Assembly (NCBI GenBank): GCA_031081675.1
Contig: JAVHLZ010000013.1
Span: forward strand, 1 to 64,000
From: Armatimonadota bacterium
GTDB lineage: Bacteria; Sysuimicrobiota; Sysuimicrobiia; Sysuimicrobiales; Kaftiobacteriaceae
Length of the DNA stretch: 64,000 nucleotides
Reading direction: 5' to 3'
Below the pieces are notes generated by a model. It ran no database searches and was not told the origin of the DNA. It saw nothing but the letters and a program-made list of their open reading frames with translations. This document shows, one piece after another, positions 1-64,000 of the stretch (position 1 is the first letter of the stretch; the number at the start of each line of letters is the position of its first letter). A program made the position numbers and the translations under genes.

Positions 1-2
1 CC

Positions 3-1607
3 CTAGCGCCGGGGGGGATCGACGAAGGACAGCTTCGTCAGAATCCCCTGGCCCTTCTGGAACACCCACCGGTCGAAGGCGGCGGGGCGGTACGCCATGA
101 TCACGTCCGGATAGAAGAGGACGTGCACAGGCAGATCCCGGGCGATCAGGCGTTGCATCTGCGCCACCAGGGCCTTCTGCCGGTCGGGATCCACCGTGAC
201 CAGCAGCTCCTCGCCCAGCCGGTCCAGTTCAGGGTTCTTGTACCCCCCGATGTTGATCGTCCCGATCCGGCAGTCGGAGTGGAAGAGGTCCACCAGGGCC
301 GTGGGCCGGGTCATCACCGGGGCCGACCAGCCGAACATGGCCAGATCGAACCGCCGCCCCTTGCACACGTCGAACTCGGGCCAGACCTGATCGATCACCG
401 AGGCATCGTCGGCCACACGCACATCCACGGCGATGCCGATGTCCTTCAGCCAGGTGCGCACCAGCTCCGCGCCGCGGATGCGGATGGGGTTCTCGGCCTG
501 GGCCAGCAGGGTAAAGCGCAGGGGCGTCCCCTGGGGGGTTTCCCGGACGCCGTCGTTGTTCCGGTCCCGGTAGCCGGCTTCGTTGAGCAACGCCACCGCC
601 CGGGCCTTGCTGGGCTCGAACGTCAGCCCCGGCGCGTAGAAGGGCGACGCCGGGTGGATGTAGCCGGGAGAACCGACCACCGCGTAGCCCAGCATCAACA
701 GGCGGACCATCAGGGAGGTGTTGATGGCGTTGGCGATGGCCCGCCGCAGGCGGACGTCACCCAGCACCGGGTGCTCCACGTTGAACTGCAACAGGGTGGA
801 GGCATAGCCCGGGCCGCGGACGACCTTAAGCCCTGGCTGCCGCTCGAACTGGACGACCAATTCGGGGGTGAGGGTCCGCACGTTGGCGTCGATCTCGCCG
901 GCCTGCAGGGCGGTGAAGGAGACGGTGGCGTCGCGCACGATGGGCAGGACCAGCTCCCGGACCTTGACGGGCCCGGCGAAGTACTGGGGGGTGGCCACCA
1001 GCCGGTAGAACTGACCCGCCCGGACTTCCTCCACCCGGAACGGCCCGCTACCCACCGTGTTGGTGAACGCCCGTGCCGCCGCCACCGTGGTGACCGGCTC
1101 CCAGATGTGCCGGGGCAGGATGGGCACATCCGCCAGGGTGCGCAGCCGGAATCCGGCGTCGGGGGTCTTCAACCGGAAGACCACCGTCTGAGGGGTCGGC
1201 GCCTCGACGGCCTCCAGGTTGCGGGTCGCGGGCGTCCAGCGCGAGTGGGGGACCTTCTGCACGTACTCGAATGTGAACTTGACATCGTCGGAGGTCAGCG
1301 GACGGCCGTCGTGCCAGCGGATGTTGGGGTGCAGGGTGAGCGTCCAGGTGCGTCCATCGGGCGACACCCGTACGTCCCGGGCCAGCCAGGGGATGGGCTC
1401 GTTGTTCGCGTCGGGGTAAAACAGCGGGTCGTACACCAGCGTCATGAGGTTCCACCCCGGGTACCCGCTCTGGTAGGTGTAGGGGTTCAGATACCCTTCG
1501 TCCCTGGTGATCGCGATGCGCACCGTTCCGGTCTGCGCCAGACCCGCCCCCACCGCCGTCGTCAGCGCGGTGGCCAGGATGGCGGCCGCGCTCAGCACAC
1601 GCTTCAT
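3..1607 (-). CDS. ABC transporter substrate-binding protein, family 5 (peptide/oligopeptide type)
   Basis: A 534-residue exported binding protein of the DppA/OppA family (SBP_bac_5), the extracytoplasmic receptor of a peptide or related ABC importer. The N-terminus is a Sec signal peptide (MKRVLSAAAILATAL... ending near GLAQ) with no lipobox Cys. The mature part shows the family pattern of a YNPY-like start (LNPYTYQSG), the WTLTLHPNIRWHDG block and DDVKFTFEYV. Length matches the family (500-600 aa). AGGAGGG lies about 7 nt before the ATG. The stop is at the very edge of the window, so permease and ATPase genes, if linked, lie outside it. Substrate is not predictable; the family also binds opines, nickel and sugars. 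Confidence 0.9.
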   Translation of the reverse strand: MKRVLSAAAILATALTTAVGAGLAQTGTVRIAITRDEGYLNPYTYQSGYPGWNLMTLVYDPLFYPDANNEPIPWLARDVRVSPDGRTWTLTLHPNIRWHDGRPLTSDDVKFTFEYVQKVPHSRWTPATRNLEAVEAPTPQTVVFRLKTPDAGFRLRTLADVPILPRHIWEPVTTVAAARAFTNTVGSGPFRVEEVRAGQFYRLVATPQYFAGPVKVRELVLPIVRDATVSFTALQAGEIDANVRTLTPELVVQFERQPGLKVVRGPGYASTLLQFNVEHPVLGDVRLRRAIANAINTSLMVRLLMLGYAVVGSPGYIHPASPFYAPGLTFEPSKARAVALLNEAGYRDRNNDGVRETPQGTPLRFTLLAQAENPIRIRGAELVRTWLKDIGIAVDVRVADDASVIDQVWPEFDVCKGRRFDLAMFGWSAPVMTRPTALVDLFHSDCRIGTINIGGYKNPELDRLGEELLVTVDPDRQKALVAQMQRLIARDLPVHVLFYPDVIMAYRPAAFDRWVFQKGQGILTKLSFVDPPRR

Positions 1608-1937
1608 GCACTGCCCTCCTTTTCCGCTTGCCCGATCCGCCCGAGCACTCCCCTACAGGGCGCACACCTTTCGCTGCGCGCCGTGACCAACGCTCCGGAT
1701 GCCTGGGATTGCAGCGGGGACACGCGGAAATTTTGTGGCTAGGTTCGATCCGTCCTCGCGCCGTTCCTCCGCCGCCGGCGGCGGTCGTCCGGGTAATCGC
1801 ATTGGATGAGGTACGCTAGAATTTCTCCGGGCAGAACGTACCGACCGCCGGCCGAACCGCGTCAGCCGGGAGCGCCGAGGGGTCGGGGTCCGCGCGCTTC
1901 TCCTCCGGGGCGAGAAGTTGGAGACTCTATCTCAAGC
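1608..1937. other. Intergenic region, no gene seen
   Basis: 330 bp between two minus-strand genes. I see no credible ORF or RNA gene. It carries a perfect 16-bp GC palindrome around 1769-1784 that could be part of a terminator for the upstream gene (stop at 1938), but there is no clear T-tract. Confidence 0.5.
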
Positions 1938-3059
1938 TCAGGGCCGACGGGCGACGTCGAGCAGGACAATGCGGTGAGTGGCCTCCCGCCCGGCGAACAC
2001 CACCATCGTCGCGACCAGGCGGTCGCCCTCCCGGTTCCAGGCGGCGTCGGCGACGATCGTGCGGCCCCCCGCGTACTCGGGGGCGGTGGGCTCGTTGAAG
2101 TACGTCAGACGCCGCTGCCTCCCGTCGTCCCGGTCCATCAGCCAGTAGTCCGTGCGCAGCGTCCGGCCGTACTGGGAGAACTCCCGTGGCGGGATGGGGT
2201 ACCCGCGGTTGGTCATCCACACGAGGGTGCGGCCGTCGGGGGAGAGCTGGGCATGCTCGTCCCACTCCCCCGGCGTGTTGGTCAGGTTGGTCAGGCGCCC
2301 GGTGGCGATATCCATGGTCCAGATATCCAGGTCAAAGGGGTGTCCCCGACCGATGCTGACCGAAAAGATGATGGTGCCACCGTCCGGGGTAAACCCGTGG
2401 CTTTCATAGAAGGTCTCGGCGTCCCCGCGGGGCCGCAGCGTCCGCTCGCCAGACAGGCGCGCACCACGGCCGTCGATAACCAGCTCCGCCAGCTTGAGGG
2501 CCCACACCTTGCGCCTCCCCTCCTGCACCCGCGCCGCCCACAGGACCCGGCGGCCGTCGGGCGAGATGTGGGCGTGCAGGCTCGCCTCGCCGGCACGCAC
2601 GCGGGTCAGCTGCCAGGCGCGCCGGCCGTCGCGGGTGATCAGCCAGAGGTTATTGTTCAGGCCCGCTCCGCCTTGAGTGAGGTGCGCCTCCAGGCGCTCT
2701 CCGACGGGCAGATCCAGGCTCGGGTCCTGGGACTGGAATAGGATGTACTCGCCTCCGGGGTGCCACGCGGGAAGGTCGTTGTGCTTCTGAGGGACCTGCG
2801 GGTGGCCGCAGGTGAGGCAGACCCGCTCCGAACCGTCCGGACGCAGGAGCCAGATGTCGGCGTAGCCGTCGGACCCGAAGATGCCGGCGGCGATCCACCC
2901 GTGGGCGTGCGACCAGTCCACCCGTCCGCCCACGCGGTCCACGAGCACGGTGACCGCCCGCAGCTCCCGGGAGCCCGGCGGGTAGGCGGCCGCCTGCACC
3001 GCAGCCCACACCGTCACGGCGAGGATCCCTCCCGCGACGACGATGGCTCGCCGGGCCAC
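1938..3059 (-). CDS. Exported TolB/WD40-like beta-propeller protein
   Basis: A 373-aa protein with an N-terminal signal peptide (residues 1-25, ending near QAAAYPPG), followed by repeated PD40/TolB-like blades. Typical blade signatures are W(D/L)LRPDGS, LPAWHPGGEYILF, HAHISPDGRRVLW, HGFTPDGGTIIFSV and HAQLSPDGRTLVW. Such proteins act as periplasmic propellers, usually for protein interaction; some are lyases or TolB-like scaffolds. No catalytic signature is visible. It has no tight partner: the next upstream gene is divergent and the downstream one is 330 bp away. Family assignment is firm, function unknown. Confidence 0.8.
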   Translation of the reverse strand: MARRAIVVAGGILAVTVWAAVQAAAYPPGSRELRAVTVLVDRVGGRVDWSHAHGWIAAGIFGSDGYADIWLLRPDGSERVCLTCGHPQVPQKHNDLPAWHPGGEYILFQSQDPSLDLPVGERLEAHLTQGGAGLNNNLWLITRDGRRAWQLTRVRAGEASLHAHISPDGRRVLWAARVQEGRRKVWALKLAELVIDGRGARLSGERTLRPRGDAETFYESHGFTPDGGTIIFSVSIGRGHPFDLDIWTMDIATGRLTNLTNTPGEWDEHAQLSPDGRTLVWMTNRGYPIPPREFSQYGRTLRTDYWLMDRDDGRQRRLTYFNEPTAPEYAGGRTIVADAAWNREGDRLVATMVVFAGREATHRIVLLDVARRP

Positions 3060-3231
3060 TCGCCTGCCCCCTTTCTGCGGGGAATGTGCCCGGGGCAGGG
3101 GTCGGGCAGTCCGCGGCCCCCTACCCGTACCCTCTCTCCGCGGGGAAGAGGCATGCTCCGTCTACGGATCGTGCCTCTGCGCGTCCACGGGTCCGCAGGA
3201 GTCGAGGCGGGGACAGGGAAGGTGTGTGTCA

Positions 3232-5112
3232 ATGCGCTCCGCCCTGCGGTGGGTGGATCTCTTCGCCGCCGCCCTCACGGCCTGGACCGGCATTCACGCC
3301 CTGCGTGCGTTCCTGTCCATGATCGTCTGGAACATCGGCCAGGATCGTGCGCCCACCCAGCTGGGGGCCATCGCACTGGGGTTCTGGACCGTGGGGTTGA
3401 TGGCCTGGCCGGTCGCGCGCCGGCTGGGGGGCCGCCGGCCGGAGGTCCGCTTCGCGCTGATCTTCGGGATGCTGTATGCGCTGAACCAGTCTGTCGCCCA
3501 TCCCTCCCTCACCCCGGCGCTGAGTGTGGCGGCGTGGGTCGCCTGGCTGTGGCTGTTTCCGTCGGTCGTCGCCGCGCTGGGTGGGCGCGGCACCGCCTCC
3601 GCGGTCCTGCCGGGTCTGTTGCTGGGGGTGGCGGCCCAGGTGGCGGTGCAGGCCGCGTTGCAGGGACTGGACCTGCCGGTCCTGCGGGGCCCCACGGCGG
3701 GGGGGGTGGCCTTGCTGCTGGCCGCGGCGCTGTACGGCAGTGTCCTCCCGCTGACCCCGGCCTCCGGCACGGAGAACCTGCCGGGGTGGGGCCTCGCAGC
3801 CCTGGGGCCCTATCTGGTCCTGCAGCTGACCCTCCTGGCGAATCCGGGGTGGGTGGCCGTTCTGGCAGGGTGGGACATGCTCCGGACGGCCACACTCATC
3901 CTCCTGGGCCTGGTGGCGGCCTGCGTGGCCGCAGCCTGGGATGCGCCGGCGTCCATCCGCGCGGTGGCGGCGGTCGCTGCGGTTGCGGCCCTCCTGCGGC
4001 CGGGCTGGCTGGCCGGGCCAGGGGTGTGGCTGGTCCCTGCGGTCCAGATGCTGCTGGTCATCTCGCTGGCGGGGGCGCTGGCGTCCCGGCCGACCGGCTC
4101 GGGCCCATCGGCTCGGCGTGCGAGTCACGGTACGGCCTCCGTGTACGGGTGGACGGCCGTGGCGGCCGTCCTGATCTTTGCGCTGTTGTTTTCCTTCTAC
4201 TCCCACTACACGTGGCCACAGCTGTGGGCGGTCATGGCGGCAGTGGCCGTGGTCCCGACCTTCCTGCGCACGCGTGGTGCCGCGGTGGGCGCGCTGCGGG
4301 CGGCGGCTGCGGGAGGTGTTGTCGGAACCCTCGGTCTGATCGTCTGCGCGGCGGGGATCGCGCAGGCCCGCGCCGCGGGAGACCTGGCGGCTAGGGACCG
4401 CCCGGCGCCGCCCATTCTCAGCGTGGCCACCTACAACATCCACCAGGCGTTCACCTACCGGGGGGTGCCGGACCCCGAGGGCATCGCCCGGGTCATCGAA
4501 AGCCTGGACGCCGACCTGGTGGGCCTGCAGGAGGTCGGACGCGGCTGGAACGTCAACGGCGGCCCGGACCTGGTGGCGTGGCTGCGCTGGCGGTTGCCCC
4601 AGTACCGGGTGGTGTACGCGCCCATGCTGGGAGATCTGGTGGGCCATGTCATCCTCAGCCGCTACCCGATCTCGGACTACGGGTGGAGAGCCTACCCGCG
4701 GCGGACCAGCCCGCTGGCCTACGGCCTGACGTGGGTGGTGGTGCCGACGGCTGCCGGCGACCTGCTGTTTGTCACCACGCACTTCTCGCCCTATGCGGCC
4801 TACGCAGCAGACCGAGAAGCCCAGGCCGCCGACCTGCTGACGTTCTGGCAGGGACGGCCACGCGCGGTGATCGCCGGGGACTTCAACGCCACGCCGTCGG
4901 AGGCCACCATCCGGCGCCTGCTGGACGCGGGACTGCGCGAGCTGACCGTTCCCCACGGCCTGGGAGAGGCCTTCACCTTCGCGTCGGGCCGGCCCTACGA
5001 GCGCATCGACTACCTCTTTGCCAGCTCCGACGTGACGTCGGTGTCCGCGTCCATCCCCCAGACCACGGCCTCGGACCACCTCCCGGTGGTCGCGCAGGTG
5101 CGGCTGCGGTAG
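3232..5112 (+). CDS. Membrane protein with C-terminal endonuclease/exonuclease/phosphatase (EEP) domain
   Basis: The start chosen is ATG 3232 (626 aa), preceded by GGGAAGG; an upstream in-frame extension from 3043 has no RBS and low-complexity sequence. Residues 1 to about 385 are a polytopic membrane region with roughly ten hydrophobic segments. The C-terminal 230 residues are an EEP fold with all usual motifs: YNIHQAF, GLQEVG, ILSRYPI, TTHFSPYA, GDFNATPS, RIDYLF and SDHLPVV. These residues bind the divalent metal and cleave a phosphodiester or phosphomonoester. The layout resembles the PGAP2IP/CWH43 C-terminal type, with a membrane anchor plus a lipid- or GPI-linked EEP domain. The substrate is unknown; a membrane phospholipid headgroup is plausible. 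Confidence 0.85.
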   Translation: MRSALRWVDLFAAALTAWTGIHALRAFLSMIVWNIGQDRAPTQLGAIALGFWTVGLMAWPVARRLGGRRPEVRFALIFGMLYALNQSVAHPSLTPALSVAAWVAWLWLFPSVVAALGGRGTASAVLPGLLLGVAAQVAVQAALQGLDLPVLRGPTAGGVALLLAAALYGSVLPLTPASGTENLPGWGLAALGPYLVLQLTLLANPGWVAVLAGWDMLRTATLILLGLVAACVAAAWDAPASIRAVAAVAAVAALLRPGWLAGPGVWLVPAVQMLLVISLAGALASRPTGSGPSARRASHGTASVYGWTAVAAVLIFALLFSFYSHYTWPQLWAVMAAVAVVPTFLRTRGAAVGALRAAAAGGVVGTLGLIVCAAGIAQARAAGDLAARDRPAPPILSVATYNIHQAFTYRGVPDPEGIARVIESLDADLVGLQEVGRGWNVNGGPDLVAWLRWRLPQYRVVYAPMLGDLVGHVILSRYPISDYGWRAYPRRTSPLAYGLTWVVVPTAAGDLLFVTTHFSPYAAYAADREAQAADLLTFWQGRPRAVIAGDFNATPSEATIRRLLDAGLRELTVPHGLGEAFTFASGRPYERIDYLFASSDVTSVSASIPQTTASDHLPVVAQVRLR

Positions 5113-5411
5113 GAGGGATCCGGGGATAGCGAGGACGGAGGAGCGGTCTCGCCAGCGTCCCCCAAACGTGCGACCCTCACCTCTGCGATCCCTCCGGCGC
5201 GAAACGATGGACAGGGGTCTGACCCCAAAATTTCGGCGCGTCGAGCCGTCGGGTGGCGTGGCTGCCTCTGCCAGGACCTCACCCGGAGGGGAGAGGGAAT
5301 GTGGGAGAACAGAGAAGGTGCGAAGAAGGCGTGATCCGCCATGGGTCTGAGTCACCCCAGAACCTCGAGGGTCTGACCCGGTGAACGGAAGAGGCGAAAG
5401 GGTGGCGGCGC
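5113..5411. other. Intergenic region with a REP-like palindrome
   Basis: 299 bp between two plus-strand membrane phosphatase genes. No gene is seen. It holds the palindrome GGGGTCTGACCCC (5214-5226) and, about 125-150 bp further on, related imperfect sequences (GGGTCTGAGTCACCCC near 5343 and GGGTCTGACCCG near 5370). Confidence 0.55.
5214..5226. repeat. Dispersed palindrome GGGGTCWGACCCC, copy 1
   Basis: Inverted-repeat core followed by AAAATTTC. A second copy lies at 42586-42598 in the opposite orientation, where the reverse complement reads GGGGTCTGACCCCAATTTC. Conservation beyond the palindrome, in intergenic DNA only, suggests a REP-type element. Confidence 0.55.
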
Positions 5412-6311
5412 ATGGAGGCCATCTGGCAGTGGGGGCTGGCCGTGATCGTGTGGCTGCAACAGTACCGGTCGCCGGTGCTGGATGCGGCGATGCGGGGATT
5501 CACCTTCATAGGCGACGAGGAGTTCTACCTGGCCCTGCTGCCTTTCCTGGCCTGGTGCGTGGACTTCGGAATGGGCATGCGCGTCGGCGCGATTTTCCTG
5601 CTGTCGGTGATGGTCAACAGTGTCCTCAAGGACGCGCTGATGCAGCCGCGGCCGCCTGATCTCAAGCCCTCCGTGAAGCTGGTGGAGGCGGATGGATACG
5701 GCCTGCCCAGCGGCCACGCCCAGGCGGCGGCGGCCGTGTGGGGCACGCTGGGAGCGTGGGCCCGGACGAGGTGGGCGTGGGGGCTGGCCGCCACCATGGC
5801 GGTGCTGGTGGGCGTGTCGCGGGTCTATCTGGGCGTGCACTTCCCCACCGACGTGCTGGCCGGGTGGACGCTCGGGTCCCTCCTGGCCGCCGCCGTGCCG
5901 GCCGTTCTCCCCGCGATCCTGCCGCCGGTCCGCCGGATGGGGCCGCTGGGGCAGGTGACCGCTGCGGTGGTGCTGCCGGCGGTGGCGGCGGGGCTTCACC
6001 CGACACACGATTCGGTGGCCGCGGCGGGCGCGCTCGCGGGTCTGGGGGCGGGTCTTTCTCTGATGCGGAGATCCGCGGCCTTCAGCGCCCGAGGACCGTG
6101 GGGGCAGCGCATGCTGCGGTATGCCGTCGGCGCGACCGTGGCACTGGGCATCTACTTCGGCCTGCGCACCGTCCTGCCGGGCGAGCCCTCTCCCACCTTC
6201 TTCATCTTCCGCTTCCTCCGGTATGGCCTTGTGGGGCTGTGGGTGTCCTTCGGCGGGCCGTGGGTGTTCGGGAAAGTGGGGCTGGCCGGGCGAGGGGGGG
6301 CGACCCACTAG
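5412..6311 (+). CDS. PAP2-superfamily membrane phosphatase
   Basis: A 299-aa polytopic protein with the three acid-phosphatase motifs of type 2 phosphatidic acid phosphatases: KDALMQPRP, PSGHAQ and SRVYLGVHFPTDVLAG. The catalytic His pair and the Arg residues are intact. The motifs are all in the first 160 residues; a C-terminal half with three or four more hydrophobic segments follows, longer than the minimal family member (about 200 aa). The family dephosphorylates phosphatidate, undecaprenyl pyrophosphate or prenyl phosphates at the membrane. The EEP membrane protein upstream suggests a lipid-phosphate theme. The gene converges with the MBL hydrolase 25 bp downstream. Confidence 0.9.
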   Translation: MEAIWQWGLAVIVWLQQYRSPVLDAAMRGFTFIGDEEFYLALLPFLAWCVDFGMGMRVGAIFLLSVMVNSVLKDALMQPRPPDLKPSVKLVEADGYGLPSGHAQAAAAVWGTLGAWARTRWAWGLAATMAVLVGVSRVYLGVHFPTDVLAGWTLGSLLAAAVPAVLPAILPPVRRMGPLGQVTAAVVLPAVAAGLHPTHDSVAAAGALAGLGAGLSLMRRSAAFSARGPWGQRMLRYAVGATVALGIYFGLRTVLPGEPSPTFFIFRFLRYGLVGLWVSFGGPWVFGKVGLAGRGGATH

Positions 6312-6336
6312 CTCCTGCCCGCACTCCCTCCCCGGG

Positions 6337-7887
6337 TCACAGGGCGAGGGGCATGCCGATCTGCGGCAGGCGGACCGGCGGGTGACCCCCCAGCAGGTGG
6401 GCGAACAGATCGGGCCGGGTGGTGTGCACCGGGATCACCTGGGCGGGGGCGATCTCCCGGACGAGGTCCACAAGCTCCGGCCCGCTGATGTGACCCGACG
6501 AGTGGTACGGCGACGGCGCGTCTCCCACCCCCAGCGGGCGCAGGTGAAACCGATCCAACCAGTTCCGCAGGCGGCCGAGTTCGAACAGCTGCTCCTCGTT
6601 ATGGGGCTCGCTGGCCGAATAGATCCACACCCCACCGGACGGATCGATGTCGATCAACTCGGTAACCTCGAAAAAGGAGAAGCACAGGATGAACTCGCCC
6701 GGCCGCGCACCCACATCGGCGGCGGTTACCTGGGCGGGAAACCACTCGCGCACGAGTTCCACCCACCGATCGGGCCGCAGCAGGCGGCGGCGATAGACGA
6801 CCAGGGCGGGCTCACTGGCCGGGGTGGGAATGGCCGGGTCCACGGCGCGCATCGCCCACAGGAGATAGGCGTCCTTGTCGGTGATCGCCAGGCGCCGCCC
6901 GGTGTGGCGGGCGATGTCCAAGAACGCCAGCAGTCGCTCCACGTTGCGGGGCCCGAAGTCGGCGACCACCAGCTCGCCGGAGGCTCCCTCCACCGCGGCC
7001 AGGGCGGCCTCGAACGCCTCCTGCTCGCTGGCACCGGGGCCGCGGTCGATGTTGGTCCCTTCGCAAACCAGCGCCACCGGCTGCAGGGCCCGGGCCTCCT
7101 GGACAAAGGCGTCGGTCACAGTTCGGAGGCGGCCGTGGCGGCGCAGGTCGCCGGTGTACACCACCCATCCGGCCGACGTCTGCACAGCGCACGCGGCGGC
7201 GCCGTAGATGGAGTGGTCCACCGGGAACACGCGCACCGGCATGCCGCCGGCGTCGGCGGCGGGCTCCAGCCGCTGGGGTGGGAAGTACCGGCCCCGGTCG
7301 GCGGCCGGAGAGAGGTTCCAGAAGTCGTAGGGGTCTGGCGGGACGGCGTCGGCCACCCGGTACGGACGGCGGACATAGGCGAAATCCTTGGGCGGGGCCG
7401 TCCCGATGGTGCCCTCGTCGTCGGCGATTCGCGGCACCGCGTAGGCCATCTCGCCCTCAAACTGGTGGGCGGCGGCATCCTGGATGGCCTTGACCAGATA
7501 GGCGGTCATGGCGGTGCAGATGATGGGGATGGCGGGGTCCAGAAACGAGATGTATCCGCAGTGGTCCACGTGGGCGTGGGACAGCAGGACGGCGGCCGCC
7601 GACAGCTCGCGGTAATGGGCAAAGCGCCGCGCCCGCTCCCACACGCGGCCCGCGGGATCCACCATGTCGGAGCGGTAGATCCCGCGCAGAGGAGGCAACA
7701 GGCCCATGTGGACCAGGTCCACCAGGCCCGCCCGGGAACGGGGCTGCAGGAACTCCTCAAAATAGCGGGCGCGGGTATCAAACGGTGTGCCGAAGTCCAG
7801 AAAGACACCCCTGCCGCCGTCTTCCACGAAGATCTTGTTGCCCCCGATGGCGGCGGCGCCGTCGTAGACGGTCACGGTGGCGGGCAT
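6337..7887 (-). CDS. Beta-CASP metallo-beta-lactamase-fold hydrolase (RNase J-like)
   Basis: A 516-aa MBL-fold enzyme. The metal site is SHAHVDHCGY (HxHxDH, about residues 110-119), with VVYTGDLRRHG in the middle and a beta-CASP-type end, HSSGHISGPE followed by VIPVHTTRP. This arrangement is that of RNase J/CPSF nucleases, and the length is close to RNase J (about 550 aa), but the C-terminal RNase J domain looks short. The role is probably RNA processing or an MBL exonuclease; a non-nuclease role is possible. RBS AGGTGAG sits before the ATG. It has no operon partner except a minus-strand epimerase gene 82 bp upstream. Confidence 0.75.
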   Translation of the reverse strand: MPATVTVYDGAAAIGGNKIFVEDGGRGVFLDFGTPFDTRARYFEEFLQPRSRAGLVDLVHMGLLPPLRGIYRSDMVDPAGRVWERARRFAHYRELSAAAVLLSHAHVDHCGYISFLDPAIPIICTAMTAYLVKAIQDAAAHQFEGEMAYAVPRIADDEGTIGTAPPKDFAYVRRPYRVADAVPPDPYDFWNLSPAADRGRYFPPQRLEPAADAGGMPVRVFPVDHSIYGAAACAVQTSAGWVVYTGDLRRHGRLRTVTDAFVQEARALQPVALVCEGTNIDRGPGASEQEAFEAALAAVEGASGELVVADFGPRNVERLLAFLDIARHTGRRLAITDKDAYLLWAMRAVDPAIPTPASEPALVVYRRRLLRPDRWVELVREWFPAQVTAADVGARPGEFILCFSFFEVTELIDIDPSGGVWIYSASEPHNEEQLFELGRLRNWLDRFHLRPLGVGDAPSPYHSSGHISGPELVDLVREIAPAQVIPVHTTRPDLFAHLLGGHPPVRLPQIGMPLAL

Positions 7888-7969
7888 CTGCTCACCTGAT
7901 GAGTTCCGCGGCCGCGGACAGGGAGCCTTCCTTCGCCGTCCGCGTGGCGCCGATATCGGGGGGCGGAAC

Positions 7970-8944
7970 CTAGCCGTGGCGGTCCTTCCACCGGCGCGCC
8001 AGGGCCCGTTCGTCGCCGCGGCGCTCGTAGCCCGCAGACGCGGGGAGATCGGCGCCCAGGTGCCAGCGGACTGTCTCGTCCAGCCACCGCGCCAGGGGCG
8101 TGGGACGGAAGCCCAGCTCGCTGCGAATGCGGGTGGTGTCCAGGACGAACCGGTGAGTGAACGGTGGGCGGTACCACGGGGCCTCCCGCCTCAGGACGTC
8201 TTCCGGGACCGCGACAACGGGATCGGGAACTCCGCACACTCCGGCGGCCAGCCGGACGAACTCCTCCAGGGCCACGATTTCGTCGGAGGCGACGTTGTAG
8301 GTCCGGCCGAAGGCCACGGGGTTGCCGGCGGCCAGCGCCAGGGCGGCGGCCACATCCCGACTGTAGGCCTGGCGCCAGATGGGCACCGGATAGCGGAGGG
8401 GAACCAGCACGGGCCCGCCATCGGCGATCCGCTGGTACCAGAACCAGCCCCGCAGGGTGGGGTCCCGCGGCCCTTGTACGATGGGCGGCCGGATGACGGT
8501 GAACGGGACGACCCGCTGATCCTGCAGGGCCTGCTCGCACTCCCGCTTGCCCTCGGCGTAGGCGCCGTCTCCCCGCCGGGAGAGGTCGGCGGCCTCTTCG
8601 GGGAGAGGACGAAATGCTTCGGGAGGCTCCAGATCGGGATACACGGCCCCGCTGCTGGTAAGCACATAGTGGCCGGCGCCCTCGCCCAAGGCCTCGAGCA
8701 CGGCCTCCACGTCGCGGCGCTCGAACGCGATGTTGTCCATGACCACGTCGAACCGCCGCCCCCGCAGGGAGGCGGCCACAGCCCCGCGGTCCCGGCGGTC
8801 GCCACGGATGTGCTGCACCTGCTCCCAGAACGGGGGACGTCGCTGGCCGCGGCTGAAGACCGTAACGCGGTCGCCCCGGTCGAGCAATCGCTCCACCAGA
8901 TCCCAGCCGAAGAACTGGGTACCCCCGATGATCAGGATGTCCAT
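7970..8944 (-). CDS. NAD-dependent epimerase/dehydratase (extended SDR)
   Basis: A 324-aa extended short-chain dehydrogenase. The Rossmann glycine motif at the N-terminus is IIGGTQFFGWDL; the catalytic Ser and the YxxxK pair are seen as LTSSGAVYPD and YAEGK. It most resembles the sugar-nucleotide epimerase/reductase group that includes plant chloroplast stem-loop binding proteins and bacterial NAD-dependent epimerases; the C-terminal half contains the substrate domain. It likely acts on a nucleotide sugar in the cytoplasm. It lies between the MBL hydrolase and the RraA-like gene, all on the minus strand, but the gaps of 60-80 bp give no firm functional link. Confidence 0.8.
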   Translation of the reverse strand: MDILIIGGTQFFGWDLVERLLDRGDRVTVFSRGQRRPPFWEQVQHIRGDRRDRGAVAASLRGRRFDVVMDNIAFERRDVEAVLEALGEGAGHYVLTSSGAVYPDLEPPEAFRPLPEEAADLSRRGDGAYAEGKRECEQALQDQRVVPFTVIRPPIVQGPRDPTLRGWFWYQRIADGGPVLVPLRYPVPIWRQAYSRDVAAALALAAGNPVAFGRTYNVASDEIVALEEFVRLAAGVCGVPDPVVAVPEDVLRREAPWYRPPFTHRFVLDTTRIRSELGFRPTPLARWLDETVRWHLGADLPASAGYERRGDERALARRWKDRHG

Positions 8945-9005
8945 CGCGCCCCTCGCGGAACCGGCGCCGGCCGGCGGCCAATCCGGCCAGGACAGCGACG
9001 GATCG

Positions 9006-9698
9006 TCAGAAGGCGTCCGGCCGGACGGCGCGGTAGACTGCCTTCAGGCGCTCGAGGGAGAACTCCGGCGACCGGCAGGCTTCGATGATCCGCTGCTCTT
9101 CGGCGGCCAGGCGCCGGGCCGCCTCGGGAACCAGCGCAGCCAGCTCCGCGGGAATCACCACCACCCCGTGCTGGTCGCCGTGCAGCAGGTCGCCGGGCTG
9201 GATCCACACGCCGCCCACCTTCACCGGCACCCCGAAGTCCACCAGGTGCACGTTGGCGTGGGAGACACAAACGTGGGCGGCACACAGCTGAAACCCCCGC
9301 GCGCGTACTTCGTCCAGGTCGCGCACGGCCCCGTCGGTTACCACGCCCACGCATCCCAAAGCCTGGTGGATGGTGGCCTGGACCTCCCCCCAGAACGCCC
9401 CCTGGCCCTGCGGACGGTCCAGGTCGTGCATGACGACCACCCTCGGCGCCGGCAGGCTCGACAGATAGTCCCACCAGGCGAAGGTGCTGATCCGGCGGTC
9501 GGGCGCGGCCGGGCGCTCCGCCCGGATGAGGGCGGTTACCGCATAGCCCACCACCGGACCCAGATCGGCGAACAGCGCCCGGATCCCGGGGGCCAGGTAG
9601 CCCGACTCCCGGGGACGGATGCGGAACGTTTCGACGGCATTGGCCACCGTGGGACTGGACAGCGCCCGCAGGGCGTCGATCTGGTCGGCAGACAACAT
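9006..9698 (-). CDS. RraA-like / HMG-CHA aldolase family protein
   Basis: The start chosen is ATG 9698 (230 aa) because AGGAGG lies 7 nt upstream; a longer frame to 9806 lacks an RBS. The protein has the RraA/class II pyruvate aldolase motifs TDGAVRDLDE and GDLLHGDQHGVVVIP, the latter holding the metal-binding Asp residues. The family includes 4-hydroxy-4-methyl-2-oxoglutarate aldolase, oxaloacetate decarboxylase and the RNase E inhibitor RraA. With the DG..RD aldolase signature intact, an aldolase/decarboxylase role on a 4-carboxy-2-oxo acid is more likely than RNase regulation. Substrate unknown. Confidence 0.8.
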   Translation of the reverse strand: MLSADQIDALRALSSPTVANAVETFRIRPRESGYLAPGIRALFADLGPVVGYAVTALIRAERPAAPDRRISTFAWWDYLSSLPAPRVVVMHDLDRPQGQGAFWGEVQATIHQALGCVGVVTDGAVRDLDEVRARGFQLCAAHVCVSHANVHLVDFGVPVKVGGVWIQPGDLLHGDQHGVVVIPAELAALVPEAARRLAAEEQRIIEACRSPEFSLERLKAVYRAVRPDAF

Positions 9699-9898
9699 GG
9701 GGGACCTCCTGCGCGATGGCGTCGGCAGAAAACCTTTGGACGCGGGCACCGCCGACTCCTGGAACGATTCCAGGCAGCCGGGAGACGCGGGAAGGCGCGG
9801 GCGCAAGCCGCAGCGTCAGTCAGAACCGGGCAGGCTCGCGGGGAGCTCGACGGGAACCATCCTCTGGAGTCGTGCGAGCCTGGGGAGGCGGTCTGATC

Positions 9899-11005
9899 GT
9901 GAAGGGCATGGGCGTGGCGGCGGCGCTGGTGCTGGCGCTGGCCGCACCGGTTGAAGCGTTTGTCGTGCAGACCGGCGATGTGGTGACCATCTCAACCAGC
10001 CTGGCCGACGACCTCTACGCCGCCGGCACGGCGGTGTCGGTCACCGGCACCGTGGATGGAGACGTGGTGGCGGCGGGACAGAGGGTGGAGGTCATCGGCC
10101 GTGTGACCGGCGGAGTGCTGGCCGCGGCCCGGGAGGTCCGCCTGGACGGGCAGGTGGGCCGCGCCGTGCGGGCGGTAGCTCAGACCATGTCTTTGACCGG
10201 GACGGTGGGCGCCGACGCTGTAGTGGCCGCGGCGACGGTGACCGTGACGGAGGGGACGAGGGTCGGGCGGGACCTGGTGGTCGCGGGTGAAGACATCCAG
10301 GTGGCCGGAGAGGTGAGCCGCTACCTGCGGGCGGCGGGGGGGACCGTCGTCGTCGCCGGCCGGGTCGGCAAGGGCCTGCGGGTGGACGCCCGGCGCCTGA
10401 CGATCATGCCCACCGCCGTGATCGGCGGCGACGTGCGCTATTCGGCGGACGCGGAGGCCGACATCAGACCCGGGGCGCGGATCAGCGGCTCGGTTCAGCG
10501 CGTTCCTCCCCCACCTCGCCGCCCGGTCCGGGTGCTGGGCCTGCCGGTTTGCCAGGCCCTGCGCGTGTGGGAGGGGCTGGGACTGCTGGTCCTGGGACTG
10601 GTGGCGGCGGTCGTCGCCCCGCAGGCGGTGCGAGACGGCGGGCGGGCGGCGATGCACAGGCTTCCGGCCAACCTGGCCGCGGGGGTGGCGCTGCTGGTCG
10701 TGATCCCCGTCCTCGCGATCGCGCTGGCCGTCTCCATCGTGGGGATCCCCCTGGCAGCCATCCTGGTCCTGCTGCTGGCGGCGGTCGCGTATGGAGCGCA
10801 GCCGGTGGTCGCTGCGGGCGTGGGGCAGGTGGTGCTGGCCCTGTTGCGGCGGACCCGGCCGCCGGCGCTGCCCCTGGCCGTGCTGCTGGGTACGGTGATC
10901 CTCACCGCGCTTTACGCCCTTCCCTACGGGTGGATCGTCCGCCTCACCGTGGCTGCGACTGGCGCAGGGACGGTGGGACTGGCGGCGTGGCGGGCGCGAC
11001 GCTGA
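9899..11005 (+). CDS. Bactofilin-like beta-helix protein with C-terminal membrane domain
   Basis: The start chosen is GTG 9899 (368 aa) with GGGGAGG about 9 nt upstream and a signal peptide right after it; the open frame extends upstream to 9716 but in low-complexity sequence. Residues 20 to about 180 consist of short repeats of the type GTVDGDVVAAG / GRVTGGVLAA / GTVGADAVVAA, the bactofilin/polymer-forming beta-helix pattern. The C-terminal half (from about residue 215) has four or five hydrophobic segments. Bactofilins are normally cytoplasmic filaments; with a signal peptide this helix would face the periplasm, so it may be a surface or periplasmic scaffold. Function unknown. Confidence 0.7.
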   Translation: MKGMGVAAALVLALAAPVEAFVVQTGDVVTISTSLADDLYAAGTAVSVTGTVDGDVVAAGQRVEVIGRVTGGVLAAAREVRLDGQVGRAVRAVAQTMSLTGTVGADAVVAAATVTVTEGTRVGRDLVVAGEDIQVAGEVSRYLRAAGGTVVVAGRVGKGLRVDARRLTIMPTAVIGGDVRYSADAEADIRPGARISGSVQRVPPPPRRPVRVLGLPVCQALRVWEGLGLLVLGLVAAVVAPQAVRDGGRAAMHRLPANLAAGVALLVVIPVLAIALAVSIVGIPLAAILVLLLAAVAYGAQPVVAAGVGQVVLALLRRTRPPALPLAVLLGTVILTALYALPYGWIVRLTVAATGAGTVGLAAWRARR

Positions 11006-11562
11006 CGGGGCCGACCGCGGAGCCGAGTCCGACCGCTCGCGCGCCTCCCGTCGCGGATTCCCTCCATCTTGTGACTTGCGTGAGATGGCGCCGGATTGAT
11101 TTGTTTGTAGGGTTGGCTACCTCATCGGGTGACTGTCACCGGTGCACGGCACAGTGAGCGCTCGCCCGGTCGACTTGCGGTCGGGCCGTCATGTCACCCG
11201 TTGTAGCGTCCCCTATACGTGTGACTTGCCCGATGCCCCCAGGGATGGTTTCTTAGCAGTTCCCTGACCCCGGAGAGTGACTGTCACCGTGTTGTCGCAT
11301 TCGAAGACCGAGCAGGCCCCCACTCCAGGATGGCCGTCACGTCGCCTCTTTGCGGGGTCCCCTCTTTCTGCGACTTGCCCTGGGCGAGCAAGAATAGTGT
11401 GTCAGGTGACTGTCACCTGTCACCTCACTGGCTCGAAGCGGTTGCGCCCCCTCGCCCGCACGGGAAGAGGGAATGCTGTGACGCCCTCTCCGCGGGCGCG
11501 GAGAAACCTGCGCCGGCAGGCTGAGCCTGGCACCGAGGGAGAGGGAAAAGCGGTGCCAGGAC
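11006..11562. other. 557-bp intergenic region with repeated palindromes
   Basis: No credible gene. The convergent flanking genes end here. It contains three copies of a GGTGACTGTCACC palindrome and four of a short GACTTGC motif, listed separately. Confidence 0.6.
11071..11424. repeat. Degenerate repeat array built on GGTGACTGTCACC
   Basis: The palindrome GGTGACTGTCACC occurs at 11128-11140 and 11405-11417, and as AGTGACTGTCACC at 11276-11288. A second motif, (T/C)GACTTGC, occurs at about 11072, 11171, 11222 and 11371. The pair (GACTTGC, then 56-57 bp, then palindrome) recurs with a period of about 150 bp in the first two units; in the third the distance is 34 bp. The inverted repeats would form short hairpins. 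This looks like a decayed REP/MITE cluster, or a multi-site operator. Confidence 0.55.
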
Positions 11563-11967
11563 TCAGGGGCGGCCGCGGGCGCGCTCGCGGGCATCTGCGG
11601 CGCGCTCCAGACCCTCCGTCGAGCGTCCCTCGGACATCACGGCCGCGACGGCCTTACCCAGTTCGCCGGGGTGGATGCCCAGCGCGCGGGCGATCTCGCC
11701 GAAGCCGAGACCTCCGTCCCGCATGGTGAGGATCTGGTCCACGCTGCGGCCCGACAGGACCGCCAGGTGGAGCACGATGATGATCTCGCCCCAGCCCATC
11801 CCGGCAGTGCGCATTTTCTGAACGAGGCCTTCAAGGTCGTCAAACGCCGTCCCGTAAACTGCGTTGATGCGCTGCAGGATCAGGGTCTCTCCGGGGTTCT
11901 GAGGGAAAGCCGGCGTCGCCGTCGCCAGCGCCACCACGATGGCCGCCGCGCACGCCACCATGCGCAT
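11563..11967 (-). CDS. Small exported protein of unknown function
   Basis: The start chosen is ATG 11967 (134 aa), with GGGAGGTGG upstream; the frame is open to 12066 but that extension overlaps the stop of the dehydrogenase gene. A signal peptide (MRMVACAAAIVVALATATPAF) is followed by a helical domain of about 85 residues with the pattern GMGWGEIIIVLHLA and GGLGFGEIARALGI. This repeated G-x-G-E-I pattern is seen in small secreted proteins of unknown function in several high-GC bacteria. The Arg-rich C-terminus is polar. No enzymatic motif. Confidence 0.6.
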   Translation of the reverse strand: MRMVACAAAIVVALATATPAFPQNPGETLILQRINAVYGTAFDDLEGLVQKMRTAGMGWGEIIIVLHLAVLSGRSVDQILTMRDGGLGFGEIARALGIHPGELGKAVAAVMSEGRSTEGLERAADARERARGRP

Positions 11968-12059
11968 CGAGACCACCTCCCGCGCGTGATATCTGACAAC
12001 CCCGACAACCCAAATACCAGAACGCGCTGTGGCTCGCAAGCGGTTCCACGCGGACCGCC

Positions 12060-14966
12060 TCAACACTGCACCCCCAGCGCGTCGGCCAGCAGTTCCACCA
12101 GGTGCACGGCCCGCCGGCCGGCCCCGTGGGCGATCTGCTGACGGCAGGACACGCCCATGGCCACCACCGGGACCTCAGGCGGCAGAGCGCGCACCGCCGG
12201 CAGCAGGCGGCGTTCGCCGATCGCCAGGGACAGCTCGTAGTGCTCCCGCTCAAAGCCGAAGGAACCGGCCATGCCGCAGCAGCCGGAGTCCACCTCCTCC
12301 ACCTGGAATCCGGCGGCGCGCAGCACCTCTCGCGCCGGCCGGGTCCCCACCAGCGCCTTCTGGTGACAGTGGCCGTGCAGCAGGATCTTGCCCGGCGCGA
12401 GCCCGTTGGATTCTGCCGCGGATCCAGGCCACCCGTGCGCCTGAATGTGACCATGGAGGAACTCGTCTATCAGGACCGCGCGGCGCGCCACCGGGGCCGC
12501 CTGCTCCCCCGGGACCAGGTCGGGAATCTCGTCGCGGAACGTCAGCAGGCAGGAGGGCTCGCATCCGACGATGGGCACGCCCTCCGCCGCGTACGGCGCC
12601 AGACGGCGCAGATTCTCCCGGGCCCGGGCGCGGGCCGCCTCCAGCAGGCCCTTGCTGATCATCGGCCGCCCGCAGCAGGTCACCTCCGGCACCTCCACCC
12701 GGTACCCCAGGCGCTCGAGTATGCCCACGGCGGCGCGACCGACCTCCGGGTAGTGATAGCGCATGAACGTATCGGCGAACAGGACCACCCGGGGCCGGTC
12801 GGCCACGGCGGTTGTGCGCCGCGCGTTCCGTCGCCACCAGGCGTCAAACGTCGGCCGGGCAAACGGCGGCAGCGGCCGGCGACGGTCAATACCCCCCAGC
12901 CGATCCAGAAGCCATCGCGTGGGCGCGGCCTGCACGACCCACGTGGACGCCGGCGCGGCCTTCGCCCCCAGCCGGCTCAGATGGTGGATGTGGGCGAACA
13001 GCCGGGCCCGCAGCGGGATCCCGTGGACCCGGTAGTGGTGGGCCAGAACCTCGGCTTTGAGGCGGGCCATGTCCACGGTGGCCGGGCACTCGGCCCGACA
13101 CCCCTTGCACTCCAGGCACAGGTCCAGTGCCTCGTACAGCGCCCGACCGGTGAGCTCTGCCGGGGGCAGCAGTCCCGACAGGATCGCCCGCAGCAGGTTG
13201 GCCCGGCCGCGGGTGGAGTGCATCTCCTCCCGGGTGACCATGAACGACGGGCACATGGTACCCGCGTCCAGCTTGCGGCACGCGCCCACGCCACTGCACA
13301 TCTCCACGGCCCGGGCGAACCCGCCGTCCCGGCTCCAGTCAAACGTGGTGGGCACCTCCCGCGTGCGGTACCCGGGTCCATAGCGCAGATTCTCGGTCAT
13401 GGGCGGGGCGTCCACGATCTTGCCGGGGTTGAGCAGGCCGTGGGGGTCGAAGGCGCGCTTGATGCGCCGGAAGACGCCATAGACCACCGGGCCGTAGTAC
13501 CGCTCCAAGAACCACGAGCGCACGAGACCGTCCCCGTGCTCACCCGAAAACGCCCCGCCGAACTCCAGGACGAGCTCGCCCACCTCCTCGGCGATGGCGC
13601 GCATGGTGGCAATCTCCCGGGCGTCCTTCAGGCTCACGTAGGGTCGCACGTGCAGGCAGCCCACGCTGGCGTGGGCGTAGATCGCCGCCCGCACTCCGTG
13701 GCGTTCCAGGATCCCCATCACGCGGCGGATGTACGGCGCCAGGCGTTCCGGCGGGACCGCCGTGTCCTCGACGAAGGTGATGGGCTTGCTGTCGCCGCGG
13801 ATACCCTGCAGCAACCCCTGGCCCGCCTTGCGCACCTGCCAGATGTTGTCCTGGGCGGCGGGGTCCTCCGCCCGCACCACCGCGTAGGCTCCCCGCACCC
13901 CCGCCAGCGCCGCCTCCAGGGCACTCAGGCGGTCCCGGACCTCATCGGGGTGGTCGCCGGAAAACTCCACCACCAGCAGCGCCGCCGGGTCGCCGCGGAC
14001 AAAGGTCATGCGCCGGGCGTATTCCAGCTGCGCCCGGGTCATCTCCAGGACCTGGCGGTCGATCAGTTCCACCGCCGACGGGCGAAGGGGCAGGATGGCC
14101 GGTACCGCCTCCAGGGCCGCCAGCAGGTCGTCGAAGTGCACCACCGCCACCGCGGCGCAGGGCGGCCGGGGCACCAGGCGCACGGTGGCTTCGGCAACCA
14201 CCCCCAGGGTGCCCTCGGACCCGACCAGCAGGCGCGAGAGGTTGAACGGGCGCTCCAGCAGCTCCGGCAGGTTGTAGCCCGCGACCCGCCGCAGCAACCG
14301 CGGATAGCGCCGGGCGATCTCCTCCCGGTGCGCATCCACCTCGTCCAGCACGACCCGATACAGTTCCCCTCCGCGGGTGCGCTCCTCCCGCCGGGCCCGC
14401 AGCGCGGCGTCATCCAGGGGGCCGGTGGCCAGCTCGGCGCCGTCCCACAGCAGCACCCGGAGAGCGACCACGTGGTCCACCATCTTGCCGTAGACCACCG
14501 AGCGCATCCCCGCCGAGTTGTTGCCGATCATTCCCCCCAGGGTGGCCCGGTTGCTGGTGGCGGTATCCGGGCCCAGGCGCAGGCCGTAGGCGGCCGCAGC
14601 CGCGTTGAGGGCGTCCTGCACGACACCGGGCTGTACCCGCGCCAGGCGCGCCGACGGATCGATCTCCAGGATGCGGTCCATCCACCGGGAGCAGTCGATC
14701 ACCACCGCCCGCCCGATGGCCTGGCCCGCCAGGCTGGTGCCCGCGCCCCGGGGGAGGACAGGCACGCCCTCCTCCGCGCACAGGCGCAGGGTAGTCGCCA
14801 CGTCGTCGGCGTCGCGGGGAATCACCACCCCCAGCGGCAGGACCTGGTAGATGCTGGCGTCGGTGCTGTACAGGACGCGGGTGACCTGGTCGAAACGCAC
14901 CTCGCCCCGGACGGCGCGGGCCAGGTGGCGGGCCAGGCGCTGGAGACGGTCGGCGTCCTCGGTCAC
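12060..14966 (-). CDS. FAD-linked oxidase / Fe-S protein, GlcD-GlcF (YdiJ/Dld-type) fusion
   Basis: A 968-aa cytoplasmic flavo-iron-sulfur oxidoreductase. The N-terminal FAD-binding_4 domain (PRGAGTSLAGQAIG, ATLGGMIGNNSAGMRS) is followed by the FAD-oxidase C-terminal domain (GSEGTLGVV, SGEHGDGLVRSWF). After about residue 540 come two 4Fe-4S cysteine clusters (CSGVGACRKLDAGTMCPS and CLECKGCRAECP) and two CCG domains (TCCGRPMISKG, DSGCCGMAGSFGFE). This is the architecture of E. coli YdiJ and of Fe-S D-lactate or D-2-hydroxyglutarate dehydrogenases, and the length is near YdiJ (about 1018 aa). The likely reaction is oxidation of a D-2-hydroxyacid feeding electrons to quinone or another carrier. 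GTG start with GAGGGG upstream; the acetamidase gene lies 90 bp upstream. Confidence 0.88.
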   Translation of the reverse strand: MTEDADRLQRLARHLARAVRGEVRFDQVTRVLYSTDASIYQVLPLGVVIPRDADDVATTLRLCAEEGVPVLPRGAGTSLAGQAIGRAVVIDCSRWMDRILEIDPSARLARVQPGVVQDALNAAAAAYGLRLGPDTATSNRATLGGMIGNNSAGMRSVVYGKMVDHVVALRVLLWDGAELATGPLDDAALRARREERTRGGELYRVVLDEVDAHREEIARRYPRLLRRVAGYNLPELLERPFNLSRLLVGSEGTLGVVAEATVRLVPRPPCAAVAVVHFDDLLAALEAVPAILPLRPSAVELIDRQVLEMTRAQLEYARRMTFVRGDPAALLVVEFSGDHPDEVRDRLSALEAALAGVRGAYAVVRAEDPAAQDNIWQVRKAGQGLLQGIRGDSKPITFVEDTAVPPERLAPYIRRVMGILERHGVRAAIYAHASVGCLHVRPYVSLKDAREIATMRAIAEEVGELVLEFGGAFSGEHGDGLVRSWFLERYYGPVVYGVFRRIKRAFDPHGLLNPGKIVDAPPMTENLRYGPGYRTREVPTTFDWSRDGGFARAVEMCSGVGACRKLDAGTMCPSFMVTREEMHSTRGRANLLRAILSGLLPPAELTGRALYEALDLCLECKGCRAECPATVDMARLKAEVLAHHYRVHGIPLRARLFAHIHHLSRLGAKAAPASTWVVQAAPTRWLLDRLGGIDRRRPLPPFARPTFDAWWRRNARRTTAVADRPRVVLFADTFMRYHYPEVGRAAVGILERLGYRVEVPEVTCCGRPMISKGLLEAARARARENLRRLAPYAAEGVPIVGCEPSCLLTFRDEIPDLVPGEQAAPVARRAVLIDEFLHGHIQAHGWPGSAAESNGLAPGKILLHGHCHQKALVGTRPAREVLRAAGFQVEEVDSGCCGMAGSFGFEREHYELSLAIGERRLLPAVRALPPEVPVVAMGVSCRQQIAHGAGRRAVHLVELLADALGVQC

Positions 14967-14988
14967 CGCACGAGACCCCTCACACCCT

Positions 14989-15005
14989 CGCCCCGAGCCG
15001 GGGCG
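14989..15005 (-). terminator. Hairpin between acetamidase and FAD-oxidase genes
   Basis: Perfect 7-bp GC stem (CGCCCCG/CGGGGCG) with a 3-nt loop, in the 90-bp gap downstream of the acetamidase stop. There is no T-tract, so it may be an attenuator or processing site rather than a full terminator. Confidence 0.35.
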
Positions 15006-15056
15006 TCGCTGGCGCCGACGACGGCCTGGGAAGGGACCACCGCTCGGGCATCGGTC

Positions 15057-15989
15057 CTATGCAAACAGGGCCTGCGGGAGGTAGGCTGTGACGATCCAGT
15101 TGGGCTTGTCCACCACCTCGCTGATCTTCAGGTCCACGGCCACGCTGCACAAGACGTAGGCGTCTTCCGGCGTCAGGTGGTGCGTCCGGGTCAGGTAGCC
15201 GATCATGTGGCGGACGGCCTTACGGGCGGCCTCCATCAGGTCCGGCGAGATGCCGGTGGTGGCATAGTAGCCCCGCTCGTCGTACCTGCGGGTCAGGGGG
15301 CCCGGGGTCATGAACTGCGGTTCCGGAACGGAGACGTTGGGGCGGGCCCACAGGCGTACCGCGACATGCATGGGGGCCTCAATGCCCGTCACGCAGACCT
15401 CGCCGTCGCCCTGGGCGGCGTGGCAGTCCCCGCAGGAGAACAGCGCTCCCTCCACCTGGACCGGCAGCAGCAGCCGCGTCCCCCGGGTCAGGTGGCGGAT
15501 GTCCATGTTGCCGCCGAACTTCCCCGGCGGCATCACCGGGTGCTCTCCGGGCTCGGCCGGCGCGACGCCCATGGTGCCGCAGAAGGGATCCAGAGGGATG
15601 CGGATCTTCTCGTGCAGGGTGGTGTGGTCGCCGGCCGACAGGTCCCAGATGCGCAGATACGGCTTGGTGAACTCCTCCTCCAGCAGGCCGAAGCCGGGGA
15701 TGATGCCGGTCCAGCCCCAGCCCTTGGGGTGCAGGTCCAGGATCTCCACCTCCAGCGTGTCGCCGGGTCGGGCGCCTTTGACAAACACCGGCCCGCCCAG
15801 GGGGTAGATCCGACTCCAGTCCAGCCGCGTCAGGTCGTCGGCGGTGGACTGGGGGGTGATCTGGTTGTCGGTGACCTCGCGCAGATCAAAGACCACCGTG
15901 TCGCCGGAAGACACCTCCAGCGCGGGAGGCAGGCGGTTGTTCCACGCGTAGTGCACCTTGTCCGAGGGCAGGAAATGAGTTCGGCCCAT
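15057..15989 (-). CDS. Acetamidase/formamidase family protein
   Basis: A 310-aa protein of the FmdA/AmdA family, which hydrolyses formamide or short amides to ammonia and the acid. Signatures are GGPVFVKGARPGDTLEVEI, the metal-associated SCGDCHAAQGDGEVC block and the C-terminal SVAVDLKISEVVD segment. The ATG at 15989 is preferred to a GTG at 16004 because GGAGGTGAG sits at the right distance. Length matches bacterial acetamidases (300-320 aa). It precedes the FAD-oxidase gene on the same strand. Some homologues act in amide-nitrogen scavenging; the substrate here is not known. Confidence 0.9.
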   Translation of the reverse strand: MGRTHFLPSDKVHYAWNNRLPPALEVSSGDTVVFDLREVTDNQITPQSTADDLTRLDWSRIYPLGGPVFVKGARPGDTLEVEILDLHPKGWGWTGIIPGFGLLEEEFTKPYLRIWDLSAGDHTTLHEKIRIPLDPFCGTMGVAPAEPGEHPVMPPGKFGGNMDIRHLTRGTRLLLPVQVEGALFSCGDCHAAQGDGEVCVTGIEAPMHVAVRLWARPNVSVPEPQFMTPGPLTRRYDERGYYATTGISPDLMEAARKAVRHMIGYLTRTHHLTPEDAYVLCSVAVDLKISEVVDKPNWIVTAYLPQALFA

Positions 15990-16084
15990 GGCGCTCACCT
16001 CCACCGTGCGGATTCACCCCGGAGATCGCAGGTCCACTTCGGCGGGGCCGGACCGGTCCCTCCGTCGGGCCTGCTGGTCCAGAC

Positions 16085-16549
16085 CTACTCCTCCGTCACC
16101 TCCCAGGCGTGCTCGATGGCGACGCAGCCCCGCAGCGTCTGGGCCACCGGGCAGCCGCGCTCGAACACCGGCAGGATGCGCTCCACCTGTTCGCGCTGGC
16201 CGGCTGGAATCTTGAGATGGTACCTCACCCGGATGCGGGTCACTTTGAGCACGCCCTCGGGGGCTTCCACGGTCCCTTCGGCCTCGGTCCACAGCCTGTC
16301 GGGGTAGCTGGGTATCCCGCGCGCCTCCAGCGCGCCGGCCAGGGTGCCGGTCAGTCAGCCGGCGGCGGCGGCCACCAGGTAGTCCAGCGTCGAGGGCAGG
16401 GGCTCGTCGGGAGAGATCTTGTAGAAGGACGCCACCTCCGAGTGGACGCCGAAGACGATAGGCTGGTCAAAGGGCGCCACGTAGGCGCGCCGGCGGGGGC
16501 GCCTGTCCTGGTAGACCCTGACACGGGCGGTGTAGACCGGCTCGGCCAT
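16085..16549 (-). CDS. OsmC-like selenoprotein (in-frame UGA = Sec65)
   Basis: A 154-aa OsmC/Ohr-type peroxidase that is read through only if the TGA at complement(16355-16357) is decoded as selenocysteine. The N-terminal part (residues 1-64, ending STLDYLVAAAAG) and the C-terminal part (LTGTLAGALEARGIP to the GCPVAQTLRGC block) are in one frame with no other stop. The UGA falls exactly where OsmC proteins carry the peroxidatic Cys; the second family Cys is present as Cys133 in ERGCPVAQ. OsmC proteins reduce organic hydroperoxides with thiols in the cytoplasm, and Sec-containing OsmC-like proteins are a known selenoprotein family. GGAGGTG lies 7 nt before the ATG. A SECIS-like hairpin follows the UGA. 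Standard gene calling would split this into two ORFs of about 60 aa. Confidence 0.85.
16319..16335 (-). promoter_or_regulatory. Candidate bacterial SECIS hairpin of the OsmC-like gene
   Basis: Reading the minus strand, 19 nt after the UGA begins a perfect 6-bp stem GCGCGC/GCGCGC with the 5-nt loop TGGAG (G at loop position 2). Two further C-G pairs follow beyond one mismatch at the base. The UGA-to-loop distance is 25 nt, inside the range known for SelB-binding bacterial SECIS elements. Confidence 0.6.
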
Positions 16550-16550
16550 C

Positions 16551-16580
16551 GGACACCTCCGAGCGGGTTCCTTATAGAAT
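16551..16580 (+). promoter_or_regulatory. Possible promoter giving a leaderless mRNA
   Basis: TAGAAT (16575-16580) stands 6 nt before the GTG start at 16587 with no RBS between, as expected for a -10 box of a leaderless transcript. A weak -35-like GGACAC lies at 16551-16556 with 18 bp spacing. It sits in the 37-bp divergent gap with the selenoprotein gene. Confidence 0.35.
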
Positions 16581-16586
16581 GGGCGT

Positions 16587-17555
16587 GTGAGAGCCCTGCG
16601 GGAACGGATCCCCCTCTGGGTATTCGCCGCCGCGGTCGCTGGTCTTTCTGCGTCCTCCCCCGCGCCGGCCGCGATCCCCGGCGTCGGCGGGTTCCGGGTG
16701 ATCTTTCAGACGGACAGCGTCTACCACCACATCGTGGTGGCCGAGGACAACGTCGCCCGCTACCTGCGGTTTGACCGGTCCTTCCAGAGCGGCATGTACC
16801 TGGCCGACCCCTTCGACAGCCCGTTTCTGTACTCCGCCTACGCCCACCTGGGGCTGATCTTCCAGCCCCACCCCCGGCGGGTGCTGGTGGTGGGTCTGGG
16901 CGGCGGGTCGATCCAGAAGCGTTTCTGGCGGGATTATCCCGAGCTGACCGTGGAGACCGCCGAGCTGGACCCCCTGGTGGTGATGGTGGCGCGGCGGTTC
17001 TTCGCCGTTCCCGACGATCCCCGCCTGCCGGTCGCAGTGCAGGACGGCCGCCAGTTCCTGCTGCGCACGACTCGCCGCTACGACATGATCATCCTGGATG
17101 CCTACTTTGCCGACTCGATTCCCTTCCACCTGACCACGGTGGAGTTCATGCGGCTGGTCCGGTCGCGCCTGGCGCCGGGCGGGGTGGCAGTGTCCAACAT
17201 CATCGGGGCCCTGGAGGGTCCCCGCAGTGCCTTGTTCAGGGCCATGTACAGGACCCAGGGCCAGGTCTTCCCCGGGCTGTATCCGTTTCCCACCGCATTC
17301 CGGCCGTATCTGGACGCCGATGTCATCCGCAACATCCTGCTGGTGGCCACCGCCGAAGCCGGACTGAGCCGGGAGCAGATCCTCGCCCGTGCCCGCCAGG
17401 TGGCCCCGCGGGTCACCTACCGCGACTTTCTGCGCTATGCGGCCGACTACTACGATGCGCCCGTCGCCACCGGCGACGTCCCCTTGCTGACCGACGACTA
17501 CGCGCCGGTGGACACGCTGCTGCCGGTCTGGCAGTGGACCCCGCCCCGGCGGTGA
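16587..17555 (+). CDS. Exported spermidine-synthase-like (PABMT-fold) protein
   Basis: A 322-aa protein that starts with a signal peptide or anchor (residues 1-29, ending near APAAIPG), followed by a spermidine-synthase-like Rossmann methyltransferase fold. The AdoMet-binding glycine motif is VLVVGLGGGSIQKRF; the acidic residue after beta-2 is in TAELDPLVV, and the motif YDMIILDAYFAD corresponds to the DxxxxD region of spermidine synthases. An exported spermidine-synthase fold is unusual, because AdoMet and polyamines are cytoplasmic; similar proteins in other bacteria are annotated as fused-MFS or spermidine synthase-like with unknown reactions. GTG start, apparently leaderless. Confidence 0.75.
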   Translation: MRALRERIPLWVFAAAVAGLSASSPAPAAIPGVGGFRVIFQTDSVYHHIVVAEDNVARYLRFDRSFQSGMYLADPFDSPFLYSAYAHLGLIFQPHPRRVLVVGLGGGSIQKRFWRDYPELTVETAELDPLVVMVARRFFAVPDDPRLPVAVQDGRQFLLRTTRRYDMIILDAYFADSIPFHLTTVEFMRLVRSRLAPGGVAVSNIIGALEGPRSALFRAMYRTQGQVFPGLYPFPTAFRPYLDADVIRNILLVATAEAGLSREQILARARQVAPRVTYRDFLRYAADYYDAPVATGDVPLLTDDYAPVDTLLPVWQWTPPRR

Positions 17556-17758
17556 GACCCCTCGACTGGCTCCTGGGTTTGGCCCTCGATCCTGTCGGAT
17601 CAATCTGCTACATCGGCCGGTCCCGACGTCGTTAATCATCAATCACCATAGGACAACCCTCGGCCTCGTCCCCTCGGGCAGACCGTTTTCCCCTCCGGCC
17701 TGCGGAGGAATCTCCTCTTCCTAGGCAGAAATCCAAAAAATCAAACCCGTCATGTGGG

Positions 17759-17770
17759 CATGATGTCATG
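17759..17770. promoter_or_regulatory. Possible GntR autoregulatory operator
   Basis: Inverted repeat CATGA-TG-TCATG overlapping the ATG of the gntR gene (17768). GntR-family regulators often bind short palindromes near their own start. Based on symmetry and position only. Confidence 0.25.
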
Positions 17771-18589
17771 TCCCCTCCCACGGAACGCGGGGTCTTGACG
17801 CCTTTTACCGGGCTATCGGCAACACCCCTGCGGTCGTCCCGGCCCGCGCCCGTCCCCAAATATTTCCTCGTGCGGACCGACCTGGAACGCCAGATCGGCG
17901 AAGGCCGGATCCCTCCGGGCACGTTCCTGCCTCCAGAACGGGTCCTTCTCCGCCACTATGGCGTCAGCCGCACCACGCTTCACGAAGCCCTGCGCCCCCT
18001 GCTGCTGGAGGGCACGTTGGTCTCGGTGCGCGGCAAGGGCATCATGGTGGCCCAGGCGGCCATCCGGCAGGCGGGAGATGTCCTGATGAGTTTCACAGAT
18101 ATGCTGCGCTCCCAGGGGCTGCAGCCTGGCATGGCCGCCGTGCGTGTCGCCATGGGACGACCTTCCCGGGAGGTGAGTGCGGCCCTTCGCCTGCCCCCCG
18201 GATCCCGGGTGGCTCGGATCGAGCGCGTGCGGACCGCCAACTCTCAGCCGGTGAACTTCAGTGTCTCGTATCTTCCGGCTCAGGCCGTTCCCGGGCTGTC
18301 GGCGCCCATGGTACAGGCAGCGGGGTCGCTGTATCTGCTGCTCCAAACCCGGTACGGGATCCGCATCGGCGCGGCTCAGGACGAGATGTGGGCCCGCCGG
18401 GCCAGCCGGCGAGAGGCGGAACTTTTGGGCATTCGCGAAGGAGATCCGGTCCTGATCCTGCGGAGGGTGTGCCTGCTGCACGACGGACGCCCGGTGGAAT
18501 ATGCGCTGTCGGTGATACGGTCCGACATCTACCGATACGTGGTGAAACTGACTCCTCCGCGACCGCCAGGCGTAGGAGCGAGACCATGA
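17768..18589 (+). CDS. GntR-family transcriptional regulator (HutC/UTRA subfamily)
   Basis: A 273-aa regulator. The N-terminal winged helix has LERQIGEGRIPPGTFLPPE and the recognition helix region YGVSRTTLHEALRPL; a RGKGIMV wing follows. The C-terminal UTRA ligand domain runs from about residue 105 (SFTDMLRSQGLQPG) to the end, with RIERVRTANSQPVNFSVSYLP and the YALSVIRSDIYRYVV strand typical of UTRA. UTRA domains bind small effectors such as sugar phosphates or amino sugars. It is the first gene of the catabolic island and overlaps the next gene by 4 bp (ATGA), so it likely controls the operon that follows in response to a substrate or phosphorylated intermediate. Confidence 0.9.
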   Translation: MSPPTERGVLTPFTGLSATPLRSSRPAPVPKYFLVRTDLERQIGEGRIPPGTFLPPERVLLRHYGVSRTTLHEALRPLLLEGTLVSVRGKGIMVAQAAIRQAGDVLMSFTDMLRSQGLQPGMAAVRVAMGRPSREVSAALRLPPGSRVARIERVRTANSQPVNFSVSYLPAQAVPGLSAPMVQAAGSLYLLLQTRYGIRIGAAQDEMWARRASRREAELLGIREGDPVLILRRVCLLHDGRPVEYALSVIRSDIYRYVVKLTPPRPPGVGARP

Positions 18590-19536
18590 GCTCCACCGGC
18601 TTTTCGGAACTCCTTCGACAGCTACGGGCCGGCGAAGTGAGCGGAGGTAGCGCCATCGGGCGGGCGGCGGCCCAGGTGCTGGCCCTGTCGGTGGCGGAGT
18701 ACACCGGGTCGGACTACGACGAGATGCGCCGCCGCCTCCGCGATACGGCGCGCGAGCTCCTCCTGCTCATGCCCGTCATGGCCACCGTCGCCAATGCCGT
18801 CCGGGCTGCCGAGGGGCTGCTGGAAGCCAAGATCGCGTCCCACGCGCCGGCGGAGGAAATCCGGGCAGCGCTGTCCGCATGGGCCCACGATACCGTACGC
18901 CGCTCGGAGGTCAACCTGGAGCGCCTAGCCGAGGCCGGGGCTCATCTGCTCGCCGATGGTGTGACGCTCGTGACCCACAGCCGGAGCGACTCAGTGATCC
19001 GCATCCTGCGCGCCGCCTGCCGCCAGCGGAAGACCCTCACCATCATCGCCACCGAATCCCGGCCGCTGCGGGAAGGCCGCCGGGTGCTGGAAGAGGCTGC
19101 CCGCCTGGGTTTTCGCGGTGAGCTCATCCCGGACGCAGCCGTCGGAGCGCGCATCAGAGAGGCGCACCTGGCGCTTGTTGGTGCCGACGCGATCCTCCCC
19201 TCGGGTGCGTTCCTGAACAAGACGGGGACTTTCCTGCTGGCGCTGGCGGCGCGGCACTTCGGTATCCCGCTGTATGTGGCTGCCGAAACGGCCAAGCTCG
19301 ACCTCCGCGCGGTCCAGGGCCACCCGCCCGACGTCGGTAGCAGGCCTCCGGAAGAGCTGACGGAGGGATGGGTACCTCCGGACGGCATCACGGTCTGGAA
19401 TCGGTTCTTTGAGGTTACGCCGGCACCGTTGGTCGAGGCCTACATCACCGAACGGGGGGTTGTGCCGGCGGGCGGCATCGGCTTGTGGGCCCAGCGTCTG
19501 CTGGAAAGCCACCCTGCGGAGGGAGTCAGGTGGTGA
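18586..19536 (+). CDS. eIF2B/aIF2B-related protein (ribose-1,5-bisphosphate isomerase-like)
   Basis: A 316-aa member of the IF-2B family, which includes archaeal ribose-1,5-bisphosphate isomerase, MtnA and eIF2B subunits. Visible blocks are VTHSRSDSVIRIL (130-140), ATESRPLREGRR (156-166), LVGADAILPSGAFLNKTGT (197-215) and YVAAETAKLD. Asp201 in GAD matches the catalytic Asp of the isomerases. The catalytic Cys in R15P isomerase (after the conserved His) appears as Ser132 here, by eye alignment, so isomerase activity is uncertain. The start at 18586 has AGGAG upstream and overlaps gntR by 4 bp. In this setting a role on ribose phosphate from nucleoside breakdown is a reasonable inference; a non-catalytic sugar-phosphate sensor is the alternative. 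Confidence 0.75.
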   Translation: MSSTGFSELLRQLRAGEVSGGSAIGRAAAQVLALSVAEYTGSDYDEMRRRLRDTARELLLLMPVMATVANAVRAAEGLLEAKIASHAPAEEIRAALSAWAHDTVRRSEVNLERLAEAGAHLLADGVTLVTHSRSDSVIRILRAACRQRKTLTIIATESRPLREGRRVLEEAARLGFRGELIPDAAVGARIREAHLALVGADAILPSGAFLNKTGTFLLALAARHFGIPLYVAAETAKLDLRAVQGHPPDVGSRPPEELTEGWVPPDGITVWNRFFEVTPAPLVEAYITERGVVPAGGIGLWAQRLLESHPAEGVRW

Positions 19537-20570
19537 CCGACCTGCACGACCGCATTCTCGGAAGCCTGGCAGCTGGCGTTATCGGCGACGCCATGGGGGC
19601 GGCCACCGAGCAGCGCAGCTACGAGGAAATCATCTCCCTCTTTGGCGGGCCGGTGCGGGAGTTCGTCCCCCCGCCCCCCGACAGCCCGTTTGCCGGAGGG
19701 CGCGACGCCGGCCAAATCACAGACGACTCAGGCCAGATGCTGGCCATGGCGGAGGCCCTGATTGCGACCGGCGGGCGGCTGACCGTGAACGCGGTGGCAC
19801 AGCATCTTCTGCGATGGGCTGACGACCCCGAGGTCTTCCGACGGTTCGCGGGCCCCACCACTCGGGCGGCCATCGAGGAACTGCGACGGGGCACAGACCC
19901 CCGAGTGGTGGGGCGCCAGGGGAAGCTCACCAGCATGGGCACGTCCAACGGCGCGGCCATGCGGGTGGCACCGGCTGGGCTCGTCCACCCGGGGGACCTG
20001 GAGGGTGCCATCCGAGATGCCGTGACCATGTGTCTACCCTCCCACGCCACCCAGCTTGCCATGTCCGGTGCCTGTGCTGTGGCTGCGGGCGTGGCACGGG
20101 CTTTAACTCTGGACGCGGACGTCTACGCGGTGGTTCAGGCAGCATTCCACGGCGCCCTCCGGGGTGAAGAGATCGGCCGCCGGGAGGGCCGTGTGGTCGC
20201 CGGTCCATCCGTGTACCGGCGGATGGAGCTGGCCGTGGGGCTGGCGGTGCGACACCGAAGCGTGCTGGATGCCATCCGGGACATCCACGCCTACGTGGGT
20301 AGCGGCCTGCACATCGCGGAGGCCGTACCCGCCGCTATCGGCATTTTCGTGGCGGCCTGCGGCGACCCGCTGGAGGCGATCGTGGGCGGCGTCAACATCG
20401 GCGACGACACAGACACGGTGGCCATCATCGCGGGGAGTCTGGCGGGCGCCCTGCGGGGCACCCGTGCTATCCCCGGGCGCCTGATCGAGCAGGTCGAGCG
20501 CGCCAACCAGCTCAACCTGGACCGGGTGGCTGCGGCGCTGACGGCCATCGCCCGGGGCGGGAGCGCCTGA
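19533..20570 (+). CDS. ADP-ribosylglycohydrolase family (DraG/ARH) protein
   Basis: A 345-aa protein from a GTG that overlaps the previous stop (GTGA), with GGAGGGAG upstream. The fold signatures of the ARH family are present: GSLAAGVIGDAMGAATE at the N-terminus, the metal-binding TDDSGQM (residues 63-69) and, near the C-terminus, NIGDDTDTVAIIAGSLAGAL with the second Asp cluster. The family hydrolyses N- or O-glycosidic bonds of ADP-ribosyl groups and is metal dependent. Placed between the isomerase-like gene and a sugar ABC importer, it more likely cleaves a small N-glycoside or ADP-ribose derivative taken up from outside than a modified protein; this is inference. Confidence 0.85.
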   Translation: MTDLHDRILGSLAAGVIGDAMGAATEQRSYEEIISLFGGPVREFVPPPPDSPFAGGRDAGQITDDSGQMLAMAEALIATGGRLTVNAVAQHLLRWADDPEVFRRFAGPTTRAAIEELRRGTDPRVVGRQGKLTSMGTSNGAAMRVAPAGLVHPGDLEGAIRDAVTMCLPSHATQLAMSGACAVAAGVARALTLDADVYAVVQAAFHGALRGEEIGRREGRVVAGPSVYRRMELAVGLAVRHRSVLDAIRDIHAYVGSGLHIAEAVPAAIGIFVAACGDPLEAIVGGVNIGDDTDTVAIIAGSLAGALRGTRAIPGRLIEQVERANQLNLDRVAAALTAIARGGSA

Positions 20571-20659
20571 GGGCGACCGCCTGCTGAAGGGGGGTGAGGA
20601 ACACACCGGGACGCATGTCGGCGGGATCCGACTCCAGACAGAGGAGGAGGATACAGAGC

Positions 20660-22039
20660 ATGTGGGCACGGGTGTGGGCAGGACTCAGTGTTCTGCTCGT
20701 AATGGTTGTTGTGGCCGCCTCGCTCTTCAGCGGGATGCCTCGGCCGGCCCAGGCGTCGTCGCCGGCCCCCGCACCGGCACCGCAGGCGCAGGTGGCCCAG
20801 GCACGGCCAAAAGTCATCCTGAAGTTTCTCACGATCACGGACGATGCTCAGATCAACGCCTGGAAGGAGATCCTGGCCGAGTTCCAAAAGATCGACGGCG
20901 GCAAGTGGTCCTACGTGGACATCGCGTTTGAATCGGTTCCCTTCCAGGACCTGTTCCCCAAAATTGAGAGCGCGGTGGCGGCCGGAGCCGAGATGGACCT
21001 GGTGCAGTCCGACGGCCCCGACATGAAACACTACGCCTTCTACCGCAGCCTGCTCCCGCTGGGAAAGTACTTCACCGAGCAGGAGAAGAAGCAGTGGCTG
21101 CCCCAGTCGGTGGAGGAGGGAAGCTATCGGGGTGAGCTCTACGGTCCTCCCATGATGCAGTCCTGCTCTCTCATGATGTACAACAGGGAAATGACCGACG
21201 CGGCGGGGATCAAACCTCCGGACACCCTGGGAAAGAGCTGGACCATGGCCGAAGCCCTCAAGGCCTGGCAGAAGACCACCATCCGCCCCTCCGGCTCCAG
21301 TGTGCCCACGGTGTGGGGTCTGCGGTGGGGCCAGGGAACGTGGGTCGGCGACTACGAGCACGGCCTGTTCCGCCGGTCCAACGGCCGCAAGGGCAGCCCC
21401 ACCTACGAAGGCGTCGGCCCCGACGGAATCACCTTCGTCGGCTACCTCGACACCCCGGAGGCCATCCAGGCCATGCAATTCTACCAGGACCTCCACAGGA
21501 GATACCGGGTGACGCCCATCGAACCGATTCCGCAGATCTTCGAGACCAAGAAGGCGGCCTTCATGGTCACTCCCGACAACCGGATCGGCGAACTGAACCG
21601 GCTTTACGGGGAGGGGAAATTCCCCTGGGGGGTGACCGGGATTCCCTACTTCAAGACACAGATCTGCCATACGGGGAGCTGGCACTACGGAATTTCACCA
21701 AACACCAAGCACTTTGACGAGGCCCTGGCCTTCGTGAAGTTCGCCAGCAGTGACGCCGGAGCACGCATCTGGTACAAGCACGTCCGCCAGTTGCCGGCCA
21801 ACATCTCCCTGCTCAATACGCTGCCCGAGTACCGCCCCGGCGGGAAGCAGTACATGTGGGTCGAAGCAATGAACAAGATTGGCGTCCCGCGCATTCAGAC
21901 CCCCGCGTACACCGAGTACCAGCAGGTGTTCGCCGAAATGACCCTCAACATCATCGCCGGAGCCAACGTGGCAGAGCAAATGAAGGCAGCAGCCAGGCGC
22001 GCACAGCAGCTGGCAGCCAAGTACAAAGGGTGGAAGTAA
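20660..22039 (+). CDS. ABC transporter sugar-type substrate-binding protein (family 1)
   Basis: A 459-aa exported binding protein (UgpB/MalE class, SBP_bac_1). ATG 20660 has AGGAGGAGG upstream. The N-terminus is a signal peptide of about 40 residues followed by an Ala/Pro-rich linker, with no lipobox Cys. The family block LKFLTITDDAQINAWKEIL opens the mature lobe. It is the receptor for the two permeases that follow. Its ATPase is not encoded next to them; a shared MsmX/UgpC-type ATPase elsewhere is likely. The binding substrate is probably a nucleoside or glycoside given the downstream enzymes, but class 1 proteins usually bind sugars. Confidence 0.9.
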   Translation: MWARVWAGLSVLLVMVVVAASLFSGMPRPAQASSPAPAPAPQAQVAQARPKVILKFLTITDDAQINAWKEILAEFQKIDGGKWSYVDIAFESVPFQDLFPKIESAVAAGAEMDLVQSDGPDMKHYAFYRSLLPLGKYFTEQEKKQWLPQSVEEGSYRGELYGPPMMQSCSLMMYNREMTDAAGIKPPDTLGKSWTMAEALKAWQKTTIRPSGSSVPTVWGLRWGQGTWVGDYEHGLFRRSNGRKGSPTYEGVGPDGITFVGYLDTPEAIQAMQFYQDLHRRYRVTPIEPIPQIFETKKAAFMVTPDNRIGELNRLYGEGKFPWGVTGIPYFKTQICHTGSWHYGISPNTKHFDEALAFVKFASSDAGARIWYKHVRQLPANISLLNTLPEYRPGGKQYMWVEAMNKIGVPRIQTPAYTEYQQVFAEMTLNIIAGANVAEQMKAAARRAQQLAAKYKGWK

Positions 22040-22087
22040 GCCTGCGGGCCCGGGGCTGCCTTTCACGACAGCCCCGGGCCCGCAGGC
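22040..22087 (+). terminator. Perfect 19-bp hairpin between binding-protein and permease genes
   Basis: Immediately after the TAA of the binding-protein gene, 22040-22058 and 22069-22087 are perfect inverted complements (19 bp, nearly all GC) around a 10-nt loop. There is no T-tract. Such intercistronic hairpins in ABC operons protect the upstream mRNA and reduce read-through, giving excess binding protein over permease. Confidence 0.7.
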
Positions 22088-22100
22088 ACAGCCGACGCCT

Positions 22101-23021
22101 GTGGACGCCGTAGCCGCTCGTGAGGTCGCGCTTCCCCGGAGCTGGTGGACCGCCCGTCGCCGGGGGTACCTCCTGGCGCTGGCCTTTATCCTGCCGGCCG
22201 TCGTCAACTTCGTCATCTTCCGATATCTGCCCATCTTTGCCGCCATCCGCAGTAGCCTGTGGCAGTACAGCCTCCTGGGGGGATACGGGGAGTTCATCGG
22301 CCTGCAGGCCTACCTGCGGATGCTGGAAGATCCGATTTTCTGGAAATCTCTGTGGGTCACCACGGCCTACGTGCTGATGAAGGTTCCCGCCCAGATTGTC
22401 CTGAGTATGGGGCTGGCGCTGCTGCTCCAACGGGAGAGTCGTTTCACCGCTGTCGTACGGTCGGCGATCTTCGCTCCCGTGGTAACGTCCATTGTCGTCA
22501 TCTCGGTCATCTGGGCCCTGATGTACCACGTCCAGCTGGGACTGCTCAACAGCATCATCACCAGCGTCGGTCTGCCCCGCATCGCGTTCCTCTCCAACCC
22601 ACGCCTGGCCCTGGTAGCCATTGTCATCATGATGGTCTGGAAGGAAATCGGCTTCAGCATGATCATCCTCATGGCCGGACTCAAGGGGATCCCCGACATG
22701 TACTTCGAGGCGGCACGGATCGACGGAGCCTCCGGGTGGCAGCAGTTCTGGCGTATCACGTTGCCCCTGCTGCGACGGGTCCTCATGTTCGTGGTCGTGA
22801 CCCAGACCATCTTCTCGTTCCAGGTCTTCGTGCCTGTGTACACGATGACCCGAGGGGGTCCGCTGGATGCCACCAAGGTGATCGTCTACTACATCTACCA
22901 GAACGGCTTTCTATTTCAGGACATGGGCTACGCCGCCGCCATCTCCACAGTGACGCTGATCGTCCTGCTGGTGGTGAGCGCGGTGCAGATGTGGCTTCTG
23001 CGGTCAGAGGTGGAGTACTGA
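22101..23021 (+). CDS. ABC sugar-type transporter permease 1
   Basis: A 306-aa inner-membrane permease (MalF/UgpA class) with six predicted membrane segments. The EAA loop that contacts the ATPase is EAARIDGASGWQQFWRITLP (about residues 205-224). GTG start 14 nt after the hairpin. It pairs with the permease 13 bp downstream. Confidence 0.9.
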   Translation: MDAVAAREVALPRSWWTARRRGYLLALAFILPAVVNFVIFRYLPIFAAIRSSLWQYSLLGGYGEFIGLQAYLRMLEDPIFWKSLWVTTAYVLMKVPAQIVLSMGLALLLQRESRFTAVVRSAIFAPVVTSIVVISVIWALMYHVQLGLLNSIITSVGLPRIAFLSNPRLALVAIVIMMVWKEIGFSMIILMAGLKGIPDMYFEAARIDGASGWQQFWRITLPLLRRVLMFVVVTQTIFSFQVFVPVYTMTRGGPLDATKVIVYYIYQNGFLFQDMGYAAAISTVTLIVLLVVSAVQMWLLRSEVEY

Positions 23022-23034
23022 GGGTGACCACGAT

Positions 23035-23961
23035 ATGAGCCCACAGGCCGCCTTCCCTGCGGGTCTGACACCCACACCCTCTCGTAGCGTTTCCCGGTGG
23101 CTGAAAGCCGCGGCCCGCGAGACCTGGTTCCACGTCCTCGGGGCCGTAGTCCTGATCATCTACATTACTCCCTTCCTGTGGATGATCCTGGGCAGCCTAC
23201 GCCGGGAGGTGGAGATCTTCCAGTACACCTATCCACTGACCTGGCGCACATTTGTGCCCGTCGAGTGGTCCCTCAAGAATTTCCAGGACGTCCTCGGACT
23301 GTCACCCGAGGGCCGGGCGTTCGGCCTCAACTTCGGACGCGCCCTTCTGAACACTGCCCTCGTCTCCGGCGCCGTGGTCCTGAGCTCCCTCATCTTCAAC
23401 ACGATGGGGGCCTACTTCTTCGCACGGCTGGACTTTCCGTACAAGGGCGTCCTGCTCCTTTTCGTCATCGCCACCATGCTGCTGCCCTTTGAGGCCGTGA
23501 TGGTCCCCCTGTACATCGTGGTGCGCTCTCTGGGCCTGCAGGACTCCTACTGGGCATTGATCCTGCCGTGGTACGCCAGCCCCTTCGTCATCTTTGCCCT
23601 TGTGCAGTTCTTCAAGGAAATTCCCCGCGAACTGGATGAGGCGGCCATCATCGACGGTGCGTCATACTTCGGCGTCCTGCGACATGTCGTCGTTCCCAAC
23701 GCCATTCCCGGCCTGGTCACGACCGCCTTGCTGGAATTTCAATTCATCTGGAACCTGTTCTATTGGCCGCTCATTGCCGTGGGGCGCAAGGAGCTCCAGA
23801 CAATCCAGGTGGCCATCGCTCAACAGACCACCCAGACCCAGATCTACTGGGGACGTATCTTCGCGGGGTCAGTCCTGGCGTCAGTTCCGGTCATCTTGCT
23901 GTTCCTGGCCATGCAGCGCTATTACGTTAAGGGTGTCGCCATGTCCGGCCTTAAGGGCTGA
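23035..23961 (+). CDS. ABC sugar-type transporter permease 2
   Basis: A 308-aa inner-membrane permease (MalG/UgpE class), six membrane segments, with the EAA loop DEAAIIDGASYFGVLRHVV. The N-terminal cytoplasmic tail of about 30 residues precedes the first segment. It forms the heterodimeric channel with the preceding gene product, while the ATPase is not encoded beside them. Confidence 0.9.
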   Translation: MSPQAAFPAGLTPTPSRSVSRWLKAAARETWFHVLGAVVLIIYITPFLWMILGSLRREVEIFQYTYPLTWRTFVPVEWSLKNFQDVLGLSPEGRAFGLNFGRALLNTALVSGAVVLSSLIFNTMGAYFFARLDFPYKGVLLLFVIATMLLPFEAVMVPLYIVVRSLGLQDSYWALILPWYASPFVIFALVQFFKEIPRELDEAAIIDGASYFGVLRHVVVPNAIPGLVTTALLEFQFIWNLFYWPLIAVGRKELQTIQVAIAQQTTQTQIYWGRIFAGSVLASVPVILLFLAMQRYYVKGVAMSGLKG

Positions 23962-23991
23962 CGGCAGGACACATCGTCAGGGGGTAACGCT

Positions 23992-24942
23992 GTGGCGGAT
24001 GTGCGTCGGGTGATCATCGATACCGATCCCGGCATCGACGACGCCATGGCCATCGTGCTGGCCTTGGCATCTCCCGACGTGCGGGTGGAGGGACTGTCCA
24101 TCGTCTTCGGCAACACCAGCGCCGAACAGGGAGCGCGTAATGCGTTGGCCGTGCTGGAGACGGCTGGTCGGCCGGATATTCCTGTGGCGATAGGTGCGCG
24201 CAAACCTCTGGTCCGGCCCTACCACGGCAGGGGGGCCGTGGTGCACGGGAGCGACGGGCTGGGGGAAACCGGCCTGGGCAACGGGCGGCCGGTGCCCAAT
24301 CTCCGCAGCATCGACTTTCTCATCTCTCGCATCGCCCAGACTCCCGGGGAGATCTCCATTGTCGCGCTGGGCCCCCTCACCAATCTGGCCTTGGCCGTCA
24401 GCGCTGAACCTCGCCTCGCCCAGTGGACCCGTGAAGTGGTGGTCATGGGCGGAGCAGTCAGCACCCGGGGTAACGCCACGCCGGTCGCCGAGGCCAACAT
24501 TCACAACGATCCCGAAGCGGCCCGCATCGTGTTCCACGCCGGGTGGCCTGTGACTCTGGTCGGGCTGGATGTCACCCATCAAGTAGTGATGACTCCCGAG
24601 GATCTCCGTCGCCTGGCCGCCGCCCAGACCCCTGTCACGCGTCTCATCACGGCCATCACACCCTTCTACATGGAGGGCTACCGTCGTCGAATGGGCATCG
24701 ACGGATTCTACGTGCACGACCCCACCGCCATGGTCGCCCTGATCGCTCCCGCCCTCTTCGACGTGGCCGCGGTGTACGTGGACGTCGTCACAGGCGACGA
24801 TCGCGCCCTGGGTCAGACCATTGCCGATTTCCGCGGCCAGTGGAACATGGCCCCCAATGTACGCGTGTGCGTCCGGGTCGACGCCGCGGCAGTGGTGAAC
24901 CTGTATTGCGATCGGGTGATCCGCTACCAGTCCCAGATCTGA
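23992..24942 (+). CDS. Nucleoside hydrolase (IUNH family), copy 1
   Basis: A 316-aa member of the inosine/uridine-preferring nucleoside hydrolases, which split N-ribosides into base and ribose with a Ca2+-bound water. The N-terminal Asp cluster is DTDPGIDDAMAI (residues 10-21), the mid-motif is [15 protein letters not shown] and the C-terminal HDPTAMVAL supplies the His-Asp pair; all active-site signatures are intact. GTG start with GGGGG upstream. It follows the ABC permeases by 30 bp, which fits intracellular cleavage of the imported compound. Base preference cannot be told from sequence by eye. Confidence 0.9.
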   Translation: MADVRRVIIDTDPGIDDAMAIVLALASPDVRVEGLSIVFGNTSAEQGARNALAVLETAGRPDIPVAIGARKPLVRPYHGRGAVVHGSDGLGETGLGNGRPVPNLRSIDFLISRIAQTPGEISIVALGPLTNLALAVSAEPRLAQWTREVVVMGGAVSTRGNATPVAEANIHNDPEAARIVFHAGWPVTLVGLDVTHQVVMTPEDLRRLAAAQTPVTRLITAITPFYMEGYRRRMGIDGFYVHDPTAMVALIAPALFDVAAVYVDVVTGDDRALGQTIADFRGQWNMAPNVRVCVRVDAAAVVNLYCDRVIRYQSQI

Positions 24943-24958
24943 GCACATCTTGGCTGCT

Positions 24959-25903
24959 ATGGCCGACCCTCTCATTCGCACCGAGCACCTGACCAAGCGG
25001 TACGGAACATTCGTCGCCGTTCGCGACCTTGACCTGCAGGTGGAGCCCGGAGAGATCTTCGGCTTCCTCGGCCCCAACGGAGCCGGGAAGACGACCACCC
25101 TGCTGATGCTCCTGGGAATCCTGCAACCCACCAACGGTCAGATCTTCCTCTGGGGCCGCCCTCTGGAGCAGGACCTTCTGAAGGTCAGACAGCGAATTGG
25201 AGTGGTCGGTGAGCACGACTACATCCCCGACCACCTCACCGCCGAGGAATACCTGTTTTTGTTCGCCAAGCTGTACAATGTCCCCCGGCCCAGGGTGCGG
25301 ATTGACGCCCTGCTGGAACGCCTGGGGCTGTCTGAGTTTCGCGCCCTGCAGGCCCGGGACTATTCGCGGGGAATGAAGCAGAAGCTGTGCCTGGCCCGGG
25401 CCCTGCTGCACAACCCGCAACTGCTCATCCTCGACGAGCCTGCATCTGGTCTCGATCCCCACGGAATTGTGCAGGTCCGCCGGCTCCTCCTGGACCTGAA
25501 CCAGGACGGCGTGACCATCCTCATCTCCTCCCACCTTCTCTCGGAAGTGGAACGCACCGCTCACCGGGTGGGCATTCTGCACCGGGGTCGTCTGATCCGG
25601 CAGGATAGCATCGCCAATATCACCGCCCAACTGGCCACCGAACAGACGGTCGAGGTGGAGCTGCAAACCATTCCTCCTCACCTGGATGCCATTCTGGCAG
25701 ACCTTCCCGCCATACGCCGCATCCGCACCACGGGCAACCGGGTGGCTATCACCGTGGCCGGTGGCACTGACCAGCGCGGCGCCATCTCGCAGGCCGTGAC
25801 CGCCGCCGGAGGAGTGATCCTCGGCCTGCGTGTTGTGCGCCCCACGCTGGAGGAGGCGTTTCTCACCCTGACGGAGGAGGCCGTGGCATCGTGGGCATCA
25901 TAG
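24959..25903 (+). CDS. ABC transporter ATP-binding protein (ABC-2/CcmA-like)
   Basis: A 314-aa ATPase. ATG 24959 is preferred over a TTG at 24950. It has Walker A GPNGAGKTTT, signature YSRGMKQKL, Walker B LLILDEPASGLDP and the H-loop SSHLLSE, then a C-terminal extension of about 90 residues typical of drug/multi-copper ABC-2 ATPases. It overlaps the next permease gene by 13 bp. This is an exporter-type or membrane-remodelling ATPase, so it is probably not the energiser of the sugar-type permeases upstream. Confidence 0.9.
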   Translation: MADPLIRTEHLTKRYGTFVAVRDLDLQVEPGEIFGFLGPNGAGKTTTLLMLLGILQPTNGQIFLWGRPLEQDLLKVRQRIGVVGEHDYIPDHLTAEEYLFLFAKLYNVPRPRVRIDALLERLGLSEFRALQARDYSRGMKQKLCLARALLHNPQLLILDEPASGLDPHGIVQVRRLLLDLNQDGVTILISSHLLSEVERTAHRVGILHRGRLIRQDSIANITAQLATEQTVEVELQTIPPHLDAILADLPAIRRIRTTGNRVAITVAGGTDQRGAISQAVTAAGGVILGLRVVRPTLEEAFLTLTEEAVASWAS

Positions 25904-26769
25904 CCATGGCTCCGCCCCATCGGCCACCGCGCTCCCGAGCCCGCTGGGGCGTCGCGTGGCGGCCCGTGGCGGTCCTCTTGCGCGCGGAGGGTGAACACGC
26001 CCTGACCTCGATGGGTCCGTATACGACCGTCGCCGCAGCCGCTGCCCTGGCGGGATTCGTCCTGCAAAATCATCTGCACCGCGTTCAGGAGGACGGTTTG
26101 GTCGTTCTCTCCGACCCGTTCGCCCTCCCTCTCTATGCGGGCGTGATGCTTTTGTCGATCTTCGTGGCCGTGGCAGCAGCCACGGGAACAGCCCGGGACC
26201 GAGAGCATGGCGCCGTTGAACTGCTGTGCTACGGTCCGGTGACGCCTCTGTCCTACCTGCTGGCCAAGGTCGGCGCCCACACCCTCCTGTATGCGGCGAT
26301 GCTGGGACTCCTCCTGGGAACGTACCTGCTGTTTGCCATAGTCACAGGGCTGCACGTGCGTACCGTGACCCTGCTGGCCGCAGTCCTCTCGCTGGGGCCG
26401 GCCGGGGCGTCCGCAGGCCTGGGGGTCTTGCTGGCCGCCTTCCTGCGGCGCGTGCGTTCCACAGTGCTGGTAACCCTGGGGGCGACCCTGAGCGCAGTGG
26501 GACTGCAGGTGGCCCGAGAGGTCCTCGCCCGCCTTCCGACTCCGGCCTTTCATGTCAACCCGGTCTCGGTGCTGCGATGGGCTGCCTTTGCCGTTTCCTC
26601 GGTGACCCAGTGGGTACTGCCCTTTGGCTACGTAGACCGCGAGGTGACGGCCATCCTGCGCGGTGACCTGGCCGGCGCAGGTCTGACCACCGGATTCTCC
26701 ATTTTGTACGCGGCCGCCGTGGTGGCGCTGGCGGCGTGGGTCCTGGATGCCACGGGAGTCCGCCGATGA
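25891..26769 (+). CDS. ABC-2 type permease
   Basis: A 292-aa membrane protein with about six hydrophobic segments. The start could be GTG 25891, overlapping the ATPase gene, or ATG 25906. It has the loop TGTARDREHGAVELLCYGPV typical of ABC-2 permeases (the conserved E-x-G-T/A-x-E region). It forms an ABC-2 unit with the ATPase and translationally overlaps (ATGA) with the exported protein gene that follows. Confidence 0.8.
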   Translation: MGIIAMAPPHRPPRSRARWGVAWRPVAVLLRAEGEHALTSMGPYTTVAAAAALAGFVLQNHLHRVQEDGLVVLSDPFALPLYAGVMLLSIFVAVAAATGTARDREHGAVELLCYGPVTPLSYLLAKVGAHTLLYAAMLGLLLGTYLLFAIVTGLHVRTVTLLAAVLSLGPAGASAGLGVLLAAFLRRVRSTVLVTLGATLSAVGLQVAREVLARLPTPAFHVNPVSVLRWAAFAVSSVTQWVLPFGYVDREVTAILRGDLAGAGLTTGFSILYAAAVVALAAWVLDATGVRR

Positions 26770-28067
26770 GGCACCGGCCGGGGGTCCTGCTGACGCTGTG
26801 TGTGGTCCTGAGCTCCGGCATGGCCGCGGCTCAGGTTCCGGCAAAACACCGCCAGTTCGTCTACGGAATTAACGCCTTCTCCTGGGAAGGATACGTGGGG
26901 GGTCTGTCGGCTACGCCGGCTCATACCATCTATCTCCTGGCCCACCACTCCAGCGTGATCTCTGCCAGGGAAACACTCGTGTACTACTGGCCGATCACCG
27001 GAGAGTACCGCGCCGACTGGTCCTCTCTCAATGTTTCCATCCCGGGGATGCTGGAGGTGGTCCAGGACGGCCGCGTGGTCGCCAGTTTCACCGCCCAGCC
27101 TTACGTGATCCAGTATCCGCAGGGCCCGGACCGCGGCCCCTCCATTCTGTACACGGGCTCGGAAGCCTGGGCGCGGTACGAGGAGTTTGTCGCCGCCAGA
27201 GAGCGATGGCGGCAGGCCATGGCGCAGTACCTCCGGGCCCGCCAGCGCCATCTGGAAACCCTGGCACGACTCAGACACGGACGCCCCGGTGGGACGACGA
27301 ACGTCCCCCCGCCTCCCCGCGAACCGCCCCCGTTCCTCCGGTTCAGCACCGAAGTGCACGACGGCTTCATTGTCAGCGTTCCCGCGGGACGCTACACCAT
27401 CCGGCTGCGGCAGCCCGACGGGCGTGTGCTGGCGGGGAGCCAGCGCACGCTGGTGAGCTTTACCCACCGGCGAGAGTCCATCGGGTTCACCATCGTTCCC
27501 CAGGCCCGCTGGACGGTGCCCGAGCGGGCCGATGACCCTCTCAGCGTCATCTACGCCCGAGCGGATCAGGTCCTCTACTTTCAGCCATTTGCCGAGCGCG
27601 AGTACAACGACCTGGCCTACGCCCGCCTGCTCAACCCTCAGAGCCGCGAAGGACGCCCGGACGCATGGCGCTGGCAGTATACCCACCCCCAGCCCGCGGC
27701 CTCCCTGGTCATCAGAGGGCCGGGCGGCGTGTCGCGGGTAGACCGCCGCGGCTTTCGTGTGGTGCAGACCCCGGGGGAGGCACTGGGGTACGAGGTGGTG
27801 GAGCCCACGCCTGGCCAGGACGCCGACTTTGATGCCTACCGGGTACGGGTGCAGGGGCGGATGGAAGTGGCTCTGATCGACGAGGCGGGCCGGATTCTCC
27901 CAGGAAGCTCGCGTAGCATTCGCATTCCTCGCTCAGGTCCCACCTGGCCCCTGACCCTCATCCCCGCGATCCCCCTCACCATCGGTGCGACAGCCGTCGC
28001 CCGGCGACGGCAGCGTCTACATGCATTCCGCCCCCGGGCTGCCCGTCGCCTCCCTGCGACTTCCTGA
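26766..28067 (+). CDS. Exported protein of unknown function linked to the ABC-2 genes
   Basis: A 433-aa protein whose ATG overlaps the permease stop (ATGA). A signal peptide (residues 1-22) is followed by a mainly beta-strand ectodomain with an unusual Arg-rich helical stretch (about residues 135-175, YEEFVAARERWRQAMAQYL) and a proline-rich joint. Near the C-terminus there is one hydrophobic segment (WPLTLIPAIPLTIGATAVA) and a short Arg-rich tail, so it is probably anchored with a large extracytoplasmic part. I do not recognise the family. The overlap with the ABC-2 genes argues for a common task, such as a periplasmic partner of the transporter. Confidence 0.65.
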   Translation: MRHRPGVLLTLCVVLSSGMAAAQVPAKHRQFVYGINAFSWEGYVGGLSATPAHTIYLLAHHSSVISARETLVYYWPITGEYRADWSSLNVSIPGMLEVVQDGRVVASFTAQPYVIQYPQGPDRGPSILYTGSEAWARYEEFVAARERWRQAMAQYLRARQRHLETLARLRHGRPGGTTNVPPPPREPPPFLRFSTEVHDGFIVSVPAGRYTIRLRQPDGRVLAGSQRTLVSFTHRRESIGFTIVPQARWTVPERADDPLSVIYARADQVLYFQPFAEREYNDLAYARLLNPQSREGRPDAWRWQYTHPQPAASLVIRGPGGVSRVDRRGFRVVQTPGEALGYEVVEPTPGQDADFDAYRVRVQGRMEVALIDEAGRILPGSSRSIRIPRSGPTWPLTLIPAIPLTIGATAVARRRQRLHAFRPRAARRLPATS

Positions 28068-28073
28068 TCGCAC

Positions 28074-29063
28074 ATGGCTTTCCCCTCTCCCTCGGGCACA
28101 TTCATCGCCATCGGAGGACTCGTGGCCGACATCATCCTCCCCGTTCGCCGATTCCCTATCCTTCCCCAGGACCACCAGATTGCACAGGAAGTGATGGTGG
28201 AACCCGGAGGGCTGGGGAACTGCCTGGTGATGGCTGCGCGCCTCGGCATGCGGGCCATGGCGCTGGGGTGGGCGGGAACAGACGCGGTCGGAGAGGATCT
28301 GTGCCGTATGCTACGCACGGAGGGGGTGAACGTGGATGGCGTTCTTCGCCAACCTGGCCGCACGGCCTTATCCTGCGTCCTGGTGGACGACCAGGGACAC
28401 CACGTGTTCGTCGGCGGCCTCGGGGTCCGTGGCCCCGACACCCTGCCCTCCGCATGGAGGGATGCTCTAACGCAGCCGGCGTGGGTGATGAGCGACGGGT
28501 GGGTGCTCTGGCACTCGCCGGCGCCTGTCACAGATGCGCTGGACACCGCCCGTGCCAGCGGGGGGAGAGTGGTCTTTGACCCGGGCCCGATGATCCACCG
28601 GGTCCCCGAGGAACTTGTCCACCACATCCTGCGCATCACCGACGTCCTTCTGCTGACCGAAGAGGAAGCCGGTCTGCTGGTCGGTCCGGGAGATGCGCCC
28701 ACCCTGACCAGGGCCCTGCACACCCTGGGCCCATCCGTTGTGGCCCTCAAACAGGGTGCCGCCGGGGCCCTCGTCCTGGCCGGCGACGAGCTGGTCCGGC
28801 AGCCCGCGTTCCCCGCACGGGTCCGGGATACCACCGGGGCGGGAGATGCATTTGACACCGCGTTCGTCGCGGGTCTGGCCGTCGGCCTGTCCATCCCCCA
28901 GGCGTCAGCCCTGGCTGCCGCCGCGGGAGCTCTCGCCGTCTCCCGGTTGGGCACCGGAACAGCGCTACCGACCAGAAGCGAGCTGGAGGTGTTCCTCGCC
29001 GCCCGCGGACTGGATATTCGGCTCCCTCCACCCCCTGGCACACCGCTGACCGGAGGTGGATGA
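28074..29063 (+). CDS. PfkB-family sugar/nucleoside kinase 1
   Basis: A 329-aa ribokinase-family kinase. The N-terminal substrate block is GGLVADIILPV with the glycine pair EPGGLGNCLVMAARLG, and the C-terminal signature RDTTGAGDAFDTAFVAGLA carries the anion hole and the catalytic Asp. It likely phosphorylates ribose released by the nucleoside hydrolases, or a nucleoside, using ATP. It overlaps the next nucleoside hydrolase gene by 4 bp, which ties the two activities. Confidence 0.88.
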   Translation: MAFPSPSGTFIAIGGLVADIILPVRRFPILPQDHQIAQEVMVEPGGLGNCLVMAARLGMRAMALGWAGTDAVGEDLCRMLRTEGVNVDGVLRQPGRTALSCVLVDDQGHHVFVGGLGVRGPDTLPSAWRDALTQPAWVMSDGWVLWHSPAPVTDALDTARASGGRVVFDPGPMIHRVPEELVHHILRITDVLLLTEEEAGLLVGPGDAPTLTRALHTLGPSVVALKQGAAGALVLAGDELVRQPAFPARVRDTTGAGDAFDTAFVAGLAVGLSIPQASALAAAAGALAVSRLGTGTALPTRSELEVFLAARGLDIRLPPPPGTPLTGGG

Positions 29064-30019
29064 TGTCCCGCAAGGTGATCCTTGACTGCGATCCCGGCCA
29101 CGACGACGCCCTGGCGATTCTGCTAGCCGCCCGGCGACTGGAGGTGTTGGGCATCACGACGGTGGCCGGGAATCACAGCCTGGACAAAGTCACCCTTAAC
29201 GCCTTAAAGGTGCTCGAACTGGCGGGCCTCACCCACATCCCTGTGGCCCGGGGAGCCCCCTTTCCCCTCGTCCGCCCGCCCCGCTATGCCCCGGAGATCC
29301 ACGGCGAGAGCGGTCTGGACGGAGCTGCCCTGCCCGAGCCCACCCGGACACCCGTCGGCCAGCACGGGGTGGATTTCCTCATCGACACGGTCATGAGGAC
29401 AGACAACGTGACTTTGGTCCCCACAGGTCCGCTCACCAACATCGCCCTGGCTCTGCGCAAAGAACCACGGATCGCCCAGCGTGTCTCCGAAATCTGCCTG
29501 ATGGGAGGATCGTTGACCCACGGCAACGTGACGGCGGCAGCCGAGTTCAACATCTACTTCGACCCGGAAGCCGCCCACGCGGTCTTCAGCAGTGGCATCC
29601 CCATTACCATGGTGGGGCTCAACGTCACCGAGCAGGTCCTTGCCACACCCCAGCGCCGTAGCCAGGTCCGCGCACTGGGGACCCGCGTCGCGGTCGTGGT
29701 CGCCGATCTGCTCGAAGCCTACAGCCGCGCCGTCGAGCGGGCCTACGGGGTAGCCGGCGGAGCCCTGCACGATCCTCTGGCCGTCGCAGCTCTGATCGAC
29801 TCCGACGTCCTGCAGTGTGAATCCATGCACGTCGCCGTGGAGCTGACGGGCACCCTGACCGCCGGCCGGACGGTATGCGATGACCGGTTCCTCCGGGCCG
29901 GCAGGCTGCGGGACGCAGGCGTCCGCCCCGGTGCTCCTCCCAACGCCCGGGTAGCCGTGGCCGTCGACGTCGATCGCTTCTTCGACCTGCTCCTGGCGAG
30001 CCTCCGGGAGTACCCGTGA
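29060..30019 (+). CDS. Nucleoside hydrolase (IUNH family), copy 2
   Basis: A 319-aa nucleoside hydrolase. DCDPGHDDALAI at the N-terminus has Cys in place of the usual Thr of DTDPG but keeps the metal-binding Asp residues. The middle has AEFNIYFDPEAAHAVF and the C-terminal HDPLAVAAL is intact. GGAGGTGG precedes an ATGATG start that overlaps the kinase stop. It is only moderately like copy 1, so the two probably differ in nucleoside preference. The gene converges with the minus-strand kinase 16 bp downstream. Confidence 0.9.
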   Translation: MMSRKVILDCDPGHDDALAILLAARRLEVLGITTVAGNHSLDKVTLNALKVLELAGLTHIPVARGAPFPLVRPPRYAPEIHGESGLDGAALPEPTRTPVGQHGVDFLIDTVMRTDNVTLVPTGPLTNIALALRKEPRIAQRVSEICLMGGSLTHGNVTAAAEFNIYFDPEAAHAVFSSGIPITMVGLNVTEQVLATPQRRSQVRALGTRVAVVVADLLEAYSRAVERAYGVAGGALHDPLAVAALIDSDVLQCESMHVAVELTGTLTAGRTVCDDRFLRAGRLRDAGVRPGAPPNARVAVAVDVDRFFDLLLASLREYP

Positions 30020-30035
30020 TCCCTGGCAACACCCT

Positions 30036-30929
30036 CTACTCGGGGAATGTGGCGAGGAGGCGGTGAGCCTGTTGCTCGACCTCGGTCGTGATCACGGGGA
30101 CGCCCAACTGACCGATGGTCACCGCGGCCGAGATGGCTCCGTACCGCCCGGCCAGATCCGCCCGGCTCGTCTGGCAGTACCCCACCAGGAAGCCGCCGCA
30201 GTAGGCGTTGCCGGCTCCGGTGACGTCCACCGGCGGGCCCAGAGTGACAGCAGCGATGTGATGGACGATTGCTTCGCCGGACGCCTGGACCAGAGATCCC
30301 TCCCGACCCATACGGATGCAGGCCACGCGCACCCCCGCCTCCAGGTAAGCCGCCAGCCAGGACTCCGGGGGCCCATCTCCCAGCAGGACGGCAGACTCCT
30401 GGGCGCTGGGGGCGACAATATCCACCCGGGGAAGGAGCGACAACACACTCCTCCGGCGATCCCCCGTCATGTGCCAGGGGGCAGGCTCCCACAGGACCAC
30501 GCGGCCTGCACCGCGCATGGCGTCGCACAGTGGGCCCACGGCGTCCAGATCGCCCGTCATCAGGTAGAAACCCCGAGCCTCCGGATAGGCTGCCACCTGC
30601 TCGAGGGTGGGGAGGAACCGGGGGACGTCGCCTTCCGGAGACCGGAAGATTTCGGTGCGGCGCTCGGTGGCATCGTAGATCTGCCACGCCCGAGGGGTCG
30701 GCAGGAGCAGACGCCGCACGCCTCGCAGGTCCACCCCCAACCGACCCAGCGCCGCCCAATGCTCATCCGGGAAGTCGGATCCGACCGCTCCCACCAGGCC
30801 AACGGAACGGGACCACACCCGCATCCCAGCCGCCGCGTGGGTGGCGGCTCCCCCCAACACATTCCAGAAGGTACGACCGTCGCTGGTCACGATGTCATCG
30901 ATGATGATGGTGCCAGCCGAGACGAACAC
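30036..30929 (-). CDS. PfkB-family protein 2, GAGN variant (Mak32-like)
   Basis: A 297-aa PfkB fold from GTG 30929, which shares its G with the TAG of the MFS gene upstream (TAGTG, translational coupling). It has the N-terminal GGAATHAAAGMRVW glycine block. The C-terminal signature reads DVTGAGNAYCGGFLVG: the catalytic Asp of GAGD is Asn. This residue is seen in the Mak32-like branch of the family. It may be a weak or different kinase, or a binding/regulatory protein. It forms a two-gene minus-strand unit with the MFS transporter, inside a plus-strand island. Confidence 0.78.
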   Translation of the reverse strand: MFVSAGTIIIDDIVTSDGRTFWNVLGGAATHAAAGMRVWSRSVGLVGAVGSDFPDEHWAALGRLGVDLRGVRRLLLPTPRAWQIYDATERRTEIFRSPEGDVPRFLPTLEQVAAYPEARGFYLMTGDLDAVGPLCDAMRGAGRVVLWEPAPWHMTGDRRRSVLSLLPRVDIVAPSAQESAVLLGDGPPESWLAAYLEAGVRVACIRMGREGSLVQASGEAIVHHIAAVTLGPPVDVTGAGNAYCGGFLVGYCQTSRADLAGRYGAISAAVTIGQLGVPVITTEVEQQAHRLLATFPE

Positions 30930-32080
30930 TATCGCGCCGCCCCCTTTCCAAGGCTTCTCCCCCGGGTGAAGACGACCCATGCGGCCAGGGCGGGAAGGGC
31001 GCTGGACGCGAACACCGCACGAGGCCCTGCCGCTTCGTACACTGCACCGGCTAGCAGGGTCCCGATTCCCGGTCCCAGGCCCATGAGGGCCGCTCCATAT
31101 GTGGCCTGGGCGGTCGCCGCCCACCCCGGCGGGCTCAGATCGCGAACCAGCAGCACTCCGGCCACCTCCAGGCAGGCGATGGCTACACTGTGGAGGAGCT
31201 GCAGCGGCAGCAACGGCCAGACGGACGGGAGCACGCTGTACAGACTCCAGCGGACGGCCAACGCCATCAGGCCCATGCTGACCAGTCGGGGAGCGCCCAC
31301 CCGGGCGATGAGCCTGTGCATGGCCGCCATCAGAGGAACTTCGCCTGCGGCAGCGATGGCGAACGCCGCACCAAGGGTCCAGGAGGGCCCGCCCAAATCG
31401 CGCACGAACACCGCGAGAAACGTATTGTTCACCCCCAGTCCGGTTCCGGCCAGGGCTGCCGCCACCACCACCCACCCCAGGCCCGGAACGAGAGCAAGAC
31501 GATATCCACCTGCCCTCCCCACCTCACGCCGCGCGGGGCCGCCCGGAAGTCTGAGGGCGACGAGGAAGGCAGCGGCCACACACACGGCGTGGACAAGAAG
31601 CACAGCGTTGGGATCGGCGCCGCCGGCCATCCAGCCGGCGACCACCACCGCCAGCGAAAACCCCAGCGACCCCCACAGGCGAATGCGACCGAACCCGTGG
31701 CTCGCGGCGCCCAGGTGGTCGAGTGCCAGTGTAGTGACCAGAGGAAGAATTCCCGCCCGGCTGACAGCCACAAGCACTACCGCCGTCACCAGCCACGCCA
31801 TCTGCGCAGCCGCCCACAGACCCAGGGAGCCCACCATCAGCCCGCCGCAGGCCACTAGCAGCAGGCCCTTGGTGCGTCCGGTGGTATCGGCGGCCATGCC
31901 CCACAGAGGCTGCACCACGACCTGCAGGACGGGCAGCACGCTGAGGAGGACGCCGGTCTGGGAAGGGGAGAGCCCACGGGCGAACAGGGCCAGGGCGACA
32001 AAGGTGAAGGCGGCGATGGCACTGTACAACGTGGCGAAGAAGACTACGAACGACACTATCCCCATTCCCATGGACTCCAT
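30929..32080 (-). CDS. MFS transporter (MFS_1-like / NupG-HcaT type)
   Basis: A 383-aa protein from ATG 32080 with about twelve hydrophobic segments. The MFS loop 2-3 motif is seen as GMAADTTGRTKGLL. It resembles the nucleoside:H+ symporter/phenylpropionate transporter branch in size and arrangement. A frame running further upstream to 33100 is only an antisense shadow of a kinase gene. It is coupled to the GAGN kinase and divergent (39 bp) from kinase 3. A second uptake route for the same class of substrate is the simplest reading. Confidence 0.78.
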   Translation of the reverse strand: MESMGMGIVSFVVFFATLYSAIAAFTFVALALFARGLSPSQTGVLLSVLPVLQVVVQPLWGMAADTTGRTKGLLLVACGGLMVGSLGLWAAAQMAWLVTAVVLVAVSRAGILPLVTTLALDHLGAASHGFGRIRLWGSLGFSLAVVVAGWMAGGADPNAVLLVHAVCVAAAFLVALRLPGGPARREVGRAGGYRLALVPGLGWVVVAAALAGTGLGVNNTFLAVFVRDLGGPSWTLGAAFAIAAAGEVPLMAAMHRLIARVGAPRLVSMGLMALAVRWSLYSVLPSVWPLLPLQLLHSVAIACLEVAGVLLVRDLSPPGWAATAQATYGAALMGLGPGIGTLLAGAVYEAAGPRAVFASSALPALAAWVVFTRGRSLGKGAAR

Positions 32081-32119
32081 GTTCGTGGCAGCAAGATGCC
32101 GCTCCTGGGGTGAGCCGCG

Positions 32120-33088
32120 ATGACCCACGCTGCCGGGATACGGCTGGACGCTATTGCATGCGGAGCAGCTGCCGTGGACCTGGTCATCCGGGTGCCGCGT
32201 CTGCCGGCCTACGACGAAAAGGTGGTGGGCGCACCGGTGGGTCGCCTGCCGGGAGGGACTATGGCCAACTTCGCCTGCGCCCTCGCCCGCCTGGGCGGGC
32301 GAGCCGCGTGGATGGGCACCGTAGGCGCGGACCCCGACGGTGCCCTTCTGATGCAGGACTTCCGCCGCTTCGGCGTCGACACTCGACACGTCCAGGTGGT
32401 GCGCCACCAGCAGACCAACTTCACGGTGATTCTCCTGGGTCGGTCGGCAGAGCGCGCCATCGTCGTGGTCCCCTCTCTCCGGGAGCGGCTGCCCCCGAAA
32501 CGGCCATTGCGCCAGTACCTGTCCACCGCCCGATTCGTGTACCTGTCGCCCCACGACCTCGCCCTGGCCCACCGCGTGGCGACCGAAGCGGCCGCCGCGG
32601 GGTGCCGGCTGGCCCTGGAAGTGGAACCCACAGCCGCCCTGACGCCCGCACGCGGCTCTGTCCTGCTTCCTCGCACCCACCTGGCCGTGTTCAACCGCGG
32701 CGGGCTGGCCAGTTTCTGGGGAATGAACGGCGTCCCGCGCGCAGGCCACGCGATTCGTGCGGCCCGCCGTGTTCTGGAACTGGGACCGCAGGTCGTCGCC
32801 GTGACCCTGGGCCGACACGGAGCCATTCTGGCCGACAGTACCCGGGTCGTGGTGCATCCCGGATTCCGCGTGCGGGCAGTGGATACCACCGGCGCAGGCG
32901 ACTGCTTCAGCGCGGCGCTGGTGCTGGGACTCTGCCGCGGGTGGCCCTTGGAGCAGATTGCCGCCTACGCCAACGCGGCTGCAGCCCTCTCCACCACGGG
33001 CCTGGGGCCTCGCGGACACCTCCCCAGGCACCGGGAGGTGGTGCGATTCCTCCGATCCCACGGTTGTTCGTGGGGGGAGTATCGATGA
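32120..33088 (+). CDS. PfkB-family sugar/nucleoside kinase 3
   Basis: A 322-aa ribokinase-family kinase. N-terminal block CGAAAVDLVIRVPRLP and RLPGGTMANFACALARLGG; C-terminal VDTTGAGDCFSAALVLGL with the catalytic Asp. It starts a plus-strand operon and overlaps the amidohydrolase by 4 bp (ATGA). Together with kinases 1 and 2, three PfkB proteins sit within 5 kb, which suggests different substrates or successive phosphorylations. Confidence 0.88.
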   Translation: MTHAAGIRLDAIACGAAAVDLVIRVPRLPAYDEKVVGAPVGRLPGGTMANFACALARLGGRAAWMGTVGADPDGALLMQDFRRFGVDTRHVQVVRHQQTNFTVILLGRSAERAIVVVPSLRERLPPKRPLRQYLSTARFVYLSPHDLALAHRVATEAAAAGCRLALEVEPTAALTPARGSVLLPRTHLAVFNRGGLASFWGMNGVPRAGHAIRAARRVLELGPQVVAVTLGRHGAILADSTRVVVHPGFRVRAVDTTGAGDCFSAALVLGLCRGWPLEQIAAYANAAAALSTTGLGPRGHLPRHREVVRFLRSHGCSWGEYR

Positions 33089-34413
33089 GCTACACGACAT
33101 CCCTGGCGTCCATGGACCTCCCGGAAGGGGAAAGCGGAGAACTGCTCATCCGGGGAGGACGGGTCGTGGATCCGGCCCGAGGTGTGGATGCCGTCGCAGA
33201 CGTGGCTGTCGCCGACGGACGGATCCAGCAGGTGGCAGACGGCATCACGCCGGGGGCGAGAACACGGGTTGTGGAAGCCACGGGCCTGGTGGTAGCCCCC
33301 GGCCTGATAGACCTGCACTGTCACCTCTACGACCTGTTCGACGTCTCCACCACACCCGCCCCCGAAGCCGTCGCGGCCGGAGTAACCGTCGCCCTCACGC
33401 CGGGCGCCGGCAACACTCTCATGACCCCGGCATTGCTAGGTGCCGAGGTCGACCGCGGCCTGCCCCTGTCGGTCGGGTGCCTGCTGGGGGCCGCCGCCGT
33501 CCTGGGGACCCGGGCATCCGTCTCCCAACTGATCGCGTACTTCCGGGGCGAGCTGGCCGGCCCGGAGCAGGCCCAGGTGATCACCCGCAACCCTATCACC
33601 AATGCCACGGGCTCGCTGGTGGTGGGTCTGAAGGACCACATGGGGCACTGGATCCTCTCCGACGATGACCTGGAGGCCTGCTTCCAGATCACGTCGGCTG
33701 CCCGTCTGCTGTTCATGTCCCATTGCCAGGATCCTGAACACGCAGAGCGGGTGGTGCGTGCCAGCCGCGGGCGGACGGTCCTCCTGACCCATGCCACGGC
33801 CGCAGCCTCGGGAACCCACGGGAATCCGGTCGAGAGCCTGCAGCGGGTTCTGGCCCTGGCACGCACCCACCCCTGGATCCGGGTGGACTTCACGACGGCC
33901 CACCTGCGCCCGTCCCGGGGGCTCCGTGACGGACTGCTGATCGATGCCCGCGCCCAGGTCCTGGCGCTCCAGGCTGTGGCCGACCGACGGTGCCTGTTGC
34001 TGACATCCGACGGTCCATGCAATGCAACCATGAAGGGATTTGGGGACGTACGGGAAAATGTTCCGTGCCTGCTGGAGCTGGCAGAGCGCGGCGTGCTCTC
34101 ACTCGCCGATGCGGTGGCCACTATGACCTGGCATCCGGCCCGCTTCCTGTCGGAGGTGACCGGAGAAGGGTGGTGGACGCGCGACCTGGGTCACCTGGGA
34201 CCCGGAGCCCGCGCCAACGTCGTCTTGATCGAGCCCAGGGCCCGGCGAGTGGTCATGACCATCGTCAACGGCCGCATTGCGGCATTTGAAGGACGCCCGC
34301 TGCGCACGTCGTACGGGGCCGGACGGTGGGTGACGCGAACTGGTTTGATGCGCCTGGGGGTGGGTGATCTGCCGTTGTTCTCGAGACCGAGACAGGAGCC
34401 CCCTCGGCCGTGA
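33085..34413 (+). CDS. Amidohydrolase, dihydroorotase/hydantoinase-like
   Basis: A 442-aa amidohydrolase-superfamily enzyme. Metal ligands are the HxH pair His78/His80 in LIDLHCHLYD, a Lys region VVGLKDHMGH (possible carboxylated Lys), His in MSHCQDPEHAE and LTHATAAASGTHG, and the Asp in LTSDGPCNATM. The N-terminal beta-sandwich (LLIRGGRVVDPARGVD) and the C-terminal strand (ARANVVLIEPRARRVVMTIVNGR) are typical. The start ATG 33085 overlaps the kinase stop. It likely opens a cyclic amide or removes an amino group from a purine/pyrimidine base; the exact reaction is not clear. Confidence 0.82.
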   Translation: MSYTTSLASMDLPEGESGELLIRGGRVVDPARGVDAVADVAVADGRIQQVADGITPGARTRVVEATGLVVAPGLIDLHCHLYDLFDVSTTPAPEAVAAGVTVALTPGAGNTLMTPALLGAEVDRGLPLSVGCLLGAAAVLGTRASVSQLIAYFRGELAGPEQAQVITRNPITNATGSLVVGLKDHMGHWILSDDDLEACFQITSAARLLFMSHCQDPEHAERVVRASRGRTVLLTHATAAASGTHGNPVESLQRVLALARTHPWIRVDFTTAHLRPSRGLRDGLLIDARAQVLALQAVADRRCLLLTSDGPCNATMKGFGDVRENVPCLLELAERGVLSLADAVATMTWHPARFLSEVTGEGWWTRDLGHLGPGARANVVLIEPRARRVVMTIVNGRIAAFEGRPLRTSYGAGRWVTRTGLMRLGVGDLPLFSRPRQEPPRP

Positions 34414-35768
34414 GCGGGCTCGTCATCCGTAACGTGACCGTGGTGGACCCGCAGGGCAGCCGCACGGCGGTCCTGCCGGCCCACGACATCGTCGTCGCCG
34501 GCAACCGCATCGCCGACATCCGGCCGACGGCGCCGGGCGTGCCGGTGCCCCCGCCCGGCGATCAGGCCGGGGGTGCAGCCGAGGTCATCGATGGAACGGG
34601 TCTGGTGGCGCTGCCGGGGCTGATCAACTGCCACGCCCACGCCGCCATGGTCCTGTTCCGGGGCGCGGCCGAGGATGTCACCATCGAGGCGTGGTTCAAC
34701 GACCACATCTGGCCCATGGAGAGCAACCTCACTCCTGACGACGTCTACTGGGGGGCGCTGCTGGCCGCCGCCGAGATGATCCAGAGCGGCATCACCACCG
34801 TGGCCGACCACTACTTCCACATGGATCGGGTGGCCCAGGCGATGGCGGACGCCGGGCTGCGGGCGCACCTGGCGCCCACCATGTTCGGCCACAACCCCCG
34901 CCAGGAGCTGGACGCCGCCGCCGACTTCGCCGCCACCTGGAGTGGAGCCGCCGGCGGCCGGATCACGGCCTGGCTGGGGCCCCACGCGCCCTACACCTGC
35001 CCTCCGGACTTCCTCCGCGAGGTGGGCGGGGAGGCGCGCCGGCTGGGGCTGGGGGTCCACATCCATGTGTCGGAGACGGTGCAGCAGGTGCTGACCAGCC
35101 TGCAACGCCACCGGCGGACGCCCATCGGCGTGCTGGAAGACGCCGGGCTACTGGAGGTCCCGCTGCTGTGCGCCCACGCCGCCCACGCCACGCCCGAGGA
35201 CGTGACCCTGCTGGCGTCCAGCGGGGCCGGCGTGGCCCACTGTCCCAAGACGTTCCTCAAGCTGGCCGCCGGCATCGCGCCGGTGGTGGCGATGCGCCGC
35301 CACGGGATCCCGGTGGGGCTGGGCACCGACGGAGCCGCCAGCAACAACACCCTGGACATCGTCGAGCAGATGCGGCTGGCCGCGCTGCTGCAAAAGCACA
35401 CCCAGGGCGATCCCCGGGTGCTCACGGTGGACGAGGCGCTGGCCCTGGCCACCGGGGAAGGCGCGCGGGCTCTGCGGCAGGGAGAGACGCTGGGCCGGCT
35501 GGCGCCGGGCTTCCTGGCCGACATCATCCTGGTGCGCGTCGACGGGGTACACACCCGGCCGTCCCACGACCTGCGGGCGGCCCTGGTGTACGGCGTGCGC
35601 GCCAGCGACGTGGACACGGTCATCGTGGACGGGCGGGTGCTGATGCGGGGGCGGCGGCTGCTGACGGTGGATATCGAGCAGGCGCTGCGGGAAGCGCAGG
35701 ACCGGATGGCCCGCCTGGCCGAGCGGGGCCACGGCCGCCGGATGCACACCTACGACGTCAACGGGTGA
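34410..35768 (+). CDS. Amidohydrolase, adenosine/MTA/SAH deaminase-like (MtaD/TrzN group)
   Basis: A 452-aa amidohydrolase of the 5-methylthioadenosine/S-adenosylhomocysteine deaminase group. Motifs are [13 protein letters not shown] (His75, His77), LHHV-type [23 protein letters not shown] and [14 protein letters not shown], the last carrying the catalytic Asp. GTG start overlaps the preceding stop (GTGA). The family deaminates adenosine derivatives to inosine derivatives (or dechlorinates triazines), which fits upstream processing for the nucleoside hydrolases. It is followed after about 100 bp by the nucleoside hydrolase of the PTS segment. Confidence 0.85.
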
Positions 35769-35866
35769 AGGTCCGGGGAGAAGCGGGCGTGGTGGCGGTC
35801 ACCATGTCTGACGGGCCGCCTGCACTCCCCGGCCGCCAACGGGAAGAACGACAGGAGGCTGAGGGG

Positions 35867-36796
35867 ATGGTGCGGCGGTTCCTCATCGACACGGACACGG
35901 CCAGCGACGACGCGGTGGCGATCCTGATGGCCCACCGGTGGCCGGACGTGCAGGTGGACGCGGTCACCATCGTGGCCGGCAACGTGCCGGTGGAGATGGG
36001 CGCCCGCAACGCCGGCTACACCATCGAGCTGTGCGGGAAGGACACGCCGGTGTATGTGGGCTGCGACCGGCCGCTGATGCGCGAGCCCCGCTGGGCGTTT
36101 TTCTTCCACGGGCCGGACGGCATGGGCGGGATGAACTATCCCGCGCCGTCGCGCCCGCCGCAGCCCGAGCACGCCGTGGACGCCCTGATCCGGTTGATCC
36201 GGGCGCGGCCGGGCGAGTACACCCTGGTGACCCTGGGACCGTTGACCAACATCGCCCTGGCCCTGCGCCGCGCGCCGGAGATCGCCCGCCTGGTCCGCCA
36301 GTGCTACGTCATGGGCGGGGCGGCCTGCACCGTCGGCAACATCACTCCCGCGGCGGAGTACAACATCTGGGTGGATCCCGAGGCCGCCCGCATCGTCTTC
36401 CACTCGGGCATGCCCATCCTGATGGTGGGCTGGGAGCACTGCCGCGGCGAGGCGGCGTTCGACGATGCCGGGATGGAGGAGCTCCGCCGCCTGGGCACCC
36501 CCTACGCCCGCTTCGTCCTGGACTGCAACCGCACGGCCATCGAGGTGGCCCGCCGGTGGCTGGGCGATCCAGGGCTGACCCTGCCGGACCCGGTGACCAT
36601 GAGCATCGCCCTGGACCCGGCGGTGTGCATCTCCCGCAGCCGGCATTTCGTGGACGTGGAGACCGCCAGCGACCTCACCAGGGGCATGACGGTGGTGGAC
36701 CGCCACGGCGTGCTCAACCGGGATCCCAATGTGGAGGTGTGCTGGGCCATCGACGTCCGGCGGTGGAAGGACACACTGTATGCGACACTTCGCTGA
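35867..36796 (+). CDS. Nucleoside hydrolase family protein, copy 3 (variant active site)
   Basis: The start chosen is ATG 35867 (309 aa) with AGGAGG upstream; the open frame extends to 35168 inside the deaminase gene. The fold is clear: [13 protein letters not shown] at the N-terminus, [33 protein letters not shown]. Two sites differ from copies 1 and 2: DTDTASDD replaces DTDPGxDD, and the HDP motif reads [13 protein letters not shown], so the active-site His is Pro. The metal-binding Asp residues remain. It may act on another N-glycoside or on a phosphorylated substrate delivered by the adjacent PTS. Confidence 0.85.
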
Positions 36797-36827
36797 CATG
36801 TGGTCGCGGTGACACCGTGGGCGGACG

Positions 36828-37106
36828 ATGAAACGCCTGCGGCTGACAGTGGTCAACGAAGTGGGACTGCACGCCCGCCCGGCGGCGGTGTTCGTCTCCG
36901 AGGCGGCGCGGTTTGCCTCCCGGATTCGGGTGCGCAATGCGACCACCGACAGCGGGTGGGTGGACGCCAAGAGCATCCTCAGCGTCCTCACCCTGGGGGT
37001 GGAGCAGAACCACGAGATCGAGATCGCCGTGGAGGGGCCCGACGAGGACCAGGCGGCGGCGGCGCTGGAGCGGCTGGTTGCCTCCGACTTCGCCGGCAGG
37101 CTGTGA
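36828..37106 (+). CDS. PTS phosphocarrier protein HPr
   Basis: A 92-aa HPr. The active-site His15 lies in NEVGLHARPAAVFV and the second conserved segment DAKSILSVLTLGV carries Ser49, equivalent to the regulatory Ser46 of Gram-positive HPr. It accepts phosphate from EI (39596-41314) and passes it to EIIA, which follows by 67 bp. Its place between a nucleoside hydrolase and the EII genes shows a dedicated, self-contained PTS. Confidence 0.93.
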   Translation: MKRLRLTVVNEVGLHARPAAVFVSEAARFASRIRVRNATTDSGWVDAKSILSVLTLGVEQNHEIEIAVEGPDEDQAAAALERLVASDFAGRL

Positions 37107-37173
37107 GTGACCCCAGGCCCCCGTGCGCAGGAGGCCAGTCTGCGGACTCGAATGGACTGGGCCGGGACTCACC

Positions 37174-37677
37174 GTGGAGCGCGCGCTGTCCCTGTCCGAG
37201 TTGCTGCCCCCCGGCGCCATCCGGCTGGGCGTCTCCGCCCGCGACTGGCGGGAGGCCATCGCGGCCTGCGGGGAGGCGCTGGTGGCGGCAGGGATTACGA
37301 CGCCTGCCTACACGGCGGAGATGATCGCCACCGTCGAGCAGCTGGGCCCCTACATCGTCATCGCCCCGGGGATCGCCCTGGCCCACGCGCGGCCGTCGGC
37401 GGCGGTCCTGCGGCCCGGGCTGGCGTGGGTGACCCTGGCGGAGCCGGTCCCCTTCGGCCACCGGGAGAACGACCCGGTGGTCCTGGTGGTGGGGCTGGCG
37501 GCACCGGACAGCTCTTCCCACGTGCGGGCCCTGGCCACCCTGGCGGGATTGCTGGAAGACGGCCAGCGCCGACAGGCCCTGCTGGCCGCGCGGTCGGCCG
37601 AGCAGGTGCGCGCGATGATCAGTGCCTACGAACGGTCAACATCCGGCCTGGCAGGACCACAGGCCGCCGGCGGGTAA
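37174..37677 (+). CDS. PTS EIIA component (mannitol/fructose-ascorbate class, UlaC-like)
   Basis: The start chosen is GTG 37174 (167 aa), giving the UlaC-like beginning LSELLPPGAIRLGVSARDW; a longer frame from 37123 adds an unlikely N-terminus. The EIIA type 2 active site is PGIALAHARPS with phosphorylated His71. It takes phosphate from HPr and gives it to the EIIB that follows 11 bp later. Cytoplasmic. Confidence 0.88.
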   Translation: MERALSLSELLPPGAIRLGVSARDWREAIAACGEALVAAGITTPAYTAEMIATVEQLGPYIVIAPGIALAHARPSAAVLRPGLAWVTLAEPVPFGHRENDPVVLVVGLAAPDSSSHVRALATLAGLLEDGQRRQALLAARSAEQVRAMISAYERSTSGLAGPQAAGG

Positions 37678-37688
37678 GGAGAGAGGCG

Positions 37689-37967
37689 ATGCGCATTCTG
37701 GCGGTGTGCGGCATGGGGCTGGGCAGCGGGCTGCTGCTGCGCATGCAGGCGGAAAAGGCGCTGCGCCAGCTGGGGGTGGAGGCCGACCTGGAGGTGGCCG
37801 ACATCAACGTGGCCCGCGGCCTGGCCCAGAACGCCGACCTCATCATCACGTCCAAGGAACTGGCCGAGCAGCTGGGGCCGGTCCGGGCGCGGGTGGTGAC
37901 CATCACCAACTTCGTGGACCTGTCGGAGATGGTGGACAAACTGCGGGCGGCGCTGGCCCCCTCCTAG
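37689..37967 (+). CDS. PTS EIIB component (UlaB/SgaB-like)
   Basis: A 92-aa EIIB from ATG 37689 with GGAGAGAGG upstream. The phosphocysteine loop is VCGMGLGSGLLLRM with Cys7, as in ascorbate/galactitol-class IIB proteins. The longer frame from 37107 is not used. It phosphorylates the sugar bound by EIIC. Confidence 0.9.
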   Translation: MRILAVCGMGLGSGLLLRMQAEKALRQLGVEADLEVADINVARGLAQNADLIITSKELAEQLGPVRARVVTITNFVDLSEMVDKLRAALAPS

Positions 37968-38078
37968 GGGCGGGCCGGCGGCGCGGGGAGGGGGTGAGAG
38001 CGGCACGGCCTGCGGGCAGGTCACTGCGAGCCCCCGGGCGCGTCGGTCGCCCGGATGCGGGCCAGAGGGGGGAGAAGC

Positions 38079-39530
38079 ATGCAGGTGATCGTGGCCATCA
38101 TCAAGTTCTTCGTCGACGAGATCTTCAGCAAGCCCTACTACCTGGTGGGGCTGATGACCGCCGTGGGATTGATTGCCCTGCGGCGGCCCTGGAGCCAGGT
38201 GATCGGCGGCACCGTCAAGGCCACCATGGGGTTCCTGATCCTGGTGGTGGGGGCCGTCACCGTCATCAATGCCCTGGATCCTCTGGGCAAGCTGATCCTG
38301 GGCGCCACCGGAGCCCGCGGCGTGGTCCCCACCAACGAGGCCATCGTCGCGCTCGCCCAGCGGGAGTACGGGGCGCTGACGGCCTGGCTGATGTTCGTCG
38401 GCTTCTTCGCCAGCCTCCTGATCGCCCGGCTCACCAACCTCCGCTACGTCTTCCTCACCGGCCACCACATCTTCTACATGGCCACCATGCTGGCCGTGAT
38501 CCTGGTGACGGTGGGCATCGGCGGCACCGTGGCCGTCATCGTGGGGGCGTTTCTGCTGGGCACCATCATGGTCATCATGCCGGCCTTCGCCCACCCGTGG
38601 ATGCGGGCGGTCACCGGCGGCGAGAAGATCGCCATGGGCCACTTCGGCTCTCTGGGCTACATCGCCGGGGGCCTGATGGGCCAGCTGGTCACCCGGGTGA
38701 CCGGGCGCAAGGGCCGCAGCACCGAGGAGATTGAGTTCCCGGCCAGCCTGCGCTTCCTGCGGGAGCCCATGGTGGGCACCGCGGTGGCCATGTTCATCAT
38801 CTACCTGGTCTTCGCCCTGTGGTACCTCGCCCGGGTGGGAGCCGCCATGGCCATCAAGGGCGTGGGCCTGGCCGAAGGCACCACGGTGGCCGCGTACCTG
38901 ATGGCCCAGGTCCTCAACGCCCTGAACTTCGGCGTGGGCGTGGCGGTCATTCTGCTGGGCGTGCGCACCATCATCGGCGAGATCGTTCCGGCGTTTGCCG
39001 GCATCGCCGAGCGGGTGGTGCCCGGCGCCCTGCCGGCCCTGGACTGCCCGGTGGCGTTCCCTTACGCTCCCAATGCGGTCCTGATCGGCTTTCTCACCAG
39101 CGTGCTCGGCGGGCTGGTGAGCCTGGGGCTCATCGCCGTCTGGCTGGGCAGCGCCTGGGCGCTGGCGCTCATCCTGCCGGGCATGGTGCCCCACTTCTTC
39201 ACCGGCGGCACCGCCGGCGTGTTCGGCAACGCCACCGGCGGCCGGTGGGGGGCCGCGTGGGGCGGATTCGCCAACGGCGTGCTGATCACGTTCCTGCCGG
39301 CATTCCTGCTGAAGGTCCTGGGAGCGCTGGGGTTCGCCAACACCACCTTCGGCGACACCGACTTTGCCTGGTACGGCATCGTGGTGGGCAACCTGGCCCG
39401 GAGCATTGGCATCATCGGAGTGGTGGTGGCAGCCCTGGTCCTGATCGCCCTGGCCAGCTGGTTCCAGCGGGCCTACGTGGAGCGAGGCTGGTCGCCGGTG
39501 AAGGCATCGGCAGGCGGCCGGTCGAAGTAG
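38079..39530 (+). CDS. PTS EIIC component, UlaA/SgaT family
   Basis: A 483-aa membrane transporter from ATG 38079 (GGGGGGAGA upstream). About ten or eleven hydrophobic segments, with the family stretches GHHIFYMATMLAV, GGEKIAMGHFGSLGY and FPYAPNAVLIGF. UlaA (465 aa) moves L-ascorbate in a phosphotransfer-coupled way. The usual ascorbate-catabolic partners (UlaG lactonase, UlaD, UlaE, UlaF) are absent here, and the neighbours are a nucleoside hydrolase and a deaminase, so the substrate is probably something else, perhaps a pentose or nucleoside. Confidence 0.9.
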   Translation: MQVIVAIIKFFVDEIFSKPYYLVGLMTAVGLIALRRPWSQVIGGTVKATMGFLILVVGAVTVINALDPLGKLILGATGARGVVPTNEAIVALAQREYGALTAWLMFVGFFASLLIARLTNLRYVFLTGHHIFYMATMLAVILVTVGIGGTVAVIVGAFLLGTIMVIMPAFAHPWMRAVTGGEKIAMGHFGSLGYIAGGLMGQLVTRVTGRKGRSTEEIEFPASLRFLREPMVGTAVAMFIIYLVFALWYLARVGAAMAIKGVGLAEGTTVAAYLMAQVLNALNFGVGVAVILLGVRTIIGEIVPAFAGIAERVVPGALPALDCPVAFPYAPNAVLIGFLTSVLGGLVSLGLIAVWLGSAWALALILPGMVPHFFTGGTAGVFGNATGGRWGAAWGGFANGVLITFLPAFLLKVLGALGFANTTFGDTDFAWYGIVVGNLARSIGIIGVVVAALVLIALASWFQRAYVERGWSPVKASAGGRSK

Positions 39531-39595
39531 CAGGGAGGCTGGATGCGGCGCCGGCGGCCGCGGCCGCCGGCGCCGCCGCATGCCACTGATCCTGC

Positions 39596-41314
39596 GTGTC
39601 TTCCTCCCGCACCCTCACCGGCATCGCCGCCGCCCCGGGACTGGCCTCGGGGCCGGCCGTGCTGTGGGAAGAGGTGCCCGTGGAGATTCCCCGCCGGACC
39701 GGCTGCCGGCCGGAGGACGAGCGCGCGCGCCTGGACGCCGCCCGGGCCGCCGCCCGGGACCAGATCCGCCGGCTGCGGGAGAAGGTGGCGACGGAGGCGG
39801 GGCCGGCGGAGGCGGCCATCTTCGACGCCCACCTGCTGTTCCTGGACGACAGCGCCCTGCTGGGCCTGGTCCAGGCCGCGCTGGAGAGGGGCGTCAACGC
39901 CGAGGCGGCCTGGATGGACGCGGTGGAGCACTTCGCCCGCCAGCTGCAGCAGCTGCCCGATCCGACCCTGCGGGCCCGGGCGGCTGACGTGCGCGACGTG
40001 GGCTGGCGCGTGCTGGACCACCTGCTGGGGCGGCAGCGGGCCGGGCCGCTGCCGGCGGCCCCGGCGGTGATCGTCGCCCGTGACCTGGCACCTTCCCAGC
40101 TGGCCGCGCTGGACGTGGCGCGGGTGCGGGCCTTCTGCACCGCCGAGGGCGGCCCCACCTCCCACACCGCCATCCTGGCCCGCGCGTGGGGCAAACCGGC
40201 GGTGGTCGGCATCGGCCCGGCGATCCTGCAGGTGCGTGAGGGGACCCGGCTGCTGGTGGACGGGACGCGCGGCCAGGTGGTGGTGGACCCGGATGCGGCC
40301 GCGGTGGAGGAGTTCGCCGCGCGCGAGGCGGCCGACAGCCGCCGCCGGCAGGACGAGGTGCGGGCGGCCGCAGAGCCCGCCCGCACCCGCGACGGCCGCC
40401 GGGTCGAGGTGGTGGCCAACGTGGGCGCCGTCGAGGAGGCGGCCGAGGCGTTGCGCCAGGGCGCCGAAGGCATCGGCCTGGTGCGGACCGAGTTTCTGTA
40501 CCTCAACCGCCGGACCCCTCCCTCCGAGGAGGAGCAGCTGGCCGCCTACCGGGCCATCCTGGAGGTCATGGGCACCCGGCCGGTGGTGATCCGCACCCTG
40601 GACATCGGCGGAGACAAGCCCCTGCCCTACCTCCCGATGCCCGCCGAAGCCAACCCCTTTCTGGGCTGGCGGGCCATCCGGATCAGCCTGCAGCGGCCGG
40701 ACCTGTTCCTGCCCCAGCTGCGGGCGCTGCTGCGGGCGAGCCCGGGCCACGACCTGCGCATCATGTTCCCCCTGATCGCCACTCCCGACGAGCTGCGCCG
40801 GGCCCAGGCGGCGCTGGCCCAGGCGGCCCAGGAGGTCCGCGCCGCCGGTCATCCGGTGGCCGAGCGCGTCCAGGTGGGGATGATGGTGGAGGTGCCGTCG
40901 GCGGCGATTCTGGCGGACATCTTTGCCCGGGAAGTCGACTTCTTCTCCATCGGGACCAACGACCTGACCCAGTACACCCTGGCCGCCGACCGGGGCAACG
41001 AGAGGGTGGCCGCGCTGGGCGACGCCATCCACCCGGCGGTCCTGCGCCAGATCCAGCGGGTGATCGAGGAGGGACACGCAGCCGGCCGGTGGGTCGGCCT
41101 CTGCGGAGAGCTGGCCGGGGATCCTGAGGCCATCCCGATCCTGCTGGGGCTGGGGCTGGACGAGTTCAGCATGGCCCCCCAGGCGATCCCCGCGGCCAAG
41201 GCCGTCATTCGCCGGTGGTCGCTGGATGTGGCCCGCGACCTCGCCCGGCGCGCCCTGCAGATGGATTCGGCGGAGGCGGTGCGCGCTCTGGTGCGGCAGA
41301 CGCCCCCGGCCTGA
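39596..41314 (+). CDS. ptsI: PTS enzyme I (phosphoenolpyruvate-protein phosphotransferase)
   Basis: A 572-aa enzyme I, the normal length for the family. The phosphohistidine is His190 in GGPTSHTAILAR; the PEP-binding C-terminal barrel shows RTEFLYLNR, RTLDIGGDKPLPYLP, FFSIGTNDLTQYTLAADRGN and CGELAGDP. It autophosphorylates from PEP and passes phosphate to the HPr at 36828. GTG start. It is the last gene of the PTS operon and converges with the HtrA-like gene. Confidence 0.95.
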   Translation: MSSSRTLTGIAAAPGLASGPAVLWEEVPVEIPRRTGCRPEDERARLDAARAAARDQIRRLREKVATEAGPAEAAIFDAHLLFLDDSALLGLVQAALERGVNAEAAWMDAVEHFARQLQQLPDPTLRARAADVRDVGWRVLDHLLGRQRAGPLPAAPAVIVARDLAPSQLAALDVARVRAFCTAEGGPTSHTAILARAWGKPAVVGIGPAILQVREGTRLLVDGTRGQVVVDPDAAAVEEFAAREAADSRRRQDEVRAAAEPARTRDGRRVEVVANVGAVEEAAEALRQGAEGIGLVRTEFLYLNRRTPPSEEEQLAAYRAILEVMGTRPVVIRTLDIGGDKPLPYLPMPAEANPFLGWRAIRISLQRPDLFLPQLRALLRASPGHDLRIMFPLIATPDELRRAQAALAQAAQEVRAAGHPVAERVQVGMMVEVPSAAILADIFAREVDFFSIGTNDLTQYTLAADRGNERVAALGDAIHPAVLRQIQRVIEEGHAAGRWVGLCGELAGDPEAIPILLGLGLDEFSMAPQAIPAAKAVIRRWSLDVARDLARRALQMDSAEAVRALVRQTPPA

Positions 41315-41417
41315 GTCCCGGAGGTGAGCCCCGCGGCGTGGCGTGACAACGGGTACGGGGCCGCCGCGCAGGCCTTTCCTCCGGGCCCGGAGGCCCGCCA
41401 CCGGCCCGGGCGCCTCC

Positions 41418-42437
41418 TTACAGGTCGTCGGGCAGCTCGGTGGGCACCGCCACCACCGACAGGCGCCTGCCATCCCGCAGGATCTCCAGCTCCAGGGACT
41501 GGCCCACGGGGTGGCGGCCCAGGATCCGCTGAAGATCGTCCGGGGAGGCGGTAGGCGTCTGCCCTGCCCGCAGGATCACGTCGCCCGGCCGCAGGCCGGC
41601 CGCCTCGGCCGCGGTCCCCGGCTGGACCTCCACCACGCGTACGGCCGCCGCCGGCGCGGGCCCGCCAGCGCCCGGCGGCAGGCGGACCGCCTGCCCGGCC
41701 ACGCCCAGGTAGCTGCGCCGCACGCGACCGTCGCGAATCAGCTGGCCGGCCACCCAGCGGGCGGTGTTGCTGGGGATGGCGAAGCAGATGCCCTGGGATC
41801 CCAGGATGATGGCGGTGTTGATGCCCACCACCCGTCCCCGGAAGTCCACGAGGGGCCCGCCGGAGCTGCCGGGGTTGAGAGCCGCGTCGGTCTGGATGAC
41901 GTTCTCGATGAGCCGGCCGGTCTGGGCCCGCAGGGTGCGCCCCAGGGCGCTCACGACCCCGGTGGTGACCGTCGCCTGGAACCCCAGCGGGTTGCCGATG
42001 GCGATCACCAGCTGGCCGACCCGCAGCGCGGACGAGTCTCCCAGCTCCGCGCAGGGCAGTCCCGTGCCCGGGACGCGCACCACGGCCAGGTCGGTGTGGG
42101 GGTCATCGCCGACCAGCTCGGCGATCATCTCCTGTCCGTCGGGCAGGCGGACCTCGATCCGGTCGGCTCCCCGCACCACGTGGCTGTTGGTCAGGATGTA
42201 GCCGTCGGGGGCGATGAGGACGCCGCTGCCGGCGCCGCGCATCTCCGGCAGGCCGCGCCGGCGCCAGGGATCCGGAGCCCGGCGGGCCATCCCCACGCTG
42301 ACCACCGCCGGACCGACGAGCTCCACCGCGGCCACCACGGCGCGGGAGTAGGCATCCAGGGCTTCCCCGTCGTCCACCTGGCGGCCGGGGGACGGCTGGT
42401 GCGCGTCGTCGGTGAAAGCTAACGGTACGATCCGCAC
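41418..42437 (-). CDS. HtrA/DegP-type serine protease, no signal peptide
   Basis: A 339-aa trypsin-like protease with a C-terminal PDZ domain. The triad is visible: His in LTNSHVVRG, Asp in PHTDLAVVRV and Ser in NPGSSGGPLVD. The PDZ domain follows from about residue 245 (RSYLGVAGQAVRLP to the end). Unlike DegP/DegQ, no signal peptide or transmembrane anchor precedes the catalytic domain, so it may act in the cytoplasm or use another route. Family members degrade or refold damaged proteins. Confidence 0.87.
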   Translation of the reverse strand: MRIVPLAFTDDAHQPSPGRQVDDGEALDAYSRAVVAAVELVGPAVVSVGMARRAPDPWRRRGLPEMRGAGSGVLIAPDGYILTNSHVVRGADRIEVRLPDGQEMIAELVGDDPHTDLAVVRVPGTGLPCAELGDSSALRVGQLVIAIGNPLGFQATVTTGVVSALGRTLRAQTGRLIENVIQTDAALNPGSSGGPLVDFRGRVVGINTAIILGSQGICFAIPSNTARWVAGQLIRDGRVRRSYLGVAGQAVRLPPGAGGPAPAAAVRVVEVQPGTAAEAAGLRPGDVILRAGQTPTASPDDLQRILGRHPVGQSLELEILRDGRRLSVVAVPTELPDDL

Positions 42438-42585
42438 CCTGTCACCTCCACACCCGTCTTAACGCGGGGCGTCGTCGCGCTATTCCGTGGCATTGCGCCC
42501 GACGCCACAGGGAGGGTCCCCGGTGGCAGTCGGCCCGCGCCGGCCCTCCCCCCGTGATCCGACCCGGCTATACCATCGGGAAATT

Positions 42586-42598
42586 GGGGTCAGACCCC
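42586..42598. repeat. Dispersed palindrome GGGGTCWGACCCC, copy 2
   Basis: In the 220-bp gap between the HtrA-like and M23 genes, GGGGTCAGACCCC is flanked by AAATT. The reverse complement matches the copy at 5214-5226 including the adjacent A/T run. No gene is seen in this gap. Confidence 0.55.
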
Positions 42599-42657
42599 GA
42601 TGTCGCGTCTGCGGCGGCGAGGGGCGATGCCGGAGGAACGGGCCTGCTGGCCGGCGC

Positions 42658-43596
42658 CTAGTCCCGCTGTTCCTCTTCCACCGCTACTCGCTCGCTGACC
42701 AGGACGGGCACGCCGCCCTCCACCCGGTACTCCCGCACCACCCGCCGACGCAACCCGCCCCACGCCGTGACCACCTCTTCCCGTCGCGCCACCAGCCGGC
42801 CCCCGCGGAAGGTGTCCACGGTGCGGACGACGGTGTCGCCTTCCACGACGACCGACTCGACGGTCGTCGGCCCCTCCGATCGGCCCCCCGCCGGGCCGGA
42901 CCGGCTGCTGGCGGACGTCGCAGCGGGTCCCGGAACCGGAGGCCGACCTGCCAGGTAGGGCGACGGGTCCACCGCCCGCCCCCGGACCCGGATCTCAAAG
43001 TGCAGGTGGGACCCGCTGCACCGGCCCGTGCACCCCACCCGGGCGATGGGCTGCCCCGCGCGCACCGCGTCTCCCGCCCGCACCAGCAGCGACGACAGGT
43101 GGCCGTACAGGGTCTGCAGACCATCCCCGTGGTCGACGATCACGGTGAGCCCGTAGGCGTAGTACCACCCCGCGTGGGCCACGCGCCCGGCCCGCGCCGC
43201 CACCACGGGCGCGCCGTGCTCTCCCGCGATGTCGACCCCGTCGTGGCGGGCGCCGCCCCGCGCGCCGAAGCCCGACAGGACCTCCCCGCGTAGCGGCCAC
43301 ACAAAGTCCGCCGGCGCGGTCCCGCGGTCGGGCGGGAGGCGCGCCGGGACCGGGATGGCCAGCCGCTGGCCGACATAGATCCGGTGGGGGTCGGACAGGC
43401 CGTTGGCGCGGACGATGGCCTCCACCGTGACCCCGTACCGGCGGGCGATGCTCCACAGGGTGTCCCCGGGACGCACGACCACGGTGATCAGGTAGACCGC
43501 AGGCGGGGAAGCGGGCTGGGCGCGAAGGCCCGCCGGGGCCAGCAGGATCACCAGCGCCGACGCCGCCACCGCGAGGCCCGCGCGGTACGACCTCAT
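42658..43596 (-). CDS. Exported LysM / M23 peptidoglycan endopeptidase
   Basis: The start chosen is ATG 43596 (312 aa) with GTGGAGGCGG upstream. A signal peptide (1-27) is followed by one LysM domain (VVRPGDTLWSIARRYG, IYVGQRLAIP) and a peptidase family M23 domain with the zinc ligands in RHDGVDIAGEHGAP and GSHLHFEIRV. The C-terminal 100 residues are a charged beta-rich extension (YREYVEGG-like RRRVVREYRVEGG). It probably cleaves peptidoglycan cross-links outside the cell. Divergent from PBP1A, a fitting partner in wall remodelling. Confidence 0.9.
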   Translation of the reverse strand: MRSYRAGLAVAASALVILLAPAGLRAQPASPPAVYLITVVVRPGDTLWSIARRYGVTVEAIVRANGLSDPHRIYVGQRLAIPVPARLPPDRGTAPADFVWPLRGEVLSGFGARGGARHDGVDIAGEHGAPVVAARAGRVAHAGWYYAYGLTVIVDHGDGLQTLYGHLSSLLVRAGDAVRAGQPIARVGCTGRCSGSHLHFEIRVRGRAVDPSPYLAGRPPVPGPAATSASSRSGPAGGRSEGPTTVESVVVEGDTVVRTVDTFRGGRLVARREEVVTAWGGLRRRVVREYRVEGGVPVLVSERVAVEEEQRD

Positions 43597-43765
43597 CCGT
43601 CCGCCTCCACCCACTCCCATGCCCGCGCCCGGCCGACCCCACACCCGCCGGTCTACGAGGGTCAGAAGAGGGGGCACATCCGCTGCGGAGGCGCAGGCCC
43701 CGGTACGGCCGGGCCCCCCGCGGCAGGCGGCCGCGGGCGACCGGCGAACTACCACCCAGCGTCCG

Positions 43766-46261
<2,496 letters not shown>

Positions 46262-46274
46262 CGCACAGACGACT

Positions 46275-46296
46275 GGGGGCCGGCTCCCCGGCCCCC
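46275..46296 (+). terminator. Hairpin downstream of PBP1A gene
   Basis: Perfect 9-bp stem (GGGGGCCGG/CCGGCCCCC) with 4-nt loop CTCC, followed by a pyrimidine-rich stretch, in the gap between convergent genes. Confidence 0.6.
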
Positions 46297-46332
46297 CGTC
46301 CACCCCTCTTCCTTCCTCCCTTTCCCTCTCAG

Positions 46333-47043
46333 TCACGCCGCCTTCCGTTCGGGCGCGCGGGACCGGGCACCCCACCGGACGAAGGCAGGCCCCGCCTCGG
46401 CGCGCATGACGAGCGCGCTCCAGACGAACCACACCGTCATCAGGGCGAAACTGGACACGAACAGCACCACGTGGGGGATGAACCCGCCCAGGAACATGGT
46501 GGTGCCGGCCACGGCGCTGAGGTAGCCCACGCCGGCGTAGTTCTTGGTGCGCAGCATCACCACCCCCAGCACGATGGCGCCCAACCCCACGGCCACTTGG
46601 CCCAGCGCGAACATGGACATCTCCACGCCCTGCAGGGACCGGAACATGTTCGCCGCTCCCGCCTGGTTGCCGCGGTAGATGGCGGCCGCGGCGCTGTAGC
46701 CCACCTGACGGATCAGGGCGGCCGCGCCGAATCCCACGGCGCCTCCGATGCCGAACAGGGGGCCGATCCGGGCGCTGGCCGGCGCCTCGTCCCCGAACCG
46801 GTCCCCCAGCGCCAGGAACAGGACGGCGCTCATCAGGGCGGCCAGCAGGCCTCCCAGGACATTCACCAGCCAGAACAGGACCTGGTGCTTGGTGATGAAG
46901 GCGATGTACTTGTGGGGGTTGGTCTGGTCGGCCAGAGGCAGCCCGGCCTGGGGGAAGAACCATACCAGGCCCACAAACAGCAGGGCCGTGGCGATTCCCG
47001 CCAGCACCCCGGCCTCCCCGCCGACGCGGCGAAGGTTCTCCAT
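46333..47043 (-). CDS. DUF4386-like membrane protein
   Basis: A 236-aa integral membrane protein with about six hydrophobic segments, a pattern resembling the DUF4386 family. GGGAGGGG precedes the ATG. A short Arg/Lys-rich C-terminal tail lies inside. No catalytic motif. Function unknown. Flanked by a strong hairpin from the upstream gene and converging on PBP1A. Confidence 0.6.
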   Translation of the reverse strand: MENLRRVGGEAGVLAGIATALLFVGLVWFFPQAGLPLADQTNPHKYIAFITKHQVLFWLVNVLGGLLAALMSAVLFLALGDRFGDEAPASARIGPLFGIGGAVGFGAAALIRQVGYSAAAAIYRGNQAGAANMFRSLQGVEMSMFALGQVAVGLGAIVLGVVMLRTKNYAGVGYLSAVAGTTMFLGGFIPHVVLFVSSFALMTVWFVWSALVMRAEAGPAFVRWGARSRAPERKAA

Positions 47044-47151
47044 CGGGATCCCCTCCCAGGCAGCCGGCGGCAGAGTCCGGGACAGGCCGGCTGCCGACAG
47101 TAGTCTGCCCCGCCGCGGGGGATCCTAGTCGGCCTGCCCCCGCCGAAAGGG

Positions 47152-47179
47152 CCGCGGCGCGGGTGGTCCCGCGCCGCGG
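47152..47179 (-). terminator. Perfect 12-bp hairpin downstream of the Asp/His-tail gene
   Basis: On the minus strand the arms 47168-47179 and 47152-47163 pair perfectly around loop 47164-47167, followed by CCCTTTC. Located 25 nt after the stop of the gene at 47204. Confidence 0.6.
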
Positions 47180-47203
47180 GTACGCCCGTCCGATCGGCAG
47201 CCG

Positions 47204-47887
47204 TCAGTGGCTGCCCGAATTGCTGCCGCTGCGGTCGTCGTCATGGTCGTCATCGGCGTCGTGATCGTCGTCATCGTCGTCGTCATGATCGTCGTCCTCG
47301 TCATCCCGGTCGCCGGAGCCCGCCCCGCCCGGCCCGCGGCCGCCGGAGTCCGACAGAACCCGCCGCTGTTCCTCCACCAGGACCAGCACGCCGTTGCGCA
47401 GGCGCCACTCCCGCCGGATCTCCACCCGCTGGCCGTCCTGGACCACCAGGAGGCGTTCCTCCATCTCGACCACCTGGCCGGCGGCGTCGAACCCGGTCTC
47501 GACCTTGTGGATCGTCTCCCCCCGGGCGTTGAGGACTTCGCGCTCCTCCCCCACCAGGACACCGTTTTCGAATTCCTGTTCCACCTTCGTGGTCACCCCG
47601 TTGGAAACGGTGACCACCTCCCGGCTGACCACCTGGCCGTTCTGGAACACCTCCTCGGTCTTGCTCAGGAGCACACCCTGCGGGCTGAAGACCTTGACCT
47701 CGACCTTCACCAGCGCCCCGTCCACAAAGGTCCGCTCGGTCACCACCCGGTTCCCCTGGGGATCGGTGGTCACCGACTCCTCCACGGTGACCCGGGGTTG
47801 GGCCGTCGCCTGGACCGCCGGGGTCAAGGTCCCGGCCACCGCCACCAGAACCACCAGCAGCCGCAGGCCGATCCACGTCCACCTCAT
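47204..47887 (-). CDS. Exported repeat protein with Asp/His-rich tail
   Basis: The start chosen is ATG 47887 (227 aa), GGAGGTGACGG upstream. A signal peptide (1-30) is followed by a repetitive beta domain of the toxin-repeat/MORN-variant type: segments such as DPQGNRVVTERTFVDGALV, FSPQGVLLSKTEEVFQNGQVV and NARGETIHKVETGFDAAGQVV recur about every 20 residues. The last about 35 residues are nearly all Asp with His, Glu and Ser (residues about 188-222), a likely metal-ion binding tail. Function unknown. Confidence 0.65.
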   Translation of the reverse strand: MRWTWIGLRLLVVLVAVAGTLTPAVQATAQPRVTVEESVTTDPQGNRVVTERTFVDGALVKVEVKVFSPQGVLLSKTEEVFQNGQVVSREVVTVSNGVTTKVEQEFENGVLVGEEREVLNARGETIHKVETGFDAAGQVVEMEERLLVVQDGQRVEIRREWRLRNGVLVLVEEQRRVLSDSGGRGPGGAGSGDRDDEDDDHDDDDDDDHDADDDHDDDRSGSNSGSH

Positions 47888-48052
47888 CTCCGTCACCTCC
47901 ACGGCAGGATGGGCTGCCTGCCCTCCACGGGCGATTCTTCCACGGCCGCAGGCGGCGTGCGCTTACAGGTGCGTGAGGGCGCCCTTACATCTGTGTGAGC
48001 GACCCGGGCGGGGGGCACAGGGACGGTCGGGGGGCGACCCGAATACCCCTAT

Positions 48053-48898
48053 GTGGCCATTGACCTGCACGAGACCGAGGTACGCCCGTCGGTGGTGGTG
48101 TACACCGCCGGAGGAGACGGGATGGCCACCGCCTACGGCGCCAACGCCGTCGCCCTCATCGGCGCGGACGCCGTGCTGGTGGTGGACCCCCTGATCTCCC
48201 CGGCGCTGGGCCGGCAGATCGCCGAGGCGGTACGGGAGCGCACCGCGGCGCCGGTGCGGTTCGTGGCCTTCACCCACCACCACACCGACCACACCTGGGG
48301 CGCGGCGGCCTTTCCCGGCGCGGCCGTCCTCGCCCACCGGGCCTGTCGGGAGCGCATGGCCGAGGAGCACCCGGCGCTGCTCAGCAGTCGCCGCGCGGAC
48401 CCCACCCTCGCACCCCTGTTCGCCGACGCCTCGCCGGTTCTGCCCCAGGTGGTCTACGACGAGGGGCTGGTGGTGCACCTGGGAGGCCTGGAGGTGGAAC
48501 TGTGGCACCCCGGATGGGGACACACCCCGGGCGACACGTTCCTGTTCCTGCCCGACGAGCGCGTGGCCATCTGCGGGGACCTGGTCTTTGCCGGCTACCA
48601 CGTCAACTACGAGCACGCCTCCCTGCCCGGCCTCCGCCAGGGGCTGCGCGCGCTGGCGGCCCTGGACGCCGACGTGTTCATCCCGGGCCATGGCGCGCCG
48701 GGCGGGGCCGAACTGCTGGACGCCCAGGCCCGCTACCACGACGAGGTGGAACGGGTCGTGCGGGAGGGTGTGGCGGAGGGGCTGGACGACGACGCGCTGG
48801 TCGAGCGCATCGCCGGCCGGTTCCCCGACCACCGCCTGCGGATGGTCCTGCCCACCACCGTCCGCCGCCTCCGCGAGCACGTCCAGCCGGCCCGCTGA
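48053..48898 (+). CDS. Metallo-beta-lactamase-fold hydrolase
   Basis: A 281-aa MBL-fold protein. Zinc site THHHTDHTWGA, later HPGWGHTPGD, CGDLVFAG and IPGHG complete the ligand set of the glyoxalase II/lactonase-like group. GTG start (VAIDLHETEVRPS). It is likely a soluble hydrolase of a thioester or lactone; the substrate is not evident. It stands alone, converging with the ICMT-like gene. Confidence 0.82.
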   Translation: MAIDLHETEVRPSVVVYTAGGDGMATAYGANAVALIGADAVLVVDPLISPALGRQIAEAVRERTAAPVRFVAFTHHHTDHTWGAAAFPGAAVLAHRACRERMAEEHPALLSSRRADPTLAPLFADASPVLPQVVYDEGLVVHLGGLEVELWHPGWGHTPGDTFLFLPDERVAICGDLVFAGYHVNYEHASLPGLRQGLRALAALDADVFIPGHGAPGGAELLDAQARYHDEVERVVREGVAEGLDDDALVERIAGRFPDHRLRMVLPTTVRRLREHVQPAR

Positions 48899-48960
48899 GG
48901 ATCCCTCCCGGGGCGGCCGCGCGCAGGGAGCGGCCCCCACCGGCACGTCCCACCGCTCGC

Positions 48961-49437
48961 TCAGCACAACCAGGGCAAAAAGCGCCGCGTGGCGCGCCGG
49001 TAGTCGTCGTACTCCGCGTAGTGCCGGGCCAGCCAGCGTTCCTCCCGGGACGCCTTCGCCCCGAAGAAAGCCGCCACCGCCAGGGCGAGGGTCAGGTGGA
49101 GCGCGCTGCCCCGATACACCGCCCACCCGCCGGCCAGCAGGATCACTCCCGTGTAGATGGGATGGCGCACCTTCCGGTAGATGCCGTGGCGCACCAGCCG
49201 CGCTCCCGGGCGCGGCACCGGCAACGGGGACAGCGATCGGCCCAGGGCGCGCGCCCCGGCAACCAGAAAGACGACCCCGCCCGCCGCCAGCAGGAAGGCG
49301 GCCGCCACCGCCCAGGGGGCCCGGGGCACCAGACGCGGCCCCAGCGGCGGGGCCGCCGCCAGGGATACCAGCAGGACTCCCTGGGCGACCACCCACCATT
49401 CGCCGCGGGATCCCCGCCACCAGGGAGCGCCGTTCAT
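48961..49437 (-). CDS. Isoprenylcysteine methyltransferase-like membrane protein
   Basis: The start chosen is ATG 49437 (158 aa), overlapping the stop of the VanZ-like gene (ATGA). About four hydrophobic segments and the ICMT/PEMT signature GIYRKVRHPIYTGVI, followed by EERWLARHYAEYDDYRR. Bacterial members methylate lipids or small isoprenoids rather than proteins. Probably co-translated with the VanZ-like protein. Confidence 0.82.
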   Translation of the reverse strand: MNGAPWWRGSRGEWWVVAQGVLLVSLAAAPPLGPRLVPRAPWAVAAAFLLAAGGVVFLVAGARALGRSLSPLPVPRPGARLVRHGIYRKVRHPIYTGVILLAGGWAVYRGSALHLTLALAVAAFFGAKASREERWLARHYAEYDDYRRATRRFLPWLC

Positions 49438-49787
49438 CGCCGGGCACTCCTGAGCGCGGCGCGGACGAGCAGTGCCACGCCCACCGCGGCCGCGTTCACG
49501 ACCAGATCCCCAACCTCCGCCGACCGGGAAGGCGTCACGCCCTGCAGGAGCTCCAGCAGCAGCCCGTACCCCCAGGCGAACGCCGCCGCCCGCCCTACCG
49601 GCTGCCAGGTCGCCAGCAGCACCGCCAGAACGCCGTACCCGACCACATGCCAGACGGCGCCGCCCCGCCCGCCCAGGGAGGGGGGCAGCAGGGAAGCCAC
49701 CAGGACGGCCGCCATCCACACCCCCGTGGCGGCGCGGAGGAGAAGCGGCCGACTCTTGCGGGCGGGGACGGCCTGAGGGGCGCGCAT
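49434..49787 (-). CDS. VanZ-like family membrane protein
   Basis: A 117-aa protein with three or four hydrophobic segments. The family pattern WHVVGYGVLAVLL, then GLLLELLQGVTPSRSAEVGDLVVNAAAVGV, is present. The longer annotated VanZ of vancomycin clusters confers teicoplanin tolerance, but most members have unknown roles. Coupled to the ICMT-like gene by a 4-bp overlap. Confidence 0.78.
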   Translation of the reverse strand: MRAPQAVPARKSRPLLLRAATGVWMAAVLVASLLPPSLGGRGGAVWHVVGYGVLAVLLATWQPVGRAAAFAWGYGLLLELLQGVTPSRSAEVGDLVVNAAAVGVALLVRAALRSARR

Positions 49788-49994
49788 CGTGTGCGAGTTC
49801 TACCGGTCGGGCCGGGCAGCCACCGCGGCTTCAGGCCGACCTCCCGCAGGTCGTCGGCTGGCCCGTCAGCCGCCGGCGAGACTGCGCGCGTATGCGCCCC
49901 GGCCCCGACGATCGGAGGACGAGGGAGTCGCGGCCTCCCGGGTCCCGTGTTCCCCCGCGTCCCCCGGAGAGCGCGCCCGACGTCCCGCGCGCCG

Positions 49995-50240
49995 CTAGCG
50001 GACCTGGGCCACCAGCTTGGTGGCCTCGCCCTTGGCGGGAAAGCGTCCGGCCTCGCGCTTGCTGAAGACTTCCCGGCCGTTCACCTTCACCACGAACCGG
50101 CCGTCGGTGAAGGGCACGATCTCCAGCCGGCTGATGTGTTCCCAGTGGTCTGTGAGGATCTCCTCCGCCACACGGGCGGCGTGTCCCTGATACCCTCACT
50201 CGGCGCAGTATTCGATCAGCACGTGGAGCCTGTCGGCCAT
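49995..50240 (-). CDS. SelW/Rdx-family selenoprotein (CxxU motif, Sec15)
   Basis: An 81-aa protein that requires decoding of TGA at complement(50196-50198) as selenocysteine. Reading through gives the motif EYCAEUGYQGHAAR, i.e. Cys12-x-x-Sec15, the redox centre of the SelW/SelT/SelH (Rdx) family, then EEILTDH and the end block FVVKVNGREVFSKREAGRFP typical of the family; the frame stops at TAG 49995. GGGGAGGAGG lies before the ATG. A SECIS-like hairpin follows the UGA. The thioredoxin-like fold probably reduces disulfides or selenenylsulfides with glutathione or thioredoxin; in some organisms it interacts with 14-3-3. A plain ORF scan stops after 14 residues. It is the last gene of the minus-strand efflux unit (77 bp downstream). 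Confidence 0.88.
50165..50179 (-). promoter_or_regulatory. Candidate bacterial SECIS hairpin of the SelW-like gene
   Basis: Sixteen nt after the UGA a perfect CCGCC/GGCGG stem closes the loop CGTGT (G at position 2, then U), giving a 21-nt distance from UGA to loop. This meets the usual bacterial SECIS pattern. Confidence 0.6.
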
Positions 50241-50317
50241 CGCGTCCTCCTCCCCGGGGCGATCGATGCGAATGATTGTCCGCCGGAGCCGGCGGTTCCT
50301 CCCCGTCCCCGCGGACG

Positions 50318-51148
50318 CTAGGCTTCCGCCGGCCGAAACGCCGCCAGGGCCGCCACGCAGGTGACCGCGGCCACGCCGGCCACCACCGTCAGGTCGGCCG
50401 CGTACGGGTGGGCCACGAGGGCCGCCGCCAGAGCCGACCCCTCGTACAGCACGCCCCGCAGGGCGTCCACTCCGTAGGTGAGGGGATTCACCCGCATCAG
50501 GGTCGCCATCCACCCGGGGACCCCCCGTAGGGGGAAGAAGGCTCCCGACAGCAACCACATGGGCACCACCAGGAAGTTCATGACCACCTGGAAGCCCTCC
50601 ATGCTGGACATCCGCGCCGCAATGGCCAGTCCCAGGCTGGTCAGCGCGAACGCCATCACAAACATGACGACCCACAGGCGCACCAGCTGGCCCGGGGCGA
50701 CCTGGATGCCCACCAGCGGCGTCAGCGCCAGCAGCAGCGTCCCCTGGACCCACGCCACCGTGGCGCCTCCCAGGGCCTTGCCCAGGACGATGCTGGCCCG
50801 GGACACCGGGGCCACCAGGATCTCCTTGAGAAAGCCGAACTCCCGGTCCCAGATCACCGACACGGCGGAGAACAGCGCTGTGAACAGAACCGTCATCCCC
50901 AGCACCCCCGGGAAGATGAAGGTGCGGTAGTCAAACCCCGCCGGCGCGGCCGCGGCGCGGAAGGTCGCCCCCACACCCGTGCCCATGACCACCAGGTAGA
51001 TCAGGGGCTGCCCCAGCGCGCCCACCAGGCGGACCCGCTCGGCGGTGAAACGGATCACCTCGCGCAGCCACACCGCGAACACCGCCCGCACCTCGTGGCG
51101 CCAGGTGCCGATCTCGGACCCATCCGAGTCCCTGCGAGCTTCCATCAC
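50318..51148 (-). CDS. ABC-2 type export permease (DrrB-like)
   Basis: A 276-aa membrane protein with six hydrophobic segments; the ABC-2 signature is seen as VIWDREFGFLKEILVAPVSR and NPLTYGVDALRG. It starts inside the stop of the ATPase gene (overlap 51145-51148). It forms a drug/lipid exporter with that ATPase. Confidence 0.88.
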   Translation of the reverse strand: MMEARRDSDGSEIGTWRHEVRAVFAVWLREVIRFTAERVRLVGALGQPLIYLVVMGTGVGATFRAAAAPAGFDYRTFIFPGVLGMTVLFTALFSAVSVIWDREFGFLKEILVAPVSRASIVLGKALGGATVAWVQGTLLLALTPLVGIQVAPGQLVRLWVVMFVMAFALTSLGLAIAARMSSMEGFQVVMNFLVVPMWLLSGAFFPLRGVPGWMATLMRVNPLTYGVDALRGVLYEGSALAAALVAHPYAADLTVVAGVAAVTCVAALAAFRPAEA

Positions 51149-52119
51149 GACCGCCTCCAGACCCGGGCGTGCAGGCGCATCCGGTCCACGGGAGACGCTT
51201 CCTCGTCCCGGATGGCATGCCCGGTAAGCTTGAGAAACACGTCCTCCAGGGTCGGCCGCTGCACCGTCACCGCCTCCACCCAGCGCGGGAAGGCGCGGAC
51301 GACCTCGGGGACGAAGGACGCGCCGTCAGACCTCTCCAGGATCACCTTCCCGTCGGTCACCCGGGCATCGGTGCCGAAGCGCTCCCGCAGGGCGGCCGCC
51401 AGGGCGGGAGGATCGGGAGCGGTCAGGGTGATGACGTCGCCGCCCACCCGGGCCTTGAGGGCCTCGGGGGTGTCCAGTGCCACCACGCCCCCGTGGTCGA
51501 TGATCCCGATGCGGTCGCAGTGTTCGGCCTCGTCCATGTAGTGGGTGGTCATGAACACCGTGACCCCCTCCCGCCGCCGCAGGTCCCGCACATACTCCCA
51601 GATGCGGGCGCGGGTCTGGGGGTCCAAACCCAGGGTGGGCTCATCCAGGAACAGGACCCGGGGATGGTGCAGCAGGCCCCGGGCGATCTCCAGCCGCCGT
51701 TTCATCCCACCCGAAAACGTCGCCACCAAGGCGCGGCGGCGGTCGGCCAGATCCACCATGGCCAGGACCTCGTCGATCCGCCTCGCCGCCACCGCCGGCG
51801 GGACCCCGTACAGCATGGCGTGGAAACGCAGGTTCTGCTCGGCCGTCAGCCGGTTGTCGAGGCTGGGGTCCTGGAAGACGATGCCGATGGACCGGCGCAC
51901 CTGCTGGGGCTGCCGGACCACGTCGTAGCCGTTGAGGACTGCACGGCCGGCCGTCGGCCGGGCGAGGGTGGCCAGGATCCGGATGGTGGTGGTTTTGCCG
52001 GCGCCGTTGGGACCCAGAAAGCCGAAGATCTCCCCCTCCTCGACCGCAAACGTCACCCCCGCCACCGCGGTGACCGGCCCAAAGCGCTTGACCAGGTCCT
52101 CGACGTAGATGATGGCCAC
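51145..52119 (-). CDS. ABC-2 export ATP-binding protein (DrrA-like)
   Basis: A 324-aa ATPase. Walker A GPNGAGKTTTIRI, Q-loop VFQDPSLD, signature FSGGMKRRLEIARGL, Walker B VLFLDEPTLGLDP and H-loop TTHYMDEAE. The C-terminal extension has the PTLEDVFLKLTG end typical of daunorubicin-resistance ATPases. It is separated from the MacB permease gene by 7 bp and overlaps the next permease by 4 bp. Confidence 0.93.
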   Translation of the reverse strand: MAIIYVEDLVKRFGPVTAVAGVTFAVEEGEIFGFLGPNGAGKTTTIRILATLARPTAGRAVLNGYDVVRQPQQVRRSIGIVFQDPSLDNRLTAEQNLRFHAMLYGVPPAVAARRIDEVLAMVDLADRRRALVATFSGGMKRRLEIARGLLHHPRVLFLDEPTLGLDPQTRARIWEYVRDLRRREGVTVFMTTHYMDEAEHCDRIGIIDHGGVVALDTPEALKARVGGDVITLTAPDPPALAAALRERFGTDARVTDGKVILERSDGASFVPEVVRAFPRWVEAVTVQRPTLEDVFLKLTGHAIRDEEASPVDRMRLHARVWRRS

Positions 52120-52126
52120 CTGAGCC

Positions 52127-53331
52127 TCATTCGTACCGCAGGGCCACGATGGGGTCCAGGGCCGCCGCCCGGCGGGCGGGGTAGTAGCCGAAGAAGACGC
52201 CCACGGCCACCGCGAACGCCAGGGCCAGCAGGACGCCCCCGGGGGCGAGGACCGTCGCCCACCCGAACGCGCGGGTCAGCATCCGCGCGCCTGCCACCCC
52301 CAGGGCCAGCCCCGCCACCCCGCCGCCCGCGGCCAGCAGGACCGCCTCCACCAGAAACTGCAGCAGGATGTCCGCCCGGGTGGCGCCCACGGCCTTGCGC
52401 AGGCCGATCTCCCGGGTGCGCTCGGTGACCGAGACCAGCATGATGTTCATGATGCCGATCCCGCCCACCAGCAACGAGACCGCGGCGATCCCGCCCAGCA
52501 GCAGCGTCATGGTGCGGCTCACACCCTCCAGGGCGCCCAGGATGTCCGCCTGGTTGAAGATGCGGAAGTCGTTGTCCTCCCCCGGGCGGAGGCGGTGGCG
52601 CGCCCGCAGGACCTCCTCCACCCTCGCCTGGGCGGCCGACATCTGGTCGGCGCTGCGGACCTTGATGTAGATCTGGCGCACGTTGGTCACGCCGAACAGC
52701 CGCTTCTGGGCCGTCGACAAGGGAACCAGGACCACGTCGTCGCGGCTGCCGCCGGGGCCGGGGGCGGCCCCTTTGGCCTCCAGAACACCGATGACGGTGA
52801 ACGGGACGCGGTTGATGCGGATCCGGCTGCCCACGGGGTCGGCGTCGGCCGAGCCGAACAGGGTCTCCACCACCGCTGGGCCCAGCACCGCCACCCGGGC
52901 CCGCGTGCGCATGTCCTCGTCGGTGAAGAACGCTCCCCGGACCACGTAGTGGTTGCGCACCTCCTGGTACGACGGGGTGACGCCGATCACCTGGGTGGCG
53001 GTGTTGGCGGACGCGGCCACCACCTGGGCGGTGCGGCCGAACTCTGCGGTCACGTCCTCCACCTGGGGGACCTGTTCCCGCACGGCCAGGGCGTCCTCCC
53101 AGGTGAGGGTCTGGCCGGCCCCCAGACCCAGCTGCACCCCGCCCAAGCCCACGCTGCCCGGGAACACGACCAGCAGGTTGCTGCCCAGCGCCTGCACCTG
53201 TCGGGCCACCGCGGCGCGGGCACCCGTCCCCAGGGCCAGCATGGCCACCACCGCGGCCACCCCGATGATGACCCCCAGGGCCGTCAGGGCGCTGCGGAGG
53301 GCATTGGCCCGGATCGCCCGCAGGGCCACCT

Positions 53332-53350
<19 letters not shown>
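52127..53350 (-). CDS. MacB/LolC-type ABC permease (FtsX domain)
   Basis: A 407-aa permease. N-terminal membrane segment, a large MacB periplasmic core domain (about residues 45-230), then the FtsX domain with three membrane segments and the [22 protein letters not shown] block, the conserved coupling segment. It overlaps the ATPase gene by 19 bp. Together with the MacA-like adaptor and TolC it forms a tripartite exporter. Confidence 0.92.
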
Positions 53351-54050
<700 letters not shown>

Positions 54051-54054
<4 letters not shown>

Positions 54055-55370
54055 CGCCGGCTCCCTCCCGGGGCCTGCCGCGGACCGAACTGCGGGGTGA
54101 ACGGCGACCGCCCCTGCACCTCGGGGGACTGCGGCCGGCCGTAGCCCAGGAACACCACCTCGCCTTCGGCCAGCCCCTCGCGCACCTCCACCAGGCGGCC
54201 GTCGGACAGCCCGGCGCGGACCCGGCGAGGCTCCAGACGCCCGTTGCGGACGACGGTCACAGTCGTCCCCCGCACCGCCTCCCGGGGCACCACCAGCACG
54301 TCGGCGGCCCGGGCGACCACAAACTCGGCGTCCACGGTCATCCCCAGCCGCAGAGCCGGCGGCGGATCCTCCAGCGCCACCTTTACCGCGAACTGGGTGA
54401 CGTTCTGGTTCACCACCGCCCGGGCGGCGATCCGCACCACCCGGCCGCGGACCGCCTGTTCGGGCAGCGCGTCGGCGGTCAGGGTGACCGGCATGCCGGG
54501 GCGGATGCCAGCCACGTCGGCCTCGTCCACGTACACGGTGGCGTACAGGGGATCCACCCGGGCCAGGACGATGACCAGGGTGCCTCCCACCCCGCCGCCG
54601 CCGATCACGGTCTGGCCCACGTCCACCGCCTTCTGCACTACCACCCCGTCGATGGGCGCGGTGATCCGGGTCTCGCCCAGACGCTCCTCCGCCTGGCGCA
54701 GGGTTGCCCGGACCTGTTGAACCTGCGCGGCGGCCTGCCGCACCGCCGCCTCGGCCTGCGCCACGTCCTCCGGGCGGGGCGTCGCCCGCAGATCCGCCAG
54801 CCGCGCCCGCGCCGCCCGGAGCTGGGATGCGGCGATCTCGACCTCCGCGCGGGCCTGGTCCACCACCGCCTGCGCCACATAGCCCTCGGCCAGCAGCCGC
54901 TCCTGCCGCGCCAGCGTGTCCCGCGCCCGGGCCAGAGTCGCCTCGGCCTGGGCCACGGCCTCGGCGGCCTGGGCGATCTCGGCGGCCGAAGGACCGGCCC
55001 GCAACTGCGCCAGCCGCGCCCGCGCCGACGCCTCCGCCGCCAGGGCCGACTGCAGCGCGGCCCGGGCCGCCTCGGCCGCCGCGCGGGCGTCGGGGTCGTC
55101 CAGCTCGACCAGGACCTGCCCGCGGCGCACCGGCTGCCCTTCGTCCACCGCGACCCGGGTGACCCGCCCCGTGGCCCGCGAGCGCACCTCCACCAGCGCC
55201 GCCGGCTCCACCGTGCCGGTCCCGGTCACGGTCACCGTCACCGTTCCCCGGGTCACCGGCGCCGTCCGCATGGGGGGCGCGGCGGACTGGTCGCTCCGTC
55301 TCCGGGCCAGGGTCAGCGCGGACGCCGCCACCAGCACCATCACCACGCCCGCCACCCACCACCGCCTCAT
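54051..55370 (-). CDS. Efflux RND/ABC periplasmic adaptor (MacA/HlyD-like)
   Basis: A 439-aa adaptor from ATG 55370, overlapping the TolC-like stop (ATGA). One N-terminal anchor is followed by a lipoyl/beta-barrel domain ([20 protein letters not shown]), a long coiled-coil hairpin (about residues 95-240, Ala/Arg/Gln rich heptads) and the barrel/MP domains ([20 protein letters not shown]). It bridges the inner-membrane ABC unit and the outer-membrane channel. Confidence 0.92.
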
Positions 55371-56626
55371 GGCTCGCCTCCCACCACCGGCCTCCCGATC
55401 GCGTGGCGCAGCCGCGCGGCGGCGGCCTGGACGTCGAACTCCGCCTGGATGCGCGCCAGGACGGCGGACTGGAACGTCGCGCGGGCGGCCAGAACCTCCA
55501 CGATCGTCCCCACCCCGGCCTGATAGCGGCCTTCGGCCGCCCGCAGGGCCTCCCCCGCCGCAGCCTCGCTGACCCGGGCCGCGTCCACCCGCGCGCGGGC
55601 GTCGGCCAGCGCCACCCACGCGGTCAGCGCGTCCAGCTCGGCGGCCTGACGCGCCTGAGCCAGCCGGGCCTGGGCCGCCGCCAGGTTGGCCCGCGCCTCC
55701 ACCACGGCGGCCTGCGCCCGGCCGCCGTCCACAAGGGGATACGACACGGTGGCCGCCACTTGCCAGGTCAGCGGGCTCCCGTTCAGCAGCCCGGCGGAGG
55801 AGGTGGCCGCCACCACCACGGCCGGACGCGCCTGGGCCTCGGCCAGGGCCAGGGCGGCGCGGGCCGCCTCCACGTCACACTCGGCCCGGCGCACGTCGGG
55901 CCGGTCGCCCGAGCGCGCCACGGCCTCCTCGCGGGTGAGCACAGGCACCGAGGGAGGCTCGGACGGTGCGACCTCCACCGGCTCGGTCAGGGGCACTCCC
56001 ACCGCGGACCGCAGCTGCGCCACAGCGGTGTCCACCTGATTGCGGGCGGCGATCAGATCCACCTCCGCCGCCGCCAGCGCCGCCCGGGCCTGCAGGACGT
56101 CGGCCCGCGCGGCGACGCCGGCTGCGGCCTGCGCTTCGGCCTGGCGCACCTGGGCCTCGGCGCGCTCCACGGCGGCCTCCCGGGCGGTCACCACCGCCCG
56201 CGCCCGCAGCACGGCAAAGTACGCCTGGGCGGCGGCCAGGGCAACGTCCTGCCGGGCCTGCTGCACCGCCGCCTCCGCGGCGCGCACCGCGGCCTCGGCC
56301 TGCTCGACCTGGTAGCGGACCAGCAGGTTCACCAGCTCCAGCGACGCCCGGACCTCGCCGGTGGCGGTCCACGTCGGCGCCGACGGAGCTGCCCGGGTCG
56401 TGCCGTAGGCCGACTCCACCACCACGGCCACCTGGGGGGCGCGGCCGGCGCGGATCTGAGCGAGCCGCGCCCGCGCCGCCTCCAGCGCCTGCCGGGCGGC
56501 CGTCACCGCGGGATGCCTGGCCACCGCCATCTCCACCGCGGCCTGCAATGACACCGCCGGCTGCGCGTGCGCTCCTGACGCCGCCAGCGCCACCACCACG
56601 GCGACCCCCAGACCTCTGTGCCTCAC
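55367..56626 (-). CDS. Outer-membrane efflux channel (TolC family)
   Basis: GTG 56626 chosen (419 aa) as GGGAGGGG stands 7 nt upstream. A signal peptide (1-20) is followed by two duplicated OEP units with long coiled coils (Ala/Arg/Glu rich, e.g. [20 protein letters not shown]). The presence of TolC demonstrates an outer membrane. It forms the exit duct of the MacAB-like pump. Confidence 0.88.
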
Positions 56627-56703
56627 AGCCCCTCCCACTCCACGGCCTCGACCACAGAGGCGGCGGGCGGGGCCGCTCCGCCCGCGCCCGCCGACCCGTA
56701 TCG

Positions 56704-57879
56704 TCAGGACGCCCGGGCAGGTAGCCGCACGGTGAAGCGGCTGCCCCCTCCCGGCCGGTTCTCCACGGACACCTCCCCGCCGTGGACCTCCACCAGCCTC
56801 TTCACGACGGCCAGCCCCAGCCCGCTCCCTCCGGTGGCGCGGGAGCGGGACGGGTCCGCCCGGTAGAAGGGCTCAAAGACGTGGTCCAGATCGGCGGGCG
56901 GGATGCCGGGGCCCTCGTCATCCACCACCAGCGTCACCCACCGCCGGTCCGCCCGCACCCCATCCCCGACGGTCATCGTCACCTGCCCTCCCGGAGGCGT
57001 GAACCGCACGGCGTTGTGCAGCAGGTTCTGCACCACCTGCCGCATCCGCGCCGGGTCCACGTCGGCGGTCGTGTCGCCCGCGGTCCGCACGTCCACCCGG
57101 ACCTGGCGCTCGCCGATCCACAGCGCCATGGCCTCCACCGACTCCCGGCACAGGTCGGCCAGGTCCACCGGGCGACGGTGCAGCTGCAGCTGTCCCGCGT
57201 CGGCCAGGGTCAGGTCCCGCAGGTCGGTGATCAGCTGGTTGAGCAGGGCGCTCTGGGTGTGCAGCATGGCCACCAGGTCGGGCGTGGGCTCGCGCACGCC
57301 GTCCAGGATGGCCTCCAAATTCCCCTCGATGATGGCCAGGGGCGTGCGGAGCTCGTGGGCGATGGCGGCCAGCAGCTCCCGGCGCTGCCGCTCGCTCTCC
57401 CGCAGCCGGCGGGCCATCCGGTTGAAGGCCGCGGCCACGTCCTCCAGCTCACCGCCGCCGTGCAGGCGCAGCTCCCGGTCCAGGTGGCCGGCGGCGACCG
57501 CCACCACTGCGTCGTGCAGATCCCGCAGGGGGCGGGACAGGCGGCGCGCCAGAATCACGCCCGCCACGACGGCCAGCAGGCCGGCGGTGCCTCCCGCCAG
57601 CCACAACGACCGGTTGAAGTTGGCCAGAAACACCCGCTGGGACGCGGCGAACAGGGCGGGCTTGACCCCCCGCACGAAGCCCTCCCGCACCGGGCGAGGC
57701 TGGTCCAGCAACCAGGAGACTTCCCCCCGCCGGATGCGCTCGTGGTAGGCGGCGATCTGCCAGGCGGTGATCTGCCGCGCCCAGAAGGCCACCACGCCCA
57801 CCGACAGGAGCGCCACGACCGCAAAGGCCAGGGCCAGCTGGACCTGCAGGGACGGGGACCGGCGCGACGGGCTATCCAT
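56704..57879 (-). CDS. Sensor histidine kinase
   Basis: A 391-aa transmembrane kinase. Two membrane segments (about 12-35 and 92-111) flank a short periplasmic region of about 55 residues; HAMP follows, then the H-box AIAHELRTPLAI with His175, N-box NLLHNAVRF, G1 VDDEGPGIP and G2 GGSGLGLAV. It overlaps the regulator gene by 8 bp. It presumably senses a membrane or envelope signal and controls the downstream efflux genes. Confidence 0.93.
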   Translation of the reverse strand: MDSPSRRSPSLQVQLALAFAVVALLSVGVVAFWARQITAWQIAAYHERIRRGEVSWLLDQPRPVREGFVRGVKPALFAASQRVFLANFNRSLWLAGGTAGLLAVVAGVILARRLSRPLRDLHDAVVAVAAGHLDRELRLHGGGELEDVAAAFNRMARRLRESERQRRELLAAIAHELRTPLAIIEGNLEAILDGVREPTPDLVAMLHTQSALLNQLITDLRDLTLADAGQLQLHRRPVDLADLCRESVEAMALWIGERQVRVDVRTAGDTTADVDPARMRQVVQNLLHNAVRFTPPGGQVTMTVGDGVRADRRWVTLVVDDEGPGIPPADLDHVFEPFYRADPSRSRATGGSGLGLAVVKRLVEVHGGEVSVENRPGGGSRFTVRLPARAS

Positions 57880-58555
57880 GGGCGGGCGAGACGAATTTGT
57901 AGCCCGCCCCGTAGACGGTGAGGATGTACCGGGGCTCCCGCGAGGCGGGCTCGATCTTCTGGCGCAGGTTCTTGATGTGGGCGTCGATGGTCCGCTCGAA
58001 CCCTTCGAAGGCGTAGCCGTAGACCCGGTCGATCAGCTGCATCCGGGTGAAGACCCGGCCCGGGTGGCCGGCCAGGACCTCCAGCAGCCTCCACTCGGTG
58101 GGCGTGAGGCGCACCACCTCGCCCTGTCGGCGGACCTCCTGGGCGCGGAAGTCGATGGTCAGGTCGCCCACCTGCAGCGCGTCGCGTCCCTCATGGCGGT
58201 TGCGGCGCAGGACCGCCCGCACCCGGGCCGCCACCTCCCGGGGGCTGAAGGGCTTGGTGACGTAGTCGTCGGCCCCCAGCTCCAGGCCCCGGACCTTGTC
58301 CTCCTCCTGGTCCCGCGCCGTCAGCATGATGACCGGGACCGTCGCCGTGGCCCGCAGGCGGCGCAGGACCTCCCACCCGTCCAGACGGGGCAGCATGATG
58401 TCCAGGACGACCAGATCGGGAAGGACGTCGTCCATCTGGCGCAGCGCCGCTTCGCCGTCGGCGACCGCCAGGACCCGATGGCCGTCGCGCTCCAGATACG
58501 AGCGCAGCAGAGCCGCGATCTCCGCCTCGTCTTCCACGACCAGGATCGTGGCCAT
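57872..58555 (-). CDS. OmpR-family response regulator
   Basis: A 227-aa regulator from ATG 58555. Receiver domain with phospho-acceptor Asp52 (LVVLDIMLPRLDG) and the switch Lys in VTKPFS; C-terminal winged helix (about 125-227) with LTPTEWRLLEVLAGHPG and IDAHIKNLRQKIE. First gene of an eight-gene minus-strand array, so it likely governs TolC-HlyD-MacB-DrrAB. Confidence 0.94.
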   Translation of the reverse strand: MATILVVEDEAEIAALLRSYLERDGHRVLAVADGEAALRQMDDVLPDLVVLDIMLPRLDGWEVLRRLRATATVPVIMLTARDQEEDKVRGLELGADDYVTKPFSPREVAARVRAVLRRNRHEGRDALQVGDLTIDFRAQEVRRQGEVVRLTPTEWRLLEVLAGHPGRVFTRMQLIDRVYGYAFEGFERTIDAHIKNLRQKIEPASREPRYILTVYGAGYKFVSPAHG

Positions 58556-58642
58556 CGTCACACCGGCGACTTCACCATACCACCGACCGCCGCGCCCCTG
58601 CCAGGACGGCCCCGCAGCGCAGCCCGGACACGCCGGACTGCC

Positions 58643-59620
58643 TCAGGGGCGCACGCCCAGGGTCACCGCCAGTGCCACGCGCTGTCCGCCCCGAACGACC
58701 ACCACTTGCACCCGCTGGCCGGGACGGCGGTCACCGATCGCCACCAGCAGATCGTCCCACGACCGGACAGGCGCTCCGTCCACCTCCACGATCACGTCGC
58801 CGGGCCGCAGGCCGGCCGACGCCGCGGGGGTACCGGGCAGAACCTGCCGGATCGCCGCCCCCTCCGGTCCCGGGCCGCGGGCGCCCGGGTCGCCGGCCAC
58901 ACCCAGCCACGCCCGCTCTACCCGGGCGCCGGCGCGCAGCGCCGGCAGAACGTCCCGCACCGCCGCCACAGAGACGGCCAGCCCGCCCCGCCGTCCGGAG
59001 GCATCCACCGAGAAGGCCACCACCACCCCCACGACTTCCGCGCGCACGTTCAGCAGTGGCCCGCCCGACATGCCCGGGCGCGCGGGGATGCTTACCCGCA
59101 GGAACGCTCCGCGGGCCAGTCCGGGCACGCTGACGTCGGTGCCCACCACCTGCCCGGCCCGCACCTCGTCTGCCCGGGCTCGGGGCGCGACGGCCACGAC
59201 CGGCTCGCCGACCCGCGGCGGCCGGCCGGCCAGGGAGAGGGCGGGCAGATCCGAGGCGGGCACCCGCAGCACGGCCAGATCCCGGGTAGCATCGTAACCT
59301 GCCAGGCGCGCCTCCAGCGGCGTCCGCCCGGACAGCTCGACGCGGATGCCGGCGGCGCGGCGGACGACGTGGGCGGCGGTGAGCAGCCAGCCGTCCCGAT
59401 CGATCACGAACGCGCTGCCGGAGACCGGGCGGCCGTCCACCGTCGCCCGCACCACCGCGATCGCCGGTGCCGCCTGCGCCAGGATCGCCTGGGGAGTCGG
59501 GGCGCCGGAGGCCCGCAGCGCCAGCGCCCCTCCCGTCACGATCAGCAGGACGCCGACCGCCGCCAGCACCCCCGGCGGAACCCGTCCGCCGTTACGACCT
59601 GGACCCAGGGGCCTCACCAT
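58643..59620 (-). CDS. Membrane-anchored trypsin-like serine protease with PDZ domain
   Basis: A 325-aa protein. An N-terminal membrane segment (about 18-36) acts as signal anchor, followed by a protease domain with His in LLTAAHVVRR, Asp in TRDLAVLRV and Ser in RPGMSGGPLLN. A C-terminal PDZ domain (from about residue 235) follows. Similar to HtrA-family envelope proteases; a second such protease in the window, at 41418, lacks an anchor. Confidence 0.87.
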   Translation of the reverse strand: MVRPLGPGRNGGRVPPGVLAAVGVLLIVTGGALALRASGAPTPQAILAQAAPAIAVVRATVDGRPVSGSAFVIDRDGWLLTAAHVVRRAAGIRVELSGRTPLEARLAGYDATRDLAVLRVPASDLPALSLAGRPPRVGEPVVAVAPRARADEVRAGQVVGTDVSVPGLARGAFLRVSIPARPGMSGGPLLNVRAEVVGVVVAFSVDASGRRGGLAVSVAAVRDVLPALRAGARVERAWLGVAGDPGARGPGPEGAAIRQVLPGTPAASAGLRPGDVIVEVDGAPVRSWDDLLVAIGDRRPGQRVQVVVVRGGQRVALAVTLGVRP

Positions 59621-59657
59621 CTCCTCCCGCCGTTTTCCGCGGTTCAGCCGATCCCGC

Positions 59658-60308
59658 TCAGGGGGCCGGCCGGGCCACGAAGCGCACCTCGATCTCCACC
59701 TCGTTCTGGGCCCGCAGCACGCCCAAGATCGACGGAGGCTCGAATCCGAAGTCGGTCATCAAGATCCGGGCGGTGGCCACGCCCCGCAGCTCCTGCCCTG
59801 TCAGGCGCACGGTAGCCGCAAATGTCACCGGTCTGACCACCTCCCGGATTTTCAAGTCGCCCGTGACGCGCAGCGACACCTCGCGGCCGTCCTCGTACCG
59901 CGCCGGCAGGCCGTCGATCCGGGTCGACGTGAACTCGGCCGTCGGAAAGCGCGCCGACTCCAGCCAGCGCTCGCGGATGGCGGCGTCCCGGCGGGGGCTG
60001 TCGGAGCGCAGCTGGCTGATGTCCACCTGGATCGGACCCACACGGCTGTTGGCGGGAGAGGCGCGGTCCACCAGGATCTCCCCCCGCACCGCGGTGGTCA
60101 CTCCCACGGCGACGTTGAACCGATTGCCCTCCCGGAACAGCGTCTCGCCGACCCGGTACAGCGCCTGGGATTCCCCCGGCACCAGCACGAAGCGCTGGAC
60201 GGCCGCCGGCGCCGCGGCCCCGGAGACGCCTGCGCCGCCCGCCAGCGCAGACCCGAGGACGATCACTGCGGCGACGATCCCGCCCGCGCGGCGCGCACCC
60301 GTCATCAT
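59658..60308 (-). CDS. YceI-like lipid-binding periplasmic protein
   Basis: From ATG 60308 (216 aa; ATG 60305 is a close alternative), GGAGGTGG upstream. Signal peptide (1-34), then a lipocalin-like YceI barrel with VGPIQVDISQLRSDSPRRDA, FPTAEFTSTRIDG and TGDLKIREVVRPVTFAAT. YceI proteins bind polyisoprenoids such as ubiquinone side chains in the periplasm. It lies 37 bp before the anchored protease. Confidence 0.87.
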   Translation of the reverse strand: MMTGARRAGGIVAAVIVLGSALAGGAGVSGAAAPAAVQRFVLVPGESQALYRVGETLFREGNRFNVAVGVTTAVRGEILVDRASPANSRVGPIQVDISQLRSDSPRRDAAIRERWLESARFPTAEFTSTRIDGLPARYEDGREVSLRVTGDLKIREVVRPVTFAATVRLTGQELRGVATARILMTDFGFEPPSILGVLRAQNEVEIEVRFVARPAP

Positions 60309-60414
60309 CCACCTCCACCCCATGGGGCGGGCGAGCCCCGACCCGCCCGCAGTGTCCCCCGGAGATGGTGGCCGGGGGATGTGAAGAACCCGTGAAATGC
60401 GAGAGGTGATCCGA

Positions 60415-61017
60415 TCAGTCCACGTCGAGGACGAAGTCAAACGATCCGGCCACGCCTCCGGGCTCCTCGCGCAGCGCCACCACGAGGTCGGGGCGGAACA
60501 GCGGGTCCTGCTGGTTGCGGGGATGGCCCGGGAAGTACAGCTGGGTGGTGAGGGTCGGACCTGCCGGGGCCCGCACCTTGACGTGGATGTGGGGCGTGCG
60601 GCCTCCATACCCGCCGGGGATCACCGTCTCCAGGGCGTAGCGGCCCCGCCCGTCGGCGAACTGGTGGCCCCGCAGGCGGTAGCCCGCGAGGTCGTACGCC
60701 CCGCGGGCGTCCGCCTGCCAGAAGTCCAACCACGCGCCGGGGACGGGACGGCAGGTCCGGGTGAACACCCCGCCGCCGAGACGCAGGCGGACCCCCGGCA
60801 TCCCCGGCTCCAGCAGGGAGGTACGGCGGGGGGACCCCTCCCGGTAGTACGGTCCCTCTGCCGCCGGCGGGGTCAGGCGGCCGGGAGTGCAGCCCGCCTG
60901 CGGGCCCTCCGCCGTTGCCCGGACAGTCAGGCCGGCCAGGACCAGGCCCGCCACCACCGCCACCACCCGTCCTCCCACGTCTGCCCGCCTCGCCGCAGTC
61001 CTCACCTGGACTCTCAC
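60415..61017 (-). CDS. Exported intradiol ring-cleavage dioxygenase-like protein
   Basis: A 200-aa protein from GTG 61017, overlapping the sugar-dehydrogenase stop (GTGA). A signal peptide precedes a catechol-dioxygenase-like fold. All four non-haem Fe(III) ligands can be placed: Tyr108 (ARGAYDLAGY), Tyr137 (PGGYGGR), His143 and His145 (TPHIHVKV). Secreted intradiol-like proteins occur in fungi and some bacteria. Here it is coupled to a sugar dehydrogenase gene, and the substrate may not be a simple catechol. Confidence 0.82.
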   Translation of the reverse strand: MRVQVRTAARRADVGGRVVAVVAGLVLAGLTVRATAEGPQAGCTPGRLTPPAAEGPYYREGSPRRTSLLEPGMPGVRLRLGGGVFTRTCRPVPGAWLDFWQADARGAYDLAGYRLRGHQFADGRGRYALETVIPGGYGGRTPHIHVKVRAPAGPTLTTQLYFPGHPRNQQDPLFRPDLVVALREEPGGVAGSFDFVLDVD

Positions 61018-62099
61018 CGGAAGACCACCCTCAGCAGGCGGTCGTCTCCGGGCCGCGGACGTCCCCGGCCGTCGGTATTGTTGGTGAGCAGGTAGAGAGC
61101 CCCGTCGGGGCCTTCCGCCACGTCCCGCAGCCGGCCCAGCTCCCCGCGGAAGTACACCTCCTGGCCGGTGACCCGGGCGAAGCGCGGGCCCGAGAGGGTC
61201 AGGCGGCGCAGGTGCTCTCCCCGCAGGGCAGCCACCAGCAGGCTGTCCGCCCACGGACCCCGGGCGGGCACGGCGATGCCCGACGGCGCCCAGGTGTCGG
61301 TCGGACCGCTGTCGGCGATGGGATCGGTAAAGCGCGGTTCCCCGCCGCGGCCGGACACCTCCGGCCACCCGTAGTTGCCCCCGGCTTCGATGACGTTCAC
61401 CTCATCCCGGCAGCACAGTCCCAGGTCGCCCGAGGGACCGTGCTCGGCCGCGTACATGGTCCGCGTCTGCGGGTGCCAGGCCAGGCCCTGCGGGTTGCGG
61501 TGGCCCAGGGAGTACACCGGCGAGCCGGGGAACGGGTTGTCGGCAGGCACGGAGCCGTCGGGGTTGATCCGGAGGATCTTGCCGGCCAGCGACGCCCGGT
61601 CCTGGGCCAGGGCGGGCTGGCGCGCGTCGCCGGTGGTGACGTACAGCCGCCCGTCGGGGCCGAAGAGGATCCGGCCGCCGTCGTGCACCACCGCCCCCGG
61701 AATGCGATCCAGGATCACGCGGTCCACCTGACCGCGGCCGTCCCGTTCCACCAGGCGCACGACCCGGTTCCACAGCCGGCCGTCGTCCCGGTAGGTGTGG
61801 TAGACGTACAGGGCCCCGCTGCGCGCGAACTCCGGCGCCAGGGCCAGCCCCAGCAACCCGCCCTCGCCCACGTGGGCCACCTCGAGCACCGCCCACGGCT
61901 GCGGATCCAGCCGGCCGTCCCGGACGATCCGGATGCGGCCGGGCCGCTCGGTCACAAAGATGCGCCCGTCGGGGGCGAACGCCACCGCCCAGGGAATCTG
62001 CAGCCCGCTCACCACCACCTCGACCGCGGGAGCCGGAGCGGTCCGTCCTGCGGTGGCGAGGGCGAGGAGCGTGGCCGCCGCTGCCAGCGCGATGCGCAC
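61014..62099 (-). CDS. PQQ-type soluble aldose sugar dehydrogenase
   Basis: GTG 62099 is chosen (361 aa, GGGAGGG upstream). Signal peptide (1-20), then a six-bladed propeller like sGDH/Asd. The signatures GLQIPWAVAFAPDGRIFV, VHDGGRILFGPDGRLYVTTGD (the catalytic His), LGHRNPQGLAW and YAAEHGPSGD are present. The family oxidises aldoses using PQQ in the periplasm. No PQQ biosynthesis genes are in the window. Confidence 0.87.
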   Translation of the reverse strand: MRIALAAAATLLALATAGRTAPAPAVEVVVSGLQIPWAVAFAPDGRIFVTERPGRIRIVRDGRLDPQPWAVLEVAHVGEGGLLGLALAPEFARSGALYVYHTYRDDGRLWNRVVRLVERDGRGQVDRVILDRIPGAVVHDGGRILFGPDGRLYVTTGDARQPALAQDRASLAGKILRINPDGSVPADNPFPGSPVYSLGHRNPQGLAWHPQTRTMYAAEHGPSGDLGLCCRDEVNVIEAGGNYGWPEVSGRGGEPRFTDPIADSGPTDTWAPSGIAVPARGPWADSLLVAALRGEHLRRLTLSGPRFARVTGQEVYFRGELGRLRDVAEGPDGALYLLTNNTDGRGRPRPGDDRLLRVVFR

Positions 62100-62262
62100 G
62101 GTCCGTCCCTCCCGGATGCTACCTTTCAGAGTGAGCCCCCTGTGTAGCGGCCGTGTGAACGCCTGCCGGGAATATTCCTTCCGAAGGCATCGTCCTGTAT
62201 CCTGGCAGACAGCGCACCCGCGCGGGCCGCTGCCTGGAGTCATGACACCCGAAGGAGGGACC

Positions 62263-63249
62263 ATGGGACCGAGTCGACCGCTGGGAGGCGTCCACCACGT
62301 CACCGCCATCTGCGGGCACCCCCAGGAGAATGTCGACTTCTACGTGGGCGTGCTGGGCCTGCGGCTGGTCAAGCGGTCGGTCAACCAGGACGACCCGGGC
62401 ACCTACCACCTGTTCTACGCCGACGCGGTGGGCACGCCGGGCACCGACCTGACGTTCTTCGCCTGGCCCGGGGGTCCCCGGGGGCGGGTGGGCGCCGGCC
62501 AGGCCGCCGCGGTGGCCCTCGCCGTGCCGCCGGGCGCGCTGCCGTTCTGGTCCGACCGCCTGCGGTCGCGGGGCCTCGACGTGCGCGGGCCAGTCCGCCG
62601 ATTTGACGAACACGTCCTGACCCTCACCGACCCCCACGGCCAGGTCGTCGAACTGGTGGGCGCGCCCGACGCCGCGGACCGGCCGTGGGTGTTCTGGGAG
62701 GACGGACCGATCCCCCGGGAGCACGCCGTGCGGGGCATTCACAGCGTCACCCTGACCGAAGCCGCCGCCGTACCCACGGTGCCGTTTCTGACCGAAAGGC
62801 TGGGATTCCGCCCGGTGGCCTCCGAGGGGAACCGGACGCGCTATGCGGTGGGCCCCGGAGGCTCGGGCGCCTGGCTGGACCTGGTGGTGGATCCCGGGGC
62901 CCCGGCCGGCCGGGTGGCGGTGGGCACGATCCACCACGTGGCATGGCGCACCCCCACCGATGACGACCAGCGGTCGTGGTGGGAGGCCATCCGCCGGCTG
63001 GGGGTGCCCGTCAGCGACATCATCGACCGGTTCTGGTTTCACTCCATCTACTTCCGCGAGCCCGGCGGGGTCCTGTTCGAAATTGCCACCGACGGCCCAG
63101 GGTTTGCGGTGGACGAAGCGGTGCACGAGCTGGGGTCGCGGTTGGTGCTGCCGCCGTGGCTGGAGCCTCGCCGCGCCGAGATCGAACGGGCCCTGATCCC
63201 CCTCGCCCTCCCCCCGATCACCCGCCCGGCGCAGGCCGGCGCGCCATGA
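62263..63249 (+). CDS. Ring-cleaving dioxygenase-like glyoxalase-fold protein (MhqO/MhqA type)
   Basis: ATG 62263 with AAGGAGGG upstream (328 aa). Tandem vicinal-oxygen-chelate domains: GVHHVTAICGHPQENVDFY at the start, RGIHSVTLTEAA in the middle and GTIHHVAWRTPT at the start of the last module, with FHSIYFREPGGVLFEIAT giving the Glu ligand. It is the pattern of MhqO/LinE-type hydroquinone dioxygenases of Bacillus. Followed by an MhqD-like hydrolase, 13 bp downstream. Confidence 0.88.
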   Translation: MGPSRPLGGVHHVTAICGHPQENVDFYVGVLGLRLVKRSVNQDDPGTYHLFYADAVGTPGTDLTFFAWPGGPRGRVGAGQAAAVALAVPPGALPFWSDRLRSRGLDVRGPVRRFDEHVLTLTDPHGQVVELVGAPDAADRPWVFWEDGPIPREHAVRGIHSVTLTEAAAVPTVPFLTERLGFRPVASEGNRTRYAVGPGGSGAWLDLVVDPGAPAGRVAVGTIHHVAWRTPTDDDQRSWWEAIRRLGVPVSDIIDRFWFHSIYFREPGGVLFEIATDGPGFAVDEAVHELGSRLVLPPWLEPRRAEIERALIPLALPPITRPAQAGAP

Positions 63250-63262
63250 CAGGGGTGGTGCG

Positions 63263-63913
63263 ATGACCCACGGGCCGGCGGGGTTTACGCACCGGTTCGA
63301 ACCTGCCGCCCCGGACGTGCCGCTGACGGTGCTGCTGCTGCACGGCACGGGAGGCGACGAGCACGACCTCATCGACCTGGGGCGGGCCGTGGCTCCGGGC
63401 GCGGCGCTGCTGAGCCCCCGGGGACAGGTGCTGGAGGGCGGGATGCCGCGCTTCTTCCGTCGGCTGGCCCCGGGCGTGTTTGACGAGGGCGACCTGATCC
63501 GCCGGACCCACGAGCTGGCCGACTTCGTGGAATCCGCCTGCGCGGCCTACGGCCGGGATCCGGCGCGGGTGGTGGCCGTGGGCTACTCCAACGGGGCCAA
63601 CATCGCCGCCGCCGTGCTGCTGCTGCGCCCCCGGACGCTGGCCGCCGCGGCCCTGCTGCGCCCGATGCTGCCGCTGCGCCCGCCGTCCGTGCCCGACCTG
63701 CGGGGCCGGCCGGTCCTGATCGCCGGCGGGCTGAACGATCCCCTGGTCCCGCGGGCCCGGACCGACGAGCTGGTGGACGTGCTCCGCCAGGCCGGCGCCG
63801 AGGTCACCGTCTCCTGGCGGCCGGGCGGACACGGGCTGACGCCGGACGACATCGCGGTGACCGCCGACTGGCTGGCGCGCCAGTCAGCCGGGCGGGCCTC
63901 CGTCACCGAGTGA
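63263..63913 (+). CDS. Carboxylesterase/phospholipase-like alpha/beta hydrolase (MhqD type)
   Basis: A 216-aa alpha/beta hydrolase. The oxyanion block LLLHGTGGDEHDLI and the nucleophile elbow GYSNGANIAA (Ser) are clear; Asp in GGLNDPLVP and His in PGGHGLTP complete the triad. In Bacillus the mhqO and mhqD genes are adjacent and respond to quinones; the same pairing is seen here, although no MarR-type regulator is in the window. Confidence 0.9.
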   Translation: MTHGPAGFTHRFEPAAPDVPLTVLLLHGTGGDEHDLIDLGRAVAPGAALLSPRGQVLEGGMPRFFRRLAPGVFDEGDLIRRTHELADFVESACAAYGRDPARVVAVGYSNGANIAAAVLLLRPRTLAAAALLRPMLPLRPPSVPDLRGRPVLIAGGLNDPLVPRARTDELVDVLRQAGAEVTVSWRPGGHGLTPDDIAVTADWLARQSAGRASVTE

Positions 63914-63928
63914 CCGCCGTGACACGGG

Positions 63929-63959
63929 CCGGGGCGGGGCCGCGCTCGCCCCGCCCCGG
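63929..63959 (+). terminator. Hairpin downstream of the MhqD-like gene
   Basis: Perfect 11-bp stem (CCGGGGCGGGG/CCCCGCCCCGG) with a 9-nt loop, 16 nt after the stop codon, followed by ACCTTCG. No long T-tract. Confidence 0.6.
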
Positions 63960-64000
63960 ACCTTCGCCCCCTGTCTGCCTACGCCACCCGCTGCACGGCG

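Follow-up and report, generated by a model that had tools for sequence, protein, structure and literature searches.

Introduction

Selenocysteine (Sec)-containing OsmC proteins have been on record since 2005, when three sequences with the motif UxxT (COG1765/PF02566) were described from the Sargasso Sea, in a family that also had Cys homologues (PMC1088965), and a 2026 review still gives UxxT as the Sec-OsmC motif (PMC13188914). Among the Cys-based relatives, Xylella Ohr has a triad of Cys61, Arg19 and Glu51, and the disulfide between its Cys61 and Cys125 is reduced by a lipoylated protein (PMC5962072). Here we describe an OsmC-type gene from a 64,000-nucleotide stretch of bacterial DNA, referred to as the window, in which the initial annotation had read an in-frame TGA as a Sec codon at the peroxidatic position. 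Our analysis supports that reading and places the gene in a group that appears distinct from the Sec-OsmC proteins described so far.

Results

The gene lies on the minus strand (complement 16085–16549) and runs from an ATG at 16549 to a TAG stop at 16087–16085; its sole interruption is an in-frame TGA at 16357–16355. Translated through this codon, it encodes an OsmC-fold product of 154 residues with Sec at position 65 (U65), the start, middle and end of which read MAEPVY...LVAAAAGULTGTLAGALEARGI...ERGCPVAQ...EVTEE. Gene calling with translation table 11 instead returns two ORFs, one of 64 residues (16355–16549) and a GTG-started one of 61 residues (16085–16270). The Pfam OsmC model scores 56.6 bits against the read-through protein (cut-off 27.5) over residues 52–147, spanning the TGA, which bears out the earlier proposal, exact in its coordinates, that a single OsmC protein is split here. 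The ribosome-binding site proposed for the first half is likewise present, as a Shine-Dalgarno-like GGAGG at 16560–16556 on the minus strand, 6 nt 5′ of the ATG. When the 64-kb window was scanned by codon usage for TGAs lying between two coding stretches, three sites emerged, this one included; the two others were judged to be ordinary gene ends.

Homologues were collected by protein searches of the GTDB genome collection, with patterns that exclude residue 65, and of 43 genomes of the window's class, and by searching 301 genomes from the Thermoflexus phylum with a profile. The loci and the Chloroflexota matches combined make a set of 109 distinct homologous proteins. At 33% identity or more, the U65 column holds TGA in 88 of 88 loci (the window included), and all 30 Chloroflexota matches that cover the column have TGA as well. 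The statement that the codon is always TGA is based on these two samples instead of on our codon tally, which was pre-filtered for TGA. The column thus shows none of the variability that the initial annotation had named as speaking against Sec. The next OsmC groups, at about 33% identity or lower, have TGC at this position. No Cys form of the subfamily was found among the searched homologues, Cys being seen only in clearly different OsmC groups, and no plasmid copies of the subfamily were found. By the titles of the records, which may err for metagenome-assembled genomes (e.g., L022), 35 of 59 are Gemmatimonadota and 13 Chloroflexota/Thermomicrobiota, with Myxococcota, Nitrospinota, Thermodesulfobacteriota, Acidobacteriota and Actinomycetota also represented. 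Long branches and numerous open forks mark the subfamily tree, which was left out of any inference on the order of events. With homology extending across the UGA and Cys or Sec in the aligned column of the homologues, as expected of a bacterial selenoprotein, these comparisons indicate that the window TGA is a Sec codon.

AlphaFold2, run on 24 subfamily members, predicts an OsmC fold with confidence (mean pLDDT 93.7, pTM 0.85), and the best Foldseek matches (1ukk, 2onf and 1qwi/1nye) are all OsmC; among solved structures, the closest belong to Thermus OsmC, Ta0195, E. coli OsmC and Ohr proteins. A profile alignment to 1ukk pairs U65 with the Cys of 'AGC' and C133 with the Cys of 'GCPVSR', so that both earlier claims about the active site, namely that the UGA occupies the reactive-Cys position of the family and that the second family Cys is kept, agree with the solved OsmC structures. 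The curated Pfam cut-off, the fold and the two redox residues together place the protein in the OsmC/Ohr superfamily (PF02566). Cys133 (codon at 16151–16153, minus strand) is found in 107 of the 107 distinct homologues covering the position, and the motif U65-x-x-G68-T69 is invariant in all 109. The residues that are invariant or nearly so are R20, D56, G68, T69, A73, L74, R77 and C133. R20, 45 residues before U65 (codon at 16490–16492, minus strand), is present in 104/105, and D56, nine before U65 (codon at 16382–16384, minus strand), in 109/109. These two residues are candidates for the roles of Arg and Glu in the Ohr triad.

The hairpin that had been noted downstream of the UGA is also present. 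It starts 19 nt after the UGA (16319–16335, minus strand), with a 6-bp stem formed by 16335–16330 and 16324–16319 and the loop UGGAG, which has G at positions 2 and 3 (GCGCGC-UGGAG-GCGCGC); as in bacterial SECIS elements, the stem-loop is shortly downstream of the UGA and a G occurs in the first two loop positions. Folding energy was rejected as proof of a SECIS: the 51-nt stretch gives z = −0.72, which is uninformative alone in GC-rich DNA, and the isolated 17-mer gives z = −2.9. We therefore turned to covariation and codon conservation. None of the six stem pairs is broken in 94 of the 96 distinct sequences compared, the exceptions being L108 (three pairs broken) and L158 (one pair broken), and G is found at loop position 2 in 95 of the 96. 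The pair 27–35 is unbroken throughout (G-C in 61, A-U in 26, C-G in 7 and G-U in 2 of the 96), though A-U and C-G can arise only if codons 73 and 76 change together, and they represent few, clade-wide events, so that these counts should not be overread. In an alignment of 44 sequences, 98.5% of the cells are paired, 14 are double-change cells and the covariation score is 0.268; none of 500 shuffles reached these values for pairing, double changes or covariation, and all three lie above the slid controls. Synonymous change is suppressed at codons 72 (GGC/GGT), 74, 76 and 77 (CGC/CGT), such that Leu74 is CTG in 107/109 and Ala76 is GCG in 63/63, while the same residues at columns outside the hairpin use several codons freely. 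Codon 75, the third base of which lies in the loop, varies freely. On this evidence of pairing and codon use, the hairpin can be regarded as a genuine bacterial SECIS.

The more disrupted of the two exceptions, L108, is a 46%-identical relative from a genome of the same family (G018); it retains the TGA despite the three broken pairs. That genome, 85% complete, yielded no good tRNA-Sec, and L108 is possibly a decaying copy or one with a different SECIS.

All four genes of Sec decoding, on which the initial reading depends, are present in the window genome (2.29 Mb, 98% complete; the window lies within contig C13). selA, selB and tRNA-Sec (selC) are clustered on contig C5, where SelB scores 370.7 bits (cut-off 242), the SelA ORF was identified by eye from sequence upstream of selB, and the tRNA-Sec, with anticodon UCA, scores 77.8 bits and is also called by ARAGORN. 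SelD is encoded on C2 (384.7 bits). The selD gene itself (L118; G000:C2:79352-80272, minus strand) is interrupted by an in-frame TGA at the known Sec position, where its product reads VACAG*ASKLG, and a hairpin follows. No Sec-type formate dehydrogenase was found in the window genome, either as a match over the cut-off or by an in-frame TGA. Across the class, SelB is over its cut-off in 18 and tRNA-Sec reaches at least 60 bits in 17 of the 21 genomes with the Sec-OsmC gene, and the two that have neither are 68% and 87% complete. The association is not strict, as SelB also occurs in 13 of the 22 class genomes that lack the gene. One class genome, G029, contains two selB/tRNA-Sec loci (G029:C34:5051-7033 and G029:C11:65169-68679), the first of which scores far higher (452 bits); the genome either has two systems for Sec or includes a contig that is contamination.

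A comparison of ORF clusters gave no conserved neighbour common across phyla as a clue to function, yielding mostly antisense ORFs and clade-local genes; the window gene is flanked by a spermidine-synthase-like gene and a formamidase. In Thermoflexus-like Chloroflexota (L033:15-5961, L035, L132 and L134), the Sec-OsmC gene directly follows TlpA-like and CcdA-like genes, with MerB-like genes upstream and a CopZ-N-like (zinc-binding-domain) gene after it. In L033 a MerA-type reductase gene is also found upstream, at the start of the retrieved stretch. The CcdA-like label comes from reading the sequence, with no Pfam match. This gene set is possibly a mercury/thiol cluster. The mer link was seen in the Thermoflexus group alone and is absent at the window's own locus.

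Discussion

A TGA lies one base from the Cys codons, and ordinary gene calling gives two fragments, both of which would fit a TGC or TGT damaged by sequencing or assembly error or within a pseudogene. We consider this ruled out by the universal TGA of the subfamily, which recurs in all 88 loci over many independent assemblies and several phyla, and again in the 30 Chloroflexota matches. The remaining frame is moreover intact, with its conserved residues, and synonymous change is constrained at the SECIS. An assembly error, which the initial annotation had listed among the threats to its proposal, is excluded on the same grounds. In the genetic codes of some bacteria UGA stands for Trp or Gly, and one could picture the present lineage having reassigned the codon to Trp, or the codon simply being passed by stop-codon read-through. 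The chance of either is negligible. Reassignment is ruled out by a tRNA-Sec with anticodon UCA, a standard SECIS after the UGA and the fact that all other OsmC groups sampled have Cys, and neither Trp nor Gly, as the aligned residue; other genes of the window also end normally at TGA, such as the permease gene that ends at 23959–23961. The best explanation, to which we assign a probability of about 95%, is a Sec-containing OsmC-fold protein whose UGA is decoded through SelB, tRNA-Sec and the SECIS, and for which we infer an Ohr/OsmC-like thiol-peroxidase action. The frame, Sec column, SECIS, decoding genes, OsmC fold and U65/C133 pair are the computed part of this explanation.

In the mechanism that we propose for this putative Sec-containing peroxidase, SelB and tRNA-Sec(UCA) would insert Sec at UGA codon 65 under the direction of the SECIS hairpin, which starts 19 nt downstream within the coding sequence. 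The selenolate of U65, activated by Arg20 and Asp56, would then attack an organic hydroperoxide, Cys133 would resolve the selenenic acid to a selenenyl-sulfide, and a dithiol of the lipoylated-protein or thioredoxin type would regenerate the enzyme. The product is best inferred to be a peroxidase of the Ohr/OsmC kind that attacks through a selenolate, and Sec may raise its reactivity with hydroperoxides, as had been suggested. Against peroxidase activity stand the position of the acidic residue, at −9 versus −10 in Ohr, and the identity of 11–23% to the solved OsmC structures. A true selenoprotein could also serve a role other than hydroperoxide reduction, in redox or soft-metal chemistry (disulfide, organometal or mercury) where selenium is irreplaceable by sulfur. 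That the clade yielded no Cys version, in contrast to the Sec-OsmC family of 2005, favors such a role, as do a motif and a neighborhood unlike those of Ohr and the MerB-like, TlpA-like, CcdA-like and CopZ-N genes that cluster with the Thermoflexus copies (L033 and L035, with the MerA-type gene in L033). The mer link was, however, seen in the Thermoflexus group alone, the window gene has the quite different neighbors given above, and the set of U65, C133, Arg20 and Asp56 is compatible with an active site of the Ohr type. We hold the non-peroxidase role to be possible but considerably less probable than not.

The subfamily adds to OsmC a group in which only Sec forms were found, spanning Chloroflexota, Gemmatimonadota, Myxococcota, Acidobacteriota, Actinomycetota and others. 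As standard annotation cuts its genes into two short ORFs, a dedicated model would fix many genomes. It is conceivable, if on balance doubtful, that this is a large and ancient multi-phylum OsmC lineage that stays Sec-only because its chemistry is impossible with sulfur, largely overlooked through its UGA stops and the lack of a curated model. If so, the Sec-only chemistry might be, for example, that of an unusually reactive hydroperoxidase or a soft-metal or organometal reaction. Having yielded no Cys form, the clade is well suited to the question of why selenium is retained in some proteins, and the copies within the Thermoflexus mer cluster offer a concrete test.

Compared with the OsmC/Ohr thiol peroxidases (1ukk, 1nye/1qwi and Xylella Ohr, 4xx2), the window protein shares a common fold, with TM-scores of about 0.6–0.8, and two redox positions, but has Sec where they have Cys, at the low identity noted above. 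It scores below the cut-offs of TIGR03562 and TIGR03563, and indeed none of the NCBIfam models is matched over its cut-off by the window protein. The open-access literature searched describes no OsmC selenoproteins other than the UxxT type, and one NCBIfam selenoprotein model matched. This model, NF041052 ('OsmC-related (seleno)protein', OsmC_like_Se), gives 28 bits on the window protein against a cut-off of 95, so the protein is not a member; it matches 7 of 24 subfamily members at E ≤ 1e-5, the best at 1e-9, compared with 1.1e-39 for a true member. The Sargasso Sec-OsmC proteins and NF041052 share with the window group the OsmC fold and the placement of Sec in the reactive-Cys column, but differ in motif, UxxT versus GU-x-x-G-T; for the Sargasso sequences the comparison was made via the published motif and NF041052. 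The same model finds a TGA-containing OsmC in Thermoflexus with the sequence AFUVLTQL, of UxxT type (UVLT), such that Thermoflexus has both kinds of Sec-OsmC, the NF041052 type and the window-group type. In the NF041052 UxxT-type OsmC L123 (genome G044), a hairpin follows the in-frame TGA. A third kind, 'LGAUTSMTI' (L126, genome G048), likewise combines an in-frame TGA in the Cys column of OsmC with a downstream hairpin, but is distant in sequence from the window group and lies on a long branch far off in the tree.

The initial annotation had described Sec-OsmC proteins as known but rare. That they are known is correct. The window group is not rare, and by its motif and its NF041052 score it is not simply the known Sec-OsmC. 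Lacking a curated model, it is set apart from the described Sec-OsmC proteins, as far as these sequence comparisons can tell, by its motif, by Sec in every copy and by its presence in several phyla. OsmC accordingly holds at least three sequence-distinct Sec groups: the UxxT type, the LGAUTSMTI kind and the group of the window protein.
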